A DNA stretch of 58,164 bases from Phycisphaerae bacterium (lineage in GTDB: Bacteria; Planctomycetota; Phycisphaerae; SM23-33): assembly GCA_011050235.1 (NCBI GenBank), contig DRGC01000024.1, positions 1 through 58,164 of the forward strand, written 5' to 3'. Below are positions 1 through 58,164 of this stretch, in pieces (position 1 is the stretch's first letter; each line of letters starts with the position of its first letter). A program made the translations under genes and the position numbers. The notes under the pieces are model-generated. The model was not told the origin of the DNA. It was given only the letters and a program-made list of their open reading frames with translations, and did no database searches.

Positions 1-1
1 C

Positions 2-571
2 GGCGGTGGGGGCGGCGGGCCCGCGGGCTTCCTGGGCTCGGGTGGCAACGTCCACCACATAGTCTGGCTGATTGACCGATCGGGTTCCATCGTGAGCAAC
101 TTCGATGTCTTGCGCCTGGAGATGTTGTCGTCGATCAGTCGGCTTCGGCCGGCGCAGGATTTTCACATCATCATGTTCGCCGAAGGGCCTCCCCTGGAGA
201 AAGTGCCCAAGAGGCTCACCCCCGCCAACAAGCGGTTCAAGGTTGTGGCGGCGGACTTTCTGGACAATATCGATCCGGCCGAAGGGACCACCGACCCCGT
301 GCCGGCGCTGACGCGAGCCTTCGCGGTGCTCAAGGCCGCCGACCAGAAGAAGGCCGGCAAGCTCATCTATCTGCTGACCGACGGTGTCTTCCCCGACAAC
401 GAGAAGGTCCTCCGGACCGTCAATGAGATGAACAAGATGCGCAGCGTCATGATCCATACATTCCTGTACTCGACACAGCCGGATGCGCTGGCTGAGAAAG
501 TCTTGCAGAAACTGGCAACGGAAAACGGCGGCCGATACAAGTATGTAAGTCCCGACGAGGTCTACGACTGA
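2..571 (+). CDS. von Willebrand factor A (VWA) domain protein, C-terminal part
   Basis: The reading frame is open from the window edge, so the N-terminus is missing. A glycine-rich stretch leads into a VWA domain. The metal-ion-dependent adhesion site is visible in three pieces: DRSGS at bases 74-88, the threonine of GTTDPVPAL, and the aspartate of LLTDG. VWA domains bind divalent metal and mediate protein-protein contacts. A GTG at 92 could pass as a start but lies inside the first MIDAS strand, so it is not one. The gene ends 8 bases before the next one and probably belongs to the same operon as the ExbB/ExbD genes downstream. In planctomycetes VWA proteins often sit with envelope complexes. 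The specific role here is unknown. Confidence 0.8.
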   Translation, partial: GGGGGGPAGFLGSGGNVHHIVWLIDRSGSIVSNFDVLRLEMLSSISRLRPAQDFHIIMFAEGPPLEKVPKRLTPANKRFKVVAADFLDNIDPAEGTTDPVPALTRAFAVLKAADQKKAGKLIYLLTDGVFPDNEKVLRTVNEMNKMRSVMIHTFLYSTQPDALAEKVLQKLATENGGRYKYVSPDEVYD

Positions 572-579
572 GAGCCGGC

Positions 580-1689
580 ATGCAAACAACACGGATCATT
601 ATTATTTGTCTTGTGATCGGGATAGGCGCTGTGGTCGTCCATGCCGATGAGGTGTGGCTCGGTAAGTTGCCGTACCGCGGCGCGACGGTGACCGGTATGG
701 AAGACGGTCAGTTGGTCTTCCGCACGCGGGCCGGCTCGACCGTTCGCCGGGCGATTTCGGAGGTCACGCTCATTGCCTTGGAGGGCCGGGTGGACTTCAA
801 CACCGCAGAGAAGGCCTTCCAGGCGGGTCAGGACCCCGAGGCCCTGAAGGCTTATCGCCAGGCCCTGCGAAGCGCCCAGGTTGACTGGCTGGCGGATCTG
901 ATCGCCTATCGTCGCCTGGCCGCGATGGAGCGGTCCGGGCAGATCGACAAGGCCCTGCAGCAATGGCAAGCCATCTATCGGGCCACCAAGGGCTCGGCCA
1001 GTGCATTGGCCCTGATGCCCCGGACGTTGGGCCCGGTGGGTTCACAGGCCAACACCAACGCGATTGAGGTGTTGACCGCCAACCGACCCGAGCAAGATAC
1101 CACCGATCGGGGCCGCCAGGTGACCGAGCTTCTGGTGAAGCTCTACGAACTGGAAGGACGCGAGGAGGAGCTTGCTCGTGAGGCGGCCCGGCTTGCGGGG
1201 ACGCTGATGGCAGGCGATAGCGATGAGGACGCCCCGGACGAGGGGACGCCCGACGAGACGACGCCTGCGCCGGTCGGCGACCTGGCGGCCCGGCTGAAGG
1301 CGACCGAGACACTGGTGGGCGCCCCGGGTACGGCGGCCCGGGCCGTTGAACTGATCGAGCAAGATCTGGACGCCTATGAGGCCGAGCTGCTTCCCCAGGC
1401 GCTGCTGCTGTTGGGCAAGGCCAAGCGAACGCTGGCCGACCATGCCGACGGCGATGAGGCCCGCGCGCTGCTGCTGGCTGCGGGCGTGAATTTCATGGCC
1501 GTCGTTGCGCATTTTTCCGAGACGACCGAAGCCGCCGAAGCGCTGTTTGAGGCCGCCCGTGTCAACGCGGCGCTTGGCAACACTCGCGCTGCGCGCCAGG
1601 CGTACGACGCCGTGCGAAGTCGCTACACCGACAGCCCGATGGCCAAACGAGCGGCCGAGGCGCTGGCCGAAATGGATAAGACCGACTAA
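580..1689 (+). CDS. Secreted TPR-like protein of unknown function
   Basis: This 369-residue protein starts with a clear signal peptide (about residues 1-22, ending HA before DEVWLG). Next comes a short beta-rich module with a glycine-spaced pattern (about residues 23-70). The rest is helical repeat sequence typical of TPR solenoids, with an acidic, proline-rich linker near residues 215-230. The C-terminal 60 residues (AAEALFEAARVNAALGNTRAARQAYDAV) are a good TPR match. It should act in the periplasm. It sits 8 bases after the VWA gene and about 105 bases before exbB, so it may be a periplasmic partner of the Exb-type motor. No enzymatic motif is visible. Confidence 0.7.
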   Translation: MQTTRIIIICLVIGIGAVVVHADEVWLGKLPYRGATVTGMEDGQLVFRTRAGSTVRRAISEVTLIALEGRVDFNTAEKAFQAGQDPEALKAYRQALRSAQVDWLADLIAYRRLAAMERSGQIDKALQQWQAIYRATKGSASALALMPRTLGPVGSQANTNAIEVLTANRPEQDTTDRGRQVTELLVKLYELEGREEELAREAARLAGTLMAGDSDEDAPDEGTPDETTPAPVGDLAARLKATETLVGAPGTAARAVELIEQDLDAYEAELLPQALLLLGKAKRTLADHADGDEARALLLAAGVNFMAVVAHFSETTEAAEALFEAARVNAALGNTRAARQAYDAVRSRYTDSPMAKRAAEALAEMDKTD

Positions 1690-1794
1690 CAGGGCCGCCG
1701 AAACGGAACGGCCTGAACCGAAGATGCCGCCGCTGCACATGCGGACCGCCGCTGTTGCGGCTGGATGACACGACAGGCGAAGGAGACTGGTAGT

Positions 1795-2469
1795 ATGATC
1801 GACTGGGCAATATTGGCGCAGGCAGCAGACGAAGGGGTGAAAACGACCAAATACTTCGAGGTGCTGGTCACCGGTGGCGGCGTCATTGGCTACGTCCTGT
1901 GGGCGATGAACTTCTTGACGTGGGGCCTGGCCATCAAATTCTTCATCGATATTCGGCGGGAGACCATCCTCCCGACACCCGTGATAGGCCAGTTGCGCGA
2001 ACTGTTCGAGAACCGCCAGTACCGCGAGGCGCTGGAAGTGACGAGCGAGGAGCCCAGCTACATCTCCCACGTCATAAATGGGTCGCTGTCGCAGGCGTCC
2101 TATGGATATGGGGCCATGGAGCGCGCACTGGAAGAGGCCTCCGAGGAGCGCACCACCAAGATGCTGCGCAGCATCGAATGGCTGAACCTCATCGGCAATA
2201 TCGGCCCGATGCTGGGCCTGATGGGTACGGTGTGGGGCATGATTGGCGCGTTCTTTTCCATCGTCGAGCAAGGTCAGGCCAGGCCCGAAGAGATGGCCGG
2301 CGATATCGGCGTGGCCCTGGTGACGACGCTGCTGGGCCTGATCGTGGCCATACCGGCGCTGTCGGTCTACACGATCATGCGTAACCGGATCGACGGGCTG
2401 ACGAGTGAAGGCATGACCGTGGCGCAGGAAATGATCTCGCAGCTTCGCCCGGCCAAGAAAAGCAGCTAG
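1795..2469 (+). CDS. exbB: MotA/TolQ/ExbB proton channel family protein
   Basis: This is an inner-membrane proton channel subunit of the ExbB/TolQ/MotA family, which with ExbD turns proton flow into mechanical work on envelope proteins. I chose the ATG at 1795, giving 224 residues, because a good ribosome-binding site (AAGGAGA) lies about 9 bases upstream; an in-frame ATG at 1765 has none. A first hydrophobic segment follows at about residues 23-45. The family core is the segment LNLIGNIGPMLGLMGTVWGMIGAFF, and a last hydrophobic segment, GVALVTTLLGLIVAIPAL, contains the conserved threonine region lining the channel. It is followed at 32 bases by the first of three exbD genes. Confidence 0.92.
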   Translation: MIDWAILAQAADEGVKTTKYFEVLVTGGGVIGYVLWAMNFLTWGLAIKFFIDIRRETILPTPVIGQLRELFENRQYREALEVTSEEPSYISHVINGSLSQASYGYGAMERALEEASEERTTKMLRSIEWLNLIGNIGPMLGLMGTVWGMIGAFFSIVEQGQARPEEMAGDIGVALVTTLLGLIVAIPALSVYTIMRNRIDGLTSEGMTVAQEMISQLRPAKKSS

Positions 2470-2501
2470 CCGGCAGCCGTTCGCCCGGTAGAGAGGCAAC
2501 G

Positions 2502-3002
2502 ATGGCCAAGCGTAGACCGCAACCGAAGAAAGTTGACTTCAACATGACGCCGATGATCGACGTGACGTTCCAGTTGATCATCTTCTTCATCATCACCGGG
2601 CAGATTGTTTCGGAGGAACTGGCGAAGCTGAAAGTGGCCGACCCCACCGTAACTCAGGCGGTAGAGATGAAAGAGTGGTCCGTCATCGTCAACGTCGTCT
2701 CGGCCGCCGGCGACAAGACCGACGAAAAAGCTGTCGGCATCGACACCTCGCGGGCGGAGGCATGGGTCGTCCACGGCAAGGAGGTCCCTGTCGACGACAT
2801 GGATGCTCTCGTGCGGGTATTGAAGGACGACCTGAAAAAGGTGCCCGAGGGCGAGCGTGAAAAATTTTCGCTCGAGCTGCGCAGCGACTACCGCGTGCAA
2901 TACGCTGACGTCCAGACCGTGATGCTCGCGGCCGCCGATGCGGGCATCACCAAGATGAACATCACCGCGGTGACCGACCCGGCCAGGAATAAGAAGAGAT
3001 AG
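2502..3002 (+). CDS. exbD: ExbD/TolR family biopolymer transport protein (first of three)
   Basis: This 166-residue ExbD/TolR protein has the standard layout: a short basic cytoplasmic N-terminus, one transmembrane helix with the family signature NMTPMIDVTFQLIIFFIIT carrying the essential aspartate, and a periplasmic domain of about 120 residues. It differs from the next two copies: the region after the helix reads SEELAKLKVADP instead of a PGALP motif, and the periplasmic domain is otherwise unrelated in detail. ExbD dimers sit inside the ExbB pentamer and couple proton uptake to the periplasm. It begins 32 bases after exbB and ends 7 bases before the next exbD. Confidence 0.92.
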   Translation: MAKRRPQPKKVDFNMTPMIDVTFQLIIFFIITGQIVSEELAKLKVADPTVTQAVEMKEWSVIVNVVSAAGDKTDEKAVGIDTSRAEAWVVHGKEVPVDDMDALVRVLKDDLKKVPEGEREKFSLELRSDYRVQYADVQTVMLAAADAGITKMNITAVTDPARNKKR

Positions 3003-3009
3003 GGCTGCC

Positions 3010-3498
3010 ATGACTGACGACCATCATTCGGAAGAGGCCATCGTCCACCACGAGCCGCCGCGGAAACGGCGCAAAGAGTCCGTGACGATGCAGCCGCCGC
3101 TGACGCCGATGATCGACGTGACGTTTCAGTTGCTGCTGTTTTTCATCCTGACGTTCACGTTTCGTGAAAGTGAAGGACTGATCCCCGGCGCCCTGCCCAA
3201 AAGGGGCACCGGCGGGGTCTCGGCCAGGCAGACGCTGAACAAACCGATCCGAATTCGAATCATCGCCGTCGACGCCCGCAAGCGGGCGGTCTATGAGATC
3301 GAGGGCGTCAACGAGCGGATCGAGGACCCCGAGAAGCTTTACAAGATCCTGATCGGACGCCAGGAGGTGCTGAAGTCCAAGGAAGGGCCCGTCATTATCA
3401 AGCCGGACGCCGTCGTCCGGTGGCAATACGTGGTGGAAGTGTTCAACCAGGCGGTCCGAGCCCGGTTTAAGACGATCGGATTTGCGCCGGTCTCATAG
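3010..3498 (+). CDS. exbD: ExbD/TolR family protein (second of three)
   Basis: This 162-residue ExbD/TolR protein has a basic N-terminus, then PPLTPMIDVTFQLLLFFIL as the single membrane helix with the proton-carrying aspartate, then a periplasmic domain. Directly after the helix it reads TFTFRESEGLIPGALPKRG. The C-terminus reads VRWQYVVEVFNQAVRARF. Both features are shared almost word for word with the third copy, so these two arose by tandem duplication, while the first copy is more distant. The gene lies 7 bases after the first exbD and ends just before the third. Confidence 0.92.
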   Translation: MTDDHHSEEAIVHHEPPRKRRKESVTMQPPLTPMIDVTFQLLLFFILTFTFRESEGLIPGALPKRGTGGVSARQTLNKPIRIRIIAVDARKRAVYEIEGVNERIEDPEKLYKILIGRQEVLKSKEGPVIIKPDAVVRWQYVVEVFNQAVRARFKTIGFAPVS

Positions 3499-3553
3499 GG
3501 CCGGCCGTGATTGCGCGGGCCAGGCACACCCCCGCGCGGCAGGGAGGCGGCCT

Positions 3554-4096
3554 ATGGCGAGCGTATCGACAACAAGGCAAACGAATCGGCCGACGGCCGA
3601 CGCGTCGCGGGCGGCCGCCCAGCGAGAGCGAAAATCGTTCCAGCCCCCCCTGACGCCCATGATCGACGTGACCTTCCTGCTGCTGGTGTTTTTCATCCTG
3701 ACGTTTACGTTTCGCCAGATGGAAGGGCAACTGCCCGGGGCATTGCCGAGACCGGACGTGCCGTGGACGGCCATGGATACCCTCCGCCGTCCGATCCACT
3801 TGCGGATCCACCCAGCCGGCGCCGCCGGCGCGGTCTACGAACTCACTGGCGCCGCCGAGGCGATCACCAGCCCACACGCCCTGCACGCGGCGTTGCTGGC
3901 CCGCCGACGCATCCTGACCGGCCGGACACCGGTGAGCATCGAGCCGGCAGGAAACGTTCGATGGCAATACGCGGTGGAGGCCCTGAACCAGGCGGTGCGG
4001 GCCGGATTCAATACGATCAGTTTCCCCGCTCCATCGACTGAGGCGCGATCGGACAAGACGACCGAACCGTCCATCCAAGACGGAAGGAACTCATAA
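3554..4096 (+). CDS. exbD: ExbD/TolR family protein (third of three)
   Basis: The start is taken at the ATG at 3554 (180 residues) because AGGGAGG lies about 7 bases upstream; the frame is open back to 3482 without a good start. The N-terminus is an unusually long basic and alanine-rich segment, followed by PPLTPMIDVTFLLLVFFIL, the single helix with the conserved aspartate. The next stretch, TFTFRQMEGQLPGALPRPD, and the C-terminal VRWQYAVEALNQAVRAGF match the second exbD closely. The gene ends 2 bases before the large TPR gene, which argues for co-transcription and coupled synthesis. Confidence 0.9.
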   Translation: MASVSTTRQTNRPTADASRAAAQRERKSFQPPLTPMIDVTFLLLVFFILTFTFRQMEGQLPGALPRPDVPWTAMDTLRRPIHLRIHPAGAAGAVYELTGAAEAITSPHALHAALLARRRILTGRTPVSIEPAGNVRWQYAVEALNQAVRAGFNTISFPAPSTEARSDKTTEPSIQDGRNS

Positions 4097-4098
4097 CG

Positions 4099-7000
4099 AT
4101 GCGACGATTTTCATGGCGACTATGTGTGGCGGCCCTGGCGGTCGGCTTGTTGTTGCCGACCGGGGTGGGCTGGACCCAGGACGACGACGGCGAGAGCACC
4201 TACCAGGGCCTCCCGCCGGATGCGCTCATCGAGCAGTTGATTCAGTTCGGTATGACCGAGCTGCTGGACCACTACATTGCCGGCTCAGGCGGGGGCCCCG
4301 ATGCGCTGATCGCACAAGCGACGGCGCCCGGGATCAGTTCCGACAAGCGCAACAGCCTGCTCGAGCAGGCGATCAACGCCCTGACCGGCCAGATCGACGC
4401 GATCGAGCCGGGCGGCGACCCCATGGAGAAGCTCGAACGTTTCCAGTTGACCTTCAAGAAGGCCTGGACGATCGTCAGCCTGCGCTGCGGGCCTAGCAAC
4501 CAGCGGCTGCGATACCTGCGCGGCGGCGACGCCGACCGCGAGGAGGTCGTCAAGTGGACCGAGGCGCCCGTTCGGACGCTCAGGCGGCTGGACCAAGATA
4601 TCCAGGACGCGATCCGGAAGCTGCTGGGTGCCGGGGGGCCGCACGCTTCCAAGTATCTCATTCTGGTGATGCCCGAGTTGGAGGACCTGCAACTGAAGGT
4701 CAACTATCGGGCCGCCTGGAGCAATTTCTACCGCGCCGCGGCGATCAACCCGGCCACCAATGAGGAGATGACGGCCAAGCGGCGTCTGCTGACCGATGCC
4801 ATCGATCGCGTGGGGGACTTTGCGGGCGGCGAAGACACCCACGGTGTGAAGTTCGCATCGATCCTGCTGACGGGCATGTGTCTGCGCGAGGCAGGCAACT
4901 ATGACGAGGCGATCGCCAAGTTCCGTATCGTTCGCGATGCCGATACCGAGTTGGGGTTGCGGTTCAGCGCGCTGTTCGAGATGCCCCGCACGCTGACTGA
5001 GCAGGGAAAGTTCAGCGAAGCGCAGACGGCGCTGGCGCAGTTCTCAGCCGCTGCTCTGCAGCTGGTCGGGAAGGACTACGCCTGGGAGGTCCGCCTCAAC
5101 AGCGCCATGCTGGGCCACTACCTCTATCAGCGTTGGGCCCTTGCCGATCCGTCCAGACAGGGACAGCTTCAGACCCAGGCCGAACAGGCCCTCGTGACGC
5201 TGGTCCAGCAAGAGGCCAACCCCAGCTATCAGCAGGAATACTACAAGATCATCGCCAAGAAGTACCGTGGCGGCGCTGATGAGGAACTCTCTTCGGTGGT
5301 GCTGCTGGCCAAGGCCAAGCTAAAACGCGTCGAGGCCTTTCAGACCGAGCAGCCGAAGCAGCGTGAGGAACTCCTGGACGAGACGAAGAAGCTGCTGGGG
5401 ATGATTCTCGAGCGCACCGATCCATTGTCCCAGTCTCTCCGCGATCAGGTGCTTGAAGAAAAGGGCATCATCAATGCTGTGATCGGCGAGAGCCAGGAGG
5501 CCGCGCTGGACTTTCTTCAACTGGCGCAGGATATCCTGAAAGATGACCCCAACAACCCGCGCGCCGCCCAGATGGCTGAGAATGCCGTTCGTCTGGCGTA
5601 TCAGGTGCTGTACGAACGTCAGGAGGCGGGTGAGCATATTTCGCATCGCAGTCGTGAGGTATTCATCCAGGCGGCGGCGTTTCTGTTGAGCCAGCCCGCC
5701 TGGCGGGAGGCGAAGCCCGAACTGGCCGAATGGTACATGGATCTGGGCTGGCAGTACGCCCAACTGGCCGGCGGCGAGAACGACGCCGACCAGAAGATCG
5801 CCATGTGCACCAAGGCGATCGAGGCCTATGAGAGCGTTCCCGCGGAGATCGGCGGCCGCTCGAACACCCGCGAGCACATGGAGGCGCGGTACCTGGGCCT
5901 GCGAAAGCGCGCGGAGATCCTGGAGATCATGACGTTGGCCAAAGTAAGCGATGCCCAGGCCCTCGCCGTTCGGGCCAAGCTCAAGGCCTACGGCAACGAC
6001 GCCACCAACGCCGCCCGCAACGCCGAGCGGGCCGGTGACGACGCGCTGCGGGCCGACCTGTTCGAGTGGGGCAGCGATGCAGAGTTCCGCGCCGCTGAGC
6101 TTCTGTATGAGCCCCTGGGCCAGGCGGGCCTGGCGGTGGACGAACTGGTCGGGCTCCGCAATCGCTGGCCGGGCACGACCATATTGGAAAACAGCTTCGA
6201 GTTGGAAATCCGCGTCTTAGTCAAGGAGCGCCGTGTCGCCGAGGCGGTCACTAAGGTCAAGAACTTCTACGACAAGTATCCCGACAAAGGGGCCGAACTG
6301 ATCCGACTGGTTACCGTCCAGGTCCGCAAGGGCATCAATAAGGCCCGCTACGATCCCACCGCGGCCGGTTCCCTGAAGAACCTCCAGGAGGGCTACTACG
6401 AACTGGCCAGCATGTTGGCCGAGGGAATCGACTTCAAACAGCAGCAGGCCCTGGCTGAGAACTATCGGCTGGCCCAGATGGTGGCCGAGGCACGTTACGA
6501 GGTCGACAAGCCTGATCTGGCGTTGGAGCTGTTCCAGGCATGCACGGCGCTGCGGGATATCGATCGCCAGGGGCAGATCAAGGTGATCGAGGCCGCTTAC
6601 GAGAAACACGTCGGCAAGCTCAACGAGATCGCCCAGGCCAAGCAGATCAACACGACCGAACTGATGAGCTTGGCCGAGCAGTTCATGGAGCGCCTCAAGC
6701 AGGCCGGCTACGGGCCGGACCATCCCGCCAGTGTGGCCGTCCGCGATGCGAGGGACAATCTCCAGAAGGTTCAGGCCGACGCCAAGAGCGACGCGTCGAA
6801 GCGTAAGGCCGCCGCCGCGATCCTCCTGCGGGTGCTGAGGGGTGGGTACCGGCGGGAGAAGCGGCGTCAACTCGTCGCCGTGCCGCTGGACCCGGTCAAT
6901 ATTCAGGGCGTCGCGCGATGCCAGGTGGCCCTGGGAAAGTACGAGGAGGGGCTGCTGACCTACGACAACCTGATTCGCAGAACGGATCCGGAAGCGTTCG

Positions 7001-7272
7001 GGGACCTGTACTGGCTGGCGCAGTTGGAGCGGGGCCGTGCGGCGCTGGCGGCCTACGCCGACGATGCGGACGGCCTGCGGGGCGTGATCCGGCTGATCAT
7101 TCAGTTGGACTACGAAACGAACGGACAGTTCGGCGGCAAGGCCAGCCTGTTTGCCGCCATCGAATCCAAGGCCAAGGAGCATCTGATAAAGTTGAACGAG
7201 CCCTGGGGCTCTGACCTGCCTACGACTCGACCGGGCTCGCCGAAGTCCGGACAGGCAGGTAGCAGCGATTGA
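4099..7272 (+). CDS. Very long periplasmic TPR/helical-repeat protein linked to ExbB-ExbD
   Basis: This 1057-residue protein has an N-terminal signal peptide (about residues 1-27, hydrophobic core LCVAALAVGLLLPTGVG). The remainder is almost wholly alpha-helical repeats. TPR-like pairs can be read at several places, for example GMCLREAGNYDEAIAKFRIV near residue 255 and GVARCQVALGKYEEGLLTYDNLI near residue 935. No enzymatic motif, no C-terminal membrane segment and no cysteine cluster is visible. The ATG is preceded by GGAAGGA. It follows the third exbD by 2 bases, so I infer it is the periplasmic effector or scaffold energised by the ExbB/ExbD motor. Its stop codon overlaps the -35 box of the tRNA-Cys promoter. 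Confidence 0.8.
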   Translation: MRRFSWRLCVAALAVGLLLPTGVGWTQDDDGESTYQGLPPDALIEQLIQFGMTELLDHYIAGSGGGPDALIAQATAPGISSDKRNSLLEQAINALTGQIDAIEPGGDPMEKLERFQLTFKKAWTIVSLRCGPSNQRLRYLRGGDADREEVVKWTEAPVRTLRRLDQDIQDAIRKLLGAGGPHASKYLILVMPELEDLQLKVNYRAAWSNFYRAAAINPATNEEMTAKRRLLTDAIDRVGDFAGGEDTHGVKFASILLTGMCLREAGNYDEAIAKFRIVRDADTELGLRFSALFEMPRTLTEQGKFSEAQTALAQFSAAALQLVGKDYAWEVRLNSAMLGHYLYQRWALADPSRQGQLQTQAEQALVTLVQQEANPSYQQEYYKIIAKKYRGGADEELSSVVLLAKAKLKRVEAFQTEQPKQREELLDETKKLLGMILERTDPLSQSLRDQVLEEKGIINAVIGESQEAALDFLQLAQDILKDDPNNPRAAQMAENAVRLAYQVLYERQEAGEHISHRSREVFIQAAAFLLSQPAWREAKPELAEWYMDLGWQYAQLAGGENDADQKIAMCTKAIEAYESVPAEIGGRSNTREHMEARYLGLRKRAEILEIMTLAKVSDAQALAVRAKLKAYGNDATNAARNAERAGDDALRADLFEWGSDAEFRAAELLYEPLGQAGLAVDELVGLRNRWPGTTILENSFELEIRVLVKERRVAEAVTKVKNFYDKYPDKGAELIRLVTVQVRKGINKARYDPTAAGSLKNLQEGYYELASMLAEGIDFKQQQALAENYRLAQMVAEARYEVDKPDLALELFQACTALRDIDRQGQIKVIEAAYEKHVGKLNEIAQAKQINTTELMSLAEQFMERLKQAGYGPDHPASVAVRDARDNLQKVQADAKSDASKRKAAAAILLRVLRGGYRREKRRQLVAVPLDPVNIQGVARCQVALGKYEEGLLTYDNLIRRTDPEAFGDLYWLAQLERGRAALAAYADDADGLRGVIRLIIQLDYETNGQFGGKASLFAAIESKAKEHLIKLNEPWGSDLPTTRPGSPKSGQAGSSD

Positions 7273-7297
7273 CCCATGCTGCCGTGATGCCTATGAT
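7269..7297 (+). promoter_or_regulatory. Sigma-70 promoter of tRNA-Cys
   Basis: TTGACC (7269-7274), 17-base spacer, TATGAT (7292-7297). The predicted start of transcription is about 7 bases before the tRNA. The -35 box overlaps the TGA stop of the long TPR gene (7270-7272). Confidence 0.7.
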
Positions 7298-7310
7298 ACA
7301 CCGACACTGC

Positions 7311-7384
7311 GGCGGCATAGCCAAGTGGACTAAGGCGACGGATTGCAAATCCGTTATGCGTGGGTTCGAATCCCACTGCCGCCT
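7311..7384 (+). tRNA. tRNA-Cys (anticodon GCA)
   Basis: The 74-base sequence folds into a full cloverleaf. The 7-bp acceptor stem is GGCGGCA with TGCCGCC, and there is a D arm GCC...GGC. The anticodon stem is ACGGA/TCCGT around loop TTGCAAA, giving anticodon GCA. The T arm is GTGGG TTCGAAT CCCAC. The discriminator base is U, as in other bacterial tRNA-Cys. The CCA end is not encoded (CCTTTT follows). Confidence 0.96.
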
Positions 7385-7471
7385 TTTGCCGATAGAGACC
7401 ATGGACGGCATTCGGCTACCGGGCCCGCCCGATTTCGGGCGGAACGTTCGGGGCTGGTAAAGAGGTGACCT

Positions 7472-8848
7472 ATGTTGCGATACGGATGGATCATCGTGCT
7501 CGGCTGTTTGTTGGCTGCGGGGATAGCCTGGGCAGAGATCAAGATTGTCATTCTCAAGGACGGTGGTCAGCTGGAAGGCGAAGTGACCGAGACCGAGGAG
7601 GGGTACCAAGTTCTCACCCGCTTTGGCCCGCGGCTCATCCCTCACTACAAGGTCAAGAAGATCATCACCAAGCTCGAGCCCAGGGAAGAGTTTGACCAAC
7701 GGCGCGAGCAGATCAAGGACGATGACGCCGACGGACATCTCGAACTCGGCCGGTGGGCCATGATGCTGAAGCTCTCGGACAAGGCTCTCAAGAAGGAGAT
7801 GCTGGAACTGGCTAAGCAGCAATTTCAGCACGTCCTGGAGCTCCGCGACGACGACGATCAGGCCAAGCTTCTGATCCGCAGGGTCGATGGAGAGCTGGAG
7901 CGCCTCAGCAAGATCGACGACACGCCCCCGCCCGTGGTCCGTCCGGGCGCCAGGCCCGGCGGTGGTGGCGTGGTGCCGCCGGAATCGCTCGTGCCCATGG
8001 AGGGTGTTTTTCGAATTCGGCTGGCGGAGGTCCGCTTCGACGACGCCGAACGCCGCAAGCTTCGCGTCCGCTTCCGCGACGACGTCCTGAAGCGGTTCGC
8101 GTCGATGATGGAGGGCGTGGACAACTTTGACGGCAAGAAGTTTCGCCGATGGAAGGACGCCCGCAAGCTTCAATTCATCCTCGACAACATCGGCCGAGAG
8201 AACCAGAGCATTCGCAACGACATGCAGATCACAAGCGAGCTGAAGTTCATGAGAGATTTCCAGCGGCCCATCTGGCCGATGCTTCAACGGGCCGGCTCGT
8301 GCGCGGACACCAGTTGCCACGCGGCCGCCTCGGGCGCGGGGGGCTTTCGTCTGTTGATTCCCAGGGCGGTATCGTCGACGGATCCAATCTCGGTGCGGAC
8401 CAACTATACGAACTTTCTCGTGCTCGATTTGTTTGTCTCCGCCGAGGACCTTCGACTGATCGACCGCAATCGCCCGGTCGAATCGCTGATCCTGCAGTAT
8501 GGCCTACCCCCGGAAAAGGCTCGATTCAAGCACCCGCTGGTCCAGGGATCGGCGATCAGGCCGATCTTCTCGGGCAAGGACGACCGCGGCTACAAGCAGA
8601 TCCACACGTGGATTCGTAGCGCCCTTCACGGGCCCGTCCACCCGATGTACAACCTGAACTACGTTCCGCCTTTCCTGTCGGCCCCCAGCGACGAGGATGC
8701 CCCCGAATCCCCTGAAGACGCCGAAGGCGCCGACACGGGGGCATCGGACGCCGACGCGTCGGAGGAGGGATCCTCTGATAGCGGCGCGGCCCCCCCGGCG
8801 GACGATGCCGAGACCGGGCCCGACGATGCGGACCCGCCGGCGCCCTAA
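7472..8848 (+). CDS. Exported protein with CX4CH haem-like motif, unknown function
   Basis: This 458-residue protein has a signal peptide (residues 1-22, cleaved after AWA). An N-terminal beta module (VILKDGGQLEGEVTETEEGY) follows that resembles the one in the protein at 580-1689. A helical segment comes next, then a proline/glycine linker near residues 152-165. A C-terminal domain holds C277-ADTS-C282-H283, a CX4CH motif preceded by RPIWPMLQRAG. Planctomycete secreted proteins often carry CxxCH-like cytochrome c modules after a similar lead-in, so covalent haem binding is possible but unproven, because the spacing is four rather than two. The last 55 residues are acidic and alanine/serine-rich and look disordered. 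It starts 87 bases after the tRNA. Confidence 0.65.
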   Translation: MLRYGWIIVLGCLLAAGIAWAEIKIVILKDGGQLEGEVTETEEGYQVLTRFGPRLIPHYKVKKIITKLEPREEFDQRREQIKDDDADGHLELGRWAMMLKLSDKALKKEMLELAKQQFQHVLELRDDDDQAKLLIRRVDGELERLSKIDDTPPPVVRPGARPGGGGVVPPESLVPMEGVFRIRLAEVRFDDAERRKLRVRFRDDVLKRFASMMEGVDNFDGKKFRRWKDARKLQFILDNIGRENQSIRNDMQITSELKFMRDFQRPIWPMLQRAGSCADTSCHAAASGAGGFRLLIPRAVSSTDPISVRTNYTNFLVLDLFVSAEDLRLIDRNRPVESLILQYGLPPEKARFKHPLVQGSAIRPIFSGKDDRGYKQIHTWIRSALHGPVHPMYNLNYVPPFLSAPSDEDAPESPEDAEGADTGASDADASEEGSSDSGAAPPADDAETGPDDADPPAP

Positions 8849-8860
8849 CCCTCGCTCGGG

Positions 8861-9502
8861 ATGACGCGCGTGCACGCAGTATTGACAGGGCTATTGATAG
8901 GTGTTCTTGCCGCCTCGGTGATTGTCTTCGCCGTGATGGGGGTCCGGCAGCACTGGCGTCGCCGACGTTTGGCAAGGGTAGGCCGCCAGCTCGGGCTGGA
9001 GTTCGCCGCCGCCGATCCGTTCGATATCGCCCAGGGCTTCGGCGATTTCGCGCTGTTCAGCGCCGGGCACAGCCCGCGGGCCGAGAACGTCTCTCATGGC
9101 CGATCGGGCCGATGGCGCGTGCGCGCGTTCGATTTTCTCTACGAGGTCGGCCACGGCATCCACCGCCATACCCGATACACCAGCGCGGTGATGGCCGAGA
9201 TCGGTAGCGGCCTGGGCGATGTGACGCTGTGGGACGGGCGGGATGCAGTTGATGCGCCGCTGACGGTCCGCCAGAGCCGGGTGATGCGGGGCGGGCGGCT
9301 TTGTGACGGCAGCGAAGAGGCCGTCCAGCGTCTGGCTAACGCGTGCGGCGACCTGGACGACCTGCACGTCAGCGCCGAGATCCATCGAGAGTTTCTGGTG
9401 CTCTGCGCGCCGGTCCGCCGAGTGGACGTCTACGAGCGCCTGGCGAAGGCGATTGGCGGGGTGTGCGATGGATTGTGCGGCCGGGATGACGTGAAAACAT
9501 AG
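8861..9502 (+). CDS. Membrane-anchored protein of unknown function
   Basis: This 213-residue protein has one N-terminal transmembrane helix (about residues 7-27, LTGLLIGVLAASVIVFAVMG), then a positively charged stretch (HWRRRRLARVGRQLGLEF) and a soluble domain of about 180 residues. I do not recognise the family. The domain pattern (a basic segment, then GRSGRWRVRAFDFLYEVGHG and later VLCAPVRRVDVYERLAKAIGG) resembles small conserved planctomycete proteins that follow a membrane anchor. It starts 12 bases after the CX4CH gene and is probably in the same transcript. Confidence 0.6.
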   Translation: MTRVHAVLTGLLIGVLAASVIVFAVMGVRQHWRRRRLARVGRQLGLEFAAADPFDIAQGFGDFALFSAGHSPRAENVSHGRSGRWRVRAFDFLYEVGHGIHRHTRYTSAVMAEIGSGLGDVTLWDGRDAVDAPLTVRQSRVMRGGRLCDGSEEAVQRLANACGDLDDLHVSAEIHREFLVLCAPVRRVDVYERLAKAIGGVCDGLCGRDDVKT

Positions 9503-9512
9503 ACGTGGTGTG

Positions 9513-9541
9513 TTGAAAATGGTCGATGCAGGTGATAGAAG
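9513..9541 (+). promoter_or_regulatory. Possible sigma-70 promoter for the coiled-coil protein gene
   Basis: TTGAAA (9513-9518), 17-base spacer, TAGAAG (9536-9541). The -10 box is only a partial match. It lies about 70 bases before the GTG start at 9610. Confidence 0.35.
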
Positions 9542-9609
9542 TGCGTCGTTAGGCCGGTCGAAACCGTACGCCCAGGCCCTGTGACGCCCTGGACTTTTTT
9601 TGGAGACCC

Positions 9610-11808
9610 GTGGTGCAGGCCAAGAATATACTTCCGATCGTTTTGAGCGTAGCTGTGATGCTTGTTGTCGTGGTGGGCTTGGTCTTGTTGCCGCCCAGCG
9701 CTGCCCGCCGTGGCAGTCGGCAGATTCTCCAGAGTGTCGATCAGGCCGGCTTGGCGTGGCACGAGGCATCGTCGCTGCTGGGGAACCCGTTCTATCGCAG
9801 CCCCAGCGGTGAGTTGTCCCCGCTGCCTGCGCGGATCAAAGAGACCCGATCCGGAACGATCGCCCAGAAGTCGCTTCGATCGCCGAATCCCAAGGCCCTC
9901 GAGGTGCTGAAAAAGGGCGAGGCCCCGGTGCTTGAGGCCCTGGAGAAACACCCCAAGGCTTCCCCAGTGGACCGGGCGGTCGGCCTGCAGATGCTGGGCC
10001 GTTTTGACATGCTCAGAGGCGCCTATTACCAGCGACAGGCAACACAGACCCGATGGCGGTTGAGCGGCGAGGATCCTGACGACGAAACGGACTTTGTCGG
10101 CGTCTATCAGTCTTTGGAGGTGGCCCTGGCGGCGGCCAACAGTGTTCATCGGCAGGCTCAGGCGGTGGCATTCTTTGAGGTGCTTGCCGCGGCCGATACC
10201 AGCAAGATCGAGGAAATGAAGCAAGACGCCCACAAGCGGCAGGAAACCGTTCGAGTCCAGACCGCCGAAAAGGCCCGCCAGATCGCCGCGCGCCAGCAGA
10301 CGATCGCGACGTTTGAAGGCCAGATCGATACGCGGTCGGCCGAGGCCCAGACCCTCCGCGCCGCCAGCCGCGATGCCGAGACCGCCGCCCAGGGCCAGCC
10401 TCTGCGGGTCAAAGCGCTGGCGATCGAGGCGAAGATCCACGAACTCCGCAATAAGATCGCCGCCACCCAACGCGAGGCCGATCTGCTTGGGCAGGAGCAC
10501 AGCCATCTGTTGCTGCAACAGTCCGCCGCCGCCAAGCAGATCAGGGATTGTGACGCCGCCCTCACCGTTCGGCGCCAAGAGATCGCCAAGCAGAAGGCCA
10601 ACGCCCAGACCGCTCGGACCAAGCTGGACCAGGCCCAACAGGCATTGGGCGAGAATGTGGACGCCCTGGCGGCGGCATTGGACACTCTCGCCGCGGCAGA
10701 GGCCCAGGCCGTCCGGTCCTATCAGGAAGCCCTGGACCATTTTGAACAGGCCAAGGGCCTCGCCGAGACCGTCACCCCCAGGATATTGTCCGAGCAGGCC
10801 GAGACCCGGATGGCCATCGGCGCGATCCTGGCCGGGGAGATCCAGTTGCGGGACAAGGTCGATCACTTGGCCGGGCAGATCACGTGGGCGCTGGCGACCG
10901 TCCAGCCGCCCGTGGACCCGGCCGAGATGGTGGGCAAGGTCAGCTCCTATCTGGCCGATCGGGACGCCGCGCTGGCGGAGGCTCGTGAGCAATTGACCAA
11001 AGCGGCCGCCGCATTCGACCAAGCCATCGACGAGGCCGACAGCGATCGGGCGTGGGCCTACCGGGCCGAGTCGGCGACGGCGCAGTTCAGCTTGTACCAG
11101 TTGACAGGCGACGCCGCTCATTTGACCAAGGCCAAGCAGCTTCACGAATCGGCCCGAACCGACCATCCCGAGATCCCGCCGCTGGCACCGGGCGAAGCGG
11201 CTGTGGCCCGTCCGTCAGGGGGCGCCAAGCCGTCGGCCGGCGGAGCTGGCGACCCGGACGAGGCCGCCGCCAAGGCGACCACCCGACGGTTCATGACGAA
11301 CATGAACAAGGTCGACAAGGCAGCGGTCCTGGCCGACATGACGGATTCAGGCAAAGCGGCGATGGGCGTAATGATGGATCTCGCACAGGCGTTTATCGAT
11401 TTGGATGCCGCCATGGTCGCTTCGTATGGGGCCGAAGCCGTCGAAGAGGCCAAGACGGCCAGCGGGATCAACCCAGAAATGATCGATCCACTGGCCGATC
11501 CGACCTCTGATGAGCAGTTGGCGAAAATGACGTGCCAGGTCGACGGTGATAAAGCGGTCTGCGTAGTCCCTGACGAGCCTCCGCCGGTTGTCCTGGTCCG
11601 ACAGGGCGGCAAGTGGCTGGTTGACATGGCGGCGACATTCAGCATGCCGCCGGAGGGGTTGCAGATGATAATAGAGATGTTCACGGCCCAGAGAGAGATC
11701 GTCCGAGCGGCCAAGGGGGAGATCGGTCCCCGGACCAAGCCTGTGGAGATCTACCAGCAGATCAATGAGGCGATGGCGGCGATGATGCAGGGCGGCGAGG
11801 GCGGCTGA
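9610..11808 (+). CDS. Membrane-anchored long coiled-coil protein, unknown function
   Basis: This 732-residue protein (GTG start) begins with one hydrophobic helix (about residues 6-29). A long region rich in alanine, glutamine, glutamate and arginine with heptad character follows (about residues 190-390), as expected for an extended coiled coil. Helical repeats follow. The last 170 residues (from about TRRFMTNMNKVDKAAVLADMTD) end in a small alpha/beta domain with VVLVRQGGKWLVDMAATF, which resembles the final strand of NTF2-like domains. The arrangement suggests an envelope protein holding a periplasmic sensor or binding domain away from the membrane. I cannot assign a function. Confidence 0.6.
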   Translation: MVQAKNILPIVLSVAVMLVVVVGLVLLPPSAARRGSRQILQSVDQAGLAWHEASSLLGNPFYRSPSGELSPLPARIKETRSGTIAQKSLRSPNPKALEVLKKGEAPVLEALEKHPKASPVDRAVGLQMLGRFDMLRGAYYQRQATQTRWRLSGEDPDDETDFVGVYQSLEVALAAANSVHRQAQAVAFFEVLAAADTSKIEEMKQDAHKRQETVRVQTAEKARQIAARQQTIATFEGQIDTRSAEAQTLRAASRDAETAAQGQPLRVKALAIEAKIHELRNKIAATQREADLLGQEHSHLLLQQSAAAKQIRDCDAALTVRRQEIAKQKANAQTARTKLDQAQQALGENVDALAAALDTLAAAEAQAVRSYQEALDHFEQAKGLAETVTPRILSEQAETRMAIGAILAGEIQLRDKVDHLAGQITWALATVQPPVDPAEMVGKVSSYLADRDAALAEAREQLTKAAAAFDQAIDEADSDRAWAYRAESATAQFSLYQLTGDAAHLTKAKQLHESARTDHPEIPPLAPGEAAVARPSGGAKPSAGGAGDPDEAAAKATTRRFMTNMNKVDKAAVLADMTDSGKAAMGVMMDLAQAFIDLDAAMVASYGAEAVEEAKTASGINPEMIDPLADPTSDEQLAKMTCQVDGDKAVCVVPDEPPPVVLVRQGGKWLVDMAATFSMPPEGLQMIIEMFTAQREIVRAAKGEIGPRTKPVEIYQQINEAMAAMMQGGEGG

Positions 11809-11994
11809 GCAACGCCTCCATGGGGCTGGGCGGCTAGGTCCCCTCATGTCACTGGACAGTTGGTCTTTCGTCGGGGTCCATTTCCGGCTGGAATCAGATC
11901 GCCTTTTATTGCCATGGCTTACGATCCAAGTCTTTGCGACAGTTAGTTTTGGGGACACGTTTTAAGCACTTACAAAAGCTTGACATGAAACATC

Positions 11995-12023
11995 TTGCCA
12001 CTGGGGCGGGTTGAGGGGATAAT
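11995..12023 (+). promoter_or_regulatory. Sigma-70 promoter for the sigma factor gene
   Basis: TTGCCA (11995-12000), 17-base spacer, GATAAT (12018-12023). It lies 78 bases upstream of the GTG start at 12102. The rest of the 290-base gap shows no gene. Confidence 0.6.
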
Positions 12024-12101
12024 GGTCTCAGTGGGGCCTGACCTCGGGGATCGAGCGGTTCTCTGGGTAGTGGTTGTAAGCTTTGCGGAAAGGACTTGGC
12101 C

Positions 12102-13781
12102 GTGAGGAAGTACCAAAACAAGTCTATGCAGAAGCTTTCTGCCGAACTGACCGCCGGGCTGGCCCGCCTCCGCAAGAAATACATAGACGCGGCTGAGGAA
12201 CTGTTCCGCATTATCGACCCGGCCCAGGAATACCCATTTGACTTCGTTCTATTTCGGGTTACGGGGTACGGCGGCGGGGCGGCCGATGGCGGCGAGGACA
12301 AATTGACGGGCCAGTCGCTTCGACAGGACCTGCTCCTGCTGATGCTCGACATCTGCGACAGCACCGAATTGCGGGTGAGCGACTATGACGAGGGGGCCTG
12401 CGATACGGCCGAACTGGCCAAGCGGCAGAAGGTCTCGACCAAGACCATCCAGCGATGGCGAAAGGCCGGTCTGCCGGCCCGGCGGCTCATCTTCCCGGAC
12501 GGCAAGCGCCGGATCGCGTTCCTCGAAAGCTCCGTGCTGTGGTTTACCCAGACCCGCCCCGCACAGATCGATCGGTCGGCTCGGTTTACCCAGATGAGCG
12601 ACCAGGAGCGCGATCAGATCCTGCGGTGGGCCCGGAGGCTCGTGGCGGTCAAGCATTCGTGCCTCTCGGACGTCTCCAAGGAACTCGCCGCCCGCACCGG
12701 TCGGGCCGTCGAGACGATCCGCTACACGATCCGGCGGCACGATCAGGATCACCCGCACCAGGCGATCTTCGCACAGTTGTCCGGCGCCCTGACCGATGGC
12801 GACAAGCAGAGCATCTACCGGGCGTTCCTGACCGGTGCGCCCGTGCCGACGCTGGCCAAGAAGTTCCAGCGGACGCGAGGCAGCATCTACCGCGTCGTCA
12901 ACGAAATGCGGGCCCAGCAACTGCTCGACCGCCCGATCGACTACATTCACAATCCGCAGTTTGACCTGCCCGGCGCCGATGCGGCGGTCCTGGCGGACGA
13001 GATCCGCTCGGATCCGCCGTCGAATAGGCCGACGGTCGCGGCCCCGGCCGCCGGGGACTTGCCGCCTTATCTGCGGTCGCTCTACGGTGTGCCGCTTCTG
13101 GGCCGCGACGAGGAACGGGACCTGTTCCGCCGGTACAATTACCTCAAGCACAAGGCCGACAGGCTGCGCCGGTCGATCGATCCGAATCGCATTCACACCC
13201 GCGACCTCCAGGAGGTCGAGCGGCTCCTGCTGCAGGCCAACAGCATCAAGAATCGCGTCATTCGCTCGAATCTTCGGCTGGTCGTGTCGATCGCCAAGAA
13301 ACACGCCGGCGGCGCGCAGACGTTGTTCGAGCTGATCAGCGACGGCAACGTCTCGTTGATGCGAGCGGTGGAAAAGTTCGACTACGCCCGCGGCAATCGA
13401 TTCAGCACGTATGCATCCTGGGCCATCATGCGAAACTTCGCCCGCTCGGTCCCCAAGGAGCAGATTCAGCGAGACCATTTCGCCACGGGCAACGAGGAGG
13501 CCCTGGACATCGCCGCCAGCCTGCAGATGTATGAATCGCAGGAGATCAAGGTCAGCGAACTTCGCGAGAGTATCGACGCGGTGCTGACCCACCTGACGGC
13601 GACCGAGCGAACGATCCTGGTGGGGCACTTCGGCCTGGACGAGAAACACGATACGAAGACGCTCGAACAGCTCGCCGGGCGGCTGAGCCTGAGCAAGGAA
13701 CGCGTCCGCCAGATCGAAATCCGCGCACTGGAGAAACTGCGGACCGTCCTCTACTCGCGCAAATCGGAGCTGATGAGCTAG
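12102..13781 (+). CDS. RNA polymerase sigma-70 family factor with extra N-terminal DNA-binding half
   Basis: The GTG at 12102 is favoured (559 residues) because GGAAAGGA ends 7 bases upstream; TTG at 12096 is the alternative. The first 310 residues are not found in ordinary sigma factors. They hold a MerR/excisionase-like helix-turn-helix (DTAELAKRQKVSTKTIQRW, about residue 100) followed by two more helix-turn-helix-like segments (AVETIRYTIRRHDQ and VPTLAKKFQRTRGSIYRVVN). Then come sigma regions 1.2 (YLRSLYGVPLLGRDEERDLF), 2 (SNLRLVVSIAKKHAGG to GNRFSTYASWAIMRNFARSV, about 388-450) and 4 (LTATERTILVGHFGL to LSKERVRQIEIRALEKLR, about 498-550). Only about 50 residues separate regions 2 and 4, so region 3 is reduced or lost. 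Probably an alternative, RpoD-related factor. Confidence 0.88.
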   Translation: MRKYQNKSMQKLSAELTAGLARLRKKYIDAAEELFRIIDPAQEYPFDFVLFRVTGYGGGAADGGEDKLTGQSLRQDLLLLMLDICDSTELRVSDYDEGACDTAELAKRQKVSTKTIQRWRKAGLPARRLIFPDGKRRIAFLESSVLWFTQTRPAQIDRSARFTQMSDQERDQILRWARRLVAVKHSCLSDVSKELAARTGRAVETIRYTIRRHDQDHPHQAIFAQLSGALTDGDKQSIYRAFLTGAPVPTLAKKFQRTRGSIYRVVNEMRAQQLLDRPIDYIHNPQFDLPGADAAVLADEIRSDPPSNRPTVAAPAAGDLPPYLRSLYGVPLLGRDEERDLFRRYNYLKHKADRLRRSIDPNRIHTRDLQEVERLLLQANSIKNRVIRSNLRLVVSIAKKHAGGAQTLFELISDGNVSLMRAVEKFDYARGNRFSTYASWAIMRNFARSVPKEQIQRDHFATGNEEALDIAASLQMYESQEIKVSELRESIDAVLTHLTATERTILVGHFGLDEKHDTKTLEQLAGRLSLSKERVRQIEIRALEKLRTVLYSRKSELMS

Positions 13782-13784
13782 GCC

Positions 13785-14157
13785 GGGCGTACGTAAGTCC
13801 GTAGTGATCGAGCTGTCAGTTCAGGCCCGAAGGGCCGTCTTGCTTAGCCCAGGGCGAAGCCGTGGGTGTGAGCGCAGCGAGCAGCCGAACGGCGAGCCCT
13901 GGGGAATGGACGGGCCAAAGGGGAAAGCCCCAACGGGGCGCCTTGACGGGCCCGATTTCGCTGGGTGCTGCGATGCGATGGCCTCAACGAGAGTCTCGAT
14001 CGCATGGTCGACAAAGCCAAGACGCCCCTTACGGGGCTTGCCGCAATGCCGACGATAACCCAGGGCTTGGCCTGACGGCCTACGCCCTGGGCTAAGCAAG
14101 GGACCCCGTTGGGGCCCAACGATCAACAAGGCGAAGCAAGAACTGGCCGGACAGGTC
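13785..14157 (+). repeat. Dispersed GC-rich hairpin element, copy A
   Basis: About 373 bases that recur at 28798-29172 with high identity along the whole length except a variable middle of roughly 60 bases. Hairpins can be read throughout: GGCCC-GAA-GGGCC, an outer CCCAGGGC/GCCCTGGG pair near each end, GCCCC-AAC-GGGGC, GCCCC-TTAC-GGGGC, and GGACCCCGTTGGGGCC. It fills the gap between two convergent genes. All reading frames in it are by-products of the palindromes. Confidence 0.85.
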
Positions 14158-14249
14158 GTAGATCCGGCGGGACAGGAGCCGCGCCGACCGGCGCTACATG
14201 AAATTGCCCGTGGCTCTGGGCCAGCGCTGGGAGGGGAGTGCGGGGTGGA

Positions 14250-16095
<1,846 letters not shown>

Positions 16096-16163
16096 TTATC
16101 GGACCTTGGTTTATCTGTGCGTTAGCAATTCCCGACCGGGCCGGGCAGTCGAGAAAGGTGGAT

Positions 16164-16191
16164 ATCGTAGCGATTCGTCCGGGTGTTGCAA
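16164..16191 (-). promoter_or_regulatory. Sigma-70 promoter of eno
   Basis: On the minus strand: TTGCAA (16191-16186), 16-base spacer, TACGAT (16169-16164), about 90 bases before the eno ATG. Confidence 0.5.
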
Positions 16192-16263
16192 GGGCCGGCG
16201 CGCACGCGCCCCGCGCGCCTTGGGCGCGATCCGTCGGGTCCCCTCAAACCGCGCATCCAACGG

Positions 16264-16830
16264 TCAAGAGTCGGTCTTTGGCGGCTTACGGCTTGCGGGG
16301 AAGTGGTCGTCGATCAGCTTGACGATGCCGCGAGCCAGACCACGCCCCTTTTCCTCGGGCCCCTGGTTTCGGGAGGTCTTCGTTCGCCCCACGATGTTCG
16401 CCTCACCGATTACGCGTCCGCTGGCCTTGTCGACGAATTCGACTCGGGCCAGGGCCTCTTCGAACGGGCCGGACACCTGGCCGAACAGTCCTGCCCTTTC
16501 GTAGTGCCAGATATCGCCGCGTATCAGCAGCGTTCTGCCGCCGGAGCTCGGCAGGTTCGCCTTGGCGAGCGCTTCGTAGAATGCCATTGGCATTGTCGCG
16601 AATACCTGCGGGGGAGTCTGGCCGCCCGTCTTGTCGCCAAGTTTCGTTAACTCGAAGTCCGTGTAGTCGGCGAAGGCGTTGCCCGACAGTCCGGCAGAGG
16701 TCGGCTTGACGAGCATGTAGGAGCCTCTGCCGCCGAACTCGGTTGTTTCCTTGAAGATGCGGCTTGCGCATCCGCTTGTCAGTAGCAGGGCGGCTGCAAC
16801 GGCGAGTGCAAGAAATCGTAATCGGTTCAT
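16264..16830 (-). CDS. Lipoprotein, DUF4410-like
   Basis: The start is the ATG at 16830 (188 residues), with GGGAGA just upstream; a longer frame to 16893 adds residues without a signal. A lipoprotein signal peptide ends LLLTSGCAS, so the cysteine is the lipidated residue. The mature part resembles DUF4410-type lipoproteins: a central beta strand region (RTLLIRGDIWHYERAGLFG), then ALARVEFVDKASGRVIGEANIVG, then GRGLARGIVKLIDDHF. The function of that family is unknown. It is divergent from the TPR gene at 17023 and runs in the same direction as eno, separated by about 190 bases. Confidence 0.7.
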   Translation of the reverse strand: MNRLRFLALAVAAALLLTSGCASRIFKETTEFGGRGSYMLVKPTSAGLSGNAFADYTDFELTKLGDKTGGQTPPQVFATMPMAFYEALAKANLPSSGGRTLLIRGDIWHYERAGLFGQVSGPFEEALARVEFVDKASGRVIGEANIVGRTKTSRNQGPEEKGRGLARGIVKLIDDHFPASRKPPKTDS

Positions 16831-16936
16831 GATGTATCTCCCACTCAGATTACCTGGAGGTGACTGACTGACCGCGGGGGAGACCACGCTCAATCTGCGG
16901 CTCGCCCGGCTGAGGCCACGTAATTATGCGACATCT

Positions 16937-16965
16937 TTGACGCCAGTGCAAACACCGAGCATAAT
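16937..16965 (+). promoter_or_regulatory. Sigma-70 promoter for the membrane TPR protein
   Basis: TTGACG (16937-16942), 17-base spacer, CATAAT (16960-16965), 57 bases before the ATG at 17023. Confidence 0.6.
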
Positions 16966-17022
16966 GCCCGTGAGCACAAGACGACCGGGCCGACGCGTCG
17001 CGGCTGTGTGGCGGTTTTCTGA

Positions 17023-18129
17023 ATGGACGAAATGATTCCTCAACTTGTTGCGGCGGTCTTGGTCGTGGGCGCCCTGACGGCGTACGTTGTTTATCGCGCC
17101 GGTCACAGGGATCGGGCCCACGTGCATCGCGGCAATTTCCTGACGGGTGAGGGCGAATGGGCCGAGGCGTTGGAGGCCTACCAAGAGGCGCTTGAGATCA
17201 ACCCCGACTCGTTCGACGCCCACATGGGCGCCGCGGAGGCCTGTGACCGTCTGGAGCAGTGGGACCAGGCCGTCGCCGCCTGTGAGGCGGCAGCTGCGGT
17301 TGCCTCCGACGACAAGTTCCAGCATATCAGCGCGTGGGAGAAGGTGGGCAATATCTGCGATCGGGCGGGGCGGTTTGAGGAGGCCTTGGCCGCCTGCGAG
17401 AAGATCCTCGAGATCTGGCCCGAGCATCTTTCGGCCAACCTTGGGGTCGCCCGGTTCAACAGCCAGCTCGGCCGCCATGATGCGGCGCGGGCGCACTACG
17501 AGCACCTGGTCCAGGCCCACGGTCTGACGCTGGAGTTGTGCTACGGCCTGGGGGAGGTGTACCGACAGTTGAACCGCCCCGACGATTCGGCGGAGGCCTA
17601 TCGCAGCGCGCTGGCGATCCAGCACGAGCGGCATGACCCGGCCGGTCACCGCGGGCATACGTTGATGGTGCTGGGCGACATGTACGCACAGTTCGCCCGC
17701 TATGACAGCGCCTTCGAGGCGTACGCCGAGGCCCACACCTGCAGCGAAGACTGGTCAGCGCCCTATTGCGGAATGGGCGATGCGCTGGGGGAACTGGGCC
17801 GCCATGACGAGGCGATCGCCGCCTACCGAACGGCGCTGAAGATCGACGACCAGTGGGAAGACGCGTGGCGCGGCCTGGGTCAGACGTATGCCCGCCTCGA
17901 CCGGACCGACGACGCGCTGGAGGCCTTTGGCAAGGCAATCGAGATCAATCCCGACTTCGCCGCCGCACACCTGGGCATCGGCCAGCTTCACACAGCCATG
18001 GGCCATGCCGACAAAGCGACCGATGCGCTGGAGACCGCCATCCGTCTCGACCCGGACGGCCCCATCGCCGCCGAGGCCCGCCAGGCCCTCGACACGTCAG
18101 CCCGGCCGCCCTCGACCGCCGACGAGTAG
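17023..18129 (+). CDS. Membrane-anchored TPR protein
   Basis: This 368-residue protein has one N-terminal transmembrane helix (about residues 5-26), then a run of tetratricopeptide repeats covering almost the whole remainder. Clear examples are GEWAEALEAYQEALEINPDSF, AGRFEEALAACEKILEIWPEHL, LGRHDEAIAAYRTALKIDDQW and LDRTDDALEAFGKAIEINPDF. The layout recalls the LapB/YciM group, but the C-terminal rubredoxin-like metal site of LapB is absent, so I do not use that name. TPR proteins of this kind act as scaffolds. It ends 17 bases before the convergent NifA-like gene. Confidence 0.8.
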   Translation: MDEMIPQLVAAVLVVGALTAYVVYRAGHRDRAHVHRGNFLTGEGEWAEALEAYQEALEINPDSFDAHMGAAEACDRLEQWDQAVAACEAAAAVASDDKFQHISAWEKVGNICDRAGRFEEALAACEKILEIWPEHLSANLGVARFNSQLGRHDAARAHYEHLVQAHGLTLELCYGLGEVYRQLNRPDDSAEAYRSALAIQHERHDPAGHRGHTLMVLGDMYAQFARYDSAFEAYAEAHTCSEDWSAPYCGMGDALGELGRHDEAIAAYRTALKIDDQWEDAWRGLGQTYARLDRTDDALEAFGKAIEINPDFAAAHLGIGQLHTAMGHADKATDALETAIRLDPDGPIAAEARQALDTSARPPSTADE

Positions 18130-18146
18130 CCACGTGCAGGGGTGGA

Positions 18147-19718
18147 TTATCGAGTGCGGGCGAAGCCTTTGGGATCGATACCGAGCTGTTGAATACGGTA
18201 TCGGAGAATTCGGCCGGTCGTCTGCAGGTCTCGGCTGGCGGCGGCGGTGTTGCCGTTGGCGCGTTTCAGCGCGTCGACGATGATCTCGCGTTCGACCATC
18301 GCCACGCGGTCGGCCAGCGTGCCTTCACCGATCGTATCGGATGCGTCGGAGGTCTGCAGCGTCGGCGGCAGGTGATGGCCGTGGATCACGCCGTCGGTGC
18401 TGAGCAGGACGGCCCGCTCGATGCAGTTCTCCAGCTCGCGGACGTTGCCGGGCCAGTGATAGGCCACCATCATGTTGATCGCCGGCGTACTGATGCGGCG
18501 AACATCCTTGCTCATTCGCTGGCGATAGCGCTCGACGAAGCAGTCGGCCAGCAACAGCAGGTCGTCCTTGCGGTCGCGCAGGGGCGGCAGCAGGATCGGG
18601 AAAACGTTGATGCGGTAGTACAGGTCCTGGCGGAACTCCTTGTCAGTCAGCGCCTTTTCCAGGTCGCGGTTGGTGGCTGTGATGATACGGACGTTGGCCT
18701 TGAACGTCTTGCTGCTGCCCACACGCTCGTATTGGCGATCCTGGAGCACGCCCAGCAGTTTGACCTGCGTGGGCAGGGAGAACTCGCCGATCTCGTCGAG
18801 AAACAGCGTGCCGCCTTCGGCCTCTTCGATTCGCCCGCGGCGGGTCTCGATCGCGCTGGTGAAGGCGCCCTTCTCGTGGCCGAACAGTTCGCTCTCCATC
18901 AGGCTTTCCGACAGGGCGGCGCAGTTGACCTTCACGAACGGCCCATTGGCGCGCGGGCTGGAATAGTGAATGGCGTGGGCGACGAGCTCCTTGCCCGTGC
19001 CGGACTCGCCGCGGATCAGGACGGTCGTGTCGGTGGGGGCGACCTGGTGAATGGCCCGGTAGACCTCGCGCATGGTCTTGGAGTTGCCGATGATGTTTTC
19101 CGGGCGGAACGTGTCGGCCAGCTGGTGACGGAGGCGCAGGTTCTCTTCCTCCAGCGCCTCGCGTTCGGTGGCCAGGGCCTGGCGGGCCTTGACGTCGTTG
19201 GCGATCATGCTGGCGATGATGCTGAGCACGCGGACGTCTTCGTCGAGCGAGACGGCCTCATCGAACACGCGGTCGATCGACAGGGCGCCGATCGCCTCGT
19301 TGCCGACGGCGATGGGCACGCAGATGTAGCTGATCTCCTCGGAGCTCTTTCGGCGCTCATGGAGGTGGTCGAGAAACGCCGGTTCCTGGGAGATCTTCGG
19401 CACTACGGCCGGCCGGCCTGTCCGGATGACCTGCCCGGTAATTCCCTCACCGGCGGCATAACGGATATTCCGGCGGCGGCCGTCGGCGAGGTCGTGGGCG
19501 ACCTCGATCCGCAGTTCCTGCTCATCCGGCGACAGCAGCATGATGGTCCCTCGCCGCATACCAAGCTCGCTGTCGAGAACATCGAGTATCTCAGCCAGTG
19601 TAGACCGCTGCTGCCCGGCCCCGATCGCCAGCATGCCGCTGATGCGGTAGAGGGCGTCTAGCTCATTGGGGTGTCGGCTCGTGGCGGTCGACGGGGTCAC
19701 ATTTGTGCTGTTAGCCAT
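18147..19718 (-). CDS. NifA-type sigma-54-dependent transcriptional activator (GAF, AAA+, Fis HTH)
   Basis: This 523-residue enhancer-binding protein has an N-terminal GAF sensor domain (about residues 20-170, ending in [17 protein letters not shown]). A coiled linker follows, then the AAA+ domain (about 205-440) with Walker A GESGTGKE (237-244), Walker [12 protein letters not shown] and the R-finger region. A C-terminal Fis-type helix-turn-helix ([20 protein letters not shown]) ends the protein. The sigma-54 contact loop reads GAFTSA (284-289) instead of the usual GAFTGA. It is divergent from amtB-glnK, so control of ammonium uptake and assimilation is likely. NifA itself is one possibility, but no nif structural genes are in the window. 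The ATG is preceded by TGGAAAAAG. Confidence 0.88.
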
Positions 19719-19752
19719 GTCACTTTTTCCAGAAAGCCCGTTTTGTTACCTA

Positions 19753-19781
19753 TTGACAAGATAGTTACAGAATTGTATATA
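19753..19781 (+). promoter_or_regulatory. Consensus sigma-70 promoter upstream of amtB
   Basis: TTGACA (19753-19758), 17-base spacer, TATATA (19776-19781). The leader to the amtB ATG would be about 205 bases. The opposite strand also offers TTGTAT, 17 bases, TACAAT over the same region, which could serve the divergent NifA-like gene. Confidence 0.6.
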
Positions 19782-19886
19782 GCGGGCATATTCAATACAA
19801 GTTTGTTGTTTCCTTTCCTTGGAAGTGGGTTGCATCCAAATCTGTAACATCTGTAAGTCAGTCGTGTTATGGTTCTTGCACGACAT

Positions 19887-19902
19887 TGGCACGCCATGTG
19901 TT
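19887..19902 (+). promoter_or_regulatory. Possible sigma-54 promoter of amtB (imperfect -12)
   Basis: A perfect -24 element TGGCACG (19887-19893) is followed at the correct spacing by GTGTT, where TTGCA is expected; the invariant GC of the -12 is GT here. It is suggestive because a sigma-54 activator gene is next door. Confidence 0.35.
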
Positions 19903-19915
19903 ATGTCCAGTGCAT

Positions 19916-19932
19916 GGCAAGAAGTTCTTGCC
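19916..19932 (+). promoter_or_regulatory. Perfect 8-bp inverted repeat in the amtB leader
   Basis: GGCAAGAA-G-TTCTTGCC, 63 bases before the amtB ATG and 14 bases after the possible sigma-54 promoter. It could be a protein-binding site or a small RNA hairpin at the transcript start. Confidence 0.5.
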
Positions 19933-19994
19933 GGGGCAGTGGTTTGTTCGCGCCGGCATTATGACGACCGCGGATTGTTTGGAAAGGACTGACA

Positions 19995-21338
19995 ATGAAA
20001 CACCCGCGTTGGATGCTACTGGTGCTTGTGGCGATCGGAGCTCTACTCGTGTTCCCCCAGGCATCGCCGGGGGCCGAGGAAGATAGCCCCTCGGTTGTCT
20101 CCGAGATCGTCGGGCTGGACACCGTCTGGGTGCTGATCACGGCCTTTCTTGTGTTCTTCATGCAGGCGGGCTTCGCGATGCTCGAGACGGGCCTCACGCG
20201 CGCCAAGAACGCCTGCAATATTCTGATGAAGAACTTCATGGACTTCAGCGTCGCCAGCATCATGTTCTTCCTGGTTGGCTATGCGCTGATGTTTGGTGAG
20301 TTTAACGGGTTCATCGGTTTCTCGGGGTTCGGGCTAAGTTCCGTCGGCGATGGCGCGACGAACGTGCCCATCTGGGCGTTCTGGCTGTTTCAGGCGGCGT
20401 TTTGCGGAACAGCGGCCACGATCGTCTCCGGCGCGATGGCTGGGCGGATGAAGTTCAAGTCGTACCTGTTGTTCACGGTTGTCATCAGTGCAGTGGTCTA
20501 TCCCATCATCGGGCACTGGGTCTGGAACACCGGGGGTTGGCTGTATAAGCTTGGCTTCGCCGATTTCGCCGGTTCGACCGTCGTCCACGCTACCGGTGGC
20601 TGCGCGGGGTTTATTGGGGCGGTGCTGCTGGGTCCCCGGATCGGCAGGTACAACGGAAAGACCAAGGCCATCGCCGGTCATTCGATCCCTCTGGCGTGCA
20701 TAGGCGTTTTCATTCTCTGGTTCGGATGGTTCGGCTTCAATCCCGGCTCGACCCTGGGCGTTGTCGGCAAGGAGTCACTCATCGGCTTGGTGGCCGCCAA
20801 CACCAACCTCGCCGCAGCGGCGGGCGCGATCATGGCCATGATCACAGTGTGGGTGCTCTATGGCAAGCCGGACCTATCGATGACGATGAACGGCGCGCTG
20901 GCGGGGCTGGTGGCGATCACGGCGCCCTGTGCGTTCGTGCAGCCATGGGCCGCCATTGTGATCGGCGGCGTCGCCGGTGTGGTCGTGGTAGCGGGCGTGG
21001 CCCTGATGGATAGAATTAGGGTTGACGATCCTGTTGGCGCCGTGGCGGTGCATGGTATTTGTGGTCTGTGGGGGACGCTCGCGGTGGGCTTGTTCGGCGC
21101 GCCGGCGTATGGGATTAACGGCCTGTTCTACGGCGGCGGATTTACCCAGCTCGGTATTCAGGCGTTAGGCACGTTCGCCTGCGCGGCGTTCGCCATAGCG
21201 GCGATGGGCATTGTTTTCCTTGCGATCAAGAAGACCGTCGGTCTGCGAGTGAGCAGGGACGAGGAACTGCGCGGCTTGGATATCGGCGAGCACGGGATGG
21301 AATCCTACGCGGGCTTCCAGGTCTTTGTCACCGAATAG
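19995..21338 (+). CDS. amtB: Ammonium transporter
   Basis: This 447-residue Amt/Mep channel conducts ammonium across the inner membrane. An N-terminal signal-like helix is followed by ETGLTRAKNACNILMKNFMDF, the family signature, and about eleven membrane helices. The twin histidines of the conduction pore are present: H198 in VVHATGG and H353 in AVAVHGICGLWGTLAVG. The ATG follows GGAAAGGA. The gene is followed 15 bases later by a PII gene, the standard amtB-glnK pairing in which PII plugs the channel when nitrogen is plentiful. Confidence 0.97.
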   Translation: MKHPRWMLLVLVAIGALLVFPQASPGAEEDSPSVVSEIVGLDTVWVLITAFLVFFMQAGFAMLETGLTRAKNACNILMKNFMDFSVASIMFFLVGYALMFGEFNGFIGFSGFGLSSVGDGATNVPIWAFWLFQAAFCGTAATIVSGAMAGRMKFKSYLLFTVVISAVVYPIIGHWVWNTGGWLYKLGFADFAGSTVVHATGGCAGFIGAVLLGPRIGRYNGKTKAIAGHSIPLACIGVFILWFGWFGFNPGSTLGVVGKESLIGLVAANTNLAAAAGAIMAMITVWVLYGKPDLSMTMNGALAGLVAITAPCAFVQPWAAIVIGGVAGVVVVAGVALMDRIRVDDPVGAVAVHGICGLWGTLAVGLFGAPAYGINGLFYGGGFTQLGIQALGTFACAAFAIAAMGIVFLAIKKTVGLRVSRDEELRGLDIGEHGMESYAGFQVFVTE

Positions 21339-21353
21339 CGAAAGGCGTTAGCC

Positions 21354-21695
21354 ATGAGACTGATTGTTACCTATATCCAGCCGGAGCGGCTCAACGACGT
21401 CAAACAGTCCCTGTATGCCAACCAGATCTATAAGATATCCATCACCAACGCCCTCGGCTGCGGCGAGCAGCGCGGGTACCACGAGACCTATCGTGGGGTC
21501 GATGTCGAGGTGGACCTGCTCAAGAAGGTCCGGCTGGAGATTGCCGTGAACGAAGATTACGTTCAGGCGACCATCGACGCCATCGTCAAAGGCGCTCGAA
21601 CGGGCGAGATCGGCGACGGCAAGATCTTCGTTCTGCCGCTGGAGCGGTGCGTCCGCATCCGCACCAGCGAGGAGGGCAACGACGCCATCGGCTAG
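21354..21695 (+). CDS. glnK: PII nitrogen regulatory protein (GlnK/GlnB type) without Tyr51
   Basis: This 113-residue PII trimer subunit senses ATP/ADP and 2-oxoglutarate and binds AmtB. Conserved features are Q39 (GEQRG), the Walker-like GEIGDGK with K90, and the C-terminal IRTSEEG. In the T-loop (YRGVDVEV, 46-53) the uridylylation residue Tyr51 is valine and residue 49 is also valine, so neither usual modification site exists; Tyr46 and Arg47 remain. It is therefore likely to respond only to effector binding. The gene lies 15 bases after amtB. gltB follows after an intergenic hairpin element. Confidence 0.95.
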
Positions 21696-21718
21696 TGCTC
21701 TGTCACAGCTAACATGAC

Positions 21719-21795
21719 GGGTGGCCATCCGCCACAGGCGGACTTGCAAGCCGTGTAGGTGCACCAACACAGGTTGCAAGCAACCTGTGCCACCC
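21719..21795 (+). repeat. Multi-arm hairpin element between glnK and gltB
   Basis: An outer stem GGGTGGC (21719-21725) pairs with GCCACCC (21789-21795). Inside it lie TCCGCC-ACA-GGCGGA (21728-21742), CTTGCAAG, GGTGCACC, and a 10-bp arm CACAGGTTGC/GCAACCTGTG (21768-21789). The whole could fold as a cloverleaf-like RNA or serve as a terminator or attenuator after glnK. Confidence 0.6.
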
Positions 21796-21885
21796 ACCAA
21801 ATTACGTGTTACGGACTACTGGTCGCGGGGGGGATTTGTCCCGCGTGGCGTCAACATTTGGCGCAGCCGATTTTGCGCAGGAGTG

Positions 21886-21891
21886 TATAAT
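21886..21891 (+). promoter_or_regulatory. Possible gltB promoter -10 box
   Basis: A perfect TATAAT at 21886-21891, with no good -35 box at 16-18 bases. It lies about 90 bases before the preferred gltB start. The remaining bases of this gap show nothing else. Confidence 0.4.
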
Positions 21892-21981
21892 CCTGGGTGA
21901 TCTCCTGCCGATTTGTAAATGGGTGGGCGGACAGGCAATTGTGCGCTCAGGTCCCCCAACTCCAGTTGGCTGACGCCTCCA

Positions 21982-24900
21982 ATGATGTTGAGACCACAGG
22001 ACGTTCCAACCCTCGGGTTGTACGAAGCCCGCCGCGAGCATGATGCCTGCGGTATCGGTGCCGTTGTGCGCATCAGCGGCCGGGCCGATCACGAGATTGT
22101 CGCCCACGCCCGCGGCGTGCTGACCAACCTCGTCCACCGTGGGGCCGCCGGCGGCGACGAGACCACCGGCGACGGGGCCGGGATGCTCGTGCAGATCCCC
22201 CACGCGATGCTCCTCAGTGAAGCGACCCGCCTGAAGATCGAGCTGCCCCCGCCCGGCGGCTACGGCGTGGGGATGATCTTCGAGCCCCAGGACAAGAAGG
22301 CCCGCCAGCACTGCGAGAAACTCCTGGTCAAGGCCCTGGGCGACCACGGCCTGAAGGTGCTCGCCTGGCGCGACGTGCCGACGGACGCCGACTGCCTGGG
22401 CGAGACGGCCAGGCTGGTCGAGCCCTTTGTCCGCCAGGTGATCGTGGCCGGCGGCACCGTGAGCGACGTGGCGCTGGAGCGCAAGCTCTACCTCGCCCGC
22501 CGCCGGGCCGAACGGATGGTGGCCGAGGACCTCGGCGACCGGGCCGCCGACTTCTACATCTGTTCGCTGTCCTGTCGGACGCTGATTTACAAGGGCATGT
22601 TCCACGCCGCGCAGCTGTTCGGCTATTACGCGGACCTCACCGACGAGCGGGTGACGACAGCCCTAGCGATTGTTCACCAGCGTTACAGCACCAACACGTT
22701 CCCCAACTGGCGGCTCGCCCAGCCGTTCCGCATGATCGCCCACAACGGCGAGTTCAACACGCTCTCGGGCAACGCCAACCGGATGCTGTCGCGCCAGCAG
22801 CACATGCACTGCGACCACCTCGGCGACATGGCCGACCTCGTGCCGGTGCTGACCGCCGGCGGGAGCGACTCGGCGTGGTTCGACAACGTCGTCGAACTGC
22901 TGACCCATGGCGGGCGGTCGCTGCCGCACGCGATCATGATGATGATCCCCGAGGCGTTCGGCGCGGCGTATCACATCAGCACCGACAAGCGAGCGTTCTA
23001 CGAATACCACGCCGCCATCATGGAGCCGTGGGACGGCCCGGCGGCGGTGCTGTTCACCGACGGGCGGATCGTGGGCGGCACGCTGGACCGCAACGGCCTT
23101 CGCCCGTGCCGCTACGCCGTGACCACCGACGACCTGCTGGTGATGGCCAGCGAGACGGGCGTGGTCGAGTTCCCGCCCGACGGCGTCCGCATGCGGGGGC
23201 GGCTTCAGCCGGGGCGGATGTTCCTCGTCGATACCGTCGAGGGCCGCATCGTCACCGACAACGAAATCAAGAGCAAGATCTCGCGCCAGAAGCCCTATCG
23301 CCGCTGGCTCAGCTCTAACCGGATCGATCTTCGCGGGCTGTTGCACGGCTCGCGGGCGATTCCGTCGGACCAGGCCACCATCGCCCAGCGCATGCGGGTG
23401 TTCGGCTACACGCGCGAACATCTCCACATGATCCTGGCGCCGATGGCCCGCAACGGCCAGGAGCCCCTCGGGTCGATGGGCAACGACGCCGCCCTGGCCG
23501 TCCTCAGCGGCAGGCCCAGGCTGCTGTTCGACTACTTCCAGCAACTGTTCGCCCAGGTCACCAACCCGCCGATCGATCCGCTGCGGGAAGGGCTGGTGAT
23601 GAGCCTGATGACATTCACCGGCAAGCAGCACAACCTGCTGGCCGAGACGCCCGAGCATTGTCGCCAGCTCAAGCTGTCCCATCCGATCCTGACCAACGAC
23701 GACATGGACCGCCTGCGGGACGTGCGGCGGGCCGATTTCAGCGTGGGCACCGTCGATGCGCTGTTCGACGCCGAAACCGACGACCCCGGCGAGTCGCTGA
23801 AAGCGGGGCTGGACGAGCTTGTCCGCTCGGCGGCCCAGGCGATCGACGAGGGCGCGTCGCTGGTGATCGTCTCCGACCGCAATCTCTCGGCGACCCGCGC
23901 GCCGATTCCATCGCTGCTGGCGGTGGCGGCCGTTCACCATGGGCTGCTGCTTCGCGGGCTGCGCAGCGAGGCGGGGCTGGTCGTCGAAAGCGGCGAGGTC
24001 CGCGAGGTGATGCACTATTGCCTGCTGTGCGGCTATGGCGCCAGTGCCATCAACCCCTACCTGGCGCTGGAGATCGTGGATGAGCTGCAGCGCGAGGGCG
24101 AACTGCCCAGCGAGATCGAGCCGGAAAGCCTCATCGACAACATGATCGCCGCCGTCAAGAAGGGCATCCTCAAGACGATGTCCAAGATGGGCATCTCGAC
24201 CCTTCGCAGCTATTGCGGCGCGCAATTGTTCGAGGCGATCGGCATCTCGCGCGGGGTGATCGACGACTACTTCACCGGCACGAGTTCCCGCATTGGCGGG
24301 ATCGGCCTGGCCGAGATCGCCGCCGAGGCGCTGGCCCCGCATCGGGCGGCGTATGTCGACCCGCCGACCCAAGCGCTGGATCTGGACTACGGCGGCGAGT
24401 ACCACTTCCGCACCGACGGCGAGCGACACCTGTGGACGCCGCAGACCATTAGCTGTCTTCAACACGCCGTCCGCCTGGACGACGCCGAGGCCTTCGAGCA
24501 GTACGCCCGGGCGATCAACGACCAGTCGACGGCCGCCTGCACGCTGCGGGGACTGTTCGAGTTCGCCCCCGGCAAGTCCGTGGGGCTGGAGGACGTCGAG
24601 CCGGCCTCGGAGATCGTCAAGCGGTTCTGCACCGGAGCGATGTCGCACGGGTCGATCTCCAAAGAGGCCCACGAGACATTGGCGGCGGGCATGAACCGCC
24701 TCGGAGCGGCCAGCAACACGGGCGAAGGCGGCGAAGACCCCGCCCGCTACGAGCCCAGCGACAACGGCGACGTGCTGAACTGTGTGATCAAGCAGGTCGC
24801 CAGCGGGCGGTTCGGCGTCACGGTCGAATACCTTTCCCAGGCCAAGGAGCTGCAGATCAAGATGGCCCAGGGCGCCAAGCCCGGCGAAGGGGGCCAGTTG

Positions 24901-26544
24901 CCCGGCCATAAGGTCACCGACGAAATCGCACGCCTGCGCCACTCGACGCCGGGCGTGACGCTGATCTCGCCGCCGCCGCATCACGATATCTACTCCATCG
25001 AGGACCTGGCGCAGTTGATCTACGATCTGAAATGCGCTAACCCCGACGCGGAGGTGTCGGTCAAGCTCGTCGCCGAAGTCGGCGTCGGCACGATCGCCGC
25101 CGGCGTGGTCAAGGGCGGCGCCGACGAGGTCCTCATCAGCGGCCATGACGGCGGAACGGGGGCCAGTCCGCTGTCGTCGATCAAGCACGCGGGCGTGCCG
25201 TGGGAACTCGGCCTGGCCGAGACGCAACAGACGCTGATGCTCAACGGCCTGCGGGACCGTGTTCGCGTGCAGGTGGACGGGCAGCTCAAGACCGGGCGCG
25301 ACGTGGTGATCGGCGCGATGCTGGGCGGCGAGCGGTTCGGCTTCGGCACCGCGGCGCTGGTGGCGCTGGGCTGCGTGATGATGCGCAAGTGCCACCTCGG
25401 CACGTGCCCGGTGGGCATCGGGACGCAGGACGTTAACCTGCGAAAGCGGTTCACGGGCCAGCCCGAGCATCTGGAGCGGTTCATGTTGTTCGTCGCCGAA
25501 GAGGTCCGCCGGCTGATGGCCGAGCTGGGCTTCCGGCGTTTCGACGACATGGTGGGCCGGGCAGATCGCCTGAACGTCTCCAAGGCCGTCGACCGGTTCA
25601 AGACACGCGGGCTGGACCTGGGCAATATCTTCGCCGGTCTCAACGACCACGAGGGCGTCATCTGTCGCCGCACGCGGAAGCAGAACGACCGAACGGCCGA
25701 CCACCTGGACCACGAGATTATCAAGCAGGCGGCCCCGGCGATCGACCGCGGCAAGGCCGTCGTGATCAATCTGCCCGTCCGCAATCTCCACCGAAGCATC
25801 GGGGCGATGCTGAGCAATCGGATCGTCCGTAAATGGGGGCCCAAGGGCCTGAAGGACGGGACGATCGAGATCAACCTGACCGGCTCGGCTGGGCAGAGCC
25901 TGGGCGCCTTTCTGGCCCCGGGCGTGACGCTGCGGGTCCTGGGCGATGCGAACGATTACGTCGGTAAGGGCCTCTCCGGCGGGCGGATCGTTCTGCTGGC
26001 CCCCGACGAGTGCCGGTTCATGCCCTGCGACAACGTGATCGCCGGCAACACGCTGCTGTACGGGGCGACCAGCGGAGAGGTCTTCATCAACGGCATGGTG
26101 GGCGAGCGGTTCGCCGTCCGCAACAGCGGCGTCACGGCGGTGGTGGAGGGCATCGGCGACCACGGCTGCGAATATATGACCGGTGGCGTGGTGGTCGTGC
26201 TGGGCCAGACGGGCAGGAACTTCGCAGCCGGCATGAGCGGGGGCGTGGCGTATGTGTTCGACGAGTACCAACTGTTCGACACGCTCTGCAACCTCGACAC
26301 GGTCGATCTGGAAAACGTCTGGCAGGAGGAGGACCGCCGGACGCTGCACGAACTGATCAGCCAGCACGCCGAGTGGGCCCGCAGCCGCCAGGCCAAGCGG
26401 ATCCTGAGGGCCTGGCCGGATATGGTCGGCAAGTTCGTGAAGGTCATCCCGCTGGACTACCGCCAGGTGCTGCAGCGCATGCGAGACAGCGAGGACCGCG
26501 ACACCGACACCACGCCGGTGACCGAGGAGGTCTTCCGTGGGTAA
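21982..26544 (+). CDS. gltB: Glutamate synthase (GOGAT), large subunit
   Basis: This protein makes glutamate from glutamine and 2-oxoglutarate. I chose the ATG at 21982 (1520 residues), which leaves a 22-residue propeptide before Cys23 of DACGIGAVV, the nucleophile of the class II amidotransferase domain after processing. The frame is open back to 21919, but neither start has a good ribosome-binding site. The central domain follows, then the FMN-binding synthase domain (SQAKELQIKMAQGAKPGEGG, SGHDGGTGASP), the 3Fe-4S cysteines in CVMMRKCHLGTCP (C-X5-C-X4-C), and the C-terminal GXGXG beta-helix. Its 3' end overlaps gltD by 8 bases. Confidence 0.97.
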   Translation: MMLRPQDVPTLGLYEARREHDACGIGAVVRISGRADHEIVAHARGVLTNLVHRGAAGGDETTGDGAGMLVQIPHAMLLSEATRLKIELPPPGGYGVGMIFEPQDKKARQHCEKLLVKALGDHGLKVLAWRDVPTDADCLGETARLVEPFVRQVIVAGGTVSDVALERKLYLARRRAERMVAEDLGDRAADFYICSLSCRTLIYKGMFHAAQLFGYYADLTDERVTTALAIVHQRYSTNTFPNWRLAQPFRMIAHNGEFNTLSGNANRMLSRQQHMHCDHLGDMADLVPVLTAGGSDSAWFDNVVELLTHGGRSLPHAIMMMIPEAFGAAYHISTDKRAFYEYHAAIMEPWDGPAAVLFTDGRIVGGTLDRNGLRPCRYAVTTDDLLVMASETGVVEFPPDGVRMRGRLQPGRMFLVDTVEGRIVTDNEIKSKISRQKPYRRWLSSNRIDLRGLLHGSRAIPSDQATIAQRMRVFGYTREHLHMILAPMARNGQEPLGSMGNDAALAVLSGRPRLLFDYFQQLFAQVTNPPIDPLREGLVMSLMTFTGKQHNLLAETPEHCRQLKLSHPILTNDDMDRLRDVRRADFSVGTVDALFDAETDDPGESLKAGLDELVRSAAQAIDEGASLVIVSDRNLSATRAPIPSLLAVAAVHHGLLLRGLRSEAGLVVESGEVREVMHYCLLCGYGASAINPYLALEIVDELQREGELPSEIEPESLIDNMIAAVKKGILKTMSKMGISTLRSYCGAQLFEAIGISRGVIDDYFTGTSSRIGGIGLAEIAAEALAPHRAAYVDPPTQALDLDYGGEYHFRTDGERHLWTPQTISCLQHAVRLDDAEAFEQYARAINDQSTAACTLRGLFEFAPGKSVGLEDVEPASEIVKRFCTGAMSHGSISKEAHETLAAGMNRLGAASNTGEGGEDPARYEPSDNGDVLNCVIKQVASGRFGVTVEYLSQAKELQIKMAQGAKPGEGGQLPGHKVTDEIARLRHSTPGVTLISPPPHHDIYSIEDLAQLIYDLKCANPDAEVSVKLVAEVGVGTIAAGVVKGGADEVLISGHDGGTGASPLSSIKHAGVPWELGLAETQQTLMLNGLRDRVRVQVDGQLKTGRDVVIGAMLGGERFGFGTAALVALGCVMMRKCHLGTCPVGIGTQDVNLRKRFTGQPEHLERFMLFVAEEVRRLMAELGFRRFDDMVGRADRLNVSKAVDRFKTRGLDLGNIFAGLNDHEGVICRRTRKQNDRTADHLDHEIIKQAAPAIDRGKAVVINLPVRNLHRSIGAMLSNRIVRKWGPKGLKDGTIEINLTGSAGQSLGAFLAPGVTLRVLGDANDYVGKGLSGGRIVLLAPDECRFMPCDNVIAGNTLLYGATSGEVFINGMVGERFAVRNSGVTAVVEGIGDHGCEYMTGGVVVVLGQTGRNFAAGMSGGVAYVFDEYQLFDTLCNLDTVDLENVWQEEDRRTLHELISQHAEWARSRQAKRILRAWPDMVGKFVKVIPLDYRQVLQRMRDSEDRDTDTTPVTEEVFRG

Positions 26545-27967
26545 GCCGACCGGCTTCATCGAGCACGGCCGGGAGGAGGTCGGCCATCGACCCGTCGAGG
26601 AGCGCGTCGGCGACTGGTTCGAGGTCGATCTGCCGCTGCCGCTGGAGGCGATGCTTCGCCAGGCGTCGCGGTGCATGGACTGCGGCGTGCCGTTTTGCCA
26701 CGGCGCGGGCTGCCCGCTGGGCAATCGCGTTCCGGAGATAAACGACCTGGTCTATCGCGGGCGATGGCGCGAGGCGTCGGAGATTCTGCACGCCACGAAC
26801 AACTTCCCCGAGATTACCGGGCGGGTGTGCCCGGCCCCGTGCGAGGCCGCCTGCACCTTGACGATCAACGACGACCCGGTGCTGATTCGCCATATCGAGC
26901 TTCAAATTGCTACGCGGGCGTTCGAAGAAGGCTGGATCGTCCCGCTTCGGCCGCGCGAGGCGACGGGCAAGAGCGTGGCCGTGGTCGGTTCGGGCCCGGC
27001 GGGTCTGGCCGCCGCCCAGCAGTTGGCGCGGGCGGGACACCGCGTGGTCGTGTTCGAGAAATCCGACCGCATCGGCGGCCTGCTGCGGTACGGGATCCCC
27101 GACTTCAAGCTGGATAAGCGCACGCTCGATCGCCGGCTGGAGCAACTGAAGGCCGAGGGTGTCGTCTTTCAGGCGGGGGTGACCGTCGGCGAGGATATCT
27201 CCGCCCGCTATCTCCGCAAGTCCTACGATGCGGTCTGCCTGACCGTCGGCGCCGGCGAGCCCCGCGACCTGGCGGCGCCGGGGCGGAGCTACGAGAACGT
27301 GCATTTCGCGATGACGTACCTGACGCAGCAGAATCGTATCAACGCCGGCGATGAGATCCCCTCCGATGAGCAGATCACCGCCCACGACAAGATCGTGGTC
27401 GTCATTGGCGGGGGCGATACCGGCAGCGACTGCGTGGGGACGGCCATTCGCCAGGGGGCCAAGGAGGTGCACCAGTTCGAGATTCTACCCAAGCCCCCCG
27501 ACCAACGGGCGGAATCGGACCTGTGGCCGGACTGGCCCACGGTCCTCAGGACGACCACCTCGCACGAGGAAGGCTGCCGCCGCCGCTGGTGTGTCAAGAC
27601 GACCAAGCTTTCCGGGCGGGGCGTCCGGGCCGAAAAACTGCACGGCGCGGAGGTCGCCTGGGAGCAGTCGGCCGATGGGCAATGGTCGATGACCGACGCG
27701 CCCGACTCGGAGTTCACCATGAAGGTCGACCTCGTCCTGCTGGCGATGGGGTTCCTGCACGTCCCCCACACCGGCCTGGTCAACCAGTTCGGCCTGGAGT
27801 TAGACGACCGCGGCAACGTGATGGTGCGGGACCACCACACCAGCGAAGACGGCGTCTTCGCCGCCGGCGACACCGCCGAGGGCGCCTCGCTGGTGGTGCG
27901 GGCCATCGCCTCAGGCCGCAACGCCGCCGCCGCCATCGACGCCTGGCTCGCCGCCAAAGACCGGTAG
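26537..27967 (+). CDS. gltD: Glutamate synthase, small subunit
   Basis: This 476-residue NADPH-oxidising subunit (GTG start) feeds electrons to GltB through FAD and two 4Fe-4S clusters. N-terminal cysteines are present in CMDCGVPFCHGAGCP and later CPAPCEAAC. The FAD-binding loop is VVGSGPAGLAAAQQLARAGH. The second dinucleotide site reads VVIGGGDTGSDC, and the C-terminal motif is GVFAAGDTAEGASLVVRAI. It overlaps the gltB stop by 8 bases, so translation is coupled. It is of usual length. Confidence 0.97.
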   Translation: MGKPTGFIEHGREEVGHRPVEERVGDWFEVDLPLPLEAMLRQASRCMDCGVPFCHGAGCPLGNRVPEINDLVYRGRWREASEILHATNNFPEITGRVCPAPCEAACTLTINDDPVLIRHIELQIATRAFEEGWIVPLRPREATGKSVAVVGSGPAGLAAAQQLARAGHRVVVFEKSDRIGGLLRYGIPDFKLDKRTLDRRLEQLKAEGVVFQAGVTVGEDISARYLRKSYDAVCLTVGAGEPRDLAAPGRSYENVHFAMTYLTQQNRINAGDEIPSDEQITAHDKIVVVIGGGDTGSDCVGTAIRQGAKEVHQFEILPKPPDQRAESDLWPDWPTVLRTTTSHEEGCRRRWCVKTTKLSGRGVRAEKLHGAEVAWEQSADGQWSMTDAPDSEFTMKVDLVLLAMGFLHVPHTGLVNQFGLELDDRGNVMVRDHHTSEDGVFAAGDTAEGASLVVRAIASGRNAAAAIDAWLAAKDR

Positions 27968-28004
27968 CGCCCACACGCCCACAATCCCGTTGGGGCGAAG
28001 GCGG

Positions 28005-28033
28005 TTGACACATATGGGGGCGTCGGCTAAGAA
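28005..28033 (+). promoter_or_regulatory. Possible sigma-70 promoter for the six-helix membrane protein
   Basis: TTGACA (28005-28010), 17-base spacer, TAAGAA (28028-28033). The -35 is perfect and the -10 weak. It lies 45 bases before the ATG at 28078. Confidence 0.4.
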
Positions 28034-28077
28034 CGTACGAGACTTCCCAACCGAATTCTGACGGATGAGATCCCTAT

Positions 28078-28782
28078 ATGAGCGAATCGATAACAGAAAA
28101 CATGCGGGGCCGGCTCCGCTGGTTTCACTTCTGGCCGCTGCTGCTGGGCCCGGCGGCCGTCGGATTGATCGCTTTGGCCAGTCGATACTACGGCGGCATC
28201 GATCCCAGCAACGCCGATTTGAACCATATCCGCCTCGACACACGCTTGGATTGGCTTGCCCCGCGGCTGGCGCTGGCGACGGCGTTCCTATTCTGGGTCC
28301 GGTGCATGGGAACGCGCAATCCGCTGCACATGGTGCTCACGGTTGTCGCCGGTACGCTGCTGCTGCGGGAACTGCACTGGTCGGACGATAACTGGTCGCC
28401 GATTATCAAGAACTCGGCCCCGCCGATTCTGATAGTCTGCGGGATCTGGGCGTGGATCTGGCGAGACCTGCTCAAACGCCCGCTGGCCGACCGGCGACAT
28501 GTGGTGTGGGTGATCACCGCCGCAGCAACGTTCCTACTGGCCCAGTTCATCGAGCGACGCGTGTTCCGATTTGTCCCCGGCGAGGGGCCCATCCATTCCA
28601 AGCTCGAGGAGGCCGTCGAGGTCGCCGGGCACCTGTCGTTGCTGATCGCCGCCTTGATCGGCAGGTGGACCTACTACCTGCCGAACGGCCAAACGTGTTC
28701 GATTAGCGAGGGCTTCTGGGCCGGGCCGACGGGCCAACTCTGGGCGCGCCTGACGGGCAAAGGCCCCAAAGACAGCGACTGA
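28078..28782 (+). CDS. Six-helix membrane protein of unknown function
   Basis: This 234-residue integral membrane protein has about six hydrophobic helices: near residues 15-37, 58-79, 83-100, 118-135, 142-160 and 183-202. Charged loops include KRPLADRRH and ERRVFRFVPGEG. The C-terminus (residues 205-234) is soluble. I do not recognise the family and see no catalytic motif. It stands alone between gltD and the second dispersed element, with its own promoter candidate. Confidence 0.6.
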   Translation: MSESITENMRGRLRWFHFWPLLLGPAAVGLIALASRYYGGIDPSNADLNHIRLDTRLDWLAPRLALATAFLFWVRCMGTRNPLHMVLTVVAGTLLLRELHWSDDNWSPIIKNSAPPILIVCGIWAWIWRDLLKRPLADRRHVVWVITAAATFLLAQFIERRVFRFVPGEGPIHSKLEEAVEVAGHLSLLIAALIGRWTYYLPNGQTCSISEGFWAGPTGQLWARLTGKGPKDSD

Positions 28783-28797
28783 TGTCGCCTATTCCAG

Positions 28798-29172
28798 CCC
28801 GGCGTTACGTAAATCCGTAGCGACCGAGCCGTCAGTTCAGGCCCGAAGGGCCGTCTTGCTTAGCCCAGGGCGAAGCCGTGAGTGTGAGCGCAGCGAGCAG
28901 CCGAACGGCGAGCCCTGGGGAATGAGCCGGCCAACGGGAAAGCCCCAACGGGGCGCCTTGAGGGGCCAGATCGCGCCGGCTGCTTGGATGCGATGGCCTC
29001 AATGATGGTCTCATGCCCATGATCGACAAAGCCAAGACACCCCTTACGGGGCTTGCCGCAACACCGACGATAACCCAGGGCTTGGCCTGACGGCCTACGC
29101 CCTGGGCTACACAAGGGACCCCGTTGGGGCCCAACCATCAACAGGGCCGCGTAATACCTGGCCGGACAGGTC
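28798..29172 (+). repeat. Dispersed GC-rich hairpin element, copy B
   Basis: About 375 bases, highly similar and in the same orientation to copy A at 13785-14157. It has the same series of hairpins (GGCCC-GAA-GGGCC, CCCAGGGC/GCCCTGGG, GCCCC-AAC-GGGGC, GGACCCCGTTGGGGCC) and ends with CTGGCCGGACAGGTC. Like copy A it fills a gap between two convergent genes. No terminal duplication or transposase is seen. Confidence 0.85.
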
Positions 29173-29222
29173 TCAGCCCCGCCGCGCGATACGCGACTGT
29201 GCCCATCCCTCCAAGCCGGAGC

Positions 29223-30305
29223 CTATTCCATGCCGGCGGCCCAGCGTTGGGCCCAGTTTAGGATCGCGTCGGCCTCATCCGGCTGGAACTGCTTGCCCAT
29301 GCACAGCCACACGCCTTCGGGCTTTAAGTGCTCGGCCAGGAGCTTGGCCTCGGCGAAATCGTCGGCGAAGATCTGCACGCCCTTACCGGCGGCCTGGATG
29401 CGCTTGTAGACGTCGATCCAATCCCTGGCGTTGCCCTGTCCGGCGCCGAAGACCCACTGAATGGCGTTCAGGTCGGTCTCCAGCAGCGCGTCCAGGTGCA
29501 CCAGCGCGCCGGGCCCGTCGAGGTGATAGATGCTCCGCTCGAGATGGGCGATCTCATAGTCCAGCATCGGCAGGATGGTCCGCTGGAAGTCGGCCGGCGA
29601 GATCATGCAGATGAAGTCGCACTGCAGGACGAAGCTCTTTCCGGCGTACAGCGTTGGGGTCCAGCTCGTCGACGGCTGACCGGCGGCCGCGATGCGGTCG
29701 TAGATGTCGTCGTACATCAGCGCGAAGTCGTCCCGCACATGGTCGCAGGCGGCGTCGATGCCTTTGGGGTCGTCGGCATAGAGCAGCGCCAACTGCTGCG
29801 GGTCGAGCAGGCTGGCGAGCAGATCGCCGTTGGTGTGCATGTCGGTCAGGCCGGTGATCCACTTGCCCCGCCCGCGCTCGAGTGACGCATCCGTCGAAGC
29901 CCGAAGCCAATTCCAATAGAACGCATTCAGGTCGCATGTCAGTTTCAGCACGTCCTGGCAGGTCTGGACGATGGGGATCGCCCAGGTCGTGCCCGGGCTG
30001 AACTCCAGCTCGCAGCCATAGCAGGTGGCGCAGATCTCCGGCCCGACGCCGGGATCGTAACTCGGGAAGGTGTCCCCGACAAAGACGCGCCCATCCAGGT
30101 TGGCCTCCGTGCAATCAAGCTGGTACTCGACGTCCAGCCACCGGTCGCGGAGCGTGGGGTAGGTTCTCTCGGGCGGCTTGTTGCGCGGCTCGCGTTGTCG
30201 GGCCGCGGACAGGCTGACCAGCGGGCGGTCGATAATCTCGCACTGCCACCACGCCTCGAAGCGTTCGAGGATCTTCGGGAACTCCGGCACCGTTGTCAGT
30301 TCCAT
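29223..30305 (-). CDS. Uroporphyrinogen decarboxylase-fold protein (UroD/MtaA/CmuA type)
   Basis: The start is the ATG at 30305 (360 residues), with AGGAGA 6 bases upstream; a GTG at 30311 is too close to that site. The pattern resembles the UroD-like methyltransferase superfamily seen in planctomycetes: FEAWWQCEIIDRPLVSLSA near the N-terminus, SYDPGVGPEI, WITGLTDMHTNGDLLASLLDP, and near the C-terminus HLDGPGALVHLDALLETDLNAIQWVFGAGQG. Members of this fold handle tetrapyrroles or transfer methyl groups to corrinoids, but many planctomycete copies are uncharacterised. There is no corrinoid protein gene next to it, so the substrate is unknown. It is divergent from the GH130 gene. Confidence 0.75.
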   Translation of the reverse strand: MELTTVPEFPKILERFEAWWQCEIIDRPLVSLSAARQREPRNKPPERTYPTLRDRWLDVEYQLDCTEANLDGRVFVGDTFPSYDPGVGPEICATCYGCELEFSPGTTWAIPIVQTCQDVLKLTCDLNAFYWNWLRASTDASLERGRGKWITGLTDMHTNGDLLASLLDPQQLALLYADDPKGIDAACDHVRDDFALMYDDIYDRIAAAGQPSTSWTPTLYAGKSFVLQCDFICMISPADFQRTILPMLDYEIAHLERSIYHLDGPGALVHLDALLETDLNAIQWVFGAGQGNARDWIDVYKRIQAAGKGVQIFADDFAEAKLLAEHLKPEGVWLCMGKQFQPDEADAILNWAQRWAAGME

Positions 30306-30330
30306 GCGCACTCTCCTGAAATATCACGCC

Positions 30331-30358
30331 AGTGTAGATCCCCGGCAGCGCAGATCAA
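30331..30358 (-). promoter_or_regulatory. Sigma-70 promoter of the UroD-fold gene
   Basis: On the minus strand: TTGATC (30358-30353), 16-base spacer, TACACT (30336-30331), 25 bases before the ATG. Confidence 0.5.
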
Positions 30359-30403
30359 TAACCCGCTTGAGCGCAGGCAACGGGTGAGCTGCATTCTTTG
30401 GTT

Positions 30404-30447
30404 TCTTCGTGCTTCGAATTTGTTTCGGATTTCGAGTTTCGAATTTG
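30404..30447 (+). repeat. TTCG-rich low-complexity repeat, upstream of GH130
   Basis: Degenerate reiteration of TTTCG, TTCGAATTT and TTCGTGCTTCG units, markedly AT-rich compared with its surroundings. A similar tract follows the GH130 gene at 31643-31690. Confidence 0.6.
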
Positions 30448-30481
30448 AACCTCACAGGCCCTTGGCTATGGGGTTGCTCGA

Positions 30482-30511
30482 TTGAGCATCTCCGTCGGTT
30501 TGGGGTATACT
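30482..30511 (+). promoter_or_regulatory. Sigma-70 promoter of the GH130 gene, close to the start codon
   Basis: TTGAGC (30482-30487), 18-base spacer, TATACT (30506-30511). The predicted transcript begins about 4 bases before the ATG at 30522, with no ribosome-binding site, so the mRNA is likely leaderless. Confidence 0.6.
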
Positions 30512-30521
30512 GCCGACCGCC

Positions 30522-31568
30522 ATGCCGCTAGAACGCCTCGACGCCAACCCGCTGCTCACGCCCGATGACCTCCAGCCGACGCGCGACGATCTGGAAATCT
30601 ACTGCACGCTCAACCCGGGGGCCGTTCGCTTCGGCGATGAGATTCTGTTGATGGTCCGCGTGGGCGAGCGGCCGATCCCTGTTGACGGGTCGGTGGCCTC
30701 GGTGCATTTCGACGCCGACACCGGCGAATTGGATATCCGGCAGTTTCGGCATGATGACCCCGACCTCGACCGCCGCGACAACCGAGCGTGGTATTACCGG
30801 GGCCGACTCGTGCTTTCGAGCATGTCGCATTTGCGAATCGCTCGCAGCACCGACGGGGTGACCTTCACCTTCGACCCGACCCCGGCGATTCGTCCTTCGA
30901 CGCCCTACGAGGCCCAGGGCTGCGAGGACGCGCGGATCACGTTCATCGACGGCCGGTACCTGATTGCCTACACAGCCGTCTCGGAAATGGGCGTAACGGT
31001 CGCGCTGGCGACGACGACGGACTTCGTGACGTTCGAAAAGCACGGCGTGATCTTCCCGCCGACGCAGAAGGACGTGTGCATCTTCCCCGAGACAATCGAC
31101 GGCCTGTACGTCTGCCGCCATCGGCCCTACAAGAGCGAGTTCTCCCCGGCGTCGATCTGGACGGCCAGCTCGCCCGACCTGCTGAACTGGGGCCGACACC
31201 ACCTGACGCTGGCCCCGACGCCAGGCACGTGGGAGGGCGACCGCGTCGGCTGCGGCGCCCCGCCGATCAGGACGCCCGACGGCTGGCTGGAGATCTACCA
31301 CGCCGCCGACGCGGACCAGACCTATCACCTCGGCGCGATGCTGAGCGATCTGGCCCATCCCGAGCGGCTGCTGACCCGCAGCAGCAGCCCGATCCTCGAG
31401 CCGCAGGCGGATTACGAACTGAAGGGCGTCTTCAGCAACTGCGTGTTCCACAACGGCCTGATCGTCGATGCCGACGGGACGATGACGGTCTACTACGGCG
31501 CCGCCGACCGCATCTGCGCCGCAGCGGCAACCACGGTCGATGAGATGGTGGCGGCGGCGAAGAGTTGA
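30522..31568 (+). CDS. Glycoside hydrolase family 130 protein (beta-mannoside phosphorylase type)
   Basis: This 348-residue five-bladed beta-propeller enzyme belongs to family GH130, whose members phosphorolyse or hydrolyse beta-mannosidic links in the cytoplasm. The family pattern is visible: RLDANPLLTPDDL at the start, FNPGAVRFGDEILLMVRV-like sequence near residue 30 (here LNPGAVRF), then GCEDARITFIDGRYLIAYTAV, which carries the conserved EDxR motif, and the late GVFSNCVFHNGLIVD segment. Which mannoside it uses cannot be read from the sequence. It stands alone between two TTCG-rich tracts, upstream of a glycosyltransferase. Confidence 0.88.
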   Translation: MPLERLDANPLLTPDDLQPTRDDLEIYCTLNPGAVRFGDEILLMVRVGERPIPVDGSVASVHFDADTGELDIRQFRHDDPDLDRRDNRAWYYRGRLVLSSMSHLRIARSTDGVTFTFDPTPAIRPSTPYEAQGCEDARITFIDGRYLIAYTAVSEMGVTVALATTTDFVTFEKHGVIFPPTQKDVCIFPETIDGLYVCRHRPYKSEFSPASIWTASSPDLLNWGRHHLTLAPTPGTWEGDRVGCGAPPIRTPDGWLEIYHAADADQTYHLGAMLSDLAHPERLLTRSSSPILEPQADYELKGVFSNCVFHNGLIVDADGTMTVYYGAADRICAAAATTVDEMVAAAKS

Positions 31569-31580
31569 CAGGCGGCGGTG

Positions 31581-31690
31581 GAAATCCGAAGCACGAATGC
31601 CCCAAACACAGCGGCATGGATCATTCGTAGCTGTCTGCACTATTCGAATTTCGTATTTCGTGCTTGTTTCGTATTTCGAATTTCGGATTT
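31581..31690 (+). repeat. TTCG-rich tract with inverted arm, downstream of GH130
   Basis: The right part (31643-31690) repeats TTCGAATTTCG and TTTCGTATTTCG units like the tract at 30404. The left part (31581-31599, AAATCCGAAGCACGAA) is an imperfect inverted copy, so the segment can form a long interrupted hairpin, possibly a terminator. Confidence 0.5.
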
Positions 31691-31728
31691 AACGAAAAGG
31701 GCAACGTCTCTTCTTGCAGTGGACGGCC

Positions 31729-32865
31729 ATGGTGATTCGCATTTGCCAACTTATTACGGAGCTGCAGCCCGGCGGGGCGGAGCGATGTGTCTACGAACTG
31801 GCGACGCGCCTGGACGGCGAGACGTTCGACGTTCAGGTGGTTGCCCTGCGGGGTGGGGCGTTTGTTGAGAAGCTCGAATCAGCCGGGGTGAAGGTGAAAG
31901 TCCTCGATATCGGCGGGAAGTTCAACCCGCTGCTGCCGCTGAAGCTTCGACAGCTCGTCAAGTGGCTTCGGAGGGAGCGAATCGAGCTGCTGCACACGCA
32001 TCTGTTCCACGCCGACCTGGCGGGGCGGCTGGCTGCGCCAAAGGCGGGTGTTCCACATCTGGTGCACACGGTCCACGTGGCCGAGCGGCGATTCCGGCCG
32101 TGGCAGTTCGCGTTCGCCCGCTGGGCCCGGCGGCGATGCGAGAAGATCGTGTGTGTTTCGCCATCGGTGATGCAGTGGCACAGCCGGCGAAGCAAGCTGC
32201 CCGATGAGTGCTACGAGGTCATCGCCAACGGTATCGACGTCGACGCGTTCGTCCGCGACGATGCAGCCCGGCGGCGGCTGCGAAGTGAATGGGGCATCGG
32301 CGAGGGGGACCCCGTGGCTGTGTTCGTGGGCCGACTCGATCCGCAAAAGGGCATCGACGTTCTGCTGGCCGCAGCCGGGCGGCTGGCGGAGCAGGGCAGC
32401 AGTCTGCACATCGTCATCGCCGGCGACGGGCCGCAGCGCGGGCGGGTCGAACGGTTTTGCCGAAGCGACGCCGGCCGGCTGTGCCGCTATCTTGGATTTG
32501 TCGGCGATGTCACCGCCGTGCTGAGTGCGGCGGATTTCTTCGTCTTGCCCAGCCGATGGGAGGGCTGGCCTTTGGCGCTGGGCGAGGCGATGGCGGCCGG
32601 GCTGGCGGCGGTCGCTGCGGACGTGCCCGGCATCGGTGATGTTCTGGTCGAGGGCCTGACCGGCGTGATGGTTCCCTCGGAAGATCCCGGCAAGCTGGCC
32701 GACGCCATGGCGATGATCGCCGCCGATGAGCATCTGCGGGACACTCTCGCAGCGGCCGGACACCGGCGAATCAGAGACGAGTTCAGCATCCAAACGAACG
32801 TTGCCAGACACGCTCGTCTGTACGAGGAATTGGCGCGGGGCACAGGGCCTGAGAAGCGGCTTTGA
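31729..32865 (+). CDS. Glycosyltransferase family 4 (GT-B fold)
   Basis: The ATG at 31729 gives 378 residues; a TTG 15 bases earlier is less likely. GT4 enzymes transfer sugars from nucleotide donors to glycans or lipids at the inner membrane. The N-terminal domain opens with ICQLITELQPGGAERCVYEL (acceptor-side loop). The C-terminal domain has VAVFVGRLDPQKGIDVLLAAAGRL and the EX7E motif as EGWPLALGE, then MAAGLAAVAADVPGIGDVL. No signal peptide is seen. The donor and acceptor cannot be told. It lies 160 bases after GH130. Confidence 0.9.
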   Translation: MVIRICQLITELQPGGAERCVYELATRLDGETFDVQVVALRGGAFVEKLESAGVKVKVLDIGGKFNPLLPLKLRQLVKWLRRERIELLHTHLFHADLAGRLAAPKAGVPHLVHTVHVAERRFRPWQFAFARWARRRCEKIVCVSPSVMQWHSRRSKLPDECYEVIANGIDVDAFVRDDAARRRLRSEWGIGEGDPVAVFVGRLDPQKGIDVLLAAAGRLAEQGSSLHIVIAGDGPQRGRVERFCRSDAGRLCRYLGFVGDVTAVLSAADFFVLPSRWEGWPLALGEAMAAGLAAVAADVPGIGDVLVEGLTGVMVPSEDPGKLADAMAMIAADEHLRDTLAAAGHRRIRDEFSIQTNVARHARLYEELARGTGPEKRL

Positions 32866-33098
32866 GGGGCGAGAAACGCTCAGCATCTGAAGCTATGATG
32901 GTCGATAGTGAATGATGTGGCAGGATATCGTTCGTGCAGGCCGCTAGGGCCGCGCAACTGCCACCCTGTAACGCATTTGGCAATTAGGACTTGAGAGATC
33001 GGGTCGGTCGCAGTGCCAAGCGGTTTGGCGGCAGTGGCCCCAACGTCCGCTTGGCGTGGGACGGGAAAAACTCGACGGGAAGAAAATGTTTTTTTTGC
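32866..33098. other. Intergenic region before the dcw cluster
   Basis: No gene is visible. A small hairpin (GCCAA-GCGG-TTTGGC) lies near 33014-33028. Two direct copies of GACGGGAA at 33060 and 33074, and TGGGA at 33057, lie just before the mraZ promoter. MraZ proteins bind TGGGN-type direct repeats before their own gene, but the spacing here does not match the 10-base period, so this is only a weak candidate. Confidence 0.3.
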
Positions 33099-33127
33099 TT
33101 TGTGTTTCCCTGGCAATGGTGTAGATT
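33099..33127 (+). promoter_or_regulatory. Promoter of mraZ and the dcw cluster
   Basis: TTTGTG (33099-33104), 17-base spacer, TAGATT (33122-33127), 38 bases before the mraZ GTG. Confidence 0.5.
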
Positions 33128-33165
33128 CCCTCTCGGTCCCAGTTAGTTCCAGAAAGGCCCACATC

Positions 33166-33630
33166 GTGCCGCTTTTTGTAGGCGAGTTTGAGCAGTCGAT
33201 CGACGACAAGAATCGCTTGTCGATCAGTGCGTCTCTTCGGGAGTTGATCAACACCGAAGATGATGGCTCGAACTTCATCCTGATTCTCGGCCCGGACCGG
33301 CATCTTTGGCTGTATCCGGATCGGTACTACAAGAAGCTTGTGGGCACGATGAAGCGGACGGCGTTGCCGACACGGGACCGGCGAAAGATCGACCTGTGGT
33401 TCGCGATGGCCCGGCTGTTGAAGCCGGACGCGCAGGGCCGGGTCGTCCTGCCGGAGAAATCCATGGAGCGGGCCGTGATCGACAAGAAGATCACGCTGAT
33501 CGGCAACGACGACCACATTGAGATTTGGCCGACCGATGAATACGAGCGCCGCGTCGCTGAAGAACTGCCCACGCTAGGTGAGGCGTTGTACGAAGCGGCG
33601 GATCGCCTGCAGCAGGGCGACGGCGAATGA
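33166..33630 (+). CDS. mraZ: Transcriptional regulator MraZ
   Basis: The GTG at 33166 gives 154 residues; the frame is open upstream, but MraZ begins with VPLFVGEFEQSIDDKNRLSIS, the first of its two AbrB-like DNA-binding repeats. The second repeat is RLLKPDAQGRVVLPEKSMERAV. MraZ binds its own promoter and controls the division and cell-wall cluster. It is the first gene of the cluster, the standard position. A good -35/-10 pair lies about 40 bases upstream. Confidence 0.92.
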   Translation: MPLFVGEFEQSIDDKNRLSISASLRELINTEDDGSNFILILGPDRHLWLYPDRYYKKLVGTMKRTALPTRDRRKIDLWFAMARLLKPDAQGRVVLPEKSMERAVIDKKITLIGNDDHIEIWPTDEYERRVAEELPTLGEALYEAADRLQQGDGE

Positions 33631-33733
33631 AGACAACCGCATAGATGTCAGATGGTCGCAGTCGGTGGATGCGGGATGTCCGCTGTCGGCAGCGATACAG
33701 AGCAGCCGCACCCGGTAGGAAAGGAATCCGAAC

Positions 33734-33976
33734 ATGCTCATCCCCCAGAATGCTTCGAGCGAGTCGTCGTCGCGGCAAGGATGCCGCACGGTCACACTCG
33801 ACGAATTGCGGAAAAGCCTGACCGAGCCAGTGCAATTGAGTGATTGGCATCGGCAGCGCCTGCTGGAGCTAGTCCAAAGGCTTGACCGCGTTCGAGCGCT
33901 GGGGGATGTGTATGCCGGGATTGAGCTGTCTGACAAGGTCGTCGAGGCACTCCATGCGGCAACAGCGAAGCACTAG
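33734..33976 (+). CDS. Small protein of unknown function between mraZ and rsmH
   Basis: An 80-residue reading frame with a good ribosome-binding site (GGAAAGGAA, about 8 bases before the ATG). It ends 14 bases before rsmH. The N-terminus is polar, and the C-terminal two-thirds is predicted helical (DWHRQRLLELVQRLDRVRAL). No membrane segment, metal site or known family is seen. Position and signals make it a likely real gene of the cluster. A role in division is only a guess from position. Confidence 0.55.
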   Translation: MLIPQNASSESSSRQGCRTVTLDELRKSLTEPVQLSDWHRQRLLELVQRLDRVRALGDVYAGIELSDKVVEALHAATAKH

Positions 33977-33990
33977 GCGTATGGGTTGCG

Positions 33991-34899
33991 ATGGACCGCA
34001 GCGACGTTCATACGGCCGTACTGCGGGACGAGGTGGCGGAGCTACTTTGTCCCGCACACCCTAAAGTCCTCGTCGACTGTACGGTGGGGATTGGCGGGCA
34101 CGGCCGGGCACTTCTGGAAGCGGCCGGGCCGGATTCACAACTGATTGGCATGGATGTGGACGAAGACAATCTGCGGCTCGCCAAGGAGCATCTGAAGGAT
34201 TTCGGCGACCGGGTTCGCTTGTTTCGCGCGAACTTTTCCGAAACGGCCGTCGTGTTGGCCGAGGCCAACGTTGCCTCAGCCGACGTGCTGTTGGCCGACC
34301 TGGGCGTTTCGTCCAACCAGTTGGCCGACCCCGAGCGTGGCCTGAGTTTTTCGACGGACGGCCCGCTGGATATGCGGCTGGACGATCGTTTGACGACGAC
34401 GGCGGCCGACCTGGTCAACCGGACGAACGAGAAGGACCTCGCAGACATGATCTATAAATACGGCGAGGAACGATACAGCCGCCGCATCGCGCGCGCCATT
34501 GCCGCTGCTCGCAAGATGGGGCCCCTGGAGCGAACGGGGCAACTGGCCGAGATCGTGCGCCGTGCATATCCGGCGCCCGCCCGTCACCGGCGCCGGGGCG
34601 TCGACCCAGCCACGCGGACATTTCAGGCCTTGCGAATAGTGGTAAATTCCGAGTTAGAAAAGTTGGCAAGATTACTTGAACTATTGCCGGAAATCCTGTC
34701 TATTCACGGTCGAGCGGGAATTATTAGCTTCCATTCACTGGAAGACCGGCTTGTAAAGCAGGCGTTTGTGTCTTGGTCTGCGACAGGCCGAGCAGTTCTG
34801 GTTGAAAAGAAGCCGGTTGTGCCTACGGAACAGGAAGTCCGAGGCAACCCGCGGAGCAGATCGGCAAAGCTCCGTGCGATCATAAAAATCGCTGCATGA
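33991..34899 (+). CDS. rsmH: 16S rRNA (cytosine(1402)-N4)-methyltransferase
   Basis: This 302-residue RsmH (MraW) methylates C1402 of 16S rRNA in the decoding centre using S-adenosylmethionine. Family marks are HTAVLRDEVAELL at the N-terminus, the SAM-binding VDCTVGIGGHGRALLEA, DLGVSSNQLADPERGLSFSTDGPLDMRLD, and the C-terminal IISFHSLEDRLVKQAF and NPRSRSAKLRAI. It is of usual length. It holds the standard second position of dcw clusters, after a small extra gene. Confidence 0.97.
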   Translation: MDRSDVHTAVLRDEVAELLCPAHPKVLVDCTVGIGGHGRALLEAAGPDSQLIGMDVDEDNLRLAKEHLKDFGDRVRLFRANFSETAVVLAEANVASADVLLADLGVSSNQLADPERGLSFSTDGPLDMRLDDRLTTTAADLVNRTNEKDLADMIYKYGEERYSRRIARAIAAARKMGPLERTGQLAEIVRRAYPAPARHRRRGVDPATRTFQALRIVVNSELEKLARLLELLPEILSIHGRAGIISFHSLEDRLVKQAFVSWSATGRAVLVEKKPVVPTEQEVRGNPRSRSAKLRAIIKIAA

Positions 34900-34927
34900 C
34901 CGTGGCTGTCTGGATGGAGCCAAGAAC

Positions 34928-35704
34928 ATGACACGGGACACGCGAATCGGATTGTTGGTGGGGCTGCTGTTCATCCTCGCCTTTGGACTGATTCTCAGCG
35001 AACTGACCAACCCCACGCCCCCCGAAGGCACGGTGGAGGGTGCTCGGGATTCGGACCGGGACCTCGCGACGTATGAACACGCCCAGCGTGCGCGCCGAGC
35101 GCCTGTTCGTATCGTTGAGCGGCGGGCGCCGATCGTGCATCGATCGCGGCCACCCGCGCGCGAGTTGACCTCCGAGAGAAGTCGCGAGACTGGCGAGCGG
35201 GGGACGCTGATGGCGCGCCGCGGTGACGGCGACAGGGCCGTTGTGCGCCCAAGGCGGCCGAAGACCTATACCGTCCGCTCAGGTGATTCGCTCAGACGCA
35301 TCGCAGCGCAGATCTACGGCGTGGGGCGAGAGGACGAGTACTGGCGTATTTACGATGCCAACCGCGACAAGCTTCCGGATGAGTCGACCCTGGCGGTGGG
35401 GCAGGTGCTCGTGATCCCGCCGCTGCCGTCGAGCGGCGGGACCGACGAGGCGCGATCCGATGCGACGGTTTGGCAGACCGAAGAACTGACCATGGCCGAA
35501 CTCGAAGACCGCATGGGCGCCGCCACGTCCACCCGTTCGTCGCGGCGGTATACCGTCCAGGCGGGAGACACCCTCACGAGCATCGCCCGGCGGCTGATGG
35601 GCGACGACAGCCCCCAGGCGGTCCAAAGATTGCTTAACGCCAACCGCGGCTGGATTGCCGATCCAGATTATGTGCCTGTTGGCGTTGAACTTATTATCCC
35701 CTAG
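34928..35704 (+). CDS. Membrane-anchored protein with two LysM domains
   Basis: This 258-residue protein has an N-terminal membrane anchor (about residues 8-25). A charged linker of about 85 residues rich in arginine follows, then two LysM domains: TYTVRSGDSLRRIAAQIYG (about 112-160) and RYTVQAGDTLTSIARRLMG (about 206-258). LysM domains bind N-acetylglucosamine-containing glycans such as peptidoglycan. It sits between rsmH and the ftsL-like gene, a place where dcw clusters usually have no gene, and stops 22 bases before the ftsL-like ATG. A peptidoglycan-binding role in the periplasm during division is a reasonable inference. Confidence 0.85.
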   Translation: MTRDTRIGLLVGLLFILAFGLILSELTNPTPPEGTVEGARDSDRDLATYEHAQRARRAPVRIVERRAPIVHRSRPPARELTSERSRETGERGTLMARRGDGDRAVVRPRRPKTYTVRSGDSLRRIAAQIYGVGREDEYWRIYDANRDKLPDESTLAVGQVLVIPPLPSSGGTDEARSDATVWQTEELTMAELEDRMGAATSTRSSRRYTVQAGDTLTSIARRLMGDDSPQAVQRLLNANRGWIADPDYVPVGVELIIP

Positions 35705-35725
35705 ACGGTGCGAGGAACGGCTGCG

Positions 35726-36010
35726 ATGCGCTGGATGATGGTGATCGTGATATTGGCGGCGGTGGCGACGGCGTTGGTTCATTTTCGTCGCAGTGAGGTG
35801 CGTGCGCGCCACGAGATCCGCCAGTTGGACCGCCAGCAGGTCCAGCTTCGCCGCCAGCTGTGGGATCAGCAGATTCTCCTCGGCGAGGTCACCAGTCCGG
35901 GGCGCATCCGCCAGATCGTTCAGGTCGGGTCGCTGGATTTGGCCGACCGCTCGGGGACAGTTGTTCAATTATCGGATTCCTCAGGCGGCGCCGGCTCGGC
36001 CGTTCGATAG
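35726..36010 (+). CDS. ftsL: FtsL-like cell division protein
   Basis: This 94-residue bitopic protein begins at the ATG at 35726, with GAGGA about 9 bases upstream; a GTG at 35708 is possible. It has a short N-terminus, one membrane helix (MMVIVILAAVATALVHF) and a periplasmic coiled coil (EVRARHEIRQLDRQQVQLRRQLWDQQILLGEV), followed by SPGRIRQIV. That pattern and its position directly before ftsI are those of FtsL, which forms a complex with FtsB and FtsQ. Sequence alone is too divergent to prove it. Confidence 0.75.
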   Translation: MRWMMVIVILAAVATALVHFRRSEVRARHEIRQLDRQQVQLRRQLWDQQILLGEVTSPGRIRQIVQVGSLDLADRSGTVVQLSDSSGGAGSAVR

Positions 36011-36025
36011 GCCAACGCCCTTGCC

Positions 36026-37795
36026 ATGTCGCCAGAATCTTCGAACAGCCAAAGCCGCTTCGAACGACGGTCCCTTGCTCGGCTGAATTTCCTCTTCACC
36101 GTCCTGCTGCTGACGATGGCCGTCCTGGCCGTTCGTTTGGCGACGATGGTCCGTCGCGGCCAGGCTGCGGCCGTCCGGTACGTCGAGCGGCAGCAGCGCA
36201 TGGTGGTCCCCATCCCCGCCCGGCCGGGCAGCATCTGGGCCCATAGCGGGCAGACCTACCGGTTGCTGGCCGGCAGCAAACAGTCGCCGGGCTGCTACGT
36301 CGACTCGGCCCTGATCTCCGACGCCCAGCTCGGGCCCGTTGTCGGTGAACTGGCCGAGGCCGTCGAGATGGACCCCGCAGCCGTTCGAAAGATCATCATG
36401 GCGCGTCGTGGCGGGCGGTTTGTGTGGATCAAGCACGATCTGGCCGATGCCCAGGTCCAGGCTGTCAAATCGCTGAAACGCCTCGCCGTCGGGATCAGCC
36501 ATGAGTGGCGGCGGGAGTACCCCAATGGGGCCTTGGCGGCGACGGTGCTTGGCTATCGGCGTCGCAATGGCGAGGCGGGGGGTGGGCTGGAACTGGCATT
36601 GCAGGAGCACCTGGCCGCGGTGGATGGGCGCGAGGTGATGGTCGCCGACGCCCAGCGCCGCCCGATTTGGCTGGCCGCCGCCGAGACGATTCCGCCGCAC
36701 GACGGCGACAACGTTTACCTGACGATCGATCTGGCCATTCAATCGTACCTCGCCGAAGCCGTCGCCGAGGCCGTCGATACCTTCGAAGCCAAGTGGGGCG
36801 TTGGGGTCGTCGTCCAGCCGACGACCGGGCGCATCCTGGCGATGTGTTCGGCGCCCAGTTTCGACCCGCATCGGTATCAGGAGGCCCAGGCCGCCCACCG
36901 GGCGAATCGGGCCATCGGCTCCCCGTTCGAGCCGGGCAGCGTGGCCAAGCCGCTCTTTGCGGCGGTGGCCGTCGACCAGGGGCTGGCGAACTATCAGACT
37001 CTCATCGATTGTGAAGACGGCAGCTATTCGGCCCGCCGCGGCGGACGGATCACCGACCACGGCAAAGCATTCGGGGAGATGACGCTGGAGGACGTGGTGG
37101 TGTTCTCCAGCAACATCGGCATGGCCAAAATCGGTGAGAGGCTTGGCAACGGCCGCCTGCACGCCGCAGCGATGCGGTACGGATTTGGCGCCAAGACCGG
37201 CATCGGTCTGCCGGGCGAGTCGGCCGGTATCGTTCGGCCGGCGGACCAATGGAACGGCTACAGCCTGCGGCGCGTGCCGTTCGGCCAGGAAATATCCGTC
37301 AGCGCGCTGCAACTGGTGATGGCGTTCTCGGCGCTGGCCAATGGCGGGCAGTTGCTGCGCCCGCAACTGGTCGATCATGTCCGCGACGCCTCGAACCAGG
37401 TCGTGTGGCGCAGCGAGCGTCAGGTGGTGCGTCGGGTCGTTTCGGCCCGGACGGCGGCCCAGGCGGTGGCTGTGATGGAGCAGGTCGTCCAGCGCGGCAC
37501 GGGCAAAGCCTGCCGACTGGACCGTTGGAGCAGCTTCGGCAAGACGGGAACCGGCCAGATTCCAGGCCCCGGCGGGTATGTGGATGGGGCCTACACGGGC
37601 AGTTTTGTCGGCGGCGCCCCGGTCCGGTCGCCGCGAGTGGTGTGTCTGATCTCGGTCTACTGGCCGGACAAATCCAAGGGGTACTACGGGTCGAAAGTGG
37701 CCGCCCCCTACGTTCGAAAGGTGCTCAGCCGGACGTTGGCGTATCTGGACGTTCCCCCCGACGCGCCGGATGAGCAACTGGCCCGCGCACGCTAG
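36026..37795 (+). CDS. ftsI: Division-specific transpeptidase FtsI (PBP2/PBP3 type)
   Basis: This 589-residue class B penicillin-binding protein cross-links septal peptidoglycan. One N-terminal membrane helix (about residues 20-42) anchors it. The transpeptidase motifs are complete: SxxK as S305-VA-K308 (FEPGSVAKP), SxN as S361-S-N363, and KTG as K506-T-G508. In the N-terminal domain the usual RGxIxDRxG pattern is RPGSIWAHSG, a clear departure. It lies 15 bases after the ftsL-like gene and is followed, 146 bases after its stop, by murE. Confidence 0.95.
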   Translation: MSPESSNSQSRFERRSLARLNFLFTVLLLTMAVLAVRLATMVRRGQAAAVRYVERQQRMVVPIPARPGSIWAHSGQTYRLLAGSKQSPGCYVDSALISDAQLGPVVGELAEAVEMDPAAVRKIIMARRGGRFVWIKHDLADAQVQAVKSLKRLAVGISHEWRREYPNGALAATVLGYRRRNGEAGGGLELALQEHLAAVDGREVMVADAQRRPIWLAAAETIPPHDGDNVYLTIDLAIQSYLAEAVAEAVDTFEAKWGVGVVVQPTTGRILAMCSAPSFDPHRYQEAQAAHRANRAIGSPFEPGSVAKPLFAAVAVDQGLANYQTLIDCEDGSYSARRGGRITDHGKAFGEMTLEDVVVFSSNIGMAKIGERLGNGRLHAAAMRYGFGAKTGIGLPGESAGIVRPADQWNGYSLRRVPFGQEISVSALQLVMAFSALANGGQLLRPQLVDHVRDASNQVVWRSERQVVRRVVSARTAAQAVAVMEQVVQRGTGKACRLDRWSSFGKTGTGQIPGPGGYVDGAYTGSFVGGAPVRSPRVVCLISVYWPDKSKGYYGSKVAAPYVRKVLSRTLAYLDVPPDAPDEQLARAR

Positions 37796-37941
37796 CTGGG
37801 GCAAGGCAGCCGGCGGCCGCGACATACAGCGGATGGCTGCGATTTATGGTAAAGTGCCTTTCAGTCCCGGAGCGGGCCGTGTGCGCACCGCGGCAGGGGC
37901 GAGCGATTTGCTTGTCCGACGCCATCGAAAGGCCGGTTGGA

Positions 37942-39411
37942 ATGTTGCTGTCAGAACTCCTGTCCGACGCCGGAATCACCCCGCAGTCGTTGAGCGGTGA
38001 CGCCGAGTTGACGGCGCTGACCGACGACTCGCGGCAGGTGGGCAAGGGCGCATGCTTTGTGGCGATCCGTGGGGCCGTCGCCGACGGGCACCGGTTTATC
38101 GCCTCTGCCGCCGAGGCCGGGGCGACCGCGGTGATCTGCGAAGACGCCGCTCAGGTACCCGCCGGCATCCCTCACGCCGTGGTGGCTGACACGCGGGAGG
38201 CCATCGGGCCGCTGGCCCAGGCGATCCACGGCCATCCCGGACGGGCCCTGTCGGTCGTCGGCGTCACAGGCACCAACGGCAAGACCACGGTCACGTGGCT
38301 GCTTCGGCGCATCCTGGAATCGGCCGGTTTTCGGCCTGGGTTGTTGGGGACGATCTGCTACGAGGCCGGCGCCCGACATGAGCCCGCCACTACCACCACG
38401 CCCGATCCGATTCACCTGGCGGCCATGATGGCCGAGACCGTCGCGGCAGGTGGAACGCACATGGTGATGGAGGTTTCCTCCCACGCGCTGGATCAGCATC
38501 GGGTGGCGGGCGTCGATTTCGACGTCGTCGTGCTGACGAACATCACAGGCGACCATCTGGATTACCACGGCACGCCGGAGGCCTATGTCGCCGCCAAGCG
38601 GCGCCTGTTCGAGTCGCTCCGGGCCGATGCCGTGGCCGTCATCAATCGCGACGACCCCGCGGGCGATCTTTTCGAACAGGCCAGCCAAGCCCCGGTGACC
38701 TGGTACGGCCTGTCGTCGGCGGCAGAGGTATGGGCCCGAATCGATCGCGTCGACATCGGCGGCACGGAGTTTCTGCTGACCGCCGGCGAGCGGCAGATGG
38801 CCATGACGACGCCTTTGATCGGCCGTCACAACGTCTATAACTGTGTGGCCGCCGCTGCGGTGGCCGATGCCCTTGGCGTCGATCTGCAGACGGTGGCCGA
38901 CGCGCTGGCCAAGACGGACTGCATCCCGGGTCGGCTGCAGCGAGTGGCGTCGGAGGAGCCGTTCTCGGTGTTTGTGGACTACGCCCACACCGACGACGCG
39001 CTGTCAAACGTGCTTGGCGCTCTTCGCCCGATCACGGCGGGGCGGTTGATTCTGGTATTCGGCTGCGGCGGCGACCGCGACCGCACAAAGCGGCCGCGGA
39101 TGGCGCGCGTCGCGCAGGACTTCGCGGATCAGCTTGTCATTACGTCCGACAATCCGCGCACCGAGGACCCGCCGAGCATCATCAACGAGATTCTGACTGG
39201 CCTGGACAACTCGCATCGCCGGGGCGCAACGGTCTTGGTCGACCGCCGCTCGGCGATCGCCGAAGCCATCGGCCAAGCCCAGGCCGGCGACGTCGTCCTG
39301 ATCGCGGGCAAGGGACACGAGACCTACCAGGTGATCGGCGACCGCCGAATCGACTTCAACGACGCGGCGGTGGCTTCGGAGATCCTGGCCAATGGGAGCG
39401 GACAGCGGTGA
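37942..39411 (+). CDS. murE: UDP-MurNAc-tripeptide ligase (meso-diaminopimelate type)
   Basis: I took the ATG at 37942 (489 residues); the frame is open to 37846, but MurE sequences start near MLLSELLSDAGI. It adds the third amino acid to UDP-MurNAc-L-Ala-D-Glu. The ATP loop is GVTGTNGKTTVTW (near residue 110), and other marks are MEVSSHALDQHRVAGVDFDVVVLTNITGDHLDYH and VDYAHTDDALSNVL. D403 starts the motif DNPRTEDP; DNPR is the signature for meso-diaminopimelate. The 3' end overlaps murF by 4 bases. Confidence 0.96.
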   Translation: MLLSELLSDAGITPQSLSGDAELTALTDDSRQVGKGACFVAIRGAVADGHRFIASAAEAGATAVICEDAAQVPAGIPHAVVADTREAIGPLAQAIHGHPGRALSVVGVTGTNGKTTVTWLLRRILESAGFRPGLLGTICYEAGARHEPATTTTPDPIHLAAMMAETVAAGGTHMVMEVSSHALDQHRVAGVDFDVVVLTNITGDHLDYHGTPEAYVAAKRRLFESLRADAVAVINRDDPAGDLFEQASQAPVTWYGLSSAAEVWARIDRVDIGGTEFLLTAGERQMAMTTPLIGRHNVYNCVAAAAVADALGVDLQTVADALAKTDCIPGRLQRVASEEPFSVFVDYAHTDDALSNVLGALRPITAGRLILVFGCGGDRDRTKRPRMARVAQDFADQLVITSDNPRTEDPPSIINEILTGLDNSHRRGATVLVDRRSAIAEAIGQAQAGDVVLIAGKGHETYQVIGDRRIDFNDAAVASEILANGSGQR

Positions 39412-40784
39412 AAGCATTCACGCCCAATGAGATTCGCCTGGCGGTGCACGGGCGGTGGCTCAGCCGAGGCGCCGACGTGAGCGTCGACGGTGTGACGATC
39501 GACAGCCGCTCCGCCCGGCCCGGCGATCTGTTCCTGGCCATCAAGGGGGACAAGCACGACGGTCACGATTATCTTCTCGATGCCGCCAAGGCCGGATGCA
39601 TCTCGGCGATCGTCGATCGCGACGTGCCGCTGGACAAGGACATCATCGATATCTATGGCGGCGGGCTGATCGGCGTTGAGGAGACGAGGACGGCTCTGGG
39701 GGAGTTGGCCGCCTTCTACCGCAAGCAGGTGCCCGCCACCGTCATTGCCGTGACCGGCTCCAACGGCAAGACGACCGTCAAGCGGATGATCCACCACATT
39801 TTGTTGGGGCGGCATCAGGGGTCGGCCAGCCCCAAGAGCTTCAATAACGCCATCGGCGTTCCGCTGACGCTACTGGCCGTTCAGCCCGCCGACGATTATG
39901 TGATCTGCGAGGTCGGGTCCAGCGCGCCCGGCGAAATACTCACGCTCGGGCGAATCATCCAGCCCAACGTGGCGGTGATTACGGCCGCGGGCCCGGTCCA
40001 TTTGGAAAAGCTTGAGTCCGTGGACCGCGTGGCGATCGAGAAGGCCTCGCTGCTGGCGTCTCTGGCGAGCGATGGGTTCGCCATCGTACGAGGTGGACAG
40101 GCGGCCCTGGACCGGGCGATGGTGAGCTACGATTGTCGGCGAATCCATTTTGGCGACGACGATGCATGCGAACTTCGGCTGACGGGCTACGAGCCGCAGG
40201 GCGATGGGCAGCGGTTCCAGATCAACGACCGGGTGTGGGTATCCCTGCCCCTGCCGGGCCGTCACAATGCCTTCAACGCGCTGGCGGCCATCGCGGTCGC
40301 CCAGCGGTTCGGGTTCAGCGAGGCCCAGGCCATCGCCGCGCTGGCCGACGTGGAGGGCCTGGAAATGCGCCTGGAACGGATCAACGCCGGCAAGGTGACG
40401 ATCATCAACGACACCTACAACGCCAACCCCGACAGCGTCGCCGCCGCGATGGATGTCATCGCGCAGACCCCGGCCAAGCGGCGCGTGCTGGTCCTCGGCG
40501 ATATGCTGGAGCTGGGTGAAGACGCCGAAGGGCTCCATCGGACCGTCGGTGGGCAGGTGATCGACAAGGGCGTGGATTTGCTCATTGGCGTGGGGCCGTT
40601 GGGTCGATATATCGCCCAGGGCGCTGCCCAGGCGAACGTTGCAACCAAGCAGTTCAGTTCCGTTGACGACGCCGGACGAGAGATCGCTGGGTTGCTGAAG
40701 CCCGGAGACGTCGTCCTGATCAAGGGCTCCCGTTCCATGGCCATGGAGCGATTGGTCGAGCCGATCCGGCAGGCCTTCGCCTGA
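39408..40784 (+). CDS. murF: UDP-MurNAc-tripeptide--D-Ala-D-Ala ligase
   Basis: This 458-residue ligase (GTG start) adds D-Ala-D-Ala to UDP-MurNAc-tripeptide. The ATP loop is VTGSNGKTTVKRMI. FNNAIGVPLTLL and INDTYNANPDSVAAAMDVI are typical of MurF. The GTG overlaps the murE stop (GTGA), indicating coupled translation. Its length is normal. mraY follows after 32 bases. Confidence 0.97.
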   Translation: MKAFTPNEIRLAVHGRWLSRGADVSVDGVTIDSRSARPGDLFLAIKGDKHDGHDYLLDAAKAGCISAIVDRDVPLDKDIIDIYGGGLIGVEETRTALGELAAFYRKQVPATVIAVTGSNGKTTVKRMIHHILLGRHQGSASPKSFNNAIGVPLTLLAVQPADDYVICEVGSSAPGEILTLGRIIQPNVAVITAAGPVHLEKLESVDRVAIEKASLLASLASDGFAIVRGGQAALDRAMVSYDCRRIHFGDDDACELRLTGYEPQGDGQRFQINDRVWVSLPLPGRHNAFNALAAIAVAQRFGFSEAQAIAALADVEGLEMRLERINAGKVTIINDTYNANPDSVAAAMDVIAQTPAKRRVLVLGDMLELGEDAEGLHRTVGGQVIDKGVDLLIGVGPLGRYIAQGAAQANVATKQFSSVDDAGREIAGLLKPGDVVLIKGSRSMAMERLVEPIRQAFA

Positions 40785-40816
40785 AACACGCCCTCGACAA
40801 ATGAAGGAGGCGCGTC

Positions 40817-41977
40817 TTGTTTTCTTGGCTACTCAATGAAGAGCAACTGATTCTTCGCATGGTCGGTGCGGGCGTGGTCGGCTTTGTCCTGGTCTGGCTG
40901 GCCGCGCCGCGGACGATCCGCTTCCTGATCCGCAGCAAGCTCGGCGACCGCCCGGTGTTCGACCACGCCGATCTGAACCAGCTGACCCGTCACAAATCCA
41001 ACACGCCGACGATGGGCGGCGCCCTCGTGGTGATTGCGATTCTTGTCTCGGTGCTGCTGTTCGGCAACTTGGCGAAGATGTACGTGCGGTTGTCGCTGTT
41101 TGGGCTGGTGTGGCTGGGCGTTCTGGGCGGGGTCGACGACTGGCTGAAACTGCGGCGCATCGCCGGCGCGACCGGCCGGGACGGGCTGAGGAGCTGGGAG
41201 AAGATCCTCTTCCAGATCGCCGGCGCCGTCATTTTGGCCTGGGCGACCTGGCGGTACGGCAGCCAGAGCACCCCCGAAGGGGCCACCATCAACCCGGCGC
41301 ACGGGCTTGTGCTGCCGTTCATTCCATATCCGATCGCCCTGGCGATGCCGGTCTACACTCTGATCGCGGTCATCACGATGGTCGGGGCGTCCAATGCCGT
41401 GAATCTCACCGACGGGATGGACGGGTTGGCGACGGGGTGCCTGACGAGCGTCTGCGCCGTGCTGTTGCTGTTGTCGTGGGTGGTCGGCGTGGCGGCGTGG
41501 GCGGAGTTCCTGAGAGTGCCTCTCGTGGCGGGGGCGGCCGAAATGACCGTCATCTGCGCTGCAATGCTGGGGGCGTGTCTGGGGTTCCTGTGGTACAACG
41601 CGCACCCGGCGCAGGTGTTCATGGGCGATACCGGCTCGTTGCCGTTGGGGGGGCTGTTGGGCTACATCGCGGTGGTGACGCGTCAGGAGGTGATCCTTCT
41701 GCTGGCCGGCGGCGTCTTTGTCATCGAGGCCGCCAGCGTGATGCTGCAAGTGGGCTATTTCAAACTCACCAAACCCCCAGGCGGCGGCGAGGGCAAGCGG
41801 CTGTTCCGCTGCGCACCGATTCACCACCACTTTCACCTGGCCGGCTGGGCCGAGTCGAAGGTCGTGATCCGCTTTTGGATCCTCAGCATCCTTTTCGCGA
41901 CGCTGGCCTTGGCGACGTTCCTATCCCAGCGATTGTGGCGGGACCCCATTGGATCGGCCGACGGGCTGATCAGATAA
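40817..41977 (+). CDS. mraY: Phospho-N-acetylmuramoyl-pentapeptide transferase
   Basis: This 386-residue inner-membrane enzyme has about ten helices and makes lipid I from UDP-MurNAc-pentapeptide and undecaprenyl phosphate. It has a TTG start with a strong ribosome-binding site (AAGGAGG) 6 bases upstream. Family motifs are NTPTMGGALVV, NLTDGMDGLATG (catalytic aspartates), the NAHPAQVFMGDTGSL loop and the C-terminal HHHFHLAGWAE. The next 100 bases before ftsW hold no gene; murD, which sits here in many clusters, is missing. Confidence 0.97.
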   Translation: MFSWLLNEEQLILRMVGAGVVGFVLVWLAAPRTIRFLIRSKLGDRPVFDHADLNQLTRHKSNTPTMGGALVVIAILVSVLLFGNLAKMYVRLSLFGLVWLGVLGGVDDWLKLRRIAGATGRDGLRSWEKILFQIAGAVILAWATWRYGSQSTPEGATINPAHGLVLPFIPYPIALAMPVYTLIAVITMVGASNAVNLTDGMDGLATGCLTSVCAVLLLLSWVVGVAAWAEFLRVPLVAGAAEMTVICAAMLGACLGFLWYNAHPAQVFMGDTGSLPLGGLLGYIAVVTRQEVILLLAGGVFVIEAASVMLQVGYFKLTKPPGGGEGKRLFRCAPIHHHFHLAGWAESKVVIRFWILSILFATLALATFLSQRLWRDPIGSADGLIR

Positions 41978-42077
41978 CCTGTCGGATCTCACGTCACCCG
42001 CTCCCTGCCGCCGGTGTTTCCAGCGGGGCTAAAGCTGCGCCCGGGCAAACAACGATAACAGATGTAGGAATGAGTCT

Positions 42078-43256
42078 ATGGCACGGATGCCGGACAAACC
42101 TCATGCGCTGCCTCTCGCGCGAAACCGCACCGGGCGCGTCGTGATCCTGACCTCTCTGTCGCTGCTGGCGCTGGGCGTGGTGATGGTCCACAGCGCGACC
42201 GCTTCGGTCGTCGAGCCGGGGGCCTGGTATGCCCGGTCGACCATCCGTCACATGATCTTCGCCGCCGCTGCCGCGATGATGCTCCTGGTCGCCTGGCGGG
42301 TCGACTACCGACGCCTGATCGGCGGCGAGCGAAACAGGCCTGTCGTGGCCGGTTGCCTGCTTGCCCTGGCCCTGATCTGCGCGGTGTTGGTGTTTATCCC
42401 CGGTATCGGGCGCTCGGTGGGCAACGACTTCCGCTGGATTCGCATCGGGCCGTCTCAATACAAGATCGGGCTGCAGCCGTCGGAGTTGATCAAGATCGCG
42501 TTGCCCGTGTTCCTGGCGGCATGGCTGGCCCGGGCGGGTGCGGATGTGCGAAGTTTCAGAAAGGTCTTCATTCCGGCGATGCTGCTGATCGCTGTGTGTG
42601 TGGGGCTGGTTGTGACGCAGGACTTCGGTACCGCGGCGATCATCGGCGTCTCGGCGGTGGCGACGCTGGCGCTGGCTGGGGCGCCGTGGCAGTACCTGAT
42701 GTCTCTGGCGGCGCCGGCGGCAGGGGCCTTTTACGTGCTGGTGATGCGGAGCCCGGCGCGGTGGGCCCGCATCACGGCGATGATGGACGTGTGGTCGACG
42801 TCGAACCCCAGCGCGTACCAACCTCGCCAGTCGCTGCTGGCGATCCTGACGGGGGGCTGGCTGGGCAAGGGGCCCGGGGCCGGGACGCTCAAGCTCGGCT
42901 ATCTGCCCGAAGACAGCACCGACTTCATCTTCTCGGCGCTATGCGAGGAATGGGGGTTTGTCGGCGGGGCGGCGCTGATGGGCCTGTGGGTCGTGTGGAT
43001 CTGCTCGGCGTGGCAAAGTGCGCTGGAAAGCGGCGACCGGTTCGGCCGCCTGTTGGCGGGGTCGTTGGGGTTCATGATCGTTCTTCAGGCGATTCTCCAC
43101 GTCGCCGTAGACACGGTAGCACTGCCGCCGACGGGAATCAGCATGCCGTTCGTCTCGGCGGGCGGCACGTCGCTGCTGCTGACAGCGGCGGGGGCGGCGC
43201 TGATCGTCTCGGTCTCGTCTCGCCACAACAGCCCTGACCTGGTGGAAAAGATATGA
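42078..43256 (+). CDS. ftsW: SEDS glycosyltransferase FtsW
   Basis: This 392-residue SEDS-family protein polymerises septal glycan strands and works with FtsI. About ten membrane helices are seen. The conserved late motif reads PTGISMPFVSAGGTSLL, the family form of PTGLTLPFVSYGG, and EEWGFVGGAALMGLW is also typical. The ATG follows TAGGAATGAGTCT. Position in the cluster favours FtsW over RodA. It overlaps the nanA-like gene by 4 bases (ATGA). Confidence 0.95.
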   Translation: MARMPDKPHALPLARNRTGRVVILTSLSLLALGVVMVHSATASVVEPGAWYARSTIRHMIFAAAAAMMLLVAWRVDYRRLIGGERNRPVVAGCLLALALICAVLVFIPGIGRSVGNDFRWIRIGPSQYKIGLQPSELIKIALPVFLAAWLARAGADVRSFRKVFIPAMLLIAVCVGLVVTQDFGTAAIIGVSAVATLALAGAPWQYLMSLAAPAAGAFYVLVMRSPARWARITAMMDVWSTSNPSAYQPRQSLLAILTGGWLGKGPGAGTLKLGYLPEDSTDFIFSALCEEWGFVGGAALMGLWVVWICSAWQSALESGDRFGRLLAGSLGFMIVLQAILHVAVDTVALPPTGISMPFVSAGGTSLLLTAAGAALIVSVSSRHNSPDLVEKI

Positions 43257-44158
43257 TGCTACGCGGCCTCATCGCGGCGACCTACACCCCCATGACGCCC
43301 AGGGGGACGGTCAGCCTCAAGATGATCGACGGTTTGGCGGAGATGCTGGTGGACAACGGCGTTAACGGCGTGTCCGTCAACGGAACGTCGGGTGAGTTCG
43401 CCTCGTTGACCACGGAAGAACGCTTGTCGGTCTCGCGGCGATGGGTCAAGGCGGCCAGGCCTTCGTTGAAGGTGATCGTTCATGTGGGGCATACGTGCCT
43501 GCGCTCGGCGAAGGCGCTGGCTGGCGACGCCCAGAAGACCGGCGCCGACGCCATCGCGGCTGTCGCGCCGTATTACTTCAAGCCCAAGGACATGGAGCAG
43601 CTCATCGCCTTCCTGGCCAAGGTAGCCGCTGCGGCGCCCAAGCTGCCATTCTACTACTATCACTACCCGGAACTGACGGGGGTATCGTTTCCGATGGTCA
43701 AGTTCCTGGCAACCGCACCGGAGCAGATCCCCACGCTGGCGGGGGTGAAGTTCACGTCGGAAGACCTGACCGACTTCGGGCGGTGTGTGGACGCCCACGG
43801 TAAGAAGTGTAATCTGCTGTTGGCGCGCGACGACCTGTTTCTGGCCGGGCTGAAAATGGGCGCGCACGCCCTGGTGGGTGTGACGTGCAATTTTGCAGCC
43901 CCGCTGTGCCTGCGAATCACCCAGAACTTCAAATCGGGCGACCTTGGCGCCGCTCAGAACCTACAGGTCCGTGGCGTGGAGATGTTGGCGGTGCTGCGCC
44001 GGTTCGGCCTGATTCCGGGGGGCAAGGCGTTGATGGCCCTGACGGGCCGTGACTGCGGCCCCGTCCGTCCACCGTTTTCGCCTCTGACAAAGGCGGAGAT
44101 GGATCAAGTGCGCCAGCAAATCGAGCGGATCGAGTTCCAGGAGTTCTTCTGCAGGTAG
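43253..44158 (+). CDS. N-acetylneuraminate lyase-type aldolase (DapA/NanA superfamily)
   Basis: This 301-residue class I aldolase has the DHDPS/NAL fold. The pyruvate-binding motif is GTSGE, the Schiff-base lysine lies in LAGVKFTSEDLTDF, and the catalytic tyrosine region is FYYYHYPELTGV. The last two look like N-acetylneuraminate lyases (YYYHxPxLTG, GxKFTxxDLxDF) and not like dihydrodipicolinate synthases (YNVPxRT). It overlaps ftsW (ATGA) and precedes murG by 76 bases, an unusual place for such an enzyme. Its substrate is unproven. If it cleaves sialic-acid-like compounds, the product would be an amino sugar related to wall precursors; that link is inference. Confidence 0.82.
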   Translation: MMLRGLIAATYTPMTPRGTVSLKMIDGLAEMLVDNGVNGVSVNGTSGEFASLTTEERLSVSRRWVKAARPSLKVIVHVGHTCLRSAKALAGDAQKTGADAIAAVAPYYFKPKDMEQLIAFLAKVAAAAPKLPFYYYHYPELTGVSFPMVKFLATAPEQIPTLAGVKFTSEDLTDFGRCVDAHGKKCNLLLARDDLFLAGLKMGAHALVGVTCNFAAPLCLRITQNFKSGDLGAAQNLQVRGVEMLAVLRRFGLIPGGKALMALTGRDCGPVRPPFSPLTKAEMDQVRQQIERIEFQEFFCR

Positions 44159-44234
44159 CTGGGCGACTGGGCAGTTCGGCGGGGGCTTCGAAAGTGGCTT
44201 TTCTCCCTCTCTCGGCGGCGGTATTCTGTCACCC

Positions 44235-45350
44235 GTGAGGTCCAGCTTATACATCTTTGCCGGAGGCGGTTCCGGTGGGCATCTGTTTCCGGGCCTGGCC
44301 GTGGCCGAGCAGCTTCGCCAGATCGACACCGAGGCCAAGATCGTCTTCGTCTGTTCGTCGCGCCCGATCGATCGGCAGATCCTGGACCCCACCCCCTATG
44401 CCGTCGTCGGTCAGACAATTCGCCCGACCCCGCATCGGTGGCGAGAGTGGCCGGGCTTTCTGTGGTCGGTGATGGCCTCGTCGCGGCGCATGCGCAAATT
44501 GCTGGCCAATCTGCACCCCCGGGCGGTGCTGGGGACGGGCGGGTACGCGGCGGGCCCAGCGGTCTGGCGAGCGGCGCGGGCGGGGTACCGCACGGCCCTG
44601 CTGAATCCGGACATGGTTCCCGGCAAGGCCAACCGGGCGTTGGCAAGGCACGTGGGGGCCATCTTTACGCAGTTCGATTCCACGGCGAAGCATTTCCCGG
44701 CGGCGGCCCGGGGGTTGATCCATCCGGTGGGCTGTCCGGTGCGGGGGGAGTTGGTCTCGGCGAGTCGCTCCGAGGCCGTCAAGCACTTTGGCTTGCTGAC
44801 CAAGCGCAAGACGCTGCTGGTGTTCGGCGGCAGCCAGGCGGCGGCGACGATCAACGCGGCGGTGGCTGGGATGATCGAGGAGCTTGGTTCGCTGGCGAAG
44901 CAGTGGCAGGTGCTGGCGATCGTGGGGCCCGAGGGTGAGGGCCTGGCCGAGACCAACGGGTCGGGGTCGCATCTTCGCATTCGTTGCCTGCCCTATTGTC
45001 GGCGGATGGACTTGGCCTACGCGGCAGCGGACCTGGCGGTGTGCAGGGCGGGGGCGGCGTCGGTGGCGGAGTTGACGGCGACGGGGACGCCGGCGGTTTT
45101 CATGCCGTATCCGTGGCACAAAGACCACCATCAGCACCTCAACGCCGAGCCATTGGTCGAGGCGGGCGGGGCTGTCATTTGCGAGGATGCCAAAGCAACC
45201 GCAGCTAACGTTGCGGGTCTTCGGCGCACGTTGCTGCCTATTATTGGAGATTCCGGCCGCCTGGGTGCGATGGCCAGGGCCATGAGGCCCCTGGCTCGCC
45301 CGGAAGCTGCACGCGAGGTCGCCCAGTGGCTGTGCGGCCGGCCCGATTGA
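44235..45350 (+). CDS. murG: UDP-GlcNAc:lipid I N-acetylglucosaminyltransferase
   Basis: This 371-residue GT28 enzyme (GTG start) converts lipid I to lipid II at the inner membrane. The N-terminal glycine loop is FAGGGSGGHLFPGLAVAEQL. GTGGYAAGPAVWRA, FGGSQAAATINAAV and CRAGAASVAELTATGTPAVFMPYPWHKDHHQ follow the family pattern; that C-terminal segment carries the donor-binding region. The length is normal. No ribosome-binding site is obvious upstream of the GTG. Confidence 0.96.
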   Translation: MRSSLYIFAGGGSGGHLFPGLAVAEQLRQIDTEAKIVFVCSSRPIDRQILDPTPYAVVGQTIRPTPHRWREWPGFLWSVMASSRRMRKLLANLHPRAVLGTGGYAAGPAVWRAARAGYRTALLNPDMVPGKANRALARHVGAIFTQFDSTAKHFPAAARGLIHPVGCPVRGELVSASRSEAVKHFGLLTKRKTLLVFGGSQAAATINAAVAGMIEELGSLAKQWQVLAIVGPEGEGLAETNGSGSHLRIRCLPYCRRMDLAYAAADLAVCRAGAASVAELTATGTPAVFMPYPWHKDHHQHLNAEPLVEAGGAVICEDAKATAANVAGLRRTLLPIIGDSGRLGAMARAMRPLARPEAAREVAQWLCGRPD

Positions 45351-45503
45351 CGACGGGCCCTATTTCACCGGCTGGAAGCAGCTAAAGAAATCTGCCGTGT
45401 CGTGGCGATAAGATTCCAAGAAGGGACCACTTACAGCCTATTTTGCCGTTGGCGATTTAGCGGCCTGTGCCGTCATGACGGTACTGGCAGCGACAGGATT
45501 CGT

Positions 45504-46943
45504 ATGCAAAGTCATCCAAACCTTCGACCGGCCGAACGAGGCTGCAGCGACAATCCGTTCGCCGGCCTGCGCATTCACATGATCGGCATCGGTGGCAGCG
45601 GAATGCGGGCGCTGGCCAGCATTCTGATGACCCACGGCGCCACGGTCAGCGGCTCGGACAGCGCCAGCGGCGGGCCGCTGGAACGCCTGGCCGAACAGGG
45701 CGCGACCATCGCCATCGGCCAGCGCGGCGAGAACCTGCCGCCCGATTGCGACCTGGTCGTCTACTCGGTGGCGATTCACGAGCACAACCCCGAACTGCAC
45801 GCCGCGCGGCAGAGCGGGTGCGAGGTCGTCAAGTACAGCCAAATGCTCGGCCGGGTCATGAGCCGGAAGGTCGGCATCGCGATCGCCGGCACGCACGGCA
45901 AGAGCACCACGGCGGCCATGATCGCCTACGTGCTTCACCAGGCGGGTAAGGACCCAAGCTTCATCGTCGGCGCGACGGCTGCCCAGTTGGGCGGGCCCAG
46001 CGGGGTCGGGCAGGGCGAGCACTTCGTGGCCGAGGCCTGCGAGTTCGACCGAAGTTTTTTGAACCTCCGTTGCCGGTACGGGACGATTCTGAATATCGAA
46101 GAAGACCATCTGGACTGCTACGAAGGGCTGCCCGCGATCGTGGAGGCCTTTCGGGCCTTCGCTGCGCAGGTGCCGCCCGACGGCGTGCTGATCGTCAACG
46201 GCGAGGACCGTCAGGTCGCAGCGGCCGTCGATTCGGCGACCTGCCACATCCAGCCGTTTGGCATGTCCAGCACCTGCGTGTGGCGGGGGGAGAATCTCAG
46301 CGCCGACCATGGGCAGATCGTGATGGACGTGACGTTCGCCGGCGAGGCGTTCTGCCGGTTGATCGTTCCGCTGGCGGGGGTCCACAACGCCTACAACGCG
46401 TTGGCGGCGGTGGGCGTGTTGCACCACGCGGGGATCTCGCCGAGGGCCATCGCCAGCCTGTTGCCGACATTTGCGGGCACGCATCGGCGGATGATGCTCA
46501 AGGCCGTCTCGGGCGGTGTGGCGGTCGTGGACGATTTCGCCCATCACCCGACGGAGATCCAGGCGACGCTGAAGGCCTTGCGCGAGGCCTACTCGCCCCA
46601 GCGGGTGGTGTGTGTGTTTCAGCCTCACCAGCACAGCCGGACGCGTTTTCTCCTGAAGGATTTCGCCCGTTCCTTCGCCCTGGCCGACGAGGTGATCGTT
46701 CCGGACATCTTCTTCGTCCGCGACAGCCAGCGCGAGAAGGACCATATCTCATCCGCCGACCTCGTCGCACAGATTCGGCTGCACGGGGGCGCGGCGGTCT
46801 ATATCGATTCGTTCAACGAGATTGTCGCCTACCTGCAAGGTGACCTGCGGGAAGGGGACCTGCTGGTCACCATGGGCGCCGGCGATGTGTGGAAAGTAGC
46901 CGATGACGTTATTCAGTGGCTTGGAACATCTCGTAACGTATGA
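45504..46943 (+). CDS. murC: UDP-N-acetylmuramate--L-alanine ligase
   Basis: The ATG at 45504 gives 479 residues; the frame opens further upstream, but the first recognisable sequence is IHMIGIGGSGMRALASILMTHGATVSGSD. It adds L-alanine to UDP-MurNAc. The ATP loop is IAGTHGKSTTAAMIAYVL. VVDDFAHHPTEIQATLKALRE and FQPHQHSRTRFLLKDFARSF are typical. The last 41 bases overlap murB. It has the usual length for MurC. Confidence 0.96.
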   Translation: MQSHPNLRPAERGCSDNPFAGLRIHMIGIGGSGMRALASILMTHGATVSGSDSASGGPLERLAEQGATIAIGQRGENLPPDCDLVVYSVAIHEHNPELHAARQSGCEVVKYSQMLGRVMSRKVGIAIAGTHGKSTTAAMIAYVLHQAGKDPSFIVGATAAQLGGPSGVGQGEHFVAEACEFDRSFLNLRCRYGTILNIEEDHLDCYEGLPAIVEAFRAFAAQVPPDGVLIVNGEDRQVAAAVDSATCHIQPFGMSSTCVWRGENLSADHGQIVMDVTFAGEAFCRLIVPLAGVHNAYNALAAVGVLHHAGISPRAIASLLPTFAGTHRRMMLKAVSGGVAVVDDFAHHPTEIQATLKALREAYSPQRVVCVFQPHQHSRTRFLLKDFARSFALADEVIVPDIFFVRDSQREKDHISSADLVAQIRLHGGAAVYIDSFNEIVAYLQGDLREGDLLVTMGAGDVWKVADDVIQWLGTSRNV

Positions 46944-47781
46944 CGAGCCGATGGCGGCTCGCACGTGGATGCGGCTGGGCGGACCGGCGCAGTACTTCGT
47001 GCGCCCCCAGACGCTCGAGGACCTGACCGAGGTCGTTCATCGCTGCCGCGATAACGACGTGCGGATGTACGTCCTGGGCGAAGGGGCCAACCTGTTGGTC
47101 AACGATGCCGGCGTTCGCGGCGCCGTGATCCACATGGGACAGGGCGCCTTCACCGACGTGGTGACCGAGGGCACGTGCCTGCGAGCCTGCTCGGGGGCGG
47201 ATATGAGCAAGATCGTCCTGAACTGCGTTCGCAAGGGCCTGTCGGGCATGGAATGCCTCACCGGCATCCCCGGCAGCGTGGGCGGATGCGTGCGGATGAA
47301 CGCCGGCGGGGCCTTCGGCGATATCGGCAGCATTGTCGAGACCGTCCACGTCATGAACGAGGACGGCGACGTGTTCACGCGACACCGAAACGATCTGGCT
47401 TTCGCCTATCGCTCGACCAACATCACCGCCAAGTTCATCCTCGGCGCTGAGTTTGAGCTGACCGAGGACGACCCGCAACGCGTCCTGAAAATGGTCAAGC
47501 GGATTTGGATCCACAAGAAAAACACGCAGCCGCTGGGATCGGGCACGGCCGGGTGCATCTTCAAGAATCCTCGCGGCCTGTCGGCCGGCGCGCTGATCGA
47601 TCGGGCCGGCATGAAGGGCCGCCGCGTCGGCGGCGCGTACGTTTCGGACAAGCACGCGAACTTCATCATCGTCGAACGGGACGCCAAAGCGTCGGATGTG
47701 ATGGAACTCATCAACATGGTGAGGGAGACCGTCCACAGGACTCACGAGGTCTACCTGGAGCTGGAAATCGAGGTCTGGTGA
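46903..47781 (+). CDS. murB: UDP-N-acetylenolpyruvoylglucosamine reductase
   Basis: This 292-residue FAD enzyme reduces UDP-GlcNAc-enolpyruvate to UDP-MurNAc. The N-terminal domain has TWMRLGGPAQYFVRP and VLGEGANLLVNDAGVRGAVI (FAD binding), then GMECLTGIPGSVGGCVRMNAGGAFGDI. The later proton-donor site reads GSGTAGCIFKNP, with Cys218 where many MurBs have serine; cysteine is seen in some. It starts inside the murC 3' end (41-base overlap) and ends 1 base before ddl. Confidence 0.95.
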   Translation: MTLFSGLEHLVTYDEPMAARTWMRLGGPAQYFVRPQTLEDLTEVVHRCRDNDVRMYVLGEGANLLVNDAGVRGAVIHMGQGAFTDVVTEGTCLRACSGADMSKIVLNCVRKGLSGMECLTGIPGSVGGCVRMNAGGAFGDIGSIVETVHVMNEDGDVFTRHRNDLAFAYRSTNITAKFILGAEFELTEDDPQRVLKMVKRIWIHKKNTQPLGSGTAGCIFKNPRGLSAGALIDRAGMKGRRVGGAYVSDKHANFIIVERDAKASDVMELINMVRETVHRTHEVYLELEIEVW

Positions 47782-47782
47782 C

Positions 47783-48766
47783 ATGCAGGCAACCCCCGCC
47801 GATCAACCGGAAGGCGACACGGCCGCCTATCGCGCCGCGCGGACGCTGGACGTGACCGTCCTGATGGGCGGCCCGTCGTCGGAGCGCGATATTTCGCTCC
47901 TCAGCGGCGAGGCGATCGCCTCGGCGCTGGAGGGCTGCGGGCACAAGGTGACGCGGGCGGATATCTCGCCCATGGACGTCTCGGCGCTGGAGCGTGAGGG
48001 CATCGAGGTTGTCTTTATCGCGCTGCACGGGCAGTTCGGCGAGTCCGGCGAAGTGCAGGAATTGTGCAAGCGGCGGGGCCTGACCTACACCGGCAGCGGC
48101 CCGCAGGCCAGCCGGCTGGGCATGGACAAGGCCGCCTCGAAGCAGATTTTCAAGCGGGCCGGGCTGGTGACGCCGGACTGGATGATCATCGAGCAATTCC
48201 ATTCGCCGCAGACGTATAGGACATGGCTGGAAGAACTGCCCCCGCCGGTCGTCGTCAAACCCGTCAACGGCGGGTCGAGCGTGGATATCACGATCGCCGC
48301 CAACGACGCCGAGCGCGACGCCGCCATGGACAGCGTGCTGGAGCAGTACGGGCGCGTGATGATCGAGCGGCTTGTGAGCGGGCGCGAGTTGACGGTGGGC
48401 ATCCTGGGCGACGAGGCGCTGCCGGTTCTCGAGATCGTTCCGGCCCGGGCGTTCTACGACAAGACCGCCAAGTACGACGACGATGCGGGTACGGAATACA
48501 TCTTCGATCACGCTCTCAGCGACGAGATCGTCCAGCAGGTCCAGACGGCGGCGATGAAGGCCCACAGCGTGCTGGACTGCCGCGATCTCTCCCGCGTGGA
48601 CTTTATCCTCGATTCGGACAACATCCCCCAGGTCCTGGAGATCAACACGATCCCCGGGTTCACGTCCCATTCGCTTGTGCCGATGGCGGCGGCGAAGGTG
48701 GGGATCCGTTTTGAGCAACTGGTCGACCGTATTGTGACCCTCGCCTTGGAGCGGGGCGAGCCCTAG
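47783..48766 (+). CDS. ddl: D-alanine--D-alanine ligase
   Basis: This 327-residue ATP-grasp ligase makes D-Ala-D-Ala for MurF. Marks are VLMGGPSSERDISLLSGEAIA at the N-terminus, ALHGQFGESGEVQELCKRRGLTYTGSG, VVVKPVNGGSSVDITIA in the ATP-binding loop, and the C-terminal DFILDSDNIPQVLEINTIPGFTSHSLVPMAA. It is separated from murB by 1 base and from the ftsQ-like gene by 9 bases. The length is normal. Confidence 0.97.
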   Translation: MQATPADQPEGDTAAYRAARTLDVTVLMGGPSSERDISLLSGEAIASALEGCGHKVTRADISPMDVSALEREGIEVVFIALHGQFGESGEVQELCKRRGLTYTGSGPQASRLGMDKAASKQIFKRAGLVTPDWMIIEQFHSPQTYRTWLEELPPPVVVKPVNGGSSVDITIAANDAERDAAMDSVLEQYGRVMIERLVSGRELTVGILGDEALPVLEIVPARAFYDKTAKYDDDAGTEYIFDHALSDEIVQQVQTAAMKAHSVLDCRDLSRVDFILDSDNIPQVLEINTIPGFTSHSLVPMAAAKVGIRFEQLVDRIVTLALERGEP

Positions 48767-48775
48767 CGGCCGCCG

Positions 48776-49852
48776 ATGAGTATGGCTAAGAGCACCACCA
48801 AGAAGAGCAATCGCGGTTCTGGACGCCCCAGCCCCGACTGGGCCGGCGATCGTTCCTCGCTGCATCGCCGCATCCGTTCGATGTCGCCGACCTCGCGCCG
48901 AAAGATACGGAAGGTCATCGCGTGGGCATTGGCGCTGGTTGTGACGATCCCGACGGTCGTGCTGGGCATGGGGACGCTGGAGCACCGAATCTTTGGGCCT
49001 GGGCGAGCGGGCGGGATTTCGCGGATTCACGTTCGACTTCCGAGTCGGCCCGCATGGATGCCGGATGCACTTGCCAGGCAGATCGCGGCCTCGTGCATCG
49101 TCCCCGATGTGGGCTTTCACGCGACCAACCTGACGGTCGAGGTCTTCCGCAAGGTCAAGGCGAACCCATGGGTGGCCAAGGTCCACTGGGTCCGCAAGTC
49201 TGTCTGCGACGATGAGATGACCGGTGTGGTTGAGGTCTATTGCACCTATCGCAAGCCGGTCGCCAAGGTCCTGTTCAGCGATGAGCTGGCCTCGATGTCT
49301 CAGAAGGAGATCTACGTCGACGCCGAGGGCGTTCGGCTGCCGGCGGCGCAGACGCCGAAGTTCCTGGCCCGGCTGCCGATCGGCCGGACCGATGAGACCA
49401 GGACGAAGACCTACGCTTACTTCGAAGCGATTCCCAAGCGGGCGAAGGTCTTCGATGTGCACTATCCGGTGATACGGGCCGTCGCGTCCGACCCGCCCCC
49501 CGCCGGTCAGCCGTGGCGCAGCGACGACCTGGCGGCCGCCTTGCGGCTGCTGGCGATGATCGTCGACAAACCGTACTACGATCAGATCACCGTGGTCGAC
49601 GTCCGCAACTTTGACGGCCGGGTCGCCCCGAACGAGCCGCACCTGAGACTGTCGGCCCAGATCGGGCGCGGGCGCCCGACCGATATCCGCTTTGGGCGGT
49701 TGCCGATTCCGGGCGGCGGCGACTACGTTGTCTCGCCTCAGCGGAAGATCGCATACCTGGACTCGTACGCCCAGCAGCATGACGGACAGCTTGGGGGGTT
49801 GAACGACATGATCGACCTGCGGTACGATCAACTCCATGTCAGCCGTAACTGA
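48776..49852 (+). CDS. ftsQ: FtsQ/DivIB-like division protein
   Basis: This 358-residue bitopic protein has a basic cytoplasmic N-terminus of about 45 residues, then a membrane helix (IAWALALVVTIPTVVLGMGTL). A POTRA-like segment follows (about residues 80-150, VFRKVKANPWVAKVHWVRK), and VEVYCTYRKPVAKVLF and a beta domain ending NDMIDLRYDQLHV complete the layout. That last string is the FtsQ-like C-terminal strand. It follows ddl as ftsQ follows ddlB in other clusters. It is longer than many FtsQ proteins. The next gene overlaps its end by 17 bases, and no ftsA or ftsZ follows. Confidence 0.78.
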   Translation: MSMAKSTTKKSNRGSGRPSPDWAGDRSSLHRRIRSMSPTSRRKIRKVIAWALALVVTIPTVVLGMGTLEHRIFGPGRAGGISRIHVRLPSRPAWMPDALARQIAASCIVPDVGFHATNLTVEVFRKVKANPWVAKVHWVRKSVCDDEMTGVVEVYCTYRKPVAKVLFSDELASMSQKEIYVDAEGVRLPAAQTPKFLARLPIGRTDETRTKTYAYFEAIPKRAKVFDVHYPVIRAVASDPPPAGQPWRSDDLAAALRLLAMIVDKPYYDQITVVDVRNFDGRVAPNEPHLRLSAQIGRGRPTDIRFGRLPIPGGGDYVVSPQRKIAYLDSYAQQHDGQLGGLNDMIDLRYDQLHVSRN

Positions 49853-50558
49853 TCCTCGCGGGCAGTTTCTCGCTCGCCAGTGTTCCAGCGGGGCGATCGT
49901 GCTGGCGGGAGTTCTGCTGGTGTCACTGGGGGTGGGCCTGTGGCCCGAACTCATCCACCCGTCCGAGGGCGAGGGCGCCGCGCCGCCCGCTCTGCAGAGC
50001 GTGGGGGTCGGCAACGTCGTGTTCTGGCTGCTGGTCTGGCCGCTTGTGGTCCTGCGGCGATTCCAGCGCACCGGCCGCCGGCCGGGGCTGGGGGCGATGT
50101 TGGGCGAGTGGGTGGTCTGCCTGATCGCCTCGCTGCCTTTCTATGTCGTCGGGGCATTCTTCGAGGCCAAGTCGACCGCCGACGCCGGCCGGACGCTGCT
50201 GGCCGTGGCGATGGTCTGGCCGGTCGCGGCGCTGTCGGCGGTGTGGCTAACGAAGCGGGGCGTGCGAACGGGCGTGCTGCTGGCGCTGCTGCTGATCGTC
50301 TTCGCCCCGCCGGCCGTCTACTACATCATCCGCGAATGGTACGGGCTCTCGCCGGTGGGGCCCGCGGACCTGGCGTGGCAGCTCGGGCCACTGACGCTGG
50401 TCGCCGAGGTCGCCCGGGCAAGAGGCCAGGGGTGGCTGCCCAGGCCTGTGTGGGCGGCGGCAGCGTGGTCTGCAGCGTTCGTGGCGGTGGGCCTGATCGC
50501 CAAGGCCGCTGGCGCCCGAAAGCCCAGCGCAGGCCCGCAAAACGCTGTCACCCCATAA
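49836..50558 (+). CDS. Multi-helix membrane protein of unknown function after ftsQ
   Basis: This 240-residue protein has about six hydrophobic helices (near residues 19-40, 55-72, 90-110, 118-135, 144-164 and 206-225). It starts within the 3' end of the ftsQ-like gene (17-base overlap), so it is co-transcribed. I do not recognise the family and see no catalytic residues. It sits where ftsA would be expected; a division role is only suggested by position. Confidence 0.6.
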   Translation: MSAVTDPRGQFLARQCSSGAIVLAGVLLVSLGVGLWPELIHPSEGEGAAPPALQSVGVGNVVFWLLVWPLVVLRRFQRTGRRPGLGAMLGEWVVCLIASLPFYVVGAFFEAKSTADAGRTLLAVAMVWPVAALSAVWLTKRGVRTGVLLALLLIVFAPPAVYYIIREWYGLSPVGPADLAWQLGPLTLVAEVARARGQGWLPRPVWAAAAWSAAFVAVGLIAKAAGARKPSAGPQNAVTP

Positions 50559-50662
50559 TAATGAAGCCTTGGTGGGATCGGGGGCGATCTGGAAGAACCG
50601 ATCGCAGGCGGCGCAGGGATTCTGTCCCTGTAAGTGTCGATTCAACGGAATCTTGCCACGAG

Positions 50663-50691
50663 TTGACGGGGTTGGGGATATATGGTACTAT
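50663..50691 (+). promoter_or_regulatory. Sigma-70 promoter for the histidine kinase gene
   Basis: TTGACG (50663-50668), 17-base spacer, TACTAT (50686-50691). It gives a leader of about 200 bases; the 330-base gap shows no other gene or clear RNA motif. Confidence 0.6.
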
Positions 50692-50892
50692 TGTGACAAT
50701 CAATATTTTGCGCCGAAGGTCTATCGGCCCGGCCGGCAGAAGCTTCCGCTGCTTGGCCTCGTTGACTGGAGGCAATAGCTCCTGTCTATCCGGTGGGGGC
50801 GGCGTTACATTAGTTATCGGTCTTTTGGGTTGTGTGGCCGCCGGGCCATTGGAGCAGGCAGCAGACCGGCAGCGCGCAGGAGAGTGGCGCAG

Positions 50893-52419
50893 ATGGCCAG
50901 CCAAGGTCGACAAGGGCTCAATCGCATTCTGGATGTGTCGGTGAAGGTCCTGGACGCCGACGGCTTGATCCGCTACTGGAACTCCGCCAGCGAGCGGCTT
51001 CACGGGTACACGTCGGTCGAGGCGGTTGGCAGGGATTTCGTGGACCTGATCGTCCCCCGCAAGAACCGCCGGCTGATCCGCCGGCTGATCCGCGAGGCGC
51101 TGCTCTCGGGGCAGACGCCCGATTCGTTCGAGGTCCGCCTTCTCCATAAGGACGGTTCCGAGGTGATGGCCCTGTCGAACCTGGCGGCGCTGAGCGCCGG
51201 CAACGGGCGCCGAAACCTGATCGCCGTGGACCTGGCCGTGAGCGGATCGACCCAGGCCGATGCGGAGACCAGCCGCCTGCCGCCTCACCTGTACGGCGCC
51301 GAGAAGATGGAAATGATCAGCGAGTTGGTCGGCAACATCGCTCACCACTACAACAACGCGCTGGCCGTCATCCTGGGCAACGCCGAGCTCATCCAGCAGC
51401 AGGACGCCGGTGAAGACGTCGCCGCCTTTGTCGCGCAGATTCTCCAGTCGGGCCGGTCGGCGACACAATTGACCTCGCAGTTACTTTCGTATGTCAAGGC
51501 CAACGGCGCCGAGTCGACGCCCGTCGACGTCCACCGGACGATCCGGACCGTTGTCGAGACGCTGGCGATGGACCTGGATCTGGCCGTCGACATCAAGCAG
51601 CGGCTGGCCGCCGAGAGCTGCGTGATCCGGGGCGATGAGGCCGCGCTGCGGTCGGCGCTGTTGAACCTCGCCCTCAACGGATGCGAGGCCGTTGCCGATG
51701 GCGGCAACGTGACGTTCGCCACCGATGTGACCTCGCTGGACGAGGCCTATTGCAGGGCCTATCCCTACGAGATCGTCCCGGGCCGATACCTGCGGGTGAC
51801 CGTCAGCGACACGGGCGCCGGGATGGACGAGCAGACGCTGCGGCGGGCGTTGGAGCCTTTCTTTACGACCAAGCCCTTCGGCCAGGCCCCCGGTTTGGGG
51901 CTGGCGAACGTGTATGGGTGCATAAAGATGCACCGCGGCGCCATGCACCTGTTGAGCGAGGCGGGCCGGGGGACGACGGTGGAGCTTTACCTGCCGATGT
52001 CGGACACCGCGGCCGCGGCGGGTGACGTATCCGAGGCCTCGATCGATGCCGACAGCGTCATCCTGCTGGCTGAGCCGGACCGCGGCGGCCGAGAGGCCCT
52101 GGCCGAGATGCTCACCCGCGCCGGCTACGGCGTTAGGGCCCTGGCCTCCGGCGGGGAGGTGATCGATGCGTATCGCAGCGACCCATCGCGCGTCGCGCTG
52201 GCGGTCGTGGCGATGGACCTACCGGAGATGACGGGGTGCGAGGTGCTGGTGGAGTTGAAGGAAATCGACCCGGCCGTTCGAGTGCTGCTGGCGGGGGGCG
52301 CCATGGACGCCGGTCAGGTGCAGGCCGCCCTGGACGCCGGTGTGGATGGCTTCATCCCCAGGCCTTATCGGGCCGAGCAGGTGCTGGAGCGGGTGGCGAA
52401 GATCCTGGCCGACCGGTAG
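50893..52419 (+). CDS. PAS-domain sensor histidine kinase with C-terminal degenerate receiver domain
   Basis: The ATG at 50893 gives 508 residues and has AGGAGA about 9 bases upstream. An N-terminal PAS domain (about residues 5-120; RYWNSASERLHGYTSVEAVG) is followed by the dimerisation domain with H151 in IAHHYNNALAVILG. The ATPase domain has NLALNGCEAV, SDTGAGMD, EPFFTTKPF and GLGLANVYG. A receiver domain (about 390-508) closes the protein, but its acceptor position holds Ala440 (VVAMDLPEMTG), so aspartate phosphorylation is not possible there. No membrane helices are seen, so it is cytoplasmic. It may control neighbouring envelope genes, but no response regulator is adjacent. Confidence 0.85.
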   Translation: MASQGRQGLNRILDVSVKVLDADGLIRYWNSASERLHGYTSVEAVGRDFVDLIVPRKNRRLIRRLIREALLSGQTPDSFEVRLLHKDGSEVMALSNLAALSAGNGRRNLIAVDLAVSGSTQADAETSRLPPHLYGAEKMEMISELVGNIAHHYNNALAVILGNAELIQQQDAGEDVAAFVAQILQSGRSATQLTSQLLSYVKANGAESTPVDVHRTIRTVVETLAMDLDLAVDIKQRLAAESCVIRGDEAALRSALLNLALNGCEAVADGGNVTFATDVTSLDEAYCRAYPYEIVPGRYLRVTVSDTGAGMDEQTLRRALEPFFTTKPFGQAPGLGLANVYGCIKMHRGAMHLLSEAGRGTTVELYLPMSDTAAAAGDVSEASIDADSVILLAEPDRGGREALAEMLTRAGYGVRALASGGEVIDAYRSDPSRVALAVVAMDLPEMTGCEVLVELKEIDPAVRVLLAGGAMDAGQVQAALDAGVDGFIPRPYRAEQVLERVAKILADR

Positions 52420-52426
52420 CGGGGGG

Positions 52427-53257
52427 CTACTGGGAGTTTTGGGGCTCGGCGACACTGGCCGACGGGTCGGTCCGGCCGACGATTTCGATGCGTCGAAGGG
52501 ACTGGGCGCGCCCGGTGTCAGCATCGACAGCGACCAGCATCCCGCACAGCCGCGGGTCGCCGCTGGCGACGTCGAAACGGGTGGGCACGGACGTGGTCAG
52601 GTAGCTGAGCACACGATCCTTTCGCCGGCCCAGCACGCTGTCGTAGGGGCCCGTCATGCCCAGATCGCTGATATGGGCCGTCCCGCCGTCCAGGATGCGT
52701 GCATCGGCGGTCGGGACGTGCGTGTGTGTGCCGAAGACGATGCTGGCCCGGCCGTTGAGGTGCCACCCCATCGCGACCTTTTCACTGGTCGCCTCGGCGT
52801 GGAAGTCCACCACGCGGATGCGGACCTCCGGGTCGATCGCAGCCATCGCCTGATCGATGGTGTTCCACGGAGAGTCGTAGCCGCCAATGTACATCTGGCC
52901 CAGCGCGCAGGCAACGCCGACGCGATGGCGGCCCGACTTGGTGGGCACGACCGTCCAGCCGTGGCCTGGCGCATTGACCGACAGGTTGAGCGGGCGGAGC
53001 AGCCGCTCGTTATCGAGGATCGGCACGATCTCGGACTTTCGGAAGCAGTGGTCGCCGAGGGTCACCACGTCGACCCCGTAATGCAGGAGCTTGTGGAAGA
53101 TCTGCGGCGTCAGCCCGCTGCCGCCGGCGGCGTTCTCGCCGTTACAGACGACCAGGTCCAGGTCCTCGTCGGCGATCAGGTTCGCCAGGCGATCGGCCAC
53201 GATGCCGCGCCCGGCCTGGCCGACGACGTCCCCGATACAGAGAATATTCACGGCCAC
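52427..53257 (-). CDS. YmdB-family metallophosphoesterase
   Basis: GTG at 53257 gives 276 residues; GTG at 53251 is an alternative, and neither has a strong ribosome-binding site. The family is the TIGR00282/YmdB-type phosphoesterase group with a dinuclear metal centre. Visible metal ligands lie in LCIGDVVGQAGRG, VVCNGENAAGG, TLGDHCF, VDFHAEATSEK and FGTHTHVPTADARIL. Some relatives hydrolyse cyclic nucleotides. It is convergent with the kinase gene (7-base gap) and divergent from the Cys4 protein gene. Confidence 0.93.
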   Translation of the reverse strand: MAVNILCIGDVVGQAGRGIVADRLANLIADEDLDLVVCNGENAAGGSGLTPQIFHKLLHYGVDVVTLGDHCFRKSEIVPILDNERLLRPLNLSVNAPGHGWTVVPTKSGRHRVGVACALGQMYIGGYDSPWNTIDQAMAAIDPEVRIRVVDFHAEATSEKVAMGWHLNGRASIVFGTHTHVPTADARILDGGTAHISDLGMTGPYDSVLGRRKDRVLSYLTTSVPTRFDVASGDPRLCGMLVAVDADTGRAQSLRRIEIVGRTDPSASVAEPQNSQ

Positions 53258-53292
53258 GTGTTGTCTCGCTTTCCAACCGCCCCGATTGGTAT

Positions 53293-53321
53293 AGTATAGA
53301 GGATGGCCGCCGGCGGTGCAA
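53293..53321 (-). promoter_or_regulatory. Sigma-70 promoter of the YmdB-family gene
   Basis: On the minus strand: TTGCAC (53321-53316), 17-base spacer, TATACT (53298-53293), 35 bases before the GTG. Confidence 0.6.
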
Positions 53322-53378
53322 TCAAGCCCCGCAGGATACCACAGACCCATCCGGTGCGGCGGCCGGGAGGAGCTTACG

Positions 53379-53693
53379 ATGATCCAGTGCAAAGATTGCG
53401 AGTACTACCAGCGGGACGAGCAGGGCGTGATGGCGTTCAAGTGCGACCCGTTCGGTACGATCGTCGAACCCGAATGCCTGGCGAAATGGCAGTTGATCAG
53501 AATCAATCAAATGGTCGCCAGCTATCAGGCCACGGTGGCGTTCTACCAGAGAATCGCCCCGATGCAGGAAAAGATGTTCCGGGTGATCGAGCGGGAAGTA
53601 GAGGACCTGGACGAGTCGGAAAAGTGGAAAACCACCGAGGACGATGAGGACGCCGAGGACAACGACGATCTGTGGACCCCGGCCGATGAGTAG
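53379..53693 (+). CDS. Small Cys4 protein, probably metal-binding, unknown function
   Basis: This 104-residue protein starts at the ATG at 53379 with GGGAGGAG upstream. The first 37 residues hold four cysteines (C4, C7, C22 and C33) in a zinc-ribbon-like spacing, C-X2-C ... C-X10-C. A helical region follows (IRINQMVASYQATVAFYQRIAP), and the last 30 residues are very acidic (DDEDAEDNDD). No known family is recognised. It lies about 95 bases before the STAS gene, with a separate promoter for that gene in between. Confidence 0.7.
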   Translation: MIQCKDCEYYQRDEQGVMAFKCDPFGTIVEPECLAKWQLIRINQMVASYQATVAFYQRIAPMQEKMFRVIEREVEDLDESEKWKTTEDDEDAEDNDDLWTPADE

Positions 53694-53726
53694 GGCGCCT
53701 GCGAAGGCGTCGGTCGCGGGCGCCGC

Positions 53727-53755
53727 TTGACAGGTCGCAGGGGCGTCCATAGGAT
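53727..53755 (+). promoter_or_regulatory. Sigma-70 promoter for the STAS/RsbW pair
   Basis: TTGACA (53727-53732), 17-base spacer, TAGGAT (53750-53755), 33 bases before the ATG at 53789. Confidence 0.65.
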
Positions 53756-53788
53756 GTTGCCCATCAAGCCGGAAAGGAATCAACGCTC

Positions 53789-54148
53789 ATGCTGGAATCA
53801 AAACCTCGGATTCAGTTGACGCGACAAGGCGATGTGATGGTCGTCGAGTTGGTGGACCGGAAGATCCTGGACGAAGTCACCATTCTGGAGATCGGCGATC
53901 AGTTGAACGCCCTGGTCGGCGAAACCGATACGCCCTGCATGGTGTTGGATTTCATCAACGTTGCTCATCTGTCGTCCAGCGCTTTGGGGATGCTCATCAC
54001 GCTCCACAAGCGTGTTCGCGAAAAGAACGGCCAATTACGGCTGTGCAATATCCAGCCGACCATTCACGAGATTTTCGTCATCACTCGACTGAGCGAGATC
54101 TTCGACATCGCCGAGTCGCGTACGGCGGCGTTGGTCGGGCTGATCTGA
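53789..54148 (+). CDS. STAS-domain anti-sigma factor antagonist (SpoIIAA/RsbV type)
   Basis: This 119-residue protein is a single STAS domain, with VELVDRKILDEVTILEIGDQL at the N-terminus and the phosphorylation loop VAHLSSSALGMLITLHK. The serine cluster fits the phosphoacceptor site, although the aspartate that usually precedes it is a serine. Unphosphorylated proteins of this kind bind and neutralise a kinase anti-sigma factor. The ATG follows GGAAAGGAA. The next gene, 28 bases later, encodes the matching kinase-like protein. Confidence 0.9.
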   Translation: MLESKPRIQLTRQGDVMVVELVDRKILDEVTILEIGDQLNALVGETDTPCMVLDFINVAHLSSSALGMLITLHKRVREKNGQLRLCNIQPTIHEIFVITRLSEIFDIAESRTAALVGLI

Positions 54149-54176
54149 CCGAGCGCATCGCCGACGGAGTTCCGCC

Positions 54177-54572
54177 GTGCAGCAGGTGAAGCTATCATCA
54201 ACCTGGGAGGCCATCCGAGAGGCCGGGCAGAACGTGTTGGGCGAAGTGGCCCGCCAGGGCTACGATGAATCGTTTGTGTTTTCGGTTCGCCTGGCCCTGG
54301 AGGAAGGTCTGATCAACGCTGTCAAGCATGGCAACGGTATGGATTCGTCCAAGCACATCGATCTGAAGTATTCGATCACGCCTGAATGCGTGGAAATTGT
54401 CATCACGGACGAAGGCTGTGGATTCTGCCCCGTCGGCGTGCCGGACCCGACCCGCGACGAGAATCTCGAGAAGACCACCGGGCGGGGCATCATGCTCATG
54501 CGGGCCTTCATGGATACCGTCGAATACAGCGAGCGCGGAAACCAGCTTCGACTGGTCAAGCACGGCCCGTAA
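54177..54572 (+). CDS. RsbW-type ATP-binding anti-sigma factor/serine kinase
   Basis: This 131-residue GHKL ATPase (GTG start) belongs to the RsbW/SpoIIAB family. The N-box is LEEGLINAVKHGN, the G1 box DEGCGF and the G2 region GRGIMLMRAFMD. Family members bind a sigma factor and phosphorylate the STAS partner. It is paired with the STAS gene upstream, but no sigma factor or PP2C phosphatase gene is next to them, so the target lies elsewhere. It is convergent with the GH57 gene after 81 bases. Confidence 0.9.
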   Translation: MQQVKLSSTWEAIREAGQNVLGEVARQGYDESFVFSVRLALEEGLINAVKHGNGMDSSKHIDLKYSITPECVEIVITDEGCGFCPVGVPDPTRDENLEKTTGRGIMLMRAFMDTVEYSERGNQLRLVKHGP

Positions 54573-54653
54573 CGTTTCGGAGGCGCAGGGCGGGATGGGG
54601 GAGGCATCGAACGAATCCGATTACGCGCCGATTTGGAACGTAGGCATGGCCGA

Positions 54654-55838
54654 TCAGTGCATCGCCGCTTCGGCGCGGGCCCGGACGCTATCGAGGATGT
54701 TCATGTAGTTGATGTAGGCGTCGTAGGGCGATTCGTAGGGGTTGAAATATTTGTGCACGTCGCCGTCGGCGAACCACTTGGTGCACATGTAGTAGAAATG
54801 GTCCGACGTCTGCAGCCGCCGCCAGTCGTGAATCAGACCCTCATCCCCGCTGGCCAGCACGGCCTCGGCCAGCACATATACGTCGTGCAGGGCGTTGGCC
54901 TGCATGCTGTTGCCCAGCCACGCCGACAGATCGCGCTCGGTGTCGGCCCAGGAGATCATGTGCGGCACGTCAACGTCACCGACCGGCTCGTACCGCTCGA
55001 CGGCCTCGCTGACGGTCAGGAAATCGTTCTTGCCGCTGCCCAGGACCGCCCCCGGCAGCGAGCGGAGGAAATCAAATATCCCCGTGTCGGCCCACTGGTG
55101 CTCGCCGAACGTCTCGTAGTCCATGAACAGGTTGCACACAAACCCATTGCCGTTGATCTGATCGACCCAGTTGGCGAATTTCTCGACCGTCAACGGCCAT
55201 CCTGTCCATCCCCGGTTGCCGAAGCGAAATGCGATGTCATCGCTGAGGCGGTAGTTCTTCAGCAGCATCTGCAAGTGCCGGCAGTTCGGCGGGCGATACA
55301 GAAAGTTGGGGCTGCGATAGCCCAGGATGTGGTCGGCGCCTTCGGTCAGGATGGCGTTGAAGCCCATCTCTTCCACGACTCGGGCGACGTCATTGTTGTA
55401 CGTTAGCTCGGTGTTGCGGAAAACGGTAGGCCGGCGGCCGAACAGCGACTCGGTGAGGGCGCAGTGGGCCTGCGTCTGGGCGATGAATTCCTCGCGGCTG
55501 TAGAGAAACGCGAGACTGTGATACTTGGTCTCGGCGATGAACTCCACACAGCCGGTGGCGGCGAGGGCCTGGAACGTCTCCAGCACATCGGGCGCCCATC
55601 GCTGCATCTGCTCGATCGCCGTGCCCGTCAGCGAGAAGCTGACCCGAAAGCGGCCTTCGTGCTGGTCGATCAGTTCGCCGATCAGGGCCGTGGTGGGGCG
55701 GTAACACTTGTCGGCGACCTTGCGGAAGATAGCTTCGTTGGCCTGATCGTCGAAGTAGCTCGTGTCGCTGTCGAAAATGGTGTACCGACGCAGGCGGTAA
55801 GGCTGATGAACCTGAAAGTAAAAGACGACCGAAGCCAT
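54654..55838 (-). CDS. Glycoside hydrolase family 57 (alpha-amylase type)
   Basis: This 394-residue GH57 enzyme has the (beta/alpha)7-barrel signatures: HQPYR at residues 11-15, the nucleophile Glu144 in FRNTELTYNND and the acid/base Asp240 in LFMDYETFGEHQW. It probably acts on alpha-1,4-glucans such as glycogen in the cytoplasm, since no signal peptide is seen. The closest pattern is the short GH57 alpha-amylase group. It is divergent from the barrel gene at 56385. Confidence 0.92.
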   Translation of the reverse strand: MASVVFYFQVHQPYRLRRYTIFDSDTSYFDDQANEAIFRKVADKCYRPTTALIGELIDQHEGRFRVSFSLTGTAIEQMQRWAPDVLETFQALAATGCVEFIAETKYHSLAFLYSREEFIAQTQAHCALTESLFGRRPTVFRNTELTYNNDVARVVEEMGFNAILTEGADHILGYRSPNFLYRPPNCRHLQMLLKNYRLSDDIAFRFGNRGWTGWPLTVEKFANWVDQINGNGFVCNLFMDYETFGEHQWADTGIFDFLRSLPGAVLGSGKNDFLTVSEAVERYEPVGDVDVPHMISWADTERDLSAWLGNSMQANALHDVYVLAEAVLASGDEGLIHDWRRLQTSDHFYYMCTKWFADGDVHKYFNPYESPYDAYINYMNILDSVRARAEAAMH

Positions 55839-55851
55839 GGTTTCACTTGCC

Positions 55852-56150
55852 CAGCAACATCCCGTCGAAGCCTGGCGCGCCGCGAGGCGCGCGTTTCAGT
55901 GCAGCCCAAGAAAAACTCGAAAGTCCGCCGACGGTCAAGCCAAATCTATCTTGGCGAAAGGTTTTCCCGTTCTCCCCGGCCGGAAGGAACGCCAGCGGGG
56001 CATCTCGTTTAGATGGGCGCCCCGTCGAGGCTCTGCGCGCCGCCGCCTGGCCAAGGGCTTGGTCGTCGCCCTGCGCCTCGGGCTGGACGAGGCGGCTGGC
56101 GCAGCCATCCCTTCGAGCCCCCGGGGGGTCTCCCGCCCTATCCATTCAAG
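55852..56150 (+). repeat. GC-rich multi-hairpin element between GH57 and the barrel gene
   Basis: About 300 bases with repeated inverted segments: GCGCGCC-GCGA-GGCGCGC at 55875-55892, a nested GGGGCATCT...AGATG...GCCCC pair near 56000-56030, and GAGCCCCCGGGGGG near the end. It does not match the 375-base element at the sequence level but is built the same way. All its open frames come from these palindromes. The rest of this 546-base gap is described in the next entries. Confidence 0.5.
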
Positions 56151-56199
56151 GACAATTATGTAGTTGGCGGCTCTGAACAAGACAAATATGTGACTAGGT

Positions 56200-56219
56200 G
56201 GAGAAAGCGACGTTTCTCC
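56200..56219 (+). promoter_or_regulatory. Inverted repeat upstream of the sigma-54-like promoter
   Basis: GGAGAAA-GCGACG-TTTCTCC, about 70 bases before the -24 element at 56271, a suitable distance for an activator site. Confidence 0.4.
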
Positions 56220-56270
56220 CATGGGGTCATAACTCATAGAAAGAAAAGATGTAAGAGTCTTCCCTGCAAA

Positions 56271-56286
56271 TGGCACGCTACCTGCA
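56271..56286 (+). promoter_or_regulatory. Sigma-54-type promoter for the outer-membrane barrel gene
   Basis: TGGCACGCTACCTGCA matches the TGGCACG-N4-TTGCA consensus at every key base except one C for T, with the GG and GC exactly spaced. It lies 99 bases before the ATG at 56385. Confidence 0.6.
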
Positions 56287-56384
56287 ATGGATGTCGAGTA
56301 GTCATGTAATCGGTCAGTGGACTACAGAGATTTCTTGCAGAGCGCTCTCAATTGTTGTCCGAGAATCTGAAAGGAGCATGGGCC

Positions 56385-57359
56385 ATGGTCAGATGGACTA
56401 GGATGGTTACGCAGGTGGCGGGATGGCTGTTGCTGATCGGTTGGGCCGTGGCGACGGCTGGAGCGGGTGAGACGGCTGTGGGAGAATGGCTGGCGGTGCT
56501 GGACACCGAGCAGGACAAGCTCCCGGACCCGAGGGTACTAGCCGGGCCCGCTGAGTGGACAAAGCCGATCCCCATTTCGTTCAGCGTGGACTACACGCTG
56601 GTGACGGACTACATCTTCCGCGGCATCAATTTCAGTGAATATGCGGATGAGAACCGCGAGCGGCTCAACCACCAGCTCGGGGTGGGGGCCGAGTTCGAGA
56701 CCGAATCGGTCGGCGTCTTCGGCATCGCCGTCTGGTTCGAGTGGTATGCAGGTCAGCAACAGCTTACCCCGTCGTCAAACTCCCATCTGCAGGAAGTGGA
56801 CTACTCGGCCTATTGGCGCTACGAAGTCGAGGCCTTGGCCACGACGGTGGAACTCGGCTGGATCGCATATGTCTTTCCGATCCTGGAAGGGGATGCGCGG
56901 TACACGCACGAGTGGTACGTTGCGCTGGCCCTGGACGATGGGAAGGTGCTGGGCCTGGACGCGCCGATCCTCAACCCGACCGTCACGATGTATCACGATC
57001 TGGATGATTTCAAGGGGCGATGGATTGAAGTGGCCATCAGCCACGATTTTCCGTTGAGCGATTGTCAGGCGCTGCGAGACGTTGTGATCGCCAAGGACAT
57101 CACCATCACGCCATCGATGACCCTGGGGATCGATAATCGCTGGCTGGCCAACGCCGTCGCCAAGGGCAACAGTTCGACGAAGCTGGCGAATCTGCTCTAC
57201 GGGTTGGACGTCAGCTTCGATGTGAGCAGCGCCCTGAACATCCCCGAGCAGTATGGCACGATTACGGTGACGGGATTCCTCTACTTCAGCCAGGCGCTGC
57301 GAGACGCGTTGCTCAACGATGAGTTCTACGGCGGGGTGAGCGTAGGATACGCGTGGTAA
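56385..57359 (+). CDS. Outer-membrane beta-barrel protein
   Basis: The ATG at 56385 (324 residues) has AAGGAG 8 bases upstream. A signal peptide (about residues 1-27, ending AGA before GETAVGEW) is followed by a chain of alternating strands rich in aromatic residues, for example SVDYTLVTDYIFRGINFSEY, which is the opening strand pattern of barrel porins such as the TorF-like group. The protein ends in an aromatic residue (GYAW), as barrels do. Substrate unknown. It is convergent with the barrel remnant that follows 21 bases later. Confidence 0.75.
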   Translation: MVRWTRMVTQVAGWLLLIGWAVATAGAGETAVGEWLAVLDTEQDKLPDPRVLAGPAEWTKPIPISFSVDYTLVTDYIFRGINFSEYADENRERLNHQLGVGAEFETESVGVFGIAVWFEWYAGQQQLTPSSNSHLQEVDYSAYWRYEVEALATTVELGWIAYVFPILEGDARYTHEWYVALALDDGKVLGLDAPILNPTVTMYHDLDDFKGRWIEVAISHDFPLSDCQALRDVVIAKDITITPSMTLGIDNRWLANAVAKGNSSTKLANLLYGLDVSFDVSSALNIPEQYGTITVTGFLYFSQALRDALLNDEFYGGVSVGYAW

Positions 57360-57380
57360 CGGCCACAGCCCCGGGGGAAC

Positions 57381-57623
57381 CTAGAACGTGAACTGGTACT
57401 GGGTGTAGACGAAGTCGACATCTCTGTCGGGCCCCGTCCCGCCGATGAAGCCGCCCGGGAAGAAGTGCGAGTACCCGGCCAGAAACGATGAATGGCGATC
57501 GAGGGCGTACTTCACGAACAGGTCGAGCTCCATGCCGATGAAATGCCCCGCATCGCCTGTTGTGCCGCGCCGAACAACGCCGCGGGCGTTATAGAGGGCG
57601 TCCAACCGGGATTGAGAGGGGTT
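57381..57623 (-). pseudogene. Remnant of an outer-membrane barrel (alginate-export-like) gene, C-terminal end
   Basis: The minus strand keeps about 80 codons that look like the last strands of an alginate-export-type barrel: GHFIGMELDLFVKYALDRH, then LAGYSHFFPGGFIGGTG, ending VYTQYQFTF before a stop. Immediately upstream the frame meets a TAG (near 57624), and no start or signal peptide is seen. It is therefore a truncated fragment, not a working gene. Flanking barrel genes on the other strand suggest local rearrangement. Confidence 0.65.
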
Positions 57624-57735
57624 CTATACAGGGCGGGAGCATGTAAGGTAATGACCTTAGGATGGCCGGCAGCGTTCACCGGCTACAGCTGTAAGTCTGG
57701 GCCCTGCAATTGGGAAAAAAAATTCAGAGATTGTC
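57624..57735. other. Intergenic segment with small hairpins
   Basis: No gene. Two small inverted repeats are visible: TAAGGT-AATG-ACCTTA at 57644-57659 and GCCGG/CCGGC near 57665-57683, followed by GGGAAAAAAAA. It could be a terminator region. Confidence 0.35.
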
Positions 57736-57764
57736 TTGACACAGTCAGAGAAGCGAAGTATCTG
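57736..57764 (+). promoter_or_regulatory. Possible sigma-70 promoter for the second barrel gene
   Basis: TTGACA (57736-57741), 17-base spacer, TATCTG (57759-57764). The -35 is perfect and the -10 weak. Confidence 0.35.
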
Positions 57765-57801
57765 GATTAACTCAATTGGCCTTTTTCTTTTTTTCGGCCA
57801 G

Positions 57802-57817
57802 TGTGAACAAGTTCACA
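57802..57817 (+). promoter_or_regulatory. CRP/FNR-type operator
   Basis: TGTGAACAAGTTCACA, a perfect palindrome matching TGTGA-N6-TCACA, the consensus of CRP-family sites. It lies 43 bases before the ATG at 57861. Confidence 0.55.
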
Positions 57818-57860
57818 GCCTGTAGAAGAAGACTAATTTTTAACTCTCATGGAGAAAGTT

Positions 57861-58164
57861 ATGAACGCACGCTCGCTCTTGGCAATTATCTCTGTCCTGG
57901 CCGCCTTCACTGTGGTTGGCAAGGCGGAGACATCCGTTGACAACAAGGATGTGGTCTCCGGCTGGATGAATGTGCTGGCGGCGGCCGATCCGTCGCCATC
58001 GGCACTGAACGCTGCGAGCGGCAAGACGAAGGCCGACCAGGCCGGTGACACGGATAAGCCCGTTGATTTGTGGACGCAAGCGTATGACCTGGTCCCGCTG
58101 CCCGGTGACTGGCGATTCTACTGGAAGCAGGGCGTTCATCTCGACTCGCCGGACGATTTCCTGA
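57861..58164 (+). CDS. Exported protein, N-terminal part (probable outer-membrane porin)
   Basis: The frame starts at the ATG at 57861 with GGAGA upstream and runs to the window end without a stop (101 codons seen). A signal peptide (MNARSLLAIISVLAAFTVVGKA) is followed by a polar segment and WRFYWKQGVHLDSPDDFL, which resembles the first strands of phosphate-selective porin-like barrels (a strand followed by an SPDxxF turn). Only the N-terminus is visible, so the call is tentative. A CRP-type site and a possible promoter precede it. Confidence 0.6.
   Translation, partial: MNARSLLAIISVLAAFTVVGKAETSVDNKDVVSGWMNVLAAADPSPSALNAASGKTKADQAGDTDKPVDLWTQAYDLVPLPGDWRFYWKQGVHLDSPDDFL

Follow-up and report, generated by a model that had tools for sequence, protein, structure and literature searches.

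A planctomycete sigma-70-family factor with three predicted helix-turn-helix domains ahead of region 1.2 and no region 3

Sigma factors are usually classed by which of regions 1.1, 1.2, 2, 3 and 4 remain. The primary factors (group 1) have regions 1.1 and 3, and the group 4 (ECF) factors consist of sigma-2 and sigma-4 only, with a mass of about 20 kDa. Here, we describe a sigma factor from a Phycisphaerae bacterium which fits none of groups 1, 3 and 4, and which is encoded in a contig of 58,164 nucleotides (DRGC01000024.1, assembly GCA_011050235.1; the whole of this stretch is called the window below). The likeness to RpoD/SigA and RpoS lies in regions 1.2, 2 and 4, which align over residues 315–453 and 481–550; the new factor differs from them in lacking regions 1.1 and 3, in having altered residues at the contact to promoter position −12, and in an N-terminal half of 310 residues that bears helix-turn-helix (HTH) domains. 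Regions 1.1 and 3 of the group 1 factors are thus both absent, and the protein does not fit group 3 either, as sigma-3 is missing by profile and by model. With group 4 it shares a short linker between regions 2 and 4 without sigma-3, as well as a match to the superfamily model TIGR02937, but it possesses region 1.2 and about 310 more residues (559 vs about 200 aa), and its regions 1.2–2 are closer to the RpoD type. The first of its HTH domains (HTH1) shares fold and profile similarity with the winged HTHs of MerR, excisionase, BldC and gpNu1; however, it is followed by a second one (HTH2), is fused to a sigma factor and is not accompanied by a MerR effector domain, so that the protein is not a member of the MerR family. 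Finally, short planctomycete sigma factors (the C6 factor of the same genome and L137–L143) also have regions 1.2, 2 and 4 and no region 3; they share the hinge and the sigma part with the long form, and the tree places them among the long forms, but they lack the N-terminal module N1 and the HTHs. The parts are known already, and it is their combination and its conservation that constitute a new element. In the literature searched we found no description, name, regulon or experiment for this type of sigma factor.

Membership of the 559-aa protein in the sigma-70 family is well supported at the sequence level. Pfam models of region 2 (PF04542, residues 387–449, 50.7 bits) and region 4 (PF04545, residues 495–547, 43.9 bits) both matched above their cut-offs, and weak HTH matches were obtained in the N-terminal half. 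Region 1.1 (PF03979) and region 3 (PF04539) gave no Pfam match to the protein and do not figure in the list of families that most of the 43 aligned members share, whereas the separate RpoD of the same genome, used as a positive control in a comparable scan, matched regions 1.1, 1.2, 2, 3 and 4 and has a standard region 2. Among the NCBIfam models TIGR02937 scored above cut-off; no curated equivalog or subfamily model did so, TIGR02937 being the sole one to pass among the best 25 of 52 matches. The mechanical open reading frame begins with a TTG at 12096, two codons before the GTG start codon, at which the ortholog starts align (Table 1). The product is 29–62% identical over its full length to proteins of 42 other genomes, and its being kept over the whole length excludes chance. 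Its immediate neighbours in the window, a gene for a 732-aa protein upstream and an enolase gene downstream on the opposite strand, are uninformative on its role. A dispersed repeat of about 273 bp lies just downstream of the sigma gene and recurs elsewhere in the window and on other contigs, in about 16 near-full genomic copies of 78–100% identity; with imperfect 41-nt inverted arms around it, it has the appearance of a MITE-like or structured element.

Table 1. Features of the sigma factor gene, its product and its surroundings (positions are those of the window).
Feature	Residues	Position (strand)	Remarks
Ribosome-binding site AAGGA		12090..12094 (+)	7 nt upstream of the start codon
Sigma-70-family gene	1-559	12102..13781 (+)	GTG start codon at 12102; stop at 13781
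Module N1	1-98	12102..12395 (+)	acidic; helices and three short strands; conserved YPxDF..TGY and DL motifs
HTH1	99-151	12396..12554 (+)	winged, MerR/excisionase/BldC/gpNu1-type; recognition segment VSTKTIQRWRKAGL
HTH2	163-216	12588..12749 (+)	three-helix HTH with GRAVETIRYTIRRHD; 2rn7, Z 7.7, 2.2 A over 56 residues
HTH3	227-278	12780..12935 (+)	three-helix, generic sigma-4/Mor-like; recognition segment RTRGSIYRVVNE
Hinge motif pIDYIhNPqFDlPgA..VL	279-298	12936..12995 (+)	also in short paralogs without HTHs
Sigma region 1.2	318-357	13053..13172 (+)	from alignment and superposition on sigma-A
Sigma region 2	386-449	13257..13448 (+)	PF04542; core-binding LISDGN..LMRAVEKFDY intact
R444	444	13431..13433 (+)	equivalent of E. 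coli Q437, contact to promoter position -12
Disordered linker replacing sigma-3	453-482	13458..13547 (+)	pLDDT <50; no PF04539 match
Sigma region 4	484-550 (484-556 in the model)	13551..13751 (+)	PF04545; standard -35-reading helix SKERVRQIE
Candidate promoter TTGCCA-N17-GATAAT		11995..12023 (+)	window version of the conserved CTTG-N20/21-GATAA promoter
Weak upstream element		11953..11962 (+)	GGACACGTTT, vs consensus GGACACYTGG
Dispersed repeat, ~273 bp		13838..14110; 28854..29125	
Inverted arms of the repeat, 41 nt		13819..13859; 14080..14120	imperfect

An earlier note on this DNA, made from the sequence, had claimed that region 3 is missing, that only about 50 residues separate regions 2 and 4, and that about 310 extra N-terminal residues hold an excisionase-like HTH and two further HTH-like segments. 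We built an AlphaFold2 model of the whole chain on 43 orthologs (mean pLDDT 84.4, pTM 0.52, the latter value reflecting domains joined by flexible links); the N-terminal half alone, about residues 1–310, reached a mean pLDDT of 91.0. In the model the parts follow each other as N1, HTH1, HTH2, HTH3, hinge, regions 1.2 and 2, disordered linker and region 4, with residues of about 300–317 poorly ordered. The N-terminal half comprises one winged HTH (99–151) and two three-helix HTHs (167–216 and 232–276 in this model), as the note had it, and also the N1 module, which it had not described. The Pfam matches of regions 2 and 4 are about 45 residues apart, no sigma-3 domain is present in the model, the profile search revealed no ordinary region 1.1 in the N-terminal half, and neither profile nor structure an intact region 3, so that the described architecture stands. 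Reading the N-terminal half as an ordinary region 1.1 was rejected on the lack of a PF03979 match, which the RpoD of the same genome does have. No named fold was found for N1 by Pfam or by structure searches in which N1 was part of a larger model.

HTH1 matched the HTH_17, MerR and HTH_BldC profiles, its score of 19.9 being below the Pfam cut-off of 28.2, and its structure matched gpNu1 and BldC (Foldseek) and the small terminase 7lwr (Z 7.3). HTH3 gave Pfam matches to Mor and HTH_38 and resembled many HTHs, sigma region 4 among them, at Z 7–8; such values were obtained for HTH2 as well and represent a common level. We also considered HTH2 and HTH3 as a relocated sigma-3 and sigma-4, but profile comparison indicated generic HTH similarity only (HTH2 vs RpoD sigma-3, 6.7% probability; HTH3 vs the protein's own sigma-4, 63%). 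In the sigma part, residues 318–453 (regions 1.2–2) can be fitted onto sigma-A with a deviation of 2.9 A across 132 residues; the Pfam model of region 1.2 itself gives no match, and the phmmer alignment with SigA covers residues 315–453.

Conservation was computed by column over 103 orthologs and expressed as mean information. The recognition segments of HTH1, HTH2 and HTH3 have 3.37, 3.17 and 2.72 bits, respectively, in comparison to 3.34 bits for region 2, 2.48 for region 4, and 1.15 and 1.8 for linkers. HTH1 and HTH2 therefore have recognition helices conserved on a par with sigma region 2, and within the HTHs conservation peaks on recognition helices, not on the general surface. All three HTHs are basic (net charge +8, +3 and +5). 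The core-binding and melting residues of region 2 are retained (equivalents of F427, Y430 and W433), its core-contact motifs being nearly invariant. In comparison to E. coli sigma70, however, region 2 of the protein carries W434→A, Q437→R and T440→A. The Q437-equivalent is K in 72 and R in 31 orthologs (103/103 in total), and alanine occupies the T440-equivalent in 102/103 and the W434-equivalent in 94/103. Substitutions of Q437 and T440 are reported to alter base preference at −12, and the known suppressors Q437H and T440I accept C at this position (PMC2613000). K or R at the Q437 position may allow a G to be read at −12; the substitution by itself does not prove this, as the suppressors at Q437/T440 accept C.

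The same architecture recurs across the class and in Planctomycetia, so it is no one-off fusion. Matches to the N-terminal half were obtained in 53 of 60 relatives and, among the 198 class genomes that were at least 90% complete, in 192, nearly always as a single copy; phylum-wide, 61 of 294 genomes matched at E <= 0.001, some of them weakly or partially. Full-length orthologs were found on contigs named as Phycisphaerae, Sedimentisphaerales, Pirellulaceae, Rhodopirellula, Schlesneria, Fuerstiella, Gemmataceae and Thermogutta. Near-universal presence in the class together with full-length orthologs in Planctomycetia marks a core gene of the class that is found in Planctomycetia too. Chloroflexota matches cluster with RpoD/RpoS-like factors in the tree and were rejected as the same type on the basis of this placement. 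Within the data examined the sigma factor type appears specific to Planctomycetota. L103, from a record that bears the title 'Candidatus Kuenenia stuttgartiensis', clusters closely with Pirellulales sequences, and the record is probably mislabelled or a mixed bin.

Truncated relatives are of several kinds. Some Pirellulales copies are devoid of N1 (L101, L103, L110, L115); in L135 and L136 HTH3 is the sole HTH left; and the hinge-only copies mentioned above, including the 330-aa C6 factor, have neither N1 nor HTHs. In family f66 (L203:2021-3133) N1 is fused directly to a sigma part with regions 1.2, 2 and 4, without HTHs, which suggests that it is the sigma part, and not the HTHs, that N1 serves. 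Members of family f5 (L062:7779-9362 and L063:7555-9120) keep the N-terminal half and region 4, with a region 2 that profiles do not recognise; in L209, of the same family, region 2 was judged degenerate by eye. Since f5 keeps the N-terminal half despite a degenerate region 2, this half probably has a function separable from polymerase binding. In a tree whose deep forks are weak, in which some short rows sit on long branches and several short forms are weakly placed, a number of truncated forms lie inside long-form clades and the group without N1 is united at 100/100, which suggests that truncated forms arose by loss from a long ancestor.

Upstream regions of the sigma gene were analysed in 60 non-redundant Phycisphaerae, with expectations taken from the loci's own background. 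The promoter TTGAC-N17/18-CGATAAT was present in 9/60 regions vs 0.06 expected, CGATAAT in 19/60 vs 1.1, and [GA]GACAC[CT]T[GA]G on the strand of the gene in 9/60 vs about 0.2 (other strand 1); these comparisons are post hoc, motif discovery and scoring having used one and the same set of phylogenetically related sequences, with no correction. Of 45 regions upstream of the sigma gene 12 contain CGATAAT, in comparison to none of 21 upstream of rpoD. Genome-wide, the strict promoter had 49 matches in 20 genomes (about 2.5 per genome), and the reversed control had 5. In five families it lies ahead of the sigma gene, this gene being the main recurrent target, and in two genomes (G039 and G043) the sigma gene is its sole site. 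The full-consensus TATAAT pattern is also rare in those genomes, yet it is commoner overall than the CGATAAT form, which thus does not look like the standard −10 of the class. A shared regulon of CGATAAT sites was rejected: beyond the sigma gene there was one related downstream pair only (L163/L185), and both of these sites lie under a long opposite-strand ORF. In Planctomycetia no enrichment of the CGATAAT promoter upstream of the sigma gene was seen, though the −12-contact residue is the same; the GGACAC element occurs near the gene 6 times vs 0.9 expected, mostly on the other strand. In three Sedimentisphaerales-like loci (L121, L122, L129) GGACACTTGG is placed at the likely start site, right behind a TAAAAT/TAGAAT-like −10; L121 (8951) and L129 (2278) have extra copies of it elsewhere.

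We consider it moderately probable that the protein is an alternative sigma factor with a built-in, promoter-proximal DNA-binding array, autoregulated and with growth-linked targets; we infer the DNA binding of the HTHs, GGACACYTGG as their site, the action on the factor's own gene and the growth-linked targets. Regions 1.2 and 2 would attach to core polymerase and open the DNA at −10, region 4 would read an ordinary TTGAC-type −35, and the short flexible linker would stand in for sigma-3 in an ECF-like manner. The three HTHs, placed on a flexible hinge ahead of region 1.2, would bind an extra non-palindromic site near the promoter; the array would in this way anchor the holoenzyme and pick promoters as a separate activator does, making up for the lost sigma-3 contact. 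Region 2, with K or R at the −12 contact, would accept a G at −12, and a factor that reads −12 G promoters would transcribe its own gene. The earlier note had suggested that the protein reads a DNA site of its own in addition to the promoter boxes, or that the N-terminal half chooses promoters. Conserved basic HTHs, family f5 and the nearby GGACACYTGG element speak for this suggestion, which is thus supported in part; the tie between the element and the protein is one that we infer.

It is possible, but in our estimation unlikely, that the conserved promoter is read by RpoD and GGACACYTGG is bound by a different regulator, with no autoregulation. The −35 and the spacing are canonical and the region 2 of RpoD is of the standard kind, which suits a promoter read by RpoD, and the shift of GGACACYTGG in position and orientation relative to the gene among clades suits a separate regulator. 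However, rpoD itself is devoid of this promoter form, and the −12 change goes together with K or R at the −12-contact residue. As to a separate regulator, the operator-like element recurs near the sigma gene and is not enriched genome-wide: a large GGACACYTGG regulon was rejected after 39 genome-wide matches gave no excess over reversed controls, and so, with a 3'-extended pattern that is perhaps too strict, a regulon beyond the sigma gene was not seen.

Somewhat less likely still, the N-terminal half could be regulatory or autoinhibitory, binding sigma-2/sigma-4, core polymerase or another partner, with regions 2 and 4 alone choosing promoters. Some HTH folds bind proteins, and the acidic N1, joined to a sigma part without HTHs in f66, agrees with such a role; the basic charge of all three HTHs and the peak of conservation on their recognition helices argue against it. 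A non-working sigma factor, i.e., a regulator that binds DNA and keeps its sigma domain as a relic, is very improbable; the unrecognisable region 2 of f5 speaks for it, but here and in most of the class region 2 scores above its Pfam cut-off and has nearly invariant core-contact motifs.

The growth-linked part of the preferred reading, that of an alternative sigma factor with its own DNA-binding array, comes from genomic context and published expression. At 9 Pirellulales/Planctomycetales loci the sigma gene directly precedes a tRNA-Thr-Tyr-Gly-Thr-tuf-tRNA-Trp cluster (tuf confirmed in seven; secE-nusG-rplKA in several, where the contig reaches). In a microarray study of Rhodopirellula baltica (PMC2754498), RB12251, listed as an 'RNA polymerase specialized sigma factor' (567 aa, pI 9.4), was repressed by heat, cold and salt along with the genes for EF-Tu and for ribosomal proteins. 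The Rhodopirellula ortholog in our set (L092) has 556 aa and a pI of 9.1, and RB12251 is probably an ortholog of the sigma factor, judged by length and pI. As hints, adjacency to the tuf cluster and the expression of RB12251 suggest that the role may be growth-linked. No partner gene was co-conserved phylum-wide: the sigma gene lies in no conserved operon, and its neighbours recur within clades only. With respect to a cognate anti-sigma factor, clustering of the neighbourhoods yielded no recurrent small downstream partner. In 22 Planctomycetia loci, e.g., L079:2500-3960 (-), the sigma gene is immediately preceded by a divergently transcribed gene of family c1 (about 450–520 aa), and the one member scanned had no Pfam match.

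In a more ambitious reading a single polypeptide, core to the class and to part of the wider phylum, would be both sigma factor and activator: the three tandem HTHs would read a composite upstream site, allowing the loss of sigma-3, K or R would shift the −12 preference to G, and the factor would drive its own CGATAAT promoter and a growth-linked regulon. We regard this version as tentative and rather doubtful. As far as the searched literature goes, a nearly universal, single-copy sigma factor of a large bacterial class has been undescribed. Its natural truncations (without N1, without HTHs, with HTH3 only, or with a degenerate region 2) let the role of each part be tested directly, and if the HTHs bind DNA, the protein would exemplify a natural fusion between activator and sigma factor.
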